DNA from: Methanolobus sp.
GTDB lineage: Archaea; Halobacteriota; Methanosarcinia; Methanosarcinales; Methanosarcinaceae
Reading direction: 5' to 3'
Assembly: GCF_016278385.1 (NCBI RefSeq)
Contig: NZ_JADQBY010000009.1
Coordinates: 1 to 42,705 of the forward strand
Length of the DNA stretch: 42,705 nucleotides
Shown here: positions 1 to 42,705 of the stretch, in pieces
Numbering within the stretch: the first letter of the stretch is position 1
Layout of the letters: each line of letters begins with the position of its first letter
The notes under the pieces: generated by a model
Told to the model about the DNA's origin: nothing
Seen by the model: the letters and a program-made list of their open reading frames with translations, nothing else
Databases searched by the model: none
Position numbers and translations under genes: made by a program

Positions 1-60
1 ATCGATTCAAACAGAACTAAGAACACTTTTATTACTTTTGACTGTCAAACTTGGGATCTA
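1..60. repeat. Repeat arm shared with 26725-26787 (inverted)
   Basis: The first 60 bases, read on the minus strand, align with 26725-26787 at roughly three quarters identity by eye, sharing TTGACAGTCAA and a TTCTTA-TTNTGTTTG-ATCGA stretch. Two dispersed inverted copies suggest remnants of one mobile-element family. The copy here is cut by the window edge. No intact transposase is attached. Confidence 0.4.
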
Positions 61-101
61 ACAGAATAATAAAATTGTTAGATTTTAAAATTTGGGTTTT
101 T

Positions 102-287
102 AGAGACTGTCGGAAAAGTCGTCTAGTATGAAAATTAGAAGTAATTATAGCAACAATAGCTAAGAACACACCCTTTCTATTTTTCTTTAAGGTACTCATT
201 GATACTGGTTCCATAATTGGTTATAACTATTTAATTCGACACGCATTGCAAAAATTGCCTTGTACTGGGACTTTTCCGACAGTCTCT
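102..287. mobile_element. 186-bp MITE-like element with 19-bp perfect terminal inverted repeats
   Basis: AGAGACTGTCGGAAAAGTC at 102-120 is the exact reverse complement of 269-287. Only about 150 bp lie between the arms, with no room for a transposase. The minus strand is open across part of it (short peptide beginning near 214), perhaps the leftover end of a transposase gene. Flanks are T-rich, so a target duplication cannot be assigned. It is most simply a MITE or a deletion derivative of an insertion sequence; the family is not identified. Confidence 0.55.
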
Positions 288-445
288 TTTAAGTTATAAA
301 AGTTCAAAATCAGAGGATTTTTATAATCATCTTCGTTAGATTTATTATGTAATAGGAATGTTGAAAGAAATACTTAATATAACCTCAAAACAATAAAATG
401 AAGTATCAATATTAAAGGTGGTGAAAAAAGATTATCACAGAAGAA

Positions 446-535
446 ATGTTAAGGGAAATTGTTGGAGCAATAACCCTGTACATATCCGTTAATGCAATTG
501 TGCATCTATTAGATGTCGTCAATCACCTAACATAA
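446..535 (+). CDS. Possible 29-aa hydrophobic small protein
   Basis: A short reading frame from ATG 446 to TAA 533-535 encodes a peptide with one hydrophobic helix (about residues 5-25: IVGAITLYISVNAIVHLL). A strong Shine-Dalgarno-like AAAGGTGGTGA lies at 414-424, too far from ATG 446. It is 6 nt from an in-frame ATT at 431, so a non-canonical start is conceivable. An AT-rich TATA-like stretch lies near 374-384, and a hairpin plus T-run at 578-608 follows. Those flanking signals are the main argument that something here is transcribed on the plus strand. The peptide is not recognised. Confidence 0.3.
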   Translation: MLREIVGAITLYISVNAIVHLLDVVNHLT

Positions 536-577
536 CGTAACATTTTATGATTAGGTATTGACAATATATAAATTTTG

Positions 578-608
578 CCGGATTCATTTTTTCCGGTACT
601 TTTTTTTT
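578..608 (+). terminator. Hairpin plus T-run terminator
   Basis: CCGGA (578-582) pairs with TCCGG (592-596), followed by a T-rich run (599-608). The polarity fits termination of a plus-strand transcript coming from the small frame at 446-535. Confidence 0.5.
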
Positions 609-723
609 CAGTTTACTATTAAAATAGTGAAATTAAATTCTTATTTATATCTACCATTCATATCTATGGTAAAGGTACTTATGTTTCTATTCCTTCTGTG
701 AAGAGGGACCCTTGATCCATGAT

Positions 724-1257
724 TTATTCACGATTGTCAATAACCTTCTTACCGCATCTCTCAGGAACTATTGTTAATTCCCCGCCTTCGAACTTCGAAT
801 CCAGAGGGTCACTTTCGGCGATCCTGTCCAGAGTGATAGCTACAGCAGCTACCTCTGAATGAGGCTGGTTGCCAACAGCAACATTCCAGTCAGCCATTTC
901 ATATATCTCAAAGGGTACCTTTTCAGCACCCACAACTACCATGAGCTTATCGTATTGCTTTATCTCAGGAACCGCATCGGGTAGATTAATTCCGTACATG
1001 GACAAATGACAGACTTTTCCACCATCTTCTTTCCATTTCCTGATCTCTTCCTTCCAGCTGACATTATTCTTAACGTAGAAATCCCCGCCCCATCTTGTTG
1101 AAACATCGGCTATATTATCAGCAAGTTTCTGGTCTTCAGATGCCAGAAGCATACCTTCGGCACCAAGGGCCCTTGCTGTCAAACCTACATGAGTTGTTAT
1201 TCTCTTGTCTCTCTGTGGACGGTGGCCAAGTCTTAATATGACTATTTTTTTGGGCAT
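724..1257 (-). CDS. tRNA (cytidine(56)-2'-O)-methyltransferase aTrm56
   Basis: 177 aa, full length for the archaeal Trm56 family, a SPOUT-class methyltransferase that 2'-O-methylates C56 in the T-loop of tRNAs using S-adenosylmethionine. The N-terminus (VILRLGHRPQRDKRITTHVGLTARALGA) is the family signature. The C-terminal trefoil-knot segment is visible as VVVGAEKVPFEIYE (about residues 107-120) followed by NVAVGNQPHSEVAA. The gene starts only 5 nt after the stop of the AMP phosphorylase gene, so the two are presumably co-transcribed on the minus strand. Function comes from family knowledge; the pairing with nucleotide salvage looks like shared housekeeping expression rather than one pathway. 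Confidence 0.93.
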   Translation of the reverse strand: MPKKIVILRLGHRPQRDKRITTHVGLTARALGAEGMLLASEDQKLADNIADVSTRWGGDFYVKNNVSWKEEIRKWKEDGGKVCHLSMYGINLPDAVPEIKQYDKLMVVVGAEKVPFEIYEMADWNVAVGNQPHSEVAAVAITLDRIAESDPLDSKFEGGELTIVPERCGKKVIDNRE

Positions 1258-1262
1258 AGCTA

Positions 1263-2783
1263 TCAGACTTCTTTAATATCTGCTACCCGCTCAAGAAGCA
1301 TGCCTTCAACAACAATTGGGAGATCTTCCCTTGCACTTTTGATAGCCGCGTTCAATTTATCCTCTTTTTCGGCATATATTGTCAAAACCGGCTGACCTTC
1401 TTCAACTGCTTGCCCACGTTTCTTGTGTATCATAACACCTGCTCCCTTATCATTCGGTGCACCTGCAAGCCTTGCTATCTGAACGATGCGCTTGTTATAG
1501 AACTCAAGAATATAGCCATTGGTCGGAGCCTTTAGATCAGCCGTGAATTCGCCCACTTTAATATCCTTGTGAGTTACATCCGGATTGCCACCCTGGATCT
1601 CTATTATTTCTTTTAGTTTTGCCAGTGCTTTACCATTCTTCAGTGTCTCAATTGCAAGCTCACGACCCTGTCCTTTTGCAGCCACTCCACCCATCTCAAG
1701 CAGCATACCTGCGAGAACAGCACTCTTTTCGATAAGACTATTCGGACCTTCCATTGTTTCAAGAACCTTGAGAGCTTCTATGACCTCAAGTGCAGGACCA
1801 ACTGTTCTTCCCACAGGAGATGCACCATATGTGAGTGCACAGTCAACTTCCATACCAAGACGTTCACCAAGACTTATGAGATCCCTTGCAAGTTTTCTTC
1901 CGGCCTTTACATCAGGTAGTTTAGTACCTGCACCTGTAGGGAGATCCATAACTACTTTCTGAGCGCCAACTGCACCTTTTTTAGCCATTATGGAAGCCAG
2001 CAGCTGGCAATGTGGATCAATGGAGAGGGGATACTCAATTCTAATGAGCTTGTCATCAGCAGGTGCAATATTTGTAGCTCCGCCCCATACAATGACACCA
2101 CCTACCTTTTCTGTCATCTCTTTTATCTGTTGGGCAGTGAATTCCACCGGAGCCAGTATCTCCATAAGATCAGCTGTGCCACCAGCACCGGTTATTGCAC
2201 GGGAACTGGTCTTTGGTATAAGCAGTCCATTGGCTGCAACGATTGGAACAATGAGCAGGGATATCTTGTTGCCAGGCACGCCACCTATTGAATGTTTGTC
2301 CATTATAGGAGAAGTGCTGAACTCTATACGCTCACCGGTATCGATCATTGCCTTTGTGAGCCATACAGTTTCGTCTTCGCTAAGATCCTTGATGTAAGTA
2401 GCAGTGAGGAAAGCTGCAAGTTCGATGTCATTGAGATTCTCCTCAACTATGTCCTTTACAAGCTCATATATCTCGTCCCTTTCAAGCTTGATACCATCCA
2501 TCACTTTCCTGATGATATGGATGGATGTTGGTTTTTCTGCAGGTTCAACTTCCACAGTTTCGGTCCATTCCTTCTGTAGCTGTTCCTGTACCTCGTGATA
2601 CAGCCCAACCATTCCCGGAGAGATCATATCCTCTGTAAAATCAACAATTGCTGTAAGGGTTGTGTGGTTCTTAATTCTCACCCTATCGCCTTCGTTAACT
2701 CCCATTTCCTTGGCGTCAATTGTATTCAACACCACTTTATATTTGCCGACTTTGATATCAATAGGCTGTACTTTTAGCTGCAT
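1263..2783 (-). CDS. deoA: AMP phosphorylase
   Basis: 506 aa, the usual size of archaeal AMP phosphorylase, longer than bacterial thymidine phosphorylase because of an N-terminal domain of about 85 residues. It phosphorolyses AMP (and CMP/UMP) to base plus ribose-1,5-bisphosphate, feeding ribose-1,5-bisphosphate isomerase and form III RuBisCO in the archaeal nucleoside-monophosphate pathway. Visible motifs: KHSIGGVPGNK (163-173), the phosphate/nucleotide-binding signature of the thymidine phosphorylase superfamily, and SRAITGAGGTADLMEIL (194-210). It is the first gene of a two-gene minus-strand operon with aTrm56. A TATA-like element lies at 2872-2887 and a perfect 18-bp palindrome just upstream (2901-2918). 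Confidence 0.95.
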   Translation of the reverse strand: MQLKVQPIDIKVGKYKVVLNTIDAKEMGVNEGDRVRIKNHTTLTAIVDFTEDMISPGMVGLYHEVQEQLQKEWTETVEVEPAEKPTSIHIIRKVMDGIKLERDEIYELVKDIVEENLNDIELAAFLTATYIKDLSEDETVWLTKAMIDTGERIEFSTSPIMDKHSIGGVPGNKISLLIVPIVAANGLLIPKTSSRAITGAGGTADLMEILAPVEFTAQQIKEMTEKVGGVIVWGGATNIAPADDKLIRIEYPLSIDPHCQLLASIMAKKGAVGAQKVVMDLPTGAGTKLPDVKAGRKLARDLISLGERLGMEVDCALTYGASPVGRTVGPALEVIEALKVLETMEGPNSLIEKSAVLAGMLLEMGGVAAKGQGRELAIETLKNGKALAKLKEIIEIQGGNPDVTHKDIKVGEFTADLKAPTNGYILEFYNKRIVQIARLAGAPNDKGAGVMIHKKRGQAVEEGQPVLTIYAEKEDKLNAAIKSAREDLPIVVEGMLLERVADIKEV

Positions 2784-2871
2784 TGTTCCACCTTTTATTC
2801 TTATACTGTCAAGAGCACTATCGGATAAATAGGTTAACCTCTGGTTAATAGGGAATATAACCCAAACCCTT

Positions 2872-2887
2872 TAATATGTATAAAAGT
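2872..2887 (-). promoter_or_regulatory. TATA-box region of the AMP phosphorylase operon
   Basis: On the minus strand this reads TTTTATACATATTAAA, a good archaeal TATA element, about 90 nt upstream of the AMP phosphorylase start. The expected transcription start is near 2850, giving a leader of about 65 nt. Confidence 0.45.
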
Positions 2888-2900
2888 AGAGGTTCGAGTT

Positions 2901-2918
2901 TAGAAATGCGCATTTCTA
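2901..2918. promoter_or_regulatory. Perfect 18-bp palindrome, candidate operator
   Basis: TAGAAATGCGCATTTCTA is self-complementary over all 18 bases. It sits about 15 bp upstream of the TATA-like element serving the AMP phosphorylase operon, where archaeal activators or repressors often bind as dimers. No regulator is identified. Confidence 0.4.
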
Positions 2919-2969
2919 CCCCCTATAAAAGAAACACCACGAGGTAAATATGTGAGTAACAAAACAAAT

Positions 2970-3130
2970 ACAAAAAACGAACATACATCCTCTTTAGTTG
3001 AATGTTCCTTGAAATCAATAACTGAATTACCATTCAATGCATAAAGGCCGAAGGAGTTTGCTTTTAGCCTGGTTGTGTTTTTGAAGATAACGGGGTTGCA
3101 TTGTGCGAAACACTTAAATAAACTCAACAT
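2970..3130 (-). pseudogene. Transposase remnant, IS630-like (tentative)
   Basis: The minus strand encodes NPVIFKNTTRLKANSFGLY followed by ALNGNSVIDFKEHSTKEDVC (about 2975-3097), resembling the central part of archaeal IS630-type DDE transposases, where a similar stretch precedes the second catalytic Asp (LDNF). The similarity ends abruptly after EDVCSFF, and the rest of the frame looks unrelated. Neither the catalytic triad nor inverted repeats are present. It is a decayed scrap. The family assignment is from memory of the motif and could be wrong. Confidence 0.4.
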
Positions 3131-3190
3131 TCATATCATAAAATGTAAAATGAATAATATCATATCTAAAATAAACGTGGAGTGATAGTT

Positions 3191-3517
3191 GTGAAGGATA
3201 AAAGTAAAAAATCCAACAGTTCAGAGTGCATTAAGGGTGAAGGCGATACTCTTGAAAAACTTGGGTGCGTTGTAGACGAAGGCAAAACTCTTGAAGGTCT
3301 TGGGGGCATCAAGAGCGAAAGCAAGACTCTTGAAGATCTTGGGGACATCAAGGATAAAAGAGAAATTTCCAAAAGTTCAGAGTGCATTAAGGGCGAAGGC
3401 GATACTCTTGAAAAACTTGGGTGCGTTGTAGACGAAGGCAAAACTCTCGAAGATCTTGGGGGCATTAAGAACAAAGGCGGGACAGTCACGTCACCCAACC
3501 GGGGCTCAGATAAGTAG
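3191..3517 (+). CDS. Small repeat protein, function unknown
   Basis: 108 aa if started at GTG 3191, where GGAGTGA (3179-3185) gives a proper ribosome-binding site; an in-frame GTG at 3182 overlaps that site. The hydrophilic, charged protein is built from units of about 13 residues with consensus TLExLGxIKxxxK, repeated five times. The block SSECIKGEG-DTLEKLGCVVDEGK occurs twice, 52 residues apart, and the underlying DNA is nearly identical (3218-3320 against 3374-3476). No signal peptide or membrane segment is visible. A TATA-like CTTAAATAAA lies near 3112-3121. The repeat faintly recalls one helix of a TPR-like array, but I would not assign a family. Confidence 0.6.
   Translation: MKDKSKKSNSSECIKGEGDTLEKLGCVVDEGKTLEGLGGIKSESKTLEDLGDIKDKREISKSSECIKGEGDTLEKLGCVVDEGKTLEDLGGIKNKGGTVTSPNRGSDK
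3218..3476 (+). repeat. Direct repeat, about 103 bp, offset 156 bp
   Basis: 3218-3320 and 3374-3476 are near-identical in-frame direct repeats inside the small repeat protein gene, differing at only a handful of mostly synonymous positions. This indicates recent duplication. Confidence 0.7.
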
Positions 3518-3588
3518 GCATTTGGGTATATTTCCCAGGCAAAACTATTCTTAAACCTTGTTTTTGAAACCGATTTGATCTTTCCAAC

Positions 3589-3616
3589 ATAACCTTGGCA
3601 AGTATACCAAGGTTAT
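3589..3616 (+). terminator. 10-bp stem hairpin downstream of the repeat protein
   Basis: ATAACCTTGG (3589-3598) pairs with CCAAGGTTAT (3607-3616) around an 8-nt loop, about 70 nt after the stop codon. The following sequence is AT-rich but has no long T-run, so it may be a terminator or another structured element. Confidence 0.4.
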
Positions 3617-5050
3617 ACTTGTTATTTAAAAGAGGATTTCTACAGAACTGAATACTATTTTTTCAGAAGAATTTCCTAATCTGGTGATGATATCCTTTGT
3701 AGAATATGTAAAGAAATAGTCGATTTTAATAAGAAAAAAAGAATTTCAATTCAAAAGAAGTAAAAAAAGCATTAACAGAGACATTATGTTATTTCAAGTC
3801 TTAAATCAGAGATTAGATTCTCCTCTGGCATATAGTGAACAACTGTTACACATAATCAATTATAAAGAATCAAAAATCGTAGTTATATTTCTAAAATCGT
3901 TTGTCAATTATATCACATAATTTTTGACCAGGTACGCTGATTTTATTATGAAAATTCAGGAAAAGTTAGGCTTATTGGGCAATAATAGGCTAATATATTT
4001 TATCCATAAATAGTACAAAGTAATGGTTGTTTGGAGTGAACTGAATCTATAATTCCTAGATATTTAGAAAGAATATCAGTTATAATCATATTTTCCTAAT
4101 CAGTAGAAGCTGGAATCTAATAACAGGTACAAACTTTTTATGATAAGTAATAACAACCTCATTCATTTTTGTGTCGTCACCTTGCAAGTGCCGAAGGCAC
4201 AACCCTGCCTTACACTAAGAACCAACAAAACCCTAGGAATATGCTTATGATTTTAGTGCTTTCTTTTTCATAGGCACTATGATTTGAATCCCATTCCTCA
4301 GTTTATTAAGATGTGACTCCTGGTTTTTCGAACCAGATCAATGAAACAAGAAAATAAGCAAAATAAATCGGTATGATATTCATAAACACGTTTTATGAAA
4401 CTGGGAACTTATAGAGAAGAGATATAATCTCTTTCGATGAGTGTAGTAAAAAGCAAATATCTAATTGGAGAAAAGCTTTACTTAATAGAGCGGACGGAGT
4501 ATCTGTGGAAATACTCCTAAAATCTTCACAAATCACCTTCAGATTACTTTTAGCTGTAGTTGCGCCATCTCTCCCATCCTGTGTACATCAGACTAACAGA
4601 ACTAATGTATAGAGGTTGTAAAAGGATTGAATTGATGATACATGATTTATATTTGAATTAAATTTGTTAAAAACAGTTAAATCACTCCTTTCTTTCCATT
4701 GGAACTTAAAAATGAATCGGATATGCTTTAGAGTACCGAATATTAGGTAGTTACTTAGCTTTAAAATGGCGTCTCAGTCAGTTACATTATAATAGTAAGT
4801 TGGGACTGATACACGTATAATCCCTCCTTCAGAATCCGTTATAAAGCCTCCATTGAATTTTCAGGGTTATTGATGTTGATACATCTTCATTTCTTAATTC
4901 ACGGCAGAAGTCGTTATTTTAATATGGAAATGATTCTTTTATTTACACCTTCTATTTCTTCACTTATTGATTTTGGAATGTTTTGAAAATATAATAGGAA
5001 TATTGAACTCGGAAACTTGCTTTTATGCCAAGCCTTTACACCCACCACTG

Positions 5051-5060
5051 TACTTAAAAC
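5051..5060 (+). promoter_or_regulatory. TATA-like element of the deaminase gene
   Basis: TACTTAAAAC ends 22 nt before ATG 5083, predicting transcription start within a few bases of the start codon and hence a leaderless or near-leaderless mRNA. No Shine-Dalgarno sequence precedes the ATG, which agrees. Confidence 0.4.
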
Positions 5061-5082
5061 CCATAAATTATGATATTGCTTC

Positions 5083-5547
5083 ATGAACGCCTTTATGCAA
5101 ATGGCAATAAAAGAAGCACGTCACGGCATGGAACACAATCACGGAGGACCATTCGGGGCAATTATCGTGAAGGACGGCAAGGTATTGTCCAGAACCCATA
5201 ATGAAGTACTGAGAAGCAATGACCCTACTGCCCATGCAGAGATACTCGCCATAAGACAGGCATCTGCGGTCCTGGAAAGATTTGACCTTTCGGACTGTGT
5301 GATATATACGAGTTCGCAGCCATGTCCCATGTGTCTTGCAGCAATTTACTGGGCACGCATAAAGACCGTGTATTACGGCTCCGACAAAGATGATATTGCC
5401 CTTGTTGGTTTTGATGACAGTCTATTTTATGAGTATGTTCGGGGAGAAAGTCAGGATAGTGGACTGAAGCTGATTAATATTGAAAGAGATGAAGCTCTTA
5501 AGTTGCTTAAGGACTGGTCTGAAAAGGAAGATAAACAAATGTATTGA
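5083..5547 (+). CDS. guaD: Guanine deaminase-like cytidine deaminase-fold enzyme
   Basis: 154 aa, matching the short bacterial GuaD type (Bacillus GuaD is 156 aa). It is predicted to hydrolyse guanine to xanthine and ammonia with a zinc-bound water. Zinc motifs: HAE at 51-53 (zinc His plus catalytic Glu) and PCPMC at 80-84 (two zinc Cys). The flanking NDPTAHAEI, LAAIYWAR and GFDDSLFYEY stretches and the C-terminal tyrosine are GuaD-like rather than TadA- or CMP-deaminase-like. Related paralogues can act on other purines or tRNA, so substrate is inference. Single gene; ATG 5083 suits the TATA spacing, though ATG 5095 is also possible. Confidence 0.85.
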   Translation: MNAFMQMAIKEARHGMEHNHGGPFGAIIVKDGKVLSRTHNEVLRSNDPTAHAEILAIRQASAVLERFDLSDCVIYTSSQPCPMCLAAIYWARIKTVYYGSDKDDIALVGFDDSLFYEYVRGESQDSGLKLINIERDEALKLLKDWSEKEDKQMY

Positions 5548-5714
5548 TCAGTACATCCTAAAGTAGCATTCTGTGATAAGTTACAGCTCACTTATACCCA
5601 TTTTCATATTGTTGATGATTTTTAATGTAATCTACGCAATATAATGCAAAGACTATGAGTCTTAACATTCAACAACAAAAAGAACACATAAAATAAAAAT
5701 AAAAAAAGTAAAAA

Positions 5715-5734
5715 ATGCCGTATCAATACGGCAT
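5715..5734 (-). terminator. Terminator of the surface-protein gene
   Basis: ATGCCGTAT (5715-5723) and ATACGGCAT (5726-5734) form a 9-bp stem overlapping the end of the stop codon. Read on the minus strand it is followed by long T-runs (complement of the A-runs at 5690-5714). A classic hairpin plus U-tract for the minus-strand gene. Confidence 0.65.
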
Positions 5735-8700
5735 TACTCCTTCTTCTTTACCTGTGTAATATAGTACCCGGCTCCTCCGACAATCACCAGAAGTAAAAGG
5801 ACCCACAGCCAGGACATGGACATACCCTGCTTATCAGTATCCTGAGTTTCTGTCACAGTTTCTCCGGTGTCATCACCAAAGAGTGCATACGTACTGAAAT
5901 GGGATACCTGGATGGTAATGGTCCTTGTACCGGCATCTGCTGTTCCCTGAATGATCTCCCATTCACCGGTATCATCATTGTACCAGCCGACCTTTGCGCT
6001 TTCTCCGTATTGCTTCCATTCTTCCTCACTTAGTGTAAATGTAAGGCGAATAGCCGGAGAGAATATTGTACCGTCAGGTGTACATTTATAGGCATGCAAG
6101 GCCATCGCATCATCCATCTCAGGAACATCCCTTGCTGCCGGAACATCAAATACAGGAATATCCACTATTCTTATACTGCTGCCAGAATTACCTGAAGCAT
6201 CAGTGACCTTTGTGCCGGTGCTGATACTGATATATGCGGTCTCTTCACTTGACCAGACAGTTACATCACTCAGGGTTTCGCCGTTTGCGTCTGCTTCAAA
6301 ACTCACGGATTCGATATGTTTTGTGCTTTTTTCTTCTGTACTGTCTTCACCTTGACTCTCAGCAGATTCGTCCGTATCTGTTTCACGGATGACTAGACTT
6401 CCAGAGCTTCCACTTCCTCCTGAACTTGATGATCCTGAACTTGGTGCTGTTGTCACTGTGATGGTCATGTTACTACTGAGATTGCTTCCAGCAAAATTGC
6501 TTGCATTCAGGTTTACATTATAGGTTCCTGTTGCACTGTAGGTATGAGCAGGATTCTGCAGAGTGGAATTAGCTCCATCTCCAAAGTCCCAGAACCATGC
6601 TGTTGGAATGTTGCTGGAGTTGTCAGTGAACACCACACTCAGAGAAGCATAACCTGATTCAGTGCTTGCAGTGAAGTTGGCAACCGGAATTATGGTGTCG
6701 TTTATGGTGATTGTCATTACCTGAGAATCGACTGATCCATAACCATCACTTACATTGAATTCAACGTAGTAGGTTCCTGCATCACTGAGATCAGTGACCC
6801 ATAAACCTTCACCAGTGCTGGTGTTGAAAGTATCGAACAGAGCACTATTGTTGCAGCCAAATACCTCTGTATCGCCGTCTGCATCTGTGGAGTTGATGCT
6901 AAAGGTGACATTTTCTCCTTCATAGACTGTGATGTCAGTTACATTGAGAATGCTGACAGCGTTGTTAGAAACCTGAACGTTGTCACTGACTCCTGCTGAA
7001 AGTATGGAATCAGTGGCATTGTATGCATAGACTGTGATGTTGGACCATGCATGAGCAGTGAGTCCGGTATGATTGAAACTATCTGTTGTACCGTTCAGCC
7101 AATTTTCGTTATAACTTACGTTATAGGAATCGCTAACATCTCCTGTACCTGCATTCCAGCTATGGTTCACCCAGAAATTACCGGTTGTGTTTGTGAAACT
7201 TTCTGGTGTTCCTGGTATGAAAAGTGATTGAACTGTAAAGTTCTTCGCTATTGAGGTCTGTCCGTCCGGGTTGATGACATACAGTGACCAGTCACCTGCA
7301 ATAGCCTGTGTAAGATCAAATATAGTGTTGATCGTGGTATAAGTAATACTATTAATTGTTCCATTTATCGGAGTTTGACCAGCAATTGTCAGGTTTACAA
7401 AGACAGTGTCTGTGATGTTAAAGCTACATCCTGTGACGTTGAGCAGGAATGACATACTACCGGCACTGTTGTTGATACCACTACTTGACGATATGGACAC
7501 AACGTATGGTGCAAGTGGAGCAGGTATATCCTGATACTGGAAGTACGGAAGAGTATAGCCATCTATTATTTTCCATACAAAGTCTGAGTCATCGGTTGTT
7601 ATGATGATGTTGCCACTTTCATTCCAGTTCAGACCGGAGCTTCCTGAAACGAATGCAAAATTGGTGAAATTGGCATAGGAAGTAGAAATACCACCATTAG
7701 TATCAGCCGGACTGCCGGAATAATAACTGTTGGTCACATATACAGTGCTGAACATAGCAGAATTTCTCCCGACAAGACCGCCGACAAAACTAGCGCCACT
7801 AACATTGCCAGTGGCAAAACAATTAGTTATAGATGCCTCGGCCATCTCGGCATGATTATACCCGACAAGACCGCCGACAGTAGAACTACCAGTAACAGTA
7901 CCAGTGGCAAAACAATTAGTCACAGATGCCTCGACCGTACTACCCTCATTCCACCCGACAAGACCGCCGACAGTAGAACTACCAGTAACAGTACCAGTGG
8001 CAAAACAATTAGTCACAGATGCCTCGACCGTACTACCCTCATTCCACCCGACAAGACCGCCGACAGCACTACTACCAGTAGCCGTGCCAGTGGCAAAACA
8101 ATTAGTCACAGTGCCAGCATTATTACACCCGACAAGACCTCCAACCCAATCACCACCTGTAATATTACCAGTAGCATAACTGTTGCTCACAATGCCGCTA
8201 TTCCACCCGACAAGACCGCCGACATCATTACCACCAGTAATATTGCCAGTGGCATAACTGTTGCTCACAATGCCTCTATTATACCCGACAAGACCGCCTA
8301 CATAATTTGTTGTTGAAAAAACACCATCTGAACTGATTTCTATTCCAATATCATGGATGTTAGCACCAGAACCTGCATAACCAAAGAATCCGGCATAGTA
8401 AGTGGTCTGATAAACAGTCAGGTTCTTAATGGTAAATCCGCTTCCGTTAAAGTTACCTGTGAACTGTGTGCTGAAATTACCAATTGGAGTGTGATTGCCT
8501 ACAAGTGTGATGTCCTGTGTCAATATAAAATACTTGTTCCAGTCAGCAGAAGTTGCTGACAGGTCATCAATGTCGCTATCGGTTGAGAGAAGATAAGGAT
8601 CAGCTTCTGTACCACTACCGCCGGAGTAAGCTATATCCTGATACTGGAAGTACGGAAGAGAGGAACCATCATCTATTTTCCATATGAAACTTGAATTAAC

Positions 8701-9828
8701 TTCCGTTGTGATGATGTTGCCACTTGCATTCCAGTTCAGACCAGAGCTTCCTGAAACGAATGCGAAACTGGTGAAATTGGCAAAGGAAGTAAAAGTACCT
8801 TCACCGGCATCCGTACTGCCGGAATAATAATTGTTGGTCACAGTGCTGCTTTCATCATACCCGACAAGACCGCCGACATCAACACTACCAGTAACAGTGC
8901 CAGTGGAATAACTGTTTCTCACATTGCCATAACGAGTATACCCGACAAGACCGCCGACAGCAACACTACCACTAACATTACCAGTGGCATAACTGTTGCT
9001 CACAGTACCCCCTGAATTATTCCCTACAAGACCGCCGACAGAATTACCACTACCAGTAACATTACCAGTGGCATAACTGTTGCTTACAGTGCCAGTATTA
9101 TACCCGACAAGACCGCCGACATTACCACTACCAGTAACATTGCCAGTGGCATAACTGTTGCTCACAGTACCCAAAGTACTGAAACCGACCAGACCGCCCA
9201 CAGAATTACCACTGCTAATAACAGTACCATTGGCATAACTGTTGCTTACAGTGCCGCCATAATTAGACCCGACAAGACCGCCGACTTCATTACCACTACC
9301 AGTAACAGTGCCAGTGGCATAACTGTTGCTTACAGTGCCGCCAGTATTATACCCTACAAGACCGCCGACAGCATTACCACCAATAACACCATGTGAGCTT
9401 ATTTCTACTCCAAGGTCATGGATGTCAGCACCGGAATTTGTATAGCCAAAGAATCCAGCATAGTCAGAGGTTTGATAAACGGTCAGGTTTTTTACTGCAA
9501 ATCCGCTTCCGTTAAAGTTACCTGTAAATTTGGTGCTTGAATCACCGATCGGAGTGTGATTGCCTACAAGTGTAATGTCCTGTGTCAGTATGAAATACTT
9601 GTTCCAATCAGCAGAAGTTGCTGACAGGTCATCAATGTCGCTGTCAGTTGAGAGCAGATACGGGTCTCCACTTGTACCACTGCCGCCGGAGTAAGTGGAA
9701 GCTGATGCAGGTATGCTGAGAGATAAACAAAGCATCAGCAAAATTGATATTTTCAGAATGCTGTGCTTGAATTTTGATGTGTGAATATTGCTTTTGTGTG
9801 TATGAGAGTTTGTTGATGCTGCTATCAT
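5734..9828 (-). CDS. Large cell-surface protein with GLUG repeats, PKD domain and C-terminal membrane anchor
   Basis: About 1364 aa from ATG 9828, which has GAGG 7 nt upstream; an upstream in-frame ATG at 9849 lacks a good site. Order: signal peptide (SILKISILLMLCLSLSIPASA); two long copies of a module beginning YSGGSG-DPYLLSTDSDIDDL, each followed by a series of GLUG repeats (GGLVGYNxG-VSNSYATGxVTGS); Ig/cadherin-like segments; a PKD domain (WFWDFGDGANSTLQNPAHTY, about 6450-6710); a Ser/Gly linker; a conserved archaeal surface-protein C-terminal domain; a final transmembrane helix (WLWVLLLLVIVGGAGYYI) and KKK tail. Probably S-layer-associated, in adhesion or cell contact; many NxS/T sites suggest glycosylation. 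The substrate or partner is unknown. Confidence 0.85.
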   Translation of the reverse strand: MIAASTNSHTHKSNIHTSKFKHSILKISILLMLCLSLSIPASASTYSGGSGTSGDPYLLSTDSDIDDLSATSADWNKYFILTQDITLVGNHTPIGDSSTKFTGNFNGSGFAVKNLTVYQTSDYAGFFGYTNSGADIHDLGVEISSHGVIGGNAVGGLVGYNTGGTVSNSYATGTVTGSGNEVGGLVGSNYGGTVSNSYANGTVISSGNSVGGLVGFSTLGTVSNSYATGNVTGSGNVGGLVGYNTGTVSNSYATGNVTGSGNSVGGLVGNNSGGTVSNSYATGNVSGSVAVGGLVGYTRYGNVRNSYSTGTVTGSVDVGGLVGYDESSTVTNNYYSGSTDAGEGTFTSFANFTSFAFVSGSSGLNWNASGNIITTEVNSSFIWKIDDGSSLPYFQYQDIAYSGGSGTEADPYLLSTDSDIDDLSATSADWNKYFILTQDITLVGNHTPIGNFSTQFTGNFNGSGFTIKNLTVYQTTYYAGFFGYAGSGANIHDIGIEISSDGVFSTTNYVGGLVGYNRGIVSNSYATGNITGGNDVGGLVGWNSGIVSNSYATGNITGGDWVGGLVGCNNAGTVTNCFATGTATGSSAVGGLVGWNEGSTVEASVTNCFATGTVTGSSTVGGLVGWNEGSTVEASVTNCFATGTVTGSSTVGGLVGYNHAEMAEASITNCFATGNVSGASFVGGLVGRNSAMFSTVYVTNSYYSGSPADTNGGISTSYANFTNFAFVSGSSGLNWNESGNIIITTDDSDFVWKIIDGYTLPYFQYQDIPAPLAPYVVSISSSSGINNSAGSMSFLLNVTGCSFNITDTVFVNLTIAGQTPINGTINSITYTTINTIFDLTQAIAGDWSLYVINPDGQTSIAKNFTVQSLFIPGTPESFTNTTGNFWVNHSWNAGTGDVSDSYNVSYNENWLNGTTDSFNHTGLTAHAWSNITVYAYNATDSILSAGVSDNVQVSNNAVSILNVTDITVYEGENVTFSINSTDADGDTEVFGCNNSALFDTFNTSTGEGLWVTDLSDAGTYYVEFNVSDGYGSVDSQVMTITINDTIIPVANFTASTESGYASLSVVFTDNSSNIPTAWFWDFGDGANSTLQNPAHTYSATGTYNVNLNASNFAGSNLSSNMTITVTTAPSSGSSSSGGSGSSGSLVIRETDTDESAESQGEDSTEEKSTKHIESVSFEADANGETLSDVTVWSSEETAYISISTGTKVTDASGNSGSSIRIVDIPVFDVPAARDVPEMDDAMALHAYKCTPDGTIFSPAIRLTFTLSEEEWKQYGESAKVGWYNDDTGEWEIIQGTADAGTRTITIQVSHFSTYALFGDDTGETVTETQDTDKQGMSMSWLWVLLLLVIVGGAGYYITQVKKKE
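7830..8110 (-). repeat. 93-bp near-identical tandem repeats in the surface-protein gene
   Basis: A 31-codon unit (VGGLVGWNEGSTVEASVTNC plus FATGTVTGSST) occurs in tandem, two copies virtually identical at DNA level and a third diverged. Phase is preserved. This suggests recent slippage or unequal crossing-over changing the length of the exposed repeat region. Confidence 0.7.
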
Positions 9829-9849
9829 GATCTTGCCTCGGGATTTCAT

Positions 9850-10329
9850 TCGGGCGATGTTTACTGGAATACGATAATATGATCGATTTATCTGGAGACT
9901 GTATTTGTTTTTTATAATGGCCGTGTATATATAAAAATATAACTATGATAATAAATTAAATATTTTGAAGAATATGAATATGGGTTCTGCAGAACTCTTA
10001 TTTTAAGAATAAATACAACCTTGATAGATCTGTCAAGATTGCGTATTAATGGTTTGATCTTCGAGTTCTAAGATATTGCATTTTTGTATCGGGTATAGCT
10101 TTGCTGGAAACGTTAAAAACAGGTGCAATGAGATTATCAACATTAAAAGAAATACTTACTTTCAGATATAGCACGCACTGATCATTCCTGATATGTCTAC
10201 TTTTGGATGTACTGATGACATTAACAGTAAAGGAGAATTAATCATATTCATAAATATCGTCTACTCTATATATATGATGAGATATCATTTATCAGTCAGA
10301 AGTGAAAATTATCAACCGGGAGGGCAAAA
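9850..10329. other. Divergent intergenic region between surface protein and MscS
   Basis: 480 bp without a gene. It holds the surface-protein TATA element on the minus strand and, on the plus strand, CTCTATATATATG near 10264-10276, the probable TATA element of the MscS gene. Nothing else recognisable. Confidence 0.5.
9929..9944 (-). promoter_or_regulatory. TATA region of the surface-protein gene
   Basis: On the minus strand this reads TTTTTATATATACACG, the strongest TATA-like element in the interval, about 100 nt upstream of ATG 9828. This implies a leader of roughly 75 nt. Confidence 0.4.
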
Positions 10330-11508
10330 GTGGATATAGAGCAATTCATACCAAGTATCATTTCACTGATTGTAACACTTTCACTTGTCCTGTTGTTTGA
10401 TTTTCTGTTCCGGAAAAGAAAGTTATTTTCAAGAGAAAAGATGATACAGCAAATTATTTTTGTTGTAATTTTAGTCACTGGAATATTGTTTATCATTTTC
10501 ACCCTGCCAATTACTGTTGAAGACAAGAACCTGATCCTTACCTTCGTAGGTCTGATAATCGGTGCCATAATCACATTTTCATCCACCACCTTTGTGGCAA
10601 ACGCCATGGCCGGCATCATGCTCAGACTTATAAATCCCTTCAGAGTGGGAGACTACATTAAAATTGATGGTACTTTTGGGAGAGTGACCGAAATGTACTT
10701 CCTGCACACGCAGGTACAGTCCATGGACAGGGACCTTATAACGATCCCAAACATAAAACTGGTTTCTAACCCACTAAAGACCATCAGATCATCAGGAACT
10801 ATTATAACTACAACTGTATCACTGGGATACGACATATCCCGAAAAGAGATTGAAAAAGGTCTATTAAAGGCAGCTGAGATAACAGGACTTGAAAATTCAT
10901 TTGTTCATGTTGAAAAGCTTGGAGATTTTTCAATAACTTATAAAGTAGGAGGCCTGCTTAAGGATATTGAAAGCCTCATTACAGCGAGATCTGATTTTAA
11001 AAAGAACGTCATGGATACACTGCATGATTCAAAGATAGAGATAGTATCCCCAACTTACATGAACCAGAGAGTTTTCAGTGAAGACTATGTGTGCCTGCCA
11101 CCAAAGGAACCAAAGCATGACATTATTGAAATTGAGCCAGAGATAAAAACCGAGGAAATCATCTTTGATAAAGCCATCACGGCACAGATGCTTGACAGGA
11201 TATACATTACCGCAGAAACCCTTGCTCCGCGCAGAAAGGAAATGGAAGAAAATATCAAGCAAATTGTTGATGAGAACACCAGAAACGATTTAAAAAAGCA
11301 ACTTGCTCAATTGACCATAAAAGAGAAAGAAATCAAGCCTCTCATACAGGAACTTAAAACTCTTCCAGATATTACTGCAAAGAGTGATGAAAATAAGGAT
11401 GTGGATGTGGAAGGCATGGTAAAAACAGATAAATATGTCGTGGAACTTGCCGAACTGCACATTGATGTTGAGAAAAAAATAGATCAGGCCCTGGAAAAAC
11501 AGCAATGA
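10330..11508 (+). CDS. MscS-family mechanosensitive ion channel
   Basis: 392 aa, GTG start with GGGAGGG 5-6 nt upstream (10319-10325). Three N-terminal hydrophobic helices (about 7-27, 41-62, 68-100) end in the pore-lining TM3 (GAIITFSSTTFVANAMAGIMLRLINPFRVGDYIKI), which runs into the MscS beta domain with the family motif IPNIKLVSNPL. A cytoplasmic vestibule domain follows. A charged, probably coiled-coil C-terminal extension of about 100 residues (290-392) exceeds the E. coli MscS length of 286. Role by family: opens under membrane tension to release osmolytes. Monocistronic or weakly linked to pheA 36 nt downstream. Confidence 0.9.
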   Translation: MDIEQFIPSIISLIVTLSLVLLFDFLFRKRKLFSREKMIQQIIFVVILVTGILFIIFTLPITVEDKNLILTFVGLIIGAIITFSSTTFVANAMAGIMLRLINPFRVGDYIKIDGTFGRVTEMYFLHTQVQSMDRDLITIPNIKLVSNPLKTIRSSGTIITTTVSLGYDISRKEIEKGLLKAAEITGLENSFVHVEKLGDFSITYKVGGLLKDIESLITARSDFKKNVMDTLHDSKIEIVSPTYMNQRVFSEDYVCLPPKEPKHDIIEIEPEIKTEEIIFDKAITAQMLDRIYITAETLAPRRKEMEENIKQIVDENTRNDLKKQLAQLTIKEKEIKPLIQELKTLPDITAKSDENKDVDVEGMVKTDKYVVELAELHIDVEKKIDQALEKQQ

Positions 11509-11544
11509 AAAGATTTTTTAATTTTGTAGTTATTGGAGAACAGA

Positions 11545-12420
11545 ATGATAATCGGTGTACTTGGCCCTAAAGGAACCTATTCTGAAAAAGCGGCAGAGCA
11601 ATGGATAGAGAAGACCGGACGCAAGGGAGAAGATGTTCTTGAATATTGTGCAGACATACAGGATGTATTTTCACTTCTTGAAAAAGACGGATGCGATATA
11701 GGAGTGGTACCCCTGGAAAATTCCATTGAGGGTTCAGTTGGAATCACACTTGATAGACTGATGGAAAATGACGTGCAGATAATAGGGGAAACGATTGTCA
11801 CTGTCGAGCACTGCCTGCTTTCACGGGGTAAAAAAGAAGATATTAAAGTGATACTTTCGCATCCACAGGGCCTCGGCCAGTGCAGGCAGTTCCTGAAGGA
11901 ACAATTTCCTGCGGCCGAGCTGAGAACCACAGGGAGTACATCTCACGCAGCAAAACTCGCTACCGAATTTGAGGAAATGGCAGCTATAGCCTCACCTGAG
12001 ACTGCAGATATGTATGATCTTAATATTGTCATGTCAAATATTCAGGACAGGAGGTATAACCATACACGTTTTATTACAATCACAAAAAAAGATACTGGGC
12101 AAAAATTCATAAAACAGTTACAAGGAAACGATCCTGAATGTTCCTACAAGACTTCTATAATAGTTTACCTCGACCGTGATCGTCCAGGTGCACTTTACAA
12201 TATACTGGGAGAATTTGCCAATAGCAATATTAATCTAACCCGAATAGAATCGAGACCTTCAAAAAAAGTACTTGGAGACTATGTGTTCTATATTGACTTT
12301 AAAGGAAACATAAGCGATGCTATTATAAAAGATGCTCTATATAACATAGAGCCGAAAGTAGGGATGTTGAAAATGCTTGGTTCATACTCTGAATTTGATT
12401 CTTATTGCGAATCTAATTAG
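11545..12420 (+). CDS. pheA: Prephenate dehydratase
   Basis: 291 aa from ATG 11545, chosen because GGAG (11535-11538) lies 6 nt upstream; a TTG 12 nt earlier overlaps that site. Converts prephenate to phenylpyruvate in phenylalanine synthesis. The catalytic domain shows GPKGTYSEKAA, VPLENSIEGSVG, SHPQGLGQCR and NHTRFI (the TRF motif is essential in the family). From about residue 195 a regulatory ACT domain (PGALYNILGEFANSNINLTRIESRPSK) carries the GALY and ESRP motifs that bind phenylalanine for feedback inhibition. Monofunctional: no chorismate mutase is fused. Confidence 0.95.
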   Translation: MIIGVLGPKGTYSEKAAEQWIEKTGRKGEDVLEYCADIQDVFSLLEKDGCDIGVVPLENSIEGSVGITLDRLMENDVQIIGETIVTVEHCLLSRGKKEDIKVILSHPQGLGQCRQFLKEQFPAAELRTTGSTSHAAKLATEFEEMAAIASPETADMYDLNIVMSNIQDRRYNHTRFITITKKDTGQKFIKQLQGNDPECSYKTSIIVYLDRDRPGALYNILGEFANSNINLTRIESRPSKKVLGDYVFYIDFKGNISDAIIKDALYNIEPKVGMLKMLGSYSEFDSYCESN

Positions 12421-12470
12421 GTGTAGTTAAAAACCAGATGCCAATTGCAGGATTAAAAAGCGGTGCAGTC

Positions 12471-13355
12471 ATGGATGTAAGGGAGTTCGTAGAAAAACAG
12501 GAAGCTTCACTTAAGCGGTATCGGATGATATACAAGCTCCTTGATTTTGCGGCAATAACCATTGTTTTCTATTTTTTACTGTTCTATCTAAATGTAGACA
12601 GGGTTTTTCCCTTATTGAACAGTTTTGAGGTCAAAGCCGGGACATCTTATAATGTACTGGGAATAAGTATCGCCTTTGAAACTGTTGCTTTAACGCTCAT
12701 AGCAGCCTTTGTTGCATTATTACTGACATTAACCCTGCATCTGCGGGATAAGAAAACAAAAGCATTGTTCATGATAGAAAATATCTATCCAGACCTGCGT
12801 GAAAGGCTGCGTACAGCATATGATAATGCCAGTATTGATAACCTTGTAGTAGCAGATCTGCTTCATTCAGTATCATTAAAAATAAAGAGTATTGATCCTT
12901 CTGCATTGTTTATAAAAAAAAGAGTAGTATTCGGGCTTATTTTAATATTGCTTTCCAGTGCGATGTTGGTCTATGTCGTTCATAATGATGTCCGTACAGG
13001 TCTGGTTTCCCCTGAGGATATGGCAGGCCTTATAGACGGACGTAATAACGATGGATCAGAAGAACTTTTAGAGTTTAGTGATGAAAACAGTAATATTACC
13101 AGTTCAGGGACTGAAAACCTGACAGGTGAAATTGCTATTATTGTTGTGGACGGAACTCCGGTTGACCTGACACTTCCACCTGGAACAGGTGTTGGTTTTG
13201 AGGACTCAGGAGATTCAAATGAATCAGACACAGGCTTTGATAAATCCTCACCGTATGAGATAAGCGTCATAACATCACAGGCATATTATGAGCAACTTCC
13301 CGAAGGATATGAAAGTGTAATTAAATCTTACTTTGAGGAAATGGCTCAAAGCTAA
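12471..13355 (+). CDS. Membrane protein upstream of moxR, function unknown
   Basis: 294 aa from ATG 12471 (305 aa if started at ATG 12438; neither start has a strong ribosome-binding site). Three transmembrane helices: about LLDFAAITIVFYFLLFYLNV, SIAFETVALTLIAAFVALLLTLTLHL, and VFGLILILLSSAMLVYVVH near residue 160. The last third is acidic, low-complexity and probably extracellular (DGRNNDGSEELLEFSDENSN, GFEDSGDSNESDT). It lies 64 nt before moxR on the same strand and probably belongs to the MoxR/VWA operon as an accessory membrane component. No family recognised. Confidence 0.75.
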   Translation: MDVREFVEKQEASLKRYRMIYKLLDFAAITIVFYFLLFYLNVDRVFPLLNSFEVKAGTSYNVLGISIAFETVALTLIAAFVALLLTLTLHLRDKKTKALFMIENIYPDLRERLRTAYDNASIDNLVVADLLHSVSLKIKSIDPSALFIKKRVVFGLILILLSSAMLVYVVHNDVRTGLVSPEDMAGLIDGRNNDGSEELLEFSDENSNITSSGTENLTGEIAIIVVDGTPVDLTLPPGTGVGFEDSGDSNESDTGFDKSSPYEISVITSQAYYEQLPEGYESVIKSYFEEMAQS

Positions 13356-13419
13356 AGCACAAAAAGATAATTAATATTCATCAATTACATTTACAGGACA
13401 AAGATAAAGGAGATAATAG

Positions 13420-14376
13420 ATGGCTAGCGACCTGTCCCAAACATATAAAATGGCCGGCGATATGTTTGCAACCCTTTCCAATGAGATTGGAAAAGTAATT
13501 GTCGGCCAGAAAGCTTCAGTGGAACAGATATTAATTGCAATACTCTGTAACGGGCATGCACTGGTGGAAAGTAACCCTGGTCTTGGAAAAACACTTACCA
13601 TTTCAACTATATCAAAAGTAATGGACCTGAATTTTAGCAGGATACAGTGTACACCAGACCTTATGCCTGCCGATATCACAGGAACACATATTATAGAGGA
13701 AAATGACGGACACAAGGAATTCAAGTTTGAGCCCGGACCCATATTTGCCAATATCGTACTTGCCGATGAAATAAACCGTGCGTCTCCAAAGACACAATCC
13801 GCATTGCTTGAAGCGATGCAGGAAAAGCAGATCACTGCTGGTAATGACACTTTCATGCTAGAGCAGCCATTCTTTATTCTGGCAACCCAGAACCCTATTG
13901 AGATGGAAGGAACTTTCCCTCTTCCGGAAGCACAGCTTGACAGATTCCTGCTTAAGATACTTATGGACTACCCTAACTATGAGGATGAAATCGAGATTGT
14001 GAACCGCTATACTAAATCTATTATGCCCGCTGTTAATAAGGTACTCAATAAGAACACGCTTCTTGACCTGCAGAAACTTACAAGGGATGTACCTGTTGCA
14101 GATGATATCAGAAACAGGGCAATTCGGATTGTTATGTCAACCCGTATCAAAAGTGAATATATTGAATACGGTGCATCTCCAAGGGCATCGATCGGACTTA
14201 TTCTTGCAGCAAAGGCACGCGCACTAATAAGAGGACGTAATTTTGTCAGTGCAGAGGACATAGATGCCATGGCATATCCGATACTCAGGCACAGAGTGGC
14301 GCTCACCTTTGAGGCAGAAAGAAGAGGAGCAACTACTGACCAGATAATCAAGAGCATACTTGAGAAGACAAAGTAA
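13420..14376 (+). CDS. moxR: MoxR-family AAA+ ATPase
   Basis: 318 aa, full length for the family; AGGAG lies about 8 nt before ATG 13420. Walker A SNPGLGKT (about residue 51), Walker B IVLADEINRASP (about 108), sensor 1 FILATQNP, and the C-terminal lid domain are all present. MoxR ATPases act as chaperone-like remodellers, typically encoded beside DUF58 and VWA proteins, exactly as here. This is the first clear member of the block running to 19624. Client proteins are unknown. Confidence 0.93.
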   Translation: MASDLSQTYKMAGDMFATLSNEIGKVIVGQKASVEQILIAILCNGHALVESNPGLGKTLTISTISKVMDLNFSRIQCTPDLMPADITGTHIIEENDGHKEFKFEPGPIFANIVLADEINRASPKTQSALLEAMQEKQITAGNDTFMLEQPFFILATQNPIEMEGTFPLPEAQLDRFLLKILMDYPNYEDEIEIVNRYTKSIMPAVNKVLNKNTLLDLQKLTRDVPVADDIRNRAIRIVMSTRIKSEYIEYGASPRASIGLILAAKARALIRGRNFVSAEDIDAMAYPILRHRVALTFEAERRGATTDQIIKSILEKTK

Positions 14377-14415
14377 AAAGGCAGCTTTGCCGGGTACTCA
14401 CGCAGGGCATTTGCA

Positions 14416-15300
14416 ATGAGCAACAAGAGACATAACATCGACGTTGATTTTTTCAGGCAGCTTGACCGCTTTACTTTCATGGTAAGGAAACGAGTCTCAA
14501 CTGCATATGCTGGTAGCAGACGCTCCATACGCATCGGGAAAGGACTTGATACCAGAGGATACAGGGAATATAACCAAGGAGATGAGCTCAGGGCAATTGA
14601 TTGGAAAGCCTATGCCAGAACTGAAAAACTCTATATCCGCCAGTTCGAGGAAGACAAATCCCTGACAACACACATCCTGCTAGACTCCAGCAAGAGTATG
14701 GATTACACCGGAGGGGATGCCCCGAGCAAGTTCGAATATGCAACAATGCTCGCAGCAGGGTTTGCATATCTTGTTACCAAGGACAATGATAAGTTTGCTA
14801 TATCCACATTCTCAGAGGAAGTCGATTTCGCAAAACCACGAAGAGGAAGAAGACATCTTCTAAGTACGATCGATAGGCTTGAAACAGCAAAAGTCGGCGG
14901 AAAAACAGCAATCAACGAGTGTACTATCCAGTATGGGAAAGCCATACACTCACGCTCTCTTGTCATTATCATCTCTGATTTTATGCAGGACCCTAAGGAA
15001 ATCGAATCTGCCATCTACCGTTTTGCTGACCATGACCTTATACTTGTACAGGTACTTGACAAAACAGAAAGTTCCCTTGTTATCCATGGCCACAGCCGTC
15101 TTATAGACCTCGAGTCAGGGATCAAATTAGACACGTATATCAGCGATGATCTGAAAAATGAGTATCAGGAAAAACTCACAAGTCATATTAATCATATCGG
15201 GGATACATGCAGCAGAGTAGATGCCGAGTTCTATACCTTTACAACTGACATCCCGATATTTGATGCTTTCTTCCACACAATAGGCCGGAGGAGATGGTAA
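14416..15300 (+). CDS. DUF58 domain protein with VWA-like fold
   Basis: 294 aa. The DUF58 signature is clear: DTRGYREYNQGDELRAIDWK, YARTEKLYIRQFEED, then LLDSSKSMD. The DSSKS sequence is a complete metal-ion-dependent adhesion site (DxSxS) of a von Willebrand A-like domain. No signal peptide or membrane helix, so probably cytoplasmic at the membrane face. 39 nt after moxR and overlapping the next gene by 1 nt (TAATG). By analogy with bacterial MoxR/DUF58/Bat operons it links the ATPase to the membrane VWA proteins. Confidence 0.9.
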   Translation: MSNKRHNIDVDFFRQLDRFTFMVRKRVSTAYAGSRRSIRIGKGLDTRGYREYNQGDELRAIDWKAYARTEKLYIRQFEEDKSLTTHILLDSSKSMDYTGGDAPSKFEYATMLAAGFAYLVTKDNDKFAISTFSEEVDFAKPRRGRRHLLSTIDRLETAKVGGKTAINECTIQYGKAIHSRSLVIIISDFMQDPKEIESAIYRFADHDLILVQVLDKTESSLVIHGHSRLIDLESGIKLDTYISDDLKNEYQEKLTSHINHIGDTCSRVDAEFYTFTTDIPIFDAFFHTIGRRRW

Positions 15301-17174
15301 TGGCCTTTGATACTCCTATTGCACTGGTAGCACTAATAAGCGTAATTCCACTTATTATTCTGTACCTTCTCAGACCAAAGCCACTTAATGTACAGGTACC
15401 ATCCCTTATGTTCCTTCTTAATATAAAAGAAGAGAAGAAACGTTTTTACACATCCATTACAAAACTCATCAAGGACCCGCTTTTACTTGTGCAGTTACTG
15501 GTACTGATATTGCTGGCACTGGCTGCAGCCGCACCATATTTACAGACACAGGAATCACTTAGTGGCGAACATACAGTCCTTATCATTGACGCGTCTGCAA
15601 GTATGCAGACCGATAACAGATTCAGCGATGCAATATCACAGGCTGAGGATTATGTCAGTAAGAAGAACAGCATCATACTTGCAGAGAGCACTCCGGTAAC
15701 AATTCTTGATGGAGAAAGCTCTGAGGCGACCTATGAAGCCCTTAATTCACTTGAAGCAAAGGCCACCGTTGCAGACATTTCCGGTGCTATTTCAGCAGGA
15801 ATGAGAATGCTTTCAGAAGAAGGCGGCAATATTATTGTAGTATCTGACTTTGCCAGCTGGAACGGGGATGATCCGGTAAATGCCATGAAACTTGCAGAAT
15901 CATACGGACTTACAGTCCAGTTGCTGCGAGTTGGCAAGGAAGCAGACAATACAGGTTTTATCCAGGGAAATATTGAGGCTGTTAATGGAACTTATACTTA
16001 TACCGGAGTTGTAAAGAACTACCGGAGCAGCCGACAGGTAGTCGATCTTGATATTGAGAACCTGGACAGCGGCAGGACAAATGCAGTTTCACTCAATATC
16101 CCCGCACGTTCAACAAAACAATTCCAGCTTAAAAATCTTGGAACCGGTATCACCGAGGTCAGAATAACAAATGATGACAGCCTGATGGCCGATAACATCG
16201 CATATATTTCCATCCCGAGGATCTCTGACAGACAACTACTTTATGTAACAGATGTTGATAACCTTCCATCGCAGATCGGACTTTCACTTATACCGAACAT
16301 TAATCTTAAACAGAATGAAGGGGTGCCTGATGACCTTTCGACTTACAGTGTAGTTGTGATTGCAAATAAGGAAAGAGCACTTCAAAGCAATGAAATCGCG
16401 ACTCTCGCAAGTTACCTCAATAACGGAGGCAGAGCTGTATTCATAGCCAGTGATGCACTTTCATCAGATAGTGCGAAGACAGAATTGCAGGAATTGCTTC
16501 CTGTAAAAGTTGGAGCTGTTGAAAATGCTGGCGATGGTGTTACCCTTGAAGTTGTACAGGAAACAAGACTTAGCGAGGATATCAAATACGAGGAAGTTGC
16601 CATGTATCAATTCCTTAACGTAACCGGCAGGATAGATTCCACTACGCTTGTTGCTACTGAAGAAGATGTTCCGGTACTTGTATATGGCTCCTTTGGAGAC
16701 GGCACAGTTGTATATCTGGGCATAAACGATATGACTGGTGAAGATGCCTGGAATAACTTCCATAATCTACCGGAGTATCCGGTATTCTGGTTCAAGCTTG
16801 CAGGATGGCTTGGAGGTACTGGCAGTGTGCAGGACTATAACCTGAACACAGGAACAATCTCTGCACTGGCAAAAGAGCAGGAAATTACTACCCCCGGAGG
16901 AACAGAAACCGTAAGTCGTGTGCTTTATGATGAAACCGGGGTCTATAAAGTAGCTGGAAAGGAAATAGCTGTGAACCTCTACAACGACAGGGAATCTGAT
17001 ACAACACTCGAAGGAAATGATGTTATAGACCGCTCACAGGCAAACGATGGACCCAACATCGTACGTGCCAGCTCCTATACAGCAAAGAACTATCTGGATA
17101 CTTATATGATAATCATTGTTTTTGCACTGGTAATACTCGAACTGCTGATAATAAGAAAAAGAGGTGAACTCTGA
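15300..17174 (+). CDS. BatA-like membrane protein with VWA domain
   Basis: 624 aa from ATG 15300, which overlaps the preceding stop (TAATG) and has GGAGGAG (15287-15293) 6 nt upstream; ATG 15294 is too close to that site. N-terminal aerotolerance-regulator (BatA-type) segment with two membrane helices (LVALISVIPLIILYLL; LLLVQLLVLILLALAAAAPYL), then a VWA domain with an intact DASAS metal site. A beta-rich region and a ThuA/glutamine-amidotransferase-like segment (TYSVVVIANKERALQSNEIATLASYLNNGGRAV) follow, then a C-terminal membrane helix. Probably presents its domains outside the membrane. Third enzyme-linked unit of the MoxR operon. Confidence 0.85.
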   Translation: MAFDTPIALVALISVIPLIILYLLRPKPLNVQVPSLMFLLNIKEEKKRFYTSITKLIKDPLLLVQLLVLILLALAAAAPYLQTQESLSGEHTVLIIDASASMQTDNRFSDAISQAEDYVSKKNSIILAESTPVTILDGESSEATYEALNSLEAKATVADISGAISAGMRMLSEEGGNIIVVSDFASWNGDDPVNAMKLAESYGLTVQLLRVGKEADNTGFIQGNIEAVNGTYTYTGVVKNYRSSRQVVDLDIENLDSGRTNAVSLNIPARSTKQFQLKNLGTGITEVRITNDDSLMADNIAYISIPRISDRQLLYVTDVDNLPSQIGLSLIPNINLKQNEGVPDDLSTYSVVVIANKERALQSNEIATLASYLNNGGRAVFIASDALSSDSAKTELQELLPVKVGAVENAGDGVTLEVVQETRLSEDIKYEEVAMYQFLNVTGRIDSTTLVATEEDVPVLVYGSFGDGTVVYLGINDMTGEDAWNNFHNLPEYPVFWFKLAGWLGGTGSVQDYNLNTGTISALAKEQEITTPGGTETVSRVLYDETGVYKVAGKEIAVNLYNDRESDTTLEGNDVIDRSQANDGPNIVRASSYTAKNYLDTYMIIIVFALVILELLIIRKRGEL

Positions 17175-19624
17175 TGGTCCAGTTCGAGAATCCCGCAGTT
17201 CTGTGGCTGATAATCCCTGCTGTTATTGCAGGGCTCTACATGCTGAAAAAAGTAAAAAGGAAAGAGCTTATTATTTCCCGCATAATTGTTGTCGTACTGC
17301 TTATCACAGCCTTTGCATCACCATTTATACTGGTGCCAAGGGTCACAATTGATGACAGCCCTGATCTTGTGATAATCTCAGATGAGACTGAAAGTATGGC
17401 ACTGTTTGCAAATGGAACTGCATCTGAGCTTTACGAAGCTTTGACTGCAAAAACGCCCGCAACACTTGTAAAGCTCACCGGGGACAGCACTTCCCTTGGA
17501 GATTCCATTGTACAATATTCCACTGGAGATAACCAGATAGTGCTGGTTACTGATGGTAACAGCAATACCGGGCAGGATGTCGAAGATGCCCTGCAATTTG
17601 CACAGGAAACAGGCACATCGGTTTATTTAGTCCAGCCAGAACTGGAGAATAACGACCTCACCGTGCAAATCGAAGGTGACAAGACTGTCATACAGAATAA
17701 TGAAAACCAGTTCAATATTGTGGTATCCCAGGCAATGGAACAGCAAATTACGTACAGTTATGAACTGTATAACGATGACACTCTTATAAGAAGTGCTACG
17801 GTTACACAAACAGAACGTGAAAAAACAATACCTATAACTCAAGTAACCTTTTCCAAGCTTGGAGCACATACCCTAAAGGTTGTTATAGTACCTGAGGGTT
17901 CTGACGTTGACGAGATCAACAATGTATTTTACAAGTCAGTTTACGCTGTACCAAAACCAAAGATAAGTGCTATTAACCTTGATACCACATCACCACTTGG
18001 TGGCATATTGTTGAACCTCTATGATGTTTCAACAGTAAGAGGACTTGAAAACATCGATAACAAAAAAGTCATTCTCATCGATAATACTGCAGCAAGAACG
18101 TTCACAGATGATGATGTTCAGCAAATGAAAGAATACCTCAATGAAGGAAGGGGTATTATTGTAGTTGGAGGAGACGGTTCATATAACTTTGGTAACTATC
18201 TTAATTCGTCCATCGAGGAAATACTACCTGTTCTTTCAAAACCTACAGACTGGAGTGGTGGCAGGAATATAGTACTTGTACTGGACATATCACCCAGTTC
18301 AAGAGATCATCAGACACTTGATGACATACTGGCAAATGCTCTCGCTATACTCGACGATAAAAATCTAAGGGACTCAAATTTAGGTGTCATTGCTTTTGGA
18401 AGTGAAGGTACAGACGTATCTGGCGGACTATTGTTCCTTGGTACAGCCTCAAATATGGAATTCCTGGATTCTGAAATCAGAACCCTCACACCAGGATCTG
18501 CAAGCGATACATCACTTGATAAAGGACTTGCGATTGCACAGGAATGGCTCCAAAACGAAGCGGGAGAACTTCAAATAATTATCATTTCTGATGGTGGTAT
18601 CAAATACTCATATGATGATAGCTTGGCCATCGCAGAGAATATAGTAGGTGAAGGTGTGAACCTCTATTACGTGCATATAAGTTCTAGTGCGCCATCACAG
18701 GTTGATGACTATGGGAACTTGTATGCAGAAAAATTGATGAATGAAGTAGGAGGCACTTATTTCCATATAGAACAGGAAGAAAGAGCAAATATAAAGTTCG
18801 ATAAACTGCCTCAGGAAACAAATGACAATGAAACGGATGATTCTGGAACCTATCCTCTTATCGAACTCAATACCAAGCATTTCATCACCAAGGATATCGA
18901 CATAAATGGCACCATCACCGGCTACAACGACGTTACCCCAAAAGCAGGAGCTGATCGTCTTATAATTACCAGCACCGGAAAGCCTGTGCTCACCACCTGG
19001 AGATACGGACTTGGAAGGGTTGCTGCCCTTACAACCGATAACGGGAAGGGTGGAGAGAATATGTGGGCTACACAATTGTACTCAGGCAATAACTCAAAGC
19101 TCATATCCTCAACCGTAAACTGGGCAATTGGAAATCCAAGAGAAGAAACCGGAGCTGTTGTGGATGCACCAGACACATGGTATGGCACACCTGTAACTAT
19201 TGAACTGACAATGTATGATGAAGGCATTCCCACTCTGAAACTTGACAATGCGGAAGTTGATCTGTCACTTACAGGGACAAATGTCTATGAAGCTGATATT
19301 AACCCAAGCCCCATAGGTATACATGACCTCTCAGGGTATCCTGTAGCAGTAAACTATGCACTTGAGTACCGCGATGTGGGAATTAATGAGGATCTTCCTG
19401 TACTTATCAAGGCATACGGCGGAAGTACCTATACTGTAAATGAAGCAAGGGCCAACTTGCTTGAAGAAGCAAAAGGAAACTCCGAAAAGCTTGTACGTGA
19501 CAGTGTGAGCCAGAAGATATACTTCCTGATCGCTGCTCTTATTGTATTCCTTGGAGAAGTCATCCTGAGAAGAATAAAAGAGATAAAGGAAATGAAGAAA
19601 CTGGAGCAGGAGATCAGGACTTAG
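17174..19624 (+). CDS. Large membrane VWA / amidotransferase-like protein
   Basis: 816 aa, overlapping the previous stop by ATGA. Two N-terminal helices (AVLWLIIPAVIAGLYML; IIVVVLLITAFASPFIL), then a first VWA-like region whose metal site is degenerate (DETES, Thr in place of the first Ser) but keeps VTDGNSNTG. After a middle region and an amidotransferase-like stretch (MKEYLNEGRGIIVVGGDGSYNFG) comes a second VWA domain with an intact DISPS site, then a further domain and a C-terminal helix (IYFLIAALIVFLGEVIL) with a basic tail. Same architecture class as bacterial BatB/C-type and YfbK-like surface VWA proteins. Last gene of the operon. Confidence 0.82.
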   Translation: MVQFENPAVLWLIIPAVIAGLYMLKKVKRKELIISRIIVVVLLITAFASPFILVPRVTIDDSPDLVIISDETESMALFANGTASELYEALTAKTPATLVKLTGDSTSLGDSIVQYSTGDNQIVLVTDGNSNTGQDVEDALQFAQETGTSVYLVQPELENNDLTVQIEGDKTVIQNNENQFNIVVSQAMEQQITYSYELYNDDTLIRSATVTQTEREKTIPITQVTFSKLGAHTLKVVIVPEGSDVDEINNVFYKSVYAVPKPKISAINLDTTSPLGGILLNLYDVSTVRGLENIDNKKVILIDNTAARTFTDDDVQQMKEYLNEGRGIIVVGGDGSYNFGNYLNSSIEEILPVLSKPTDWSGGRNIVLVLDISPSSRDHQTLDDILANALAILDDKNLRDSNLGVIAFGSEGTDVSGGLLFLGTASNMEFLDSEIRTLTPGSASDTSLDKGLAIAQEWLQNEAGELQIIIISDGGIKYSYDDSLAIAENIVGEGVNLYYVHISSSAPSQVDDYGNLYAEKLMNEVGGTYFHIEQEERANIKFDKLPQETNDNETDDSGTYPLIELNTKHFITKDIDINGTITGYNDVTPKAGADRLIITSTGKPVLTTWRYGLGRVAALTTDNGKGGENMWATQLYSGNNSKLISSTVNWAIGNPREETGAVVDAPDTWYGTPVTIELTMYDEGIPTLKLDNAEVDLSLTGTNVYEADINPSPIGIHDLSGYPVAVNYALEYRDVGINEDLPVLIKAYGGSTYTVNEARANLLEEAKGNSEKLVRDSVSQKIYFLIAALIVFLGEVILRRIKEIKEMKKLEQEIRT

Positions 19625-19681
19625 ATCAAATGTTCTGATTTTCTGTTAAATCATATAGTCCGCTGATGTTGAACTATTGTA

Positions 19682-20527
19682 GACTTCAAGCAGGGCTTTT
19701 TTCTTTTTTATTTGCTTCCTGAATTTGATGGTATGCGAGCTCTGGAAATTACTCTTACTTACGATAACACTATTCACTTCATCATTCTAGCAGGTGCGGC
19801 CAATGAGGAGATAATAATCGATGCTATGAAATCCGGAGCAAACGACTACATATTAAAGGAACACATCAATAGGCTACCTTTTGCTATACAGGAAGCTATC
19901 AAAAAAAGAAACATTCTTCAGGAAGGCAAACAAACAATAGAATCCCTTGAGTTTCTCTCACAAATTGTGGAGCAATCACCTTATTCTATCATTTCGACCG
20001 ACATGGAAGGAAGGATAACAAGCTGGAACAAGGGAGCTGAAAATATTTTCGGATATTCTGCCAGGTAAGCTTTAGAACAACATATATCCCTGGTTTACCA
20101 TGATAATGACCGCCTAATTCTGGAAAAGGATGTTATTAAACCCCTTATTTCAAAAGGGCATCACCAAAAACATGTTCGTATGAAACGCAAAAACGGGAAT
20201 TCATTCATGGGTTCTTTGTCCCTCTGGAGAATTAACGATAAGGCGGGTAAACCTGCAGGAATGGTAGGTTACACACTTGATATCACTGAAACGGTAAAAG
20301 CAGAAGAAGAGGTACTTGGAAAGAGTGCTGAAGATTTCTTTTTTACTGAGTATGAAAAAAATGAAATCATGGAAATACTGAAAGACAAAGGATTCAAAAG
20401 TGAACGACGTGCCAGAAAAAAAGATGGGACTATGCCTGTATGGTTATCAACATCTATCATAAAAGACTCTGCGGGCAAACATGTAGCATATATGGGCTCT
20501 GTCATAGATATTATTGAGAGAAAATAA
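19682..20527 (+). pseudogene. Decayed response-regulator/PAS signalling gene
   Basis: One reading frame, interrupted once, encodes a truncated receiver domain (LLPEFDGMRALEI to MKSGANDYILKEHINRLP) and a PAS domain (IVEQSPYSIISTDMEGRITSW, ENIFGYSAR). An in-frame TAA follows at 20066-20068, and then the rest of that PAS (ALEQHISLVYHDNDR) and part of a second PAS ending DIIERK. The receiver lacks its N-terminal half and the residue expected to be the phosphoacceptor Asp is not there (FYLLPEFDG). No kinase domain follows. The codon after SAR is normally Glu in related PAS domains, so GAA to TAA is the likely lesion. TAA is not the pyrrolysine codon, so readthrough is not expected. Confidence 0.75.
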
Positions 20528-20715
20528 AGAATACCTGGAAATATAAAACGGAACAATATGAGTTGAAAGTGAAACAGGAAAAAGTAGAAAATTCACTTTT
20601 AAAATACCTGTTAATCCTTAGAGAAGAGAATGCAATATATATGAACATGAATAAAATAATACCAGAGATTCCCGTTCAAGATTTCTGAATTACCAGATAA
20701 AAGGTGGAGTGTAAC
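20528..20715. other. Short gap with a possible 39-codon frame
   Basis: A GTG-started frame at 20569-20688 (VKQEKVENSLLKYLLILREE...) has no clear ribosome-binding site and may be the last scrap of the upstream signalling pseudogene. No other content seen. Confidence 0.25.
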
Positions 20716-21300
20716 ATGAAAGTCAGCATAATAGGTGGAGCAATAGGTAGCGGTAAAACAACAATGATACTTGATCTTGCAAAGTATCTAACTGAAAAGG
20801 GAGAAAAAGTAGGAGTTATTGTGCAGGAGACCGGGGAATTGGACTATGATGAAAAGACACTTTCAGAACTGGGAATTAGGACAAAAGAAGTGAACAGTGT
20901 ATGCATCCCATGTTCTCTTGATACTGATATAAGAAGTGACCTATTGACTTTAAAAGAAGAATTCAATCCCGATACGGTTTTCATAGAGACTGAAGAAACT
21001 GTGCTTCCGCATAAACTAAAAATTGACATTGAAAGAATGGAGCTTTCAGAGATAGAATTGCTCCCTGCTTTAATACTTATCAATTCATCCGAGTTTGAAA
21101 CAAAAGCAGACCAGCTCATTGAATATACCAAAAAACAGGTAGAAGGTGCAGAAATAATCTGTATCAACATGACAGAAAAAGACAGAACAGAACATGTTGC
21201 TGATGTTAAAAAACTGGTTTCTGAGCTGAATCCAACTGCAAAGCTGCTTGAAGGTCCAAAGCTTAGGGAAGAGGCATTTCTTAAAATGCTTCTTGTTTAG
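20716..21300 (+). CDS. Small CobW/HypB-like P-loop GTPase
   Basis: 194 aa from ATG 20716, with AAGGTGGAG (20701-20709) 6 nt upstream; a GTG at 20704 lies inside that site. N-terminal Walker A GGAIGSGKTTM, followed by a conserved CIPCSLDTD that recalls the metal-binding CxxC region of CobW/UreG/HypB-type metallochaperone GTPases, a Walker B-like DTVFIETEE, and LILINSSEF in place of the NKxD guanine motif. Stand-alone G domain without the CobW C-terminal domain. Likely role: nucleotide-driven delivery of metal or cofactor to an unidentified enzyme. No partner gene is adjacent; the neighbours upstream are pseudogene and downstream the methionine genes. Confidence 0.7.
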   Translation: MKVSIIGGAIGSGKTTMILDLAKYLTEKGEKVGVIVQETGELDYDEKTLSELGIRTKEVNSVCIPCSLDTDIRSDLLTLKEEFNPDTVFIETEETVLPHKLKIDIERMELSEIELLPALILINSSEFETKADQLIEYTKKQVEGAEIICINMTEKDRTEHVADVKKLVSELNPTAKLLEGPKLREEAFLKMLLV

Positions 21301-21313
21301 TTTTCTTTCGAAT

Positions 21314-21346
21314 GGAGGTGAAGAAAGCTATAAATGCTGCACCTCC
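21314..21346 (+). terminator. Hairpin after the P-loop GTPase gene
   Basis: GGAGGTG (21314-21320) pairs with CACCTCC (21340-21346); T-rich sequence follows at 21351-21382. Possible terminator. The 19-nt loop is large, so this is tentative. Confidence 0.35.
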
Positions 21347-21505
21347 AAAATATCTTTATTCAAATTCTATTTTTCTTTTTTAAATAGTGATTTATTTGTT
21401 ACTACATTAATGAAATACGGAGGTAATAAACGAAATTATTCAAAAATAGTAAACTAAGAACAATATTTCAATAACTCTTAGTAATATTCTCTTTGTGAAT
21501 TATGC

Positions 21506-21520
21506 AAAGTTATATGTAAA
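21506..21520 (+). promoter_or_regulatory. TATA region of the metY-metX operon
   Basis: AAAGTTATATGTAAA combines a BRE-like purine stretch with a TATA element. Transcription is expected near 21540, ahead of both candidate metY starts. Confidence 0.4.
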
Positions 21521-21557
21521 ACTACGTTAATTAGGTAATAGCGCAACAAAGGTATGA

Positions 21558-24355
<2,798 letters not shown>

Positions 24356-24420
24356 GTTCCATTTTAACTATTTTTTAAGTACTTCTGTTTTTTTGCAGTT
24401 TTCTCCAGTACTCGCAACCA

Positions 24421-24430
24421 TTTATATATG
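24421..24430 (+). promoter_or_regulatory. TATA element of the HTH regulator
   Basis: TTTATATATG lies 44 nt upstream of ATG 24474, giving a leader of roughly 20 nt containing GAGGT (24464-24468). Confidence 0.4.
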
Positions 24431-24473
24431 ACTGATGCTTTGATACAGTACTGTGAAATAATAGAGGTATTAT

Positions 24474-24836
24474 ATGGTTGACTTTGCCTGTAAAGAGTTT
24501 GAAATCGAAGCTGTCATCAAATGTGGTCTGAACCTGACAAAAGCCGAACTTCAGATATTGAAATATTTCCTTCAATATGGCCAGGAATGGCTTACAACAG
24601 AGGGTATAGCCGAAGAGCTGGATCTTAACCTTTCAACTGTTCAGAGAAGTGTTAAGAAACTCTATGAAAGGAAGATACTCATTCGCTCCCAGAACAACAT
24701 GGACGGTGGCGGATATTTCTTTGTATACAAGATACGCAGCAAGAAAGACATCCATGAACTTATCATGGAGATCGTTAACAACTGGGTAAAAAGAGTTGAT
24801 AGCGAACTCAAGTCATGGGCAGATGAAAACCAGTGA
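24474..24836 (+). CDS. Winged-helix transcriptional regulator (TrmB/MarR-like)
   Basis: 120 aa. A winged helix-turn-helix occupies about residues 20-90: NLTKAELQILKYFLQYGQEW-LTTEGIAEELDLNLSTVQRSVKKLYERKILIRSQ, with a wing GGGYFFVYKIRS and a C-terminal dimerisation-like helix (IHELIMEIVNNWVKRVDSEL). Size and pattern fit the short TrmB-type regulators common in Methanosarcina relatives. Own promoter and GAGGT site. It lies between metX and an Fe-S membrane protein, so it may control either; no operator was recognised. Conserved Cys appears only near the N-terminus. Confidence 0.8.
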   Translation: MVDFACKEFEIEAVIKCGLNLTKAELQILKYFLQYGQEWLTTEGIAEELDLNLSTVQRSVKKLYERKILIRSQNNMDGGGYFFVYKIRSKKDIHELIMEIVNNWVKRVDSELKSWADENQ

Positions 24837-24911
24837 ATCAATTGAATTTAACATACTAATACCGATTTCAATCAATAAGATTAAAAATATCATCAATAAA
24901 GGGTGAAAAAT

Positions 24912-25526
24912 GTGCTAAAAATTACTCCATACCTTGGAATTCTCGTTATTATCGTATCAATTGCAGGACTCTGGTTCCCGCTACTGGGATATTTCCTTCT
25001 GCTTGTATTCGCAACACTTATGGTCACAAGTTACTTCAGAGGACGATGGTTCTGCGGAAATCTCTGCCCCAGGGGAAGTTTCAATGATTTCTGGGTTGGA
25101 AAGATAACACGCAATAAAAAGATTCCTGCAATCCTTAGAAGCTACTGGATCAGAATACCACTGTTCCTTATGATGATGGTATTCATGGGTTACAGACTGC
25201 TCAACACACACGGACTAATCAACCAGATAGGAATGGTCTTTGTTGTCATGTGTCTTGTAACTACAAGCATCGCACTGATTACTGGAGCAAGCATCAGTCC
25301 ACGTACATGGTGTACCTTCTGCCCCATGGGAACAGTCCAGAATCTCATTGGCGGAAGCAAGTACCAGCTGAAGGTCGATGACGTGAAATGTGTTAATTGT
25401 AACAAGTGTGAAAAGAGCTGCCCAATGCAGCTTGAAGTCCACAACAACAGTAAGAAACCGGACTGCATCAAGTGCGGAAGATGTATCACCGCATGTCCCA
25501 CAAAGGCACTGACGTTTAAAGCCTGA
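24912..25526 (+). CDS. Membrane-bound 4Fe-4S protein (NapH/CcoG-like)
   Basis: 204 aa from GTG 24912 with GGGTGA 5 nt upstream. About four membrane helices (YLGILVIIVSIAGLWF, YFLLLVFATLMVTS, IPLFLMMMVFMGYRL, GMVFVVMCLVTTSIALI) carry two CxxxCP motifs on loops: CGNLCPRGSFND and CTFCPMGTVQN. The C-terminus has two ferredoxin-type clusters, CVNCNKCEKSCP and CIKCGRCITACP. This is the NapH/CcoG-type polyferredoxin-like layout used in membrane electron transfer. The redox partner is unknown; no reductase gene is adjacent. Confidence 0.85.
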   Translation: MLKITPYLGILVIIVSIAGLWFPLLGYFLLLVFATLMVTSYFRGRWFCGNLCPRGSFNDFWVGKITRNKKIPAILRSYWIRIPLFLMMMVFMGYRLLNTHGLINQIGMVFVVMCLVTTSIALITGASISPRTWCTFCPMGTVQNLIGGSKYQLKVDDVKCVNCNKCEKSCPMQLEVHNNSKKPDCIKCGRCITACPTKALTFKA

Positions 25527-25998
25527 ACTAAGGTCCAGGCAGTATTTTCTATTTTGCTATTTTAGTAAACCACAGATAAATGTGGATAAATCCCAGATGA
25601 GAATTATCTGCGGTTGAAAATAAATGGCTCTGTAGAGAAACATCTCTATTTTTAATAATCAGTATGATGGGAAAGAGTTTAGCAACTGATTATTTATTCA
25701 TCTTTTCGTATCTTGCCGGCTTCGCCGGGACCCTCCGGGATGGTTTAAGCTATTCCTGACTTCAGATCAGTAAACTTATTGTTCCTTTGCCCTATGTTTC
25801 TGATAGTTCCGCAAAAGGTCATTGACAACAAAATAATGTGACCACCCGCCGCAGGCGGCACGTTTCTTCGATACCGTTCTGAAGACTTACGAAATAGTGA
25901 AGTTATTGAAAATTGCTGAGTTCAAAGTTGTAATTAACAGGACTTCTACAAAACCAAATAAACTATAAACAGTTTTTCTACAAAATCATTCTGTCCAC
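25527..25998. other. 472-bp intergenic region with GC hairpins
   Basis: No gene seen. It contains two compact 13-nt hairpins, CCGGC-TTC-GCCGG (25716-25728) and CCGCC-GCA-GGCGG (25846-25858), both GC-rich islands in AT-rich DNA and similar in geometry to the one at 4188-4200. Confidence 0.5.
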
Positions 25999-26493
25999 TC
26001 ATTCCAATTCTGAACTGTCCTTACAGATGCAGAACTCACAAAATGATATACCTGTTTCTGACTGTTTTTCCTTAACAGGACAATAGTAATGCAGCTCTTT
26101 CTGAGTAATTCTCTGACCACCCGGAAAAACCATACCAACAGGATGCAGAGGTTCTTTCACTATGAAGATCTGATATGCAAATACAAGACTGGTAAACCTG
26201 CTTAAAACGTCTCTTTTTCGGCCTTCTGAATCATTTTTGTCCTTTATGCTATCAAGAAGTGAATCATATTCCTCTGCATCAATATCTTCGTCTGCCAGGA
26301 CCGGACCATGTCTTTTCAACTTGAGAAAACAGTCGTAAAGGAAAGTGAAATAATCCGATGAATATATGGTCTTGTAAGGTTCAGGAACGTGTTCTACAGC
26401 ATCCATGATGGCTGCACGGGCGAGGCTCAGGTCTTCATTGGAAATGTGCCGCCCCTCTTTTTTCAGTTCACTTAGCAGTTCTGATCGATCCAT
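25999..26493 (-). CDS. UPF0305 / DUF2115 family protein
   Basis: 164 aa from ATG 26493 (MDRSELLSEL); an in-frame ATG at 26526 would add 11 residues. Neither has a good ribosome-binding site. The start at DRSELLSELKKEGRHISNEDL and the end HPVGMVFPGGQRI...YYCPVKEKQSET...FCEFCICKD match DUF2115 (UPF0305), a methanogen-specific family of unknown function. The three C-terminal cysteines (CPV, CEFC) plus histidine suggest a metal or Fe-S site. Followed on the minus strand by a gene-free region; stands alone. Confidence 0.75.
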   Translation of the reverse strand: MDRSELLSELKKEGRHISNEDLSLARAAIMDAVEHVPEPYKTIYSSDYFTFLYDCFLKLKRHGPVLADEDIDAEEYDSLLDSIKDKNDSEGRKRDVLSRFTSLVFAYQIFIVKEPLHPVGMVFPGGQRITQKELHYYCPVKEKQSETGISFCEFCICKDSSELE

Positions 26494-26526
26494 TATTTCA
26501 GAATTAAATATTCGGTGAAAGTACAT

Positions 26527-26881
26527 AAGTGTTTATTCAACAAAAGAACCGGAACAAGAGGTTATCTAATTAGCTCCAAACCTTTATTTTCCAATTAGGC
26601 AACAATTTTTAAAAGAACCTCTCAAATGAGTTTCTTTTTCTGTATTCCTCTCTGTAATTCTAACATTGGAATATTTAATCCATATCAGTATTGGCTTTTC
26701 AAGCTAATTAGATCGAGTTGCAGACAATTGACCCAGGGTTGACAGTCAAGAGTAAAAATTTATTCTTAATTTTGTTTGGATCGACTAAAATGCAGACAAA
26801 ACTAAGAACATACAATATTATTCCTAATGACAATATATCCTGCAGTCCAAATGGTTTGAATTCTACGACGCTCTCTTAAGT
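26527..26881. repeat. Intergenic region with inverted copy of the left-edge repeat
   Basis: 26725-26787 is an inverted, diverged copy of bases 1-60. Within it CTTAATTTTGTTTG (about 26765) and the complement of CAGACAAAACTAAG (about 26796) form an imperfect hairpin. No intact gene; a short open stretch starting at 26790 (MQTKLRTYNII) is not recognised. Likely mobile-element residue. Confidence 0.4.
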
Positions 26882-28330
26882 TTAGCCTATGAAGAGGAAA
26901 TTCTCGAATTGCCACGGATCTGGATCGTGTTCTATGGCTGGATTTTCCTTGAAGAATATCCTTCTATCATTGAGCGGTGTCCAGTCCGACGGCGTGGAAA
27001 TGAATTTTCCAAGATACGGTCTGGCAATATCCAGGACAAAATCATGAGGTAGGTCTTCAGGTGTCTTAAGACCCTCTCGTGGATTTTCCAGCATCCAGAG
27101 GATAGCAGCAACAATGCCTGCAGCTACCTGTAGAGTAGTAGCATTCTGACTGGGAGCAAGGGTTCTGGTCTCGTCAATACCCAATGCGCTGCCGGTCCAC
27201 CAGGAATTATAGGAATGGCCCATCAAGAGTGCCCCTATTATATCCTCTCCGGAAACAATCTCATTTGTCATGATCCTGAGTTTGGGCTGAAGCTCATAAT
27301 TGCGACCTCGCAGTTCGAAAAGTGAGGAAAGTGTATCATGACAGGGCATGTACGCATAATGAACAGTAGGTCTGAAGACCGCCTCGGCATCTTCCCAGAC
27401 TGTCAACAGTTTTGAAAGACCATATGATTCACCATGACGAATCGCCATACCTACTATTTCTTCGTCGGGTATCCATGATCGGACCCATGTGTTCATACCC
27501 ATCTGGGGCATGAAAATCACATTTTTAGGTCCGTAGTCCGGTACATGTGCCAGTGGAGGCAGTTTGTTCTCATGTGTTCCCCAGGCGATTTCAACGGGAG
27601 CAGTTCCTTCTTCCCTTAAGCCTTCAATACTCCATGTCCCTACGAATTCGTTGACTTCCTTTGCCCGGTTTGCGACCTGGGTATCCCGCTCGCTGCAATG
27701 GATCACCCTGACACCCAGCTTCTGGGCAAGCCGGGCGAAATCCCTGTTCTCTGCAAGGAGGTTGATTTCCTTTTCATCCTCGGAAGAGACTTTCTTGTCA
27801 GCACATGTGCGGGCGGCAATATCCAGCAGACCCTGCTTTACGAAATGAGTTATCAGGCCTGGATTCGCTCCATGATCGACAACAGCAGTCGGTGCATTTT
27901 TCCAATCATGGGAAAGTTCGAGCAATCTCATTTGCCGCAAATAAAGTGATTTTTCCAGTAGACTTCGGGTCATAAAATCCTTGTTAGGATCCCATACTTC
28001 AACCGAAGTGTTAATGTACAATACATCGTGCTCATGGCACCATGTAATGATGGAATTGGCATCAATATTCCACGAAAGGTCAATGATCAGGCCTTCATTT
28101 TCCATGTATTTTGACAAAACCTGATCCAGATTCTTAGGGGTAATCTTTTCACAGACAAATGTTAATCCCTGATTGGTATATTTTTTAAGAGATCTCGATT
28201 TGTCTTCAAAATCAATTAAGGTAATGTTCTCTAGAGGAATATCGAGTTTGTCCAGTAAAAGTGGTAAGGTGCATTGTGAAACTGAACCATAACCGATGAT
28301 GAGAACCTTATTGGAAAACACTTTTTTCAT
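26882..28330 (-). CDS. hss: Homospermidine synthase (bacterial type)
   Basis: 482 aa, close to the about 477-480 aa of bacterial homospermidine synthases. Nucleotide-binding VLIIGYGSVSQCTLP at the N-terminus; characteristic ATAVVDHGANPGLITHFVKQGL-like stretch (TAVVDHGANPGL), EVNEFVGTWSIEG, IAWGTHE and HSYNSWWTGSALGI. It makes sym-homospermidine from putrescine, using NAD+ as a tightly bound hydride carrier. A TATA element at about 28353-28363 predicts a leaderless mRNA. Distribution among archaea is patchy, so lateral acquisition from bacteria is plausible. No other polyamine gene is adjacent. Confidence 0.92.
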   Translation of the reverse strand: MKKVFSNKVLIIGYGSVSQCTLPLLLDKLDIPLENITLIDFEDKSRSLKKYTNQGLTFVCEKITPKNLDQVLSKYMENEGLIIDLSWNIDANSIITWCHEHDVLYINTSVEVWDPNKDFMTRSLLEKSLYLRQMRLLELSHDWKNAPTAVVDHGANPGLITHFVKQGLLDIAARTCADKKVSSEDEKEINLLAENRDFARLAQKLGVRVIHCSERDTQVANRAKEVNEFVGTWSIEGLREEGTAPVEIAWGTHENKLPPLAHVPDYGPKNVIFMPQMGMNTWVRSWIPDEEIVGMAIRHGESYGLSKLLTVWEDAEAVFRPTVHYAYMPCHDTLSSLFELRGRNYELQPKLRIMTNEIVSGEDIIGALLMGHSYNSWWTGSALGIDETRTLAPSQNATTLQVAAGIVAAILWMLENPREGLKTPEDLPHDFVLDIARPYLGKFISTPSDWTPLNDRRIFFKENPAIEHDPDPWQFENFLFIG

Positions 28331-28690
28331 GGCTTGCGTACACGTATCACAGACATATAACTTTTTTGTTTATGGCCAGATTTCTCTCAAAATGCAATAT
28401 TCACAGTATTTAGAATCTAATACCTGCTGAAACTAGAAAGAAAGGAATTAATTACAGGTGTACACTGAGAAAATTGAAGGATAGAGTCAGAGAAGATGAC
28501 TTCAATCGGAATAGGAAGGAGATGGGGAAAATATTTAATTTTGCAGTATCAATGGAAGAACATTATTACTTATTTCAATTCTAATATAAAGTAACACATA
28601 AAAATAGTCGAACTTATGTATTATTGTCTAATATGTTTACTGTGTTATAATTTGATTGAACCATAATTTCTCTTTTAGTGATATCAAATT
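28331..28690. other. Intergenic region before the Cas1 scrap
   Basis: Apart from the hss promoter I see nothing recognisable; AT-rich sequence without a frame of useful length. Confidence 0.4.
28353..28363 (-). promoter_or_regulatory. TATA element of hss
   Basis: The minus strand reads AGTTATATGTC about 25-30 nt before the hss start codon, so the transcript should begin at or within a few nt of ATG 28330. No Shine-Dalgarno sequence is present. Confidence 0.45.
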
Positions 28691-28768
28691 ATGAATACTG
28701 AATATGATAAACCATTTACACTTAATAATCACGTAAGAGAAAGGTTGGAAATGTGGGAATTATTCTAA
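28691..28768 (+). pseudogene. Cas1 C-terminal fragment (copy 1)
   Basis: 25 codons ending YDKPFTLNNHVRERLEMWELF. The KPF-LN-HVRERLE tail matches the C-terminus of the Cas1 fragment at 31685-31969, and DNA identity is high over about 54 bp. It is only the last 20 or so residues of Cas1; nothing upstream continues it. It shows that the tail reads through RLEMW, whereas copy 2 has a stop at the Trp codon. Confidence 0.6.
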
Positions 28769-28794
28769 GATATCTAAAAATATTTAAATTAAGA

Positions 28795-29876
28795 TCAGGA
28801 ACTCATAGGTATTGTGAATGTGAATGTACTTCCTTCTCCTACTTCACTTTGAACCCATATTTTTCCACCATGCATCTCAACATAATGTCTGGCAATTGAA
28901 AGCCCTAATCCAGTTCCACCGCATTCACGACTAACAGATGAATTGACTTGATTAAAAGATTCAAATATCGAGTGCTGCTGATTCACAGGGATGCCAATAC
29001 CATTATCAGACACAGAAAATTGGATGTTGTAATTGGCGATTTTTGAATCAAACCACACTTTGCCATTTGCAGGTGTGAATTTAATTGCATTGCTAAGAAG
29101 ATTGCACATTATTTGTTTGAGCTTTATTTTGTCGGCATATAGTTCCTGAGTTTCAAAATCTGATCTGCATTTAATATCTATAGATTTCGCTTTAATCATA
29201 GGTTCCATTAAAACTATAGTTTCATCAATTAGTTCGTTAACACTAATGGTTTCAGGTTCAAGTCCATCTTGCCGGATTCAATTTTAGAGAAATCGAGTAT
29301 ATCGTTGATTACCTCTAGTAAATGATTCCCACTTTTTTGTACATTTGAGATATATTCGATTTGTTTTTCATTTAGATCGCCATATTCTTTGTCAATTAAA
29401 ATTTGGGAAAAACCAATTACGGAGTTAAGAGGTGTCCGCAATTCATGACTCATATTTGCAATAAATTCAGATTTGACACGATTTGATTCTTCAGCAATAT
29501 TTTTGGCTTCAATAAGTGCCTTTTCAGCTTTTTTACGCTCAGTTATATTTCTGACAACAATTAGAGCAGCTGGAACTCCTTTGTAATTAATAGGGCGAAC
29601 ATTAAGTTCAATTGGTACTAATAAATCATCTTTACATTTGCACAGAGTTTCGATTATTCCATTTCCCATCTTTAATTTTTCAGCTACTTGTTCCCGTAAT
29701 TCTTCTCTTAATTCTAAAGGAATTATATCTGCTACATTCATTTGAAGCAATTCCTTTTTTGTATAACCTAGATCATCACAAGTAATTTGATTCATTTCTA
29801 AAAAACGACCATCTAAACTGTTTATAACAATTCCATCGTTTACAGAATTGAATATTATTTCAAAAATATCTTTCAT
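28795..29876 (-). pseudogene. PAS-sensor histidine kinase broken by a frameshift
   Basis: Two adjacent frames together make one kinase of about 360 aa. 29229-29876 encodes a PAS domain (IIFNSVNDGIVINSLDGRFLE) with PAC (VVRNITERKKAE) and the HisKA domain with the phospho-acceptor box MSHELRTPLNSVIGFSQIL. 28795-29208 encodes the ATPase domain with N box [11 protein letters not shown]1 DNGIGIP and G2 [10 protein letters not shown]. The coding continues in another frame through [15 protein letters not shown], so a one-base indel lies at about 29245-29280. All catalytic motifs are intact, so the lesion is recent or a sequencing error. No membrane helix: cytoplasmic sensor. No response regulator adjacent. 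Confidence 0.8.
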
Positions 29877-30467
29877 TTTTTTGCCCCATAAATGTTGATT
29901 ACTAAAATTACCAGGAACCTATTATCTTCTTTGAAGTTACATATATTATCCATCGTGTACAGGCTTTATTGTATATGTTAAATACAATATATAAATAATG
30001 CTAGCAAATGTACACAATTTTAAAAACAACATTTGCAAATGGTTTAAATGTTCTTTATTAATCTCAGTTTTTGATACTTCAAGAGCTACAAAATGGTTCA
30101 CAAAAGAAAATTAGTGTGGGATGTTCTTTTCAGAAAAAGTTGCCTGACTGAATGGTTTATTTTAATTTCCGGGGCACTCTTATTATATATCTCATAAAAT
30201 AAATATCTCAGTGCGTTCAAACACGATTTTAATACAAAATAAGCACCAATTGCCATAAATAAAGTAAATATGATAGTTTTATATACATTGTATACATATT
30301 ATGTTTTAGATTGATTAAAAACTCACGTAGGGTATGTTAATCAATATATTACGTCCGATAACAGCTTTATATAGTTAATAGCCATTTGAAAGATGGTAAA
30401 AACGTATATGGCTTATCGAAAGTCCTTAAAAATCATATTAAGGCATCTTCATGGGAGGTGAAATATA
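29877..30467. other. 590-bp region upstream of the lysine-rich gene
   Basis: A possible 34-codon frame at 30093-30197 (basic N-terminus RKLVWDVLFRKS then one hydrophobic helix WFILISGALLLYIS) lacks a good ribosome-binding site. The probable TATA element for the next gene, CTTTATATAGTTAA, lies at about 30363-30376. ATTTGCAAAT is a short palindrome near 30033. No other gene. Confidence 0.35.
30363..30376 (+). promoter_or_regulatory. TATA element of the 25-aa lysine-rich gene
   Basis: CTTTATATAGTTAA about 95 nt upstream of ATG 30468 implies a structured leader of about 70 nt ending in GGAGGTGA. Confidence 0.4.
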
Positions 30468-30545
30468 ATGGCACCAAAAGAGCAAAAGAAACCTGATCAG
30501 AAGGTAGCACCAAAAGCACCTGGTAAGGATCAGAAGAAGAAGTAA
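30468..30545 (+). CDS. 25-aa lysine-rich small protein
   Basis: Encodes a peptide of 25 residues made almost only of K, P, Q, A, D and G, with ten lysines (MAPKEQKKPDQKVAPKAPGK then DQKKK). The expression signals are unusually complete for so short a frame: a TATA element at about 30363, an excellent Shine-Dalgarno GGGAGGTGA (30454-30462) 5 nt from the ATG, and a hairpin/T-run terminator 27 nt after the stop. This strongly suggests a translated gene. Net charge and disorder suggest binding to nucleic acid or ribosome; that is inference. No family recognised. Confidence 0.65.
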   Translation: MAPKEQKKPDQKVAPKAPGKDQKKK

Positions 30546-30571
30546 TTTTATGTACTAGGTCTTATTTGTTA

Positions 30572-30596
30572 AGGAGTTCAAACCTCCTCTTTTTTT
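30572..30596 (+). terminator. Terminator of the lysine-rich gene
   Basis: AGGAG (30572-30576) pairs with CTCCT (30584-30588), followed by TTTTTTT (30590-30596). Confidence 0.55.
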
Positions 30597-30661
30597 GTGA
30601 TGCTAACCCGTTTTATTAGTGTCATCGTTTTGATCAGATTATTTTCAGGATACACAAATAC

Positions 30662-30916
30662 AAACTCGTTGTTGATCATGAGTATGCACAGGAGATCAGA
30701 TACTATTTCCGCCCACTTAATCCATATAGCTTTGATATTGATCTGTTGAAGGCTGAAAAAGAAGATATGTGGAATTATGTTATCTCTTCAAAACGTTATG
30801 CTCTTTACACTTATGTGAATGGATATATCTACTTTATGGGAGGAGAGCGGTCTTTTAAACGTCATGGACCTGAGCATTTAAAGAATCCATTTACAAAGGC
30901 TGTTGGTGATTGGTAG
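30662..30916 (+). pseudogene. Internal fragment of a family B DNA polymerase-like gene
   Basis: 84 codons (KLVVDHEYAQEIRYYFRPLN PYSF... ISSKRYALYTYVNGYIYF ... HGPEHLKNPFTKAVGDW) align with the region just downstream of the YMDTDS motif in the two larger polymerase-like genes of this window (PEHAQEIIGYFQPLNPYNLD ... GISSKRYAIYKF ... LHGLGHLTNPFSKDGGDW). It begins after the DTDS motif, so it has no active site, and ends at a TAG right after GDW. The closer relative is the copy at the right edge. A decayed element scrap. Confidence 0.7.
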
Positions 30917-31045
30917 GTAGAGATGGAAACCTAACTCTTGATGCTGTTAGATAATGAGTGTTTACGAATTAATACTCTCACAAAAAACATAAGGCAAGAA
31001 TAAGCCATTTTCATGTGTGATTTCTCATCTGTAAATTAAAACAAA
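30917..31045. other. Short AT-rich gap after the polymerase fragment
   Basis: 129 bp with no recognisable gene. Convergent with the YkgJ-like gene that follows on the minus strand. Confidence 0.3.
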
Positions 31046-31606
31046 TTAAACATGGATTTCCGGGTTTCCCTGAAATCTCCTGATTGAACCAAGATATTCT
31101 TTAAAAGGTAATAGCTGATCGATTTTAAGAACTAACATAGGAATAGACACTCCTTCTTTCAGTTTGATGGCAAAGGAACAATGCGATTGTTCAAAGGAAT
31201 CGATCGTTTTTGCTGGAACAGGTTGTTTCAACATATTGTTTGAATATTCGACATAGTCTTTGAATATGCTTGCCCCCAAATCACATGGAAACAGTAGCAA
31301 CACATCTGGCATGTCGCAGATGTTGAACGGAAACGTTCGGCAGATGTTCGGTCTCCTTTCATATACGCTGCACCTATTAAATTCCAGAAAGGAACATGGA
31401 GGACATATTTTGTAATGATGTTCTCTATCTTTATGGCAGGATACGATCTTATCGGCGTCATATTTTGATGCCTGCCTTAATATTTCCAGTTCATTTTCAT
31501 CCAGATTGATATCTGCAATTTTGCAGCAGATTGCAGGACAGGTAGATGGACATGTATAGTGTGAATGTATTTCCTGAACAGTTTCAAAAAAAGGCAAACT
31601 ACTCAA
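31046..31606 (-). CDS. YkgJ-like cysteine-cluster protein
   Basis: 186 aa; start TTG 31606 with AAGGAAAG directly upstream. N-terminal CPSTCPAICC (about 19-28) with C-PPCSFLEFNRCSVYERRPNICRTFPF (about 73-98) is the signature of the YkgJ/UPF0153 zinc- or iron-chelating family, in which about eight cysteines bind a metal cluster. Function in the family is unknown. No membrane segment. It sits alone among element remnants and points away from the Cas1 fragment at 31685. Confidence 0.75.
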   Translation of the reverse strand: MSSLPFFETVQEIHSHYTCPSTCPAICCKIADINLDENELEILRQASKYDADKIVSCHKDREHHYKICPPCSFLEFNRCSVYERRPNICRTFPFNICDMPDVLLLFPCDLGASIFKDYVEYSNNMLKQPVPAKTIDSFEQSHCSFAIKLKEGVSIPMLVLKIDQLLPFKEYLGSIRRFQGNPEIHV

Positions 31607-31684
31607 CTTTCCTTTTCAGTGCTTGATAATTAATAATCAATGGTTGTCTATACAAATATTTTTAAACTATCTTTTCAAACAACG

Positions 31685-31969
31685 GAAATGAACCCAAGTA
31701 AGAATAGCTTAGCCTATGATTTGCAAGAGCCTTTCAGATTCCTTGTTGATTTGGTTGTAATCAGCTTGATTGAGTCGGATAAAGTGGAGAATAAGGACTT
31801 CAGAATGGCAGATTCAGACGAAATCAGACCGAAGATATTGAGTATTTCTTATTCAGAATGGAAAAAGATGAAATTTTCGAATGTTATTCTCTACTACATG
31901 AAGAAGAACGCTATGAGCGATAAACCGTTTAGTTTGAATGAACATGTAAGGGAAAGGTTGGAGATGTGA
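31685..31969 (+). pseudogene. Cas1 remnant with core and C-terminal tail (copy 2)
   Basis: In one frame: the conserved Cas1 core MNPSKNSLAYDLQEPFRFLV and DLVVISLIES, joined through KDFRMADSDEIRPKILSISY to EWKKMKFSNVILYYMKKNA and the tail SDKPFSLNEHVRERLEM. Full Cas1 has roughly 60-80 more residues between these parts, so an internal deletion has occurred; the N-terminal half, including the Glu and His metal ligands, is missing. The terminal TGA replaces the Trp codon (TGG) seen in copy 1. The frame is open upstream to 31640 but that part is not Cas1. Cas1 is the integrase of CRISPR adaptation and of casposons; this copy cannot be active. Confidence 0.75.
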
Positions 31970-32240
31970 GAAGGGTGTAAAAAAGGATAATATGTTTTTG
32001 GTAAAAATAATAGAATGTAGCTGAAGAAACATAATTTAAGGTTCATTTTCAAGTTATTCAGCTATTAAAAACAATAAATAGTTTCTTTTTCTTACTTCGA
32101 TCAACAGAAATACGCTTTGATTGAAGTAAAACCTCAGCTTGTTTTTGAATGCCAAGAAATTTTGTTCTTCTTCCTGTTTTTAAGACGGAGAAAAAAAGCA
32201 TGCATTTTTATATATAGAATCATAGGAACAATAGATTTTC
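31970..32240. promoter_or_regulatory. Gap holding the DUF998 gene promoter
   Basis: No gene. TTTATATATA at 32207-32216 is a strong TATA element ending 25 nt before ATG 32241, so the DUF998 mRNA is probably nearly leaderless. Confidence 0.45.
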
Positions 32241-32864
32241 ATGAGCGAAATACAAAATCATAGTTTCAAGTACAGAAACATTGCAGGGGCACTGCTGTTT
32301 ATTGCAGGTGTTGTGATATTTCTGGGAATTACAAGCGCTGAAACATTTTATCCTGATTACAATACCGCACAGAATATGATAAGTGACCTTGGTGCTACCG
32401 AACCGCCTAACAGCATTATAACCCAGCCTTCTGCAACCATCTTTAATTCCACGATGATAGTTTGTGGTCTTTGTATAATCCTAGCTGCCTTTTGTATACA
32501 CCGATCATTCAGTGAAATCACAGTTACAGTACCTTTATTATTGTTCGGGTTTGGCGCACTTGGGGTCGGGATTTTCCCTGGAAATTATGGCGTAGTACAT
32601 GGATTATCTGCACTGCTGACATTTATTTTTGGCGGCGTGGCAGCAATTGTAAGTTTCAAGATTGTAGCATCACCATTCAGATACCTCTCAGTGATTCTCG
32701 GGTCCATAGCACTGCTGGATCTGCTGCTCTATTATATTCTCGGCCAGACAAGTCCTTTTGCTGTATTTGGGATAGGAGGACTTGAAAGATGGATAGCATA
32801 CCCTGTCGCATTATGGGTGACTGGATTTGGAGGCTATCTTATGGGAAATTCTGAGGAAGAATGA
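32241..32864 (+). CDS. DUF998 family membrane protein
   Basis: 207 aa with six predicted helices: AGALLFIAGVVIFLGITSA, STMIVCGLCIILAAFCI, VTVPLLLFGFGALGVGIFPG, VVHGLSALLTFIFGGVAAIVS, LSVILGSIALLDLLLYYILG and WIAYPVALWVTGFGGYLMG. The pattern YNTAQNMISDLGAT in the first loop and GIFPGN...HGLSALLTFIFGG are hallmarks of DUF998 proteins, whose function is unknown. Cas1 sequence begins 1 nt after its stop codon. The gene looks intact and is probably leaderless. Confidence 0.85.
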   Translation: MSEIQNHSFKYRNIAGALLFIAGVVIFLGITSAETFYPDYNTAQNMISDLGATEPPNSIITQPSATIFNSTMIVCGLCIILAAFCIHRSFSEITVTVPLLLFGFGALGVGIFPGNYGVVHGLSALLTFIFGGVAAIVSFKIVASPFRYLSVILGSIALLDLLLYYILGQTSPFAVFGIGGLERWIAYPVALWVTGFGGYLMGNSEEE

Positions 32865-32865
32865 T

Positions 32866-33095
32866 GATTTCTACTCTGATTGGAAGAAGATGGGATTCTC
32901 AAAAGGCACTCTGCATTACATGAAGAAGAATGCTGAAGCAGATAAGCCATTAATACGATTGGTCTTGATGCTCATGTAGGCTTTTTGCATGAGATTAATC
33001 CTAGTAAGAACAGCCTTGCTTACTATTTACAAGAACCTTTCAGGTTTATTGTGGATATTGTTGCCATCAATTTGATTGAGAAAAATCAATATACT
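32866..33095 (+). pseudogene. Scrambled Cas1 remnant (copy 3)
   Basis: Two Cas1 segments are present in reverse order. 32866-32950 encodes the C-terminal part DFYSDWKKMGFSKGTLHYMK KNAEADKP. From 32955 a different frame encodes the core TIGLDAHVGFLHEINPSKNS and LAYYLQEPFRFIVDIVAINLIEKN. In Cas1 the core precedes the C-terminal part. The HE of GFLHE is the conserved metal-binding His region. The junction near 32951 fits a deletion between two tandem copies or a rearrangement. Not functional. Confidence 0.75.
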
Positions 33096-33148
33096 ATAAT
33101 TTCATTCTATTATTCATCACAAAAGTTCTGTTGATCTGGGGGATTTAA

Positions 33149-33238
33149 ATAGAACGAGAAGAAATACTTGCAGATTATGAATCTGGTCCAGAAGCAGTAG
33201 TAGAACTTGTAACTCGATTACTTGGGATCATTGATTAA
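33149..33238 (+). pseudogene. Possible IS66-like N-terminal scrap
   Basis: 29 codons (IEREEILADYESGPEAVVEL VTRLLGIID) just after a stop resemble the N-terminus of archaeal IS66-type transposases, which begin with REEIL-IYE-GPEAVV-LV. There is no start codon and nothing continues. Tentative; family recalled from motif only. Confidence 0.35.
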
Positions 33239-33435
33239 TATTCACTTGGATGATAGGGCTATAAGTATTTAATAAGTAGCAGTTTTTTTATAACTATCAC
33301 ATAAAAAATGTGATCTGGGCCAAATCAAAACTATAGTATTAGCTTGGATTCTGGATTTCTTGGGGTCGGGTAGCAGTAACTTTAAAAGTTTTAAATAGTG
33401 CAATCCACTTTGTGACAAAACAGTGAGGTGAATAA
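33239..33435 (+). promoter_or_regulatory. Promoter region of the secreted protease gene
   Basis: TTTTAAATAG near 33388-33397 is the probable TATA element; GAGGTGA (33425-33431) is a good ribosome-binding site before ATG 33436. No gene in the gap. Confidence 0.4.
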
Positions 33436-34497
33436 ATGAACAAGAAATCAGTACTAAGTACTTTATTTGTCATTGCTACATTGCTGAATGTTGCAGTCAT
33501 GCCGGTATTTGGTTCGAGTGCAGACCATACATTGAACAATGAAAATGGTATTGTTTACACGGAAACACAGTTAAATGCGCTTTATGCGAAGTATAGTATC
33601 ACTGAAAATGATATTAAATTTGCAAAAGGTGAATTGCCTAACATGTTGAAAGGAACAATTCTTTGCAGAGAGAAAAGAGTCATTGTAACAGAAGATGGAA
33701 AACCGCTTGAGGGCATGAAAAAGGGCGTAGACTATGATATCATTATTAGTGAATCTAAAATGTTGAATATCATCGAAAAAGCAGAGGCCACATATATAAA
33801 TAAATGGGGTGTCGATCCTTCAAATCCAAAGATTGATATTGTAGATGGCATTGCCATTCCAACGGAAGAAGTAAAGAAACTTGTTAAAAGCAATCAGATT
33901 AAAGTTTCCGACTCTCCGGTGGAATCAGCAATCAATGATAAACTGGTTAGCATAACTAGCGTTTCTTCAAATCCAAAAGCTGTAAGTAATGTGATATATT
34001 TGCATGTATATCCTGCAAAGGATAGCGGTCATACTCCTGGTTCGTCTTCGAATTATTATTCATATACCATTGATGCAAGTGAAAGGTTTGAAAATTTTGG
34101 TATCGCTATAAATAGAGTGTGGCATTATAACTTCTGGGATGCAAGTGATGTCGCGTCCGCAGATAGTTCTTCTGATCTCCTTGCAGATTTAAAGGATGAT
34201 TCTTCATATGTCCGAGACAGCTCTAACGATATTGTTCTTGGCTGGGTTGACTACATGGATAACAACGGAAGAGCATATTTGAACGGAGCTTACAGCGTAT
34301 GCGCAACTTCAGCAGCTGGTGTCGATTGGCCACATGATAGTATCGTTCAACATGAGATATCCCACAATTTCGGCGCAAATGATCAGAATTCACTGTTTCA
34401 TCCTACTTGCATAATGAACTATGTATATGCATATACAGGCACTGATGTTTGGTGTACTTCATGTGCCAACACCGTACGTTATGGAATATTCCATTAA
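33436..34497 (+). CDS. Secreted metzincin-like zinc protease
   Basis: 353 aa with a signal peptide (KKSVLSTLFVIATLLNVAVMPVFGSSA). The catalytic sequence is VQHEISHNFGAND near residue 313: HExxHxxGxxD, in which the third zinc ligand would be Asp as in snapalysin-type metzincins rather than the usual His. CIMNYVY about 17 residues later supplies a Met-turn (IMN), the metzincin hallmark. Four C-terminal cysteines may form disulfides. The first half has no recognised domain and may be a propeptide. Substrate unknown. Good ribosome-binding site and own promoter; the next gene starts 49 nt downstream. Confidence 0.75.
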   Translation: MNKKSVLSTLFVIATLLNVAVMPVFGSSADHTLNNENGIVYTETQLNALYAKYSITENDIKFAKGELPNMLKGTILCREKRVIVTEDGKPLEGMKKGVDYDIIISESKMLNIIEKAEATYINKWGVDPSNPKIDIVDGIAIPTEEVKKLVKSNQIKVSDSPVESAINDKLVSITSVSSNPKAVSNVIYLHVYPAKDSGHTPGSSSNYYSYTIDASERFENFGIAINRVWHYNFWDASDVASADSSSDLLADLKDDSSYVRDSSNDIVLGWVDYMDNNGRAYLNGAYSVCATSAAGVDWPHDSIVQHEISHNFGANDQNSLFHPTCIMNYVYAYTGTDVWCTSCANTVRYGIFH

Positions 34498-34546
34498 GAC
34501 CAAATACGAGAATAGAGACTAATATGAGTTAGGAGAGAATAAAACA

Positions 34547-34963
34547 ATGCAAAGGTCAAGTTTGATTCTTGTTGTTGTAGCGGTGTTTGCATTAATAGTG
34601 ATGGGTCTGTTTGCCATGCCTTTTGTATTTATGGGCACTCCCTCTCCTCTTTTTTCTCTTGAGAACAAAGATATTAATGCGCACGACGTTACAATCGAAA
34701 TCATGGATTTTAATAATAATTCTATTTTCATTAATACATATGCACTAGAACCAGATACAAGAATATCTCAGGTAAAATCAAATGAATTAATCAGACAACT
34801 TTCTATTCCACCGGGAAACAGTAAGGAAACCATTGTCAAAGTCACGTTGGGCAATAATATCACAGAAAGTCGTTCATTCAATTTGCAATTTGGGACTACA
34901 GTTGAAATAAGATTATTCGAGAATTACGATTCACCAATCTCAATTGAAGTATCCTCTGCTTAA
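34547..34963 (+). CDS. Membrane-anchored or secreted small protein, unknown
   Basis: 138 aa; TAGGAGAG lies about 10 nt upstream of ATG 34547. One N-terminal hydrophobic segment (SLILVVVAVFALIVMGLFAMPFVF), either signal anchor or signal peptide, then a beta-rich extracellular part (HDVTIEIMDFNNNSIFINTYAL, ETIVKVTLGNNITESRSFNL) without cysteines. It follows the protease gene closely on the same strand and may be co-expressed as its partner. No family recognised. Confidence 0.65.
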   Translation: MQRSSLILVVVAVFALIVMGLFAMPFVFMGTPSPLFSLENKDINAHDVTIEIMDFNNNSIFINTYALEPDTRISQVKSNELIRQLSIPPGNSKETIVKVTLGNNITESRSFNLQFGTTVEIRLFENYDSPISIEVSSA

Positions 34964-35293
34964 CTAGATATTATTTTGGCTTTGAAGAATACCTAGTTAA
35001 ATCACTATCTATAACTCAAATTCAGCAAAAATAATCACCATCCTTGCCAACATATAATAGTTTTATTTTTTACTTTAGCAGAATAAGTCAACAGTTGCTA
35101 TTTTTTTAATTAAAGTTCTGTTACCCTCTTCAATCTCTATTTTATATAACCATGAATTTATCTTAAAATATAGTGCCATATGCACCGAACTTACGGCTGC
35201 TATAAGTATTTTTATTCCGGTAACTATGGTTTTGAGTATCCAGACGGTTGGGAAATTTCTATTGAGGAAGTATAGTTTGACATTTTGATTCAC
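34964..35293. other. 330-bp gap with a possible protein scrap
   Basis: On the plus strand 35180-35275 encodes YKYFYSGNYGFEYPDGWEIS IEEV, which looks like the start of a PsbP-like secreted domain (GFEYPDGWE is typical), but it ends at TAG without the rest. A frame on the opposite strand of this segment lacks support. Otherwise nothing seen. Confidence 0.3.
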
Positions 35294-35485
35294 CTATACT
35301 ACATTTACATAGTTTTTGATTATTTGAAGGGCATAGTCTGAATTTTTAGCTTCAGACCTGATTTTAGCAATCATTTCTTTAGCTTCATGTGGGAATCCTG
35401 CACATTTAAGGGCATTAAATGCATATCCCATTAATGAATAAATATTTCCTTCACTTTCTACAAGTTTACATTCTGGTTTTGTCAT
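35294..35485 (-). CDS. 63-aa hypothetical protein
   Basis: Starts at ATG 35485 with AAGGAGA 6-7 nt upstream, overlapping the stop of the broken gene before it (35498-35500), as in a tight operon. A mostly helical soluble sequence (NIYSLMGYAFNALKCAGFPHEAKEMIAKIRSEAKN) with two cysteines. Not recognised as a named family, but the ribosome-binding site and spacing make it a likely real gene. Confidence 0.6.
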   Translation of the reverse strand: MTKPECKLVESEGNIYSLMGYAFNALKCAGFPHEAKEMIAKIRSEAKNSDYALQIIKNYVNVV

Positions 35486-35497
35486 AATTATTTCTCC

Positions 35498-35871
35498 TTA
35501 TTCTTTAATTATTGTAGTCCATTCCTTTTCTAAATAAATAGCATCTAAAGCAACTGTTTTGAAAATTTCATCTTTACAATTAAGATATCCATTTACAATA
35601 CTCAATGGGATCCTAAATGTGCAATATTCAACTGTATAATCATATTCTGTAAAATTAAATGTTATACAACATTCATCATTTTCAAATTCAATTACTTTTC
35701 AATTAATATATCTTTTATTAATATATAAGTAATCATTATATATATATATTTCTTTTGAATTTTTCATGGCGCACTTCATGATAGGATATAGGTAACTCGG
35801 GAAAATGCCACCTTCGTAAATAGTAATATATTTTTTACATATTTTACCTTGAAAAGAATATGATACTATTA
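35498..35871 (-). pseudogene. Broken gene upstream of the 63-aa protein
   Basis: A continuous minus-strand frame from about 35871 reads SYSFQGKICKKYITIYEGGI, FPSYLYPIMKCAMKNSK, EIYIYNDYLYINKRYIN, then TGA at 35699-35701, then KVIEFENDECCITFNFTEYD and on to EWTTIIKE and TAA at 35498. There is no good start codon before MKCAMKN, and the 5' end abuts the MazG-like gene. It appears 5'-truncated at that junction and interrupted by a TGA where Trp (TGG) is plausible. Product unknown. Confidence 0.5.
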
Positions 35872-35888
35872 ATTTCTTTTAAGTAGGT

Positions 35889-36251
35889 ATGGATTCTGAA
35901 ACCACAATTCTTGGGCTTAAAAATCAGGTAAAACAATTCTGTGATGATAGAGAATGGGATGAGTTTCATAATGCAAAAGAGTTTTTTATAGGTATTATCA
36001 CAGAAGCTTCTGAGCTTTTAGAACAATTTCGGTTTAAGTCTGAATCTGAAATTGAAGAGATGCTCAAGGATTCTAACAAAAGAGAATCAATTGGCAATAA
36101 GCTAGCAGACGTTTTTATTTCTTTATTGAGATTTGCTCAGAGATACGATTTTGACTTATCAGATGAACTATCAACAAAAATTACAATCAATGAGATAAAT
36201 TATCCCATAAGTAAAGCTAAAGGTTCAAGCAAAAAATATACGGAGTTATAA
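35889..36251 (+). CDS. MazG-like nucleotide pyrophosphohydrolase
   Basis: 120 aa, the size of single-domain all-alpha NTP pyrophosphohydrolases (MazG/RS21-C6 type), which cleave NTP or dNTP to NMP plus pyrophosphate. The metal site is visible: IITEASELLEQFRF (ExxE around residue 41-44) and GNKLADVFISLLRFA (ExxD-type motif with the Asp in LADVF). ATG 35889 has AGG immediately before it, so the initiation site is weak. It ends 2 nt before the headless polymerase-like gene. In mobile elements such enzymes shape the nucleotide pool for the element's polymerase; that is inference here. Confidence 0.8.
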   Translation: MDSETTILGLKNQVKQFCDDREWDEFHNAKEFFIGIITEASELLEQFRFKSESEIEEMLKDSNKRESIGNKLADVFISLLRFAQRYDFDLSDELSTKITINEINYPISKAKGSSKKYTEL

Positions 36252-36253
36252 TT

Positions 36254-37921
36254 GTGAGACTATTCGAAGGGACTATTCAAGATTTTAAAGACCCTGTTGA
36301 TATTTATAAGGCTCTTGATAAGGATTCATGGAAACTAATGAATATCCTAGTAGAAATTGAGCCCGATAACGATATTTTCCCTATACGGACTAAGTATACC
36401 GAAAAAGATAGCGAAAAAGATAGCTATAATATAGGTATAAATTATGTAACCTATAAGGGTAGTTTATACTACTTTTTACCTGATATCCTAGCCTCAAAAT
36501 TACTTACAGGTAAGACTCCTAAGATAAAGAGTGCAATAAGGTTCATTCCTGAAGGCATACAGGAAGACCTAACAGAGACAGAGATTTATGGCGTTCATGT
36601 AAATCCCAAAGAAGATAACCTTATCAAAGTCCTTGTTGAGAGAAGACAGGAAATCAAACAAGAGATGAAGAAAGTCTCAAAAGATTCTCATGAATATGAT
36701 GTTCTGGATGCTCAACAGAAAGCCTTAAAGATTCTCAATAACTCTACTACCTACGGAATTTACATTGAGATGCATCCAAAGGACAAAGAGGAATTGAATG
36801 TTTACAGCACAGAGGAATTTGAGACAGAAGGAACATTTGAGAGTACAGGTACTTTTTTCAATCCAATAATCGGAGCAAACATAACAGCAGGAGCAAGGCT
36901 ATTACTTGCTATTGCTGAGAAGTTCGTGATGGATAAAGGAGAAGTACATGCTTACATGGATACGGATTCAATTTTTGTTCCTCCACATCTTGCAGATGAA
37001 CTAAGCCATCTCTTTGATCCTCTGAATCCATATGACTTTGATAAGCCTATCCTGGAAATAGAGGATGGCATGGAAGATATTTGGTTCTATGGTATCAGTT
37101 CTAAAAGATATTGCTTGTTTAGAAAAGAGGGAGACAAAATTGTAATTCCAGAAGGGAAGAAGCTCTTCTATAAACTGCATGGACTAGGGCACATCACCAA
37201 TCCATTTAGCATGGAGTTGAAGGAAGGAGATCAATGGCATAAGAGATTATGGGAAGATATTCTCAAAGTTCATTTCCATCCTGAAGAGTTACCTGATATA
37301 TTGGAGAAATATGAAAACTATGCAGTTATCTCTAAACTTGCTGTTTCAACGGGAACTATACTGAAACGATTCAAGAAAGTGAATGAAGGAAAGGAGTTAG
37401 ATGAGCAAATAAAACCTTTCAATTTCATGCTTGTTGGTAATGGTGCTAAAGTTGGCAAGGATGGAGAGATAGTCAAACCTATTGCTCCTTTCAACAAGAA
37501 TCCACAGGTAGCTGTTGAGAATCCCTTCCTAGATTATAATACAGGGAATATGCTTCAAGGAAGAGACTACTGGAAGCCATTAAGTGAAGTGTTCCTTGAG
37601 TACATTGATCATCCAGAGGCTAAGTTTGAAGGGGATGTTGGAATTCTACAAAGGAGACATCTGAAGCCTAAAGGATGTGTTTACATTGGTAAAGAAGCCA
37701 ACAAAGTTGAAATGCAGGAGCTTGAGAGAAATAAAGTTGAAACATACCTTGACATCAAGAAGTTTCATGAATGGGTGCTTTCTCTAGAACCTAAAGATTC
37801 ACGGGCAATGGGAATCAAGGATAGGAGTACACTGAAGAGGATTAAGGATAAAATAATGCAAGGAGAGAAGCTAAACTACAAGCACGGAACGGTGAAGGTG
37901 TTAGTTGATAATTTTACTTAA
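36254..37921 (+). CDS. Headless family B DNA polymerase-like protein
   Basis: 555 aa, GTG start, CGGAG 8 nt upstream. Palm/finger region of a family B polymerase: motif B variant KILNNSTTYG (159-168) and motif C YMDTDS (234-239) with both catalytic Asp residues. Then GISSKRYCLF, LHGLGHITNPFS and a C-terminal HTH-like KDRSTLKRIKDKI. The exonuclease domain and motif A (DxxSLYP) that should precede residue 1 are absent, so polymerase activity is unlikely. About half the residues match the copy at 41072-42705. The MazG-like gene occupies the place of the missing N-terminus. Either a truncated relic still read, or a repurposed protein. Confidence 0.75.
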   Translation: MRLFEGTIQDFKDPVDIYKALDKDSWKLMNILVEIEPDNDIFPIRTKYTEKDSEKDSYNIGINYVTYKGSLYYFLPDILASKLLTGKTPKIKSAIRFIPEGIQEDLTETEIYGVHVNPKEDNLIKVLVERRQEIKQEMKKVSKDSHEYDVLDAQQKALKILNNSTTYGIYIEMHPKDKEELNVYSTEEFETEGTFESTGTFFNPIIGANITAGARLLLAIAEKFVMDKGEVHAYMDTDSIFVPPHLADELSHLFDPLNPYDFDKPILEIEDGMEDIWFYGISSKRYCLFRKEGDKIVIPEGKKLFYKLHGLGHITNPFSMELKEGDQWHKRLWEDILKVHFHPEELPDILEKYENYAVISKLAVSTGTILKRFKKVNEGKELDEQIKPFNFMLVGNGAKVGKDGEIVKPIAPFNKNPQVAVENPFLDYNTGNMLQGRDYWKPLSEVFLEYIDHPEAKFEGDVGILQRRHLKPKGCVYIGKEANKVEMQELERNKVETYLDIKKFHEWVLSLEPKDSRAMGIKDRSTLKRIKDKIMQGEKLNYKHGTVKVLVDNFT

Positions 37922-37982
37922 ACGCTTATGTTTAAGAAAGGGTGCTAATGTGGGATGGATGCTGATAAAAAAATAGAAGAAT

Positions 37983-38001
37983 AAATGCCGTTATGGCATT
38001 T
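37983..38001 (-). terminator. Terminator of the serpin gene
   Basis: AAATGCC (37983-37989) pairs with GGCATTT (37995-38001). Read on the minus strand it follows the serpin stop and is followed by the complement of the A-run at 37968-37974. Confidence 0.5.
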
Positions 38002-39346
38002 ACTCATATTCTGGTGATTCCACTTTACCCATGAAGAGTATGCAGCCTGTTCTTTTGTCTTCTATAAAGAACATGAAAGGATGGTCTGCTTTAAATTCTC
38101 TAATTGGAACGGGTTTTGGTTCAACATATTCATCGGGTACACACATCTCCACATATGTAGCTGCTGCTGCTTCTGTTCCTTCTTCTTGTACATCTATAAA
38201 GGCTTGATGAATTACTTGAGTTATGTAGAGTGCTTTTTCATTGGGGTCTAAAATTTTGTCTGCATCATATATTCCAGAAAAGTTTGCAGATGAAAAATCA
38301 AACGCATCCACAGCCCCCATATTTTTAAGTGATTCTGATAAATCTGTTTTGGTTTCGAACTTGAATTTTGGAATCCATGTTTTGACCTCATATTTAGAAT
38401 CCATATTGGATTTAAGTTTTTCATAATCTTTTACAGAAAAACCATTCTCAAATTTATCAATATCATTTTCATCGGGAAGGACTACATACATAGACAAGTC
38501 GTTACCTTTGTATGATAATTCGACAATTTTTGCGTTCGAACCTTCACCATAGTTAAAATACTGTTTTGTGTACATCACATCTACAAGAATTTCATCGTCC
38601 TCAGAAGGATAGAAATTTCGATCTTTTGTATCTTGTTTATCAAATTCTGTTTTCCATTTTCCATTAAAATAAATTGCATTTGTGATGATTAAACGAGTCT
38701 TATCGTTGATCGCACTACTTGGAACTAAATCTTTAATCTTATCTTTAGTCCTTTCTTCTACCCAATCATTAATTGTATTTCTTGAGTTTTCAGGCTGACC
38801 AACAAAATCTAGTTTCTCTACTTTCCCAAAATAGTAATTATCAACATTGGAAATGTACTGTTCTTTCACGGGATATTTTTTCTGTATCCATAATGCATTT
38901 GCAGTTTCCAGTTCATAATCATCAGTCTCTGAGTTTATTTCATCAATCATCTTTCCTAGACTTACTTCTAAAACTGGTTTGTCAAGAGGAAAATAAAATA
39001 CATTTGCAATTTGCTCTTTAGTAGTACCTTCTGCACCATCATAGCAAATTGCTATTGCTGTGAATATACTGTGTGGAGAAAAAAAGATGTTATCATCATT
39101 GTTTTTTACCATTGAATACATGTCAAAGGCAAAAGCATTGTTTGCCGCTGCAATATCATAATCTTCAACAGATTTCGCGTTTAGTGTAGATTGTGTATTG
39201 GTCATGCCATTTTTGAATACATCCGTATTAATTATTGTGGAAATTGATTTTTGGGAAGTATCCGAATTTGAGTTTTCAACACAACCTACACAAAGCAATG
39301 ATAATGAACAGAAAAACATCAATATAATTATTTTTTTGCGATGCAT
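38000..39346 (-). CDS. Serpin, predicted lipoprotein
   Basis: 448 aa. Signal peptide with a lipobox (SLSLLCVGC; lipidated Cys about residue 22), a Ser/Asn/Thr-rich linker, then a complete serpin fold of about 370 residues: NIFFSPHSIFTAIAICYDGAEG, TRLIITNAIYFNGKWKTEFD, YVVLPDE, FIDVQEEGTEAAAATYVEM (from about residue 382) and HPFMFFIEDKRTGCILFMGKV. The hinge GTEAAAAT has the small residues required for loop insertion, so it should be an inhibitory protease inhibitor rather than a non-inhibitory serpin. P1 cannot be assigned with confidence. Anchored outside the membrane, it may protect surface proteins. Serpins are patchy in archaea and often laterally acquired. Confidence 0.92.
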   Translation of the reverse strand: MHRKKIIILMFFCSLSLLCVGCVENSNSDTSQKSISTIINTDVFKNGMTNTQSTLNAKSVEDYDIAAANNAFAFDMYSMVKNNDDNIFFSPHSIFTAIAICYDGAEGTTKEQIANVFYFPLDKPVLEVSLGKMIDEINSETDDYELETANALWIQKKYPVKEQYISNVDNYYFGKVEKLDFVGQPENSRNTINDWVEERTKDKIKDLVPSSAINDKTRLIITNAIYFNGKWKTEFDKQDTKDRNFYPSEDDEILVDVMYTKQYFNYGEGSNAKIVELSYKGNDLSMYVVLPDENDIDKFENGFSVKDYEKLKSNMDSKYEVKTWIPKFKFETKTDLSESLKNMGAVDAFDFSSANFSGIYDADKILDPNEKALYITQVIHQAFIDVQEEGTEAAAATYVEMCVPDEYVEPKPVPIREFKADHPFMFFIEDKRTGCILFMGKVESPEYE

Positions 39347-39424
39347 AATTTGTATAAAATTTAAAGCTATTTAATATTTTTTAATTTATTCTCAAAAATG
39401 AAATACAACAATTTTAAAATAATC

Positions 39425-39530
39425 TTTTTTGGTTATGCACCTAGTCTACAAAAGCGTTGCCAAAATTTGAGTTGTATATATCCCAAAAACAAAGTGCGGG
39501 GTAATAGTAATAACCAAAAAACGCAACGCT
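39425..39530. repeat. Two interleaved inverted repeats (pseudoknot-like)
   Basis: TTTTTTGGTTAT (39425-39436) is complementary to ATAACCAAAAAA (39510-39521), and AGCGTTGC (39453-39460) to GCAACGCT (39523-39530). The order is A-B-A'-B', so the two stems cross. This lies in the gene-free gap 39347-39578 between the serpin and SEC-C genes. Confidence 0.5.
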
Positions 39531-39578
39531 ATTTTTATTGAGGTTTTGCAAATCTAAAAAATTAATCAACTGAATTTT

Positions 39579-40994
39579 TTAAAAGATCACTTTTGCTCTT
39601 TCATCTCCAGGAACAAGAGTTATATCAATACTCTTTTTTTGAGAACACTCTCTTTTAAGTATTGATGTATTCTCTCTAATGAATGCTTTTTTAAAAACAA
39701 CTCGCCCTTTACCCAAGTCAATTTTATTTCCAAAGATTTCATAAGATATTGTTATTTCTGTCTCAAGGTTTTCAATATACCCTTTTTCTTCATACTTTTC
39801 TATCTCTCGACTCAAAAATTCTGAATCCACCCTTAGCGTTATGCTATCAACATAAAGTTGTTTAGTTTCAAGAAAAACAACAATATTATTAACTATTTTA
39901 ATATCTTCATCTGTGATCTTTTCAGGATAATTAAAATTTGTATGATAATAAGTATCTATAAGAGCAAGTTTTCTAGTAAAGTCCACTACCGCTTTATTGA
40001 TTTCTATAGATGGGAAATTGCATGTTTCTAAAAAGATTGTTCCTCTTTTTGAATCCCTAATCGTTAATTTGTCGCTTTCATTCAATGTAGATAAAAACTT
40101 CCAATATTTATTCAAGTCAAGAACATTATTGTTTTCTACTTTTGCATGAAACTTGATTGTAACCTCTTGACCATTTTTGCATATCTTTAGTATCATCTTA
40201 AAAGGTAAATTTGTGGTAACAAACGTGATTATGTTCTCATCTTGAAAGATGATTCCCATTTTTACATTATGATAAGCCATTTCTACATTTTCTGTCATTA
40301 AAGAAAATTCAGCTGGTATATCTACTATGTGGGGCATAAATTTTAATTCATCAAAATTAGACTGAGTACTCCAAAACTGTCTAATTTCATCATCCAAAAA
40401 AGTAAAAGACTCGATTTCATCTTTAGTAAAAGTTATAGATTCACCGTCTTTTATTTTACTATAAATTAATTCTTCTAAACTAGAAATACCTTCCAACCTT
40501 TGTGAAGATGATTTAAGTTTAGCGTTTATTACAATGTTATCTTTTTTAGGTGCAATCACTAGTTCTGTTCTACTTTGATCAGTGTTAATTCTAACATCAT
40601 ATTTTTTGTTATCTATTATTGTAGAACTCAGAATATTTGCGAGACCATGAATTTTATTTAATGTGGGCTCTTGGGATAAAATCGGCAATGACTGTTCAAT
40701 AGAGGAAACAATGTCAGAGGTAGCAGAAATCTTATCGTCAATTAGACTTAATTTAGCACCTAATTTTTCCTTTTCTTTTTGGTCATTAATATCTTCATAC
40801 GCATTTACAACGCTGTTTAAAATAGGTACATTATCACGAAGAAGATTTTTTCCGAGTGCTGTACCAAATTCAGCTACCTCTTTTATTTTTAAATTTTCTT
40901 TACCTATACAACATTTTTTGTATTTTTTTCCACTACCACAGGGACAAGGATCGTTTTTTCCAACCTTTTTAGGCTTTTCCTCCTCAAATGACAT
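39579..40994 (-). CDS. SEC-C motif protein of unknown function
   Basis: 471 aa. The N-terminus carries a SEC-C zinc motif (KNDPCPCGSGKKYKKCC, about residues 13-29), as found at the end of SecA and in many proteins of unknown role. A charged, partly coiled region follows (YEDINDQKEKEKLGAKLSLI) and then about 350 residues of mixed alpha/beta sequence without a recognised domain. No signal peptide or membrane helix. A TATA element at 41017-41026 (minus strand CTATATATTC) predicts a leaderless mRNA. Lower-GC composition than the core genes suggests acquired DNA. Located just after the polymerase gene on the same strand. Confidence 0.7.
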   Translation of the reverse strand: MSFEEEKPKKVGKNDPCPCGSGKKYKKCCIGKENLKIKEVAEFGTALGKNLLRDNVPILNSVVNAYEDINDQKEKEKLGAKLSLIDDKISATSDIVSSIEQSLPILSQEPTLNKIHGLANILSSTIIDNKKYDVRINTDQSRTELVIAPKKDNIVINAKLKSSSQRLEGISSLEELIYSKIKDGESITFTKDEIESFTFLDDEIRQFWSTQSNFDELKFMPHIVDIPAEFSLMTENVEMAYHNVKMGIIFQDENIITFVTTNLPFKMILKICKNGQEVTIKFHAKVENNNVLDLNKYWKFLSTLNESDKLTIRDSKRGTIFLETCNFPSIEINKAVVDFTRKLALIDTYYHTNFNYPEKITDEDIKIVNNIVVFLETKQLYVDSITLRVDSEFLSREIEKYEEKGYIENLETEITISYEIFGNKIDLGKGRVVFKKAFIRENTSILKRECSQKKSIDITLVPGDERAKVIF

Positions 40995-41016
40995 ATGTAA
41001 AAATTAAACTACAAAG

Positions 41017-41026
41017 AATATATAGA
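41017..41026 (-). promoter_or_regulatory. TATA element of the SEC-C gene
   Basis: Minus strand CTATATATTC about 25 nt before ATG 40994; no Shine-Dalgarno sequence, so leaderless translation is likely and the gene is transcribed apart from the polymerase. Confidence 0.45.
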
Positions 41027-41071
41027 TGCTTAATAAATTACTTGGAGATGAAATGAATAAAAAGGTAAGCA

Positions 41072-42705
41072 TCAAAAGACACTTACCAACTTCTTCACCC
41101 ATTGAGATCCAAATTTGAATTTATCGTTCAATATCCGGTCTTTCATCCTCTTTAGAGTGCTCCTGTGCTTAATCCCAAATTCCCTTGCCTCCTTTGGAGT
41201 CAAAGCCAATACCCACTGCTTAAAGCCTTCCTCATCAATGAATGTCTGTGCCCTCTGAAGTTCCAATTCCTCTTCATCAATGTTGTTAGCTTCCTTACCG
41301 ATGTAAAGAATACCATCTGCATGAACGTGTTTTCTTTCCAAAGTGCCAATATCACCTTCAAATTTATGCTCTGGGTGCTCTGCATACTGTAATATGGTTT
41401 TACTTAACGACTTGAAATAATGTGATCCTTGCATGATCTCTCCAATTTCATAGTCAATGAATGGCTCATGAACTATCCTTTGAGGATCGTCACAATAAGG
41501 TGCTAGAGGTTTTATCGCTCTGCCATCCTCCTCCACTGCCTGAAATCCCACCATACAGAAATTGGAGGGCTTGATCTGCTCCTTCCAAGGTTTACCCTTG
41601 TTGAGCTTCTTGAACCTGTTCCATACATTAGGAGTGCTAACAGCAAGCTTTGAAATGGCATACATATTAGCATATTTCTCTTCAATATCTCTGGAGCTGA
41701 TCATACCATAATGCAGTTTCAGGATGTCACTCCATACTTCCTCATGCCAGTCTCCTCCATCTTTTGAGAATGGATTTGTCAGATGTCCTAATCCATGCAA
41801 CTTAAAGTCCTTGAATATGATTTTATCCTTGTTGAATTTGTATATTGCATATCGTTTCGATGAAATCCCATAAAACCAGTAATCCACTTTTTCAGGCTTC
41901 AACAAAGGAATATCAAGGTTGTATGGGTTTAGTGGTTGAAAATATCCTATAATCTCCTGAGCATGTTCAGGAGGAACAAAGATTGAATCTGTATCCATAT
42001 AGGCGTGTGTAGCTCCTAATTCTTCTACCTTTGCTTCTGCCATAGCCAAGAACAGCTTTGATCCTGAAGTGATTATGACAGCCAATAGAGGATGATAGAA
42101 GTTACCCGGCTTTTCAAACCTGTTCTGCGAGGTACTGAAAGAATCAAGCCCATAGACCTCAATATCGCTTTTCCTGTCTTCTGGATTAAGCTCAATAAAT
42201 ATCCCATAGCTCATGGCATTAACAAGAATTTTGATAGCCTGTGCTCTACTGTCTAGCTTTTGGTACTCTTGGCTTTCTTGATCAATACCTTTCATTTCAA
42301 TCTTGATCTTCTGCCTTTCCTCAACAAGCATCTGCACAAGATTATCTTTTTCAGGATCAATATCAATTCCAAGTATCTGAGACTTTCTTAATCCATCCTG
42401 AATGCCCATTGGAACAAATCTGACAGCTTCAATAATCTCTGGAGCTTTGCCAGTGAGAATTACGGAAGCTATGACATCAGGTAATGCATACCATAATTCA
42501 TGATCAGAGGAAAGATAATTTACTCCAACGTTGAATGATCCATTATCTCCTTTATAATCCATCCTTACAGGCAATATATCCCCATCTGGACGAAGCTTAA
42601 CCATTACAACAAGGTCTTTCCAGTTGTCTTTATTTTGTAGATATTCAAGATTGATTATTTCTAGTAACTCTCTGATTTCCCCTGTTACATTCTCTGTTTC
42701 AATGA
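41072..42705 (-). CDS. Family B DNA polymerase-like protein, 5' end beyond the window
   Basis: The frame is open to the window edge (ETENVTGEIRELLEIINLEY ... WKDLVVMVKLRPDGDILPVR), so the ATG at 42604 is internal and the N-terminus is missing here. Visible part about 544 residues: motif B variant KILVNAMSYG and motif C YMDTDS, GISSKRYAIYKF, LHGLGHLTNPFS, and HTH-like KHRSTLKRMKDRI at the C-terminus. In a complete gene the exonuclease and motif A would lie to the right. Best candidate for an intact copy in this window; the 36254 gene and 30662 fragment are its relatives. Cas1 remnants nearby raise a casposon-type element as the source. Confidence 0.8.
   Translation of the reverse strand, partial: IETENVTGEIRELLEIINLEYLQNKDNWKDLVVMVKLRPDGDILPVRMDYKGDNGSFNVGVNYLSSDHELWYALPDVIASVILTGKAPEIIEAVRFVPMGIQDGLRKSQILGIDIDPEKDNLVQMLVEERQKIKIEMKGIDQESQEYQKLDSRAQAIKILVNAMSYGIFIELNPEDRKSDIEVYGLDSFSTSQNRFEKPGNFYHPLLAVIITSGSKLFLAMAEAKVEELGATHAYMDTDSIFVPPEHAQEIIGYFQPLNPYNLDIPLLKPEKVDYWFYGISSKRYAIYKFNKDKIIFKDFKLHGLGHLTNPFSKDGGDWHEEVWSDILKLHYGMISSRDIEEKYANMYAISKLAVSTPNVWNRFKKLNKGKPWKEQIKPSNFCMVGFQAVEEDGRAIKPLAPYCDDPQRIVHEPFIDYEIGEIMQGSHYFKSLSKTILQYAEHPEHKFEGDIGTLERKHVHADGILYIGKEANNIDEEELELQRAQTFIDEEGFKQWVLALTPKEAREFGIKHRSTLKRMKDRILNDKFKFGSQWVKKLVSVF

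Follow-up and report, generated by a model that had tools for sequence, protein, structure and literature searches.

A headless polymerase frame behind a mazG-like gene

Casposons are archaeal jumping elements driven by Cas1. The window, by which we mean the whole 42,705-nt stretch of Methanolobus sp. DNA that was analysed (contig NZ_JADQBY010000009.1), contains a 555-codon frame, P0001, that corresponds to the back 60% of a family 2 casposon B-family DNA polymerase (PolB), from residue ~355 of ~899 (Table 1). As had been reported in an earlier note on this DNA, the frame is open throughout; it begins with GTG, has a GGAG resembling a ribosome-binding site ~9 nt upstream and contains zero internal stops. 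It comprises the fingers, motif B (KILNNSTTYG), motif C (YMDTDS), the KRY motif (SSKRY), the thumb and a helical C-terminal end, and the Pfam DNA_pol_B model matches it only around motif B. We call the C-terminal end putatively HTH-like from four confident helices in the structure model, in a region matched by full-length homologues.

Table 1 Features of the window that bear on P0001 and the neighbouring casposons
Feature	Coordinates	Strand	Basis or remark
Decayed PolB 3' end, residues 851-898	28408..28539	+	
Decayed Cas1 3' end, residues 373-398	28682..28759	+	
Decayed PolB piece, residues 581-667 of second PolB type	30665..30925	+	
Decayed casposase Cas1, residues 233-282 joined to 345-399	31685..31975	+	
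Decayed, rearranged casposase Cas1, residues 358-384 then 209-271	32872..33107	+	
Complete mazG-like gene (PF12643)	35889..36251	+	Pfam; ends 2 bases before the P0001 frame
Presumed deletion junction, six non-homologous codons VRLFEG	36254..36272	+	DNA comparison with C27 paralogue
P0001, headless casposon PolB, C-terminal 555 codons	36254..37921	+	Frame, Pfam, homology
Serpin, cargo of the casposon of P0001 (element A)	38000..39346	-	Same place as in G060 unit 2, 80% identity
tRNA-side terminal repeat of element A (P0001/serpin)	39448..39478	-	Comparison with G060
17-bp target-site duplication CGCACTTTGTTTTTGGG	39482..39498	-	Identical to tRNA-Leu(TAA) 3' end on contig C1
Distal terminal repeat of element B	39502..39528	+	Same repeat after the tRNA on contig C1
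SEC-C motif protein, probable cargo of element B	39579..40994	-	Pfam and position
PolB of element B, cut by contig end	41072..42705	-	NAMSYG type; not known headless

The missing part can be read from the 899-aa casposon PolB of Methanolobus bombayensis (L014), which P0001 matches at 77%. There, Exo I (37), Exo II (121), Exo III (233) and motif A (322) precede the point at which P0001 begins (~355), and motif B (505), motif C (577) and KRY (627) all follow it. Neither Exo I-III nor motif A (DFFSMYP) was found in P0001 or in the DNA upstream of it, and full-length relatives in the same genus possess every one of these motifs, a comparison that bears out the earlier claim that motif C is kept and the exonuclease and motif A are lost. 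The argument that motif B is unusual falls, since full-length relatives share NNSTTYG: the normal motif B of this subfamily is NNSTTYG or NNATTYG, and NAMSYG, with which it had been compared, is motif B of a second PolB type that is ~45-48% identical. The "other copy" of that comparison, the PolB of element B, is cut off where its contig stops; the identical 55-mer terminates contig C31, so the cut is an assembly break. P0001 resembles the PolB of family 2 casposons (Krupovic et al. 2014, PMC4046053) in sequence, in motifs B and C and in its putatively HTH-like end, and it carries the motif B, motif C and KRY of the subfamily; it differs in lacking residues 1 to ~355, as its parent element (element A, below) differs in lacking Cas1, HNH and HTH genes. 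Because the exonuclease motifs and motif A are absent, we count P0001, on its sequence, as a fragment and not as a working family 2 casposon PolB.

DNA homology of P0001 to its closest paralogue, on contig C27, begins at 36272, leaving some six foreign codons at the start of the frame. Complete homologues differ there, and the possibility raised earlier that they share this N-terminus does not hold. No trace of a polymerase head was found beside the mazG-like gene. B-family polymerases can be split in principle, and a head encoded elsewhere might work in trans with P0001, although nothing specific to P0001 points that way; the assembly, which misses some casposon sequence, contains no free-standing PolB N-terminal half, and its sole head sequence is that of the C27 copy, fused to C27's own C-terminal part. 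We regard a split gene as exceedingly unlikely. PolB copies do break contigs in this assembly, where the contig pairs C28/C31 and C27/C30 each have an exact 55-mer common to their ends, and the mazG-polB join could be an artefact of assembly or library preparation within a multi-copy family, the real gene being complete. However, the junction sequence occurs once in the assembly and is not a repeat, so that a de Bruijn mis-join is improbable, and the best paralogue of P0001 is just ~85% identical; we consider such a chimera very unlikely. With the closest paralogues ~13-15% different, there is no direct way to date the deletion of the head. Among 112 genomes of the family, none yielded an orthologue sharing this junction. 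Just past P0001, at 37948-37968, ATGTGGGATGGATGCTGATAA is similar to the codons that end casposon Cas1 in L014; the two may share a terminal sequence, or the likeness may be chance.

Casposon borders at tRNA-Leu(TAA)

Full-length PolB copies adjoin genes for Cas1 (PF01867), an HTH-HEAT-like protein, a 214-aa protein and an HNH-like protein, a layout by which we assign them to the family 2 casposons (PMC4046053). An automatic inverted-repeat search returned no casposon ends on four loci (L014, L015, L017 and L018), and casposon ends were taken from a tandem array in genome G060, in which three casposons stand behind tRNA-Leu(TAA). Unit 2 of this array is flanked on either side by a 25-bp target-site duplication, and its 33-bp terminal repeats have two mismatches. 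Its serpin gene comes after the PolB tail and before the element ends; lying within the element borders, it is casposon cargo. The literature searched contained no report of a serpin in this capacity. A serpin lies tail to tail with a casposon PolB in three genomes (window 38000-39346; G060, L136 1216-2502; L126 3260-4516). The serpin 3' end was considered as an integration target and dropped, as G060 has the serpin inside the element and the target at tRNA-Leu. A search of IMG/VR for close relatives found none.

In the window, the PolB tail of P0001 is followed by the serpin, the terminal repeat and CGCACTTTGTTTTTGGG. On contig C1, CGCACTTTGTTTTTGGG is the 3' end of tRNA-Leu(TAA) and is followed by the terminal repeat that opens element B at 39502. 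Because CGCACTTTGTTTTTGGG and this repeat are common to the C1 tRNA and the window, we place element B beside the tRNA; element A, with P0001 and the serpin, would stand behind element B, the link running across a contig gap. We define the serpin cargo, the terminal repeat and the target-site duplication as the putative surviving end of element A. Its right border retains one terminal repeat and one 17-bp copy of the duplication, which matches tRNA-Leu(TAA) on C1; the left copies of both, and the left end of the element itself, were not found. A Cas1 of element A was looked for from 33.1 to 36.25 kb, on the strand where it would be expected, and none was detected (older fragments only); the HNH and HTH genes of the element have no match in the window, and no intact casposase is present in the incomplete genome assembly. 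Element A would be like family 2 casposons in its tRNA 3'-end target, terminal repeats and target-site duplication (PMC4046053). The Methanosarcina mazei casposon MetMaz-C1 is active, complete and mobile and uses tRNA-Leu sites, of which the tLEU2 site, CGCAcTtAttTTtT, is closely similar to the window's CGCACTTTGTTTTT; its completeness and mobility set it apart from element A (PMC10359463).

Five older casposon fragments, of PolB and Cas1, lie further out from the tRNA, at 28.4-33.1 kb. Two of the Cas1 pieces, one with an internal deletion (31685-31975) and one with a changed order of parts (32872-33107), suggest recombination at short homologies. Tandem casposons with decaying members are also known from MetBur-C3 and the M. 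psychrophilus R15 remnant, in which the inactivated elements carry amber mutations or are unspecified remnants (PMC4046053); the window differs from these in that one large deletion would have left an open frame. The locus offers a snapshot of how casposon arrays decay by tRNA genes, with a better-preserved element next to the tRNA and older pieces outward. In decayed loci, the 3' pieces of Cas1 and PolB are often found in the same orientation with 1-3.5 kb between them (window 28408-33107; L038; L102, L122, L127-L129, L131, L132 and L134), whereas the two genes are divergent in intact casposons. Short remnants of the C-terminal part of Cas1, covering residues ~330-400, occur in about 20 places across the genome (G000). 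In the C27 casposon (L033, 3-3261), a PolB without residues 1-63 points away from a Cas1 3' end, and everything between has been lost.

Headless PolB copies in relatives

PolB matches were found in 67 of the 112 genomes of the family, and relatives hold some 45 full-length or near full-length copies. Among isolated pieces of at least 100 residues, ~40 keep the C-terminus without the head and ~two consist of the head only (hand count of the matches listed). The search for headless homologues proposed earlier thus succeeded in that such copies exist; their breakpoints, however, vary between relatives, as in decay. These differing breakpoints, together with the lack of an orthologue of the P0001 junction, argue that the headless form is not conserved across lineages, and we read headless PolB as the usual decay state in the casposon family and not as a conserved protein form. 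In genome G082, PolB is split at residue 347 by an IS630-type element, a call made from two transposase-like frames and TA ends and not from a database match. In G045, PolB lacks everything before residue ~402; a contig end is close by, and the adjacent sequence may be part of an IS.

The strong preference of incomplete copies (loci L092-L134 among them) for the 3' end, ~40 to 2, has no clear cause. A programmed break near residue 350 in C28 and C31 was considered and dropped, their ends sharing exactly one 55-mer. Two truncated casposon remnants in genome G022 (L102 1-3290 and L122 2356-5591) are 95-98% identical over their flank and over the beginning of the truncated PolB. Their PolB tails differ by a third, recombination having swapped them, and the pair was dropped as a test of selection after truncation for this reason.

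Selection on the P0001 branch

Selection was estimated with a purpose-written GY94/F3x4 codon likelihood program, with branch-specific omega, on 16 PolB sequences. This comparison with homologues, called for in the earlier note, gave a value far from neutral: omega on the P0001 tip was 0.068 (approximate 95% interval 0.045-0.105) versus 0.12 for the rest, and omega = 1 was rejected on that tip (2dL = 114). The tips of full-length PolBs ranged from 0.07 to 0.18; the truncated C27 copy had a raised omega of 0.22, and L100 had 0.33. Along the P0001 branch (dS 0.52), omega was 0.016 from motif C to KRY, 0.086 in the fingers and 0.13 in the thumb and C-terminus, and P0001 had changes at 0 of the 109 columns that are invariant in 25 intact copies. 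Since the constraint is centred on catalytic residues, as in an active polymerase, we read this signal as history from before the cut.

Two estimates bound the period of neutral evolution. If omega before the cut is assumed to have been 0.045-0.07, the neutral share is at most about 4-6% of the branch, a dS of about 0.02-0.03. Independently of this, stops are created by 5.1% of single substitutions, and their absence therefore indicates that the neutral period after the cut was short, with an upper limit of ~0.035 neutral substitutions per site (5% level). Both the stops and the omega interval limit it to about 0.03 substitutions per site. The chief doubt left is that, on the branch test alone, a cut made very recently and selection that continues to act on P0001 look alike. 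Low dN/dS, an open frame and a ribosome-binding site do not by themselves prove that a truncated gene functions.

A headless protein selected for a non-polymerase role, such as DNA binding by the thumb and C-terminal helix-turn-helix, might compete with resident casposons or regulate them. Such a role would fit the open frame, the RBS-like GGAG, the place directly behind mazG and the low omega, and the P0001 model is at its most confident in the C-terminal helices. However, constraint peaks in the stretch from motif C to KRY, a catalytic part needless for a non-polymerase, and is weakest in the thumb and C-terminus, where such a role would reside; moreover, none of the other family genomes has the same junction, and the assembly shows no casposase that is intact. 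We consider this role unlikely, and we give somewhat less credence to its specific form, in which P0001, translated together with mazG, would have been retained because it binds DNA and hinders replication or integration of resident casposons. The earlier proposal was twofold: a truncation in the recent past, or selection that keeps the frame for some role other than polymerase. Truncation is well supported by the omega values, motif C, the invariant columns, the lack of stops and the deletion beside an intact gene; nothing positive speaks for the other arm, since constraint that predates the cut accounts for the signal.

Modelling of the palm with and without the missing part, also proposed earlier, gave a weaker polymerase match for the headless form, from AlphaFold2 models built on shallow alignments that are of low confidence and usable for fold recognition at most (mean pLDDT 56 for P0001 and 66 for full-length PolB). 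The full-length model matches B-family polymerases (best 5mdn, E 6e-8) and the headless model does so weakly (best E 7e-3), which is consistent with the loss of a stable palm and no proof of it.

We conclude that P0001 is very probably the recently truncated polB of an active family 2 casposon, now a fragment in a decaying array. Element A would once have stood, as a family 2 casposon, in a tandem array at the tRNA-Leu(TAA) 3' end. One deletion would then have taken its left part, with Cas1, HTH, HNH and the first ~355 polB codons, and joined the remainder of polB to the DNA just past the mazG stop codon. An in-frame GTG and the GGAG would precede this remainder by chance, such that a long frame is still readable. 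Without the exonuclease domain and motif A, the product would have no polymerase function, and it would have acquired no new role; its intact appearance would be due to selection as an active polymerase until shortly before sampling. Against this explanation, the plausible ribosome-binding site and the closeness to mazG make translation of P0001 possible. In kind, P0001 is an ordinary casposon polymerase, recently truncated. Inactivated PolBs such as the C-terminal half of Pol epsilon have dead catalytic modules and are retained over long times (PMC7544198). P0001 would be like that half in being a B-family polymerase without polymerase function; it differs in keeping its remaining catalytic residues and in lacking a large part of the fold.
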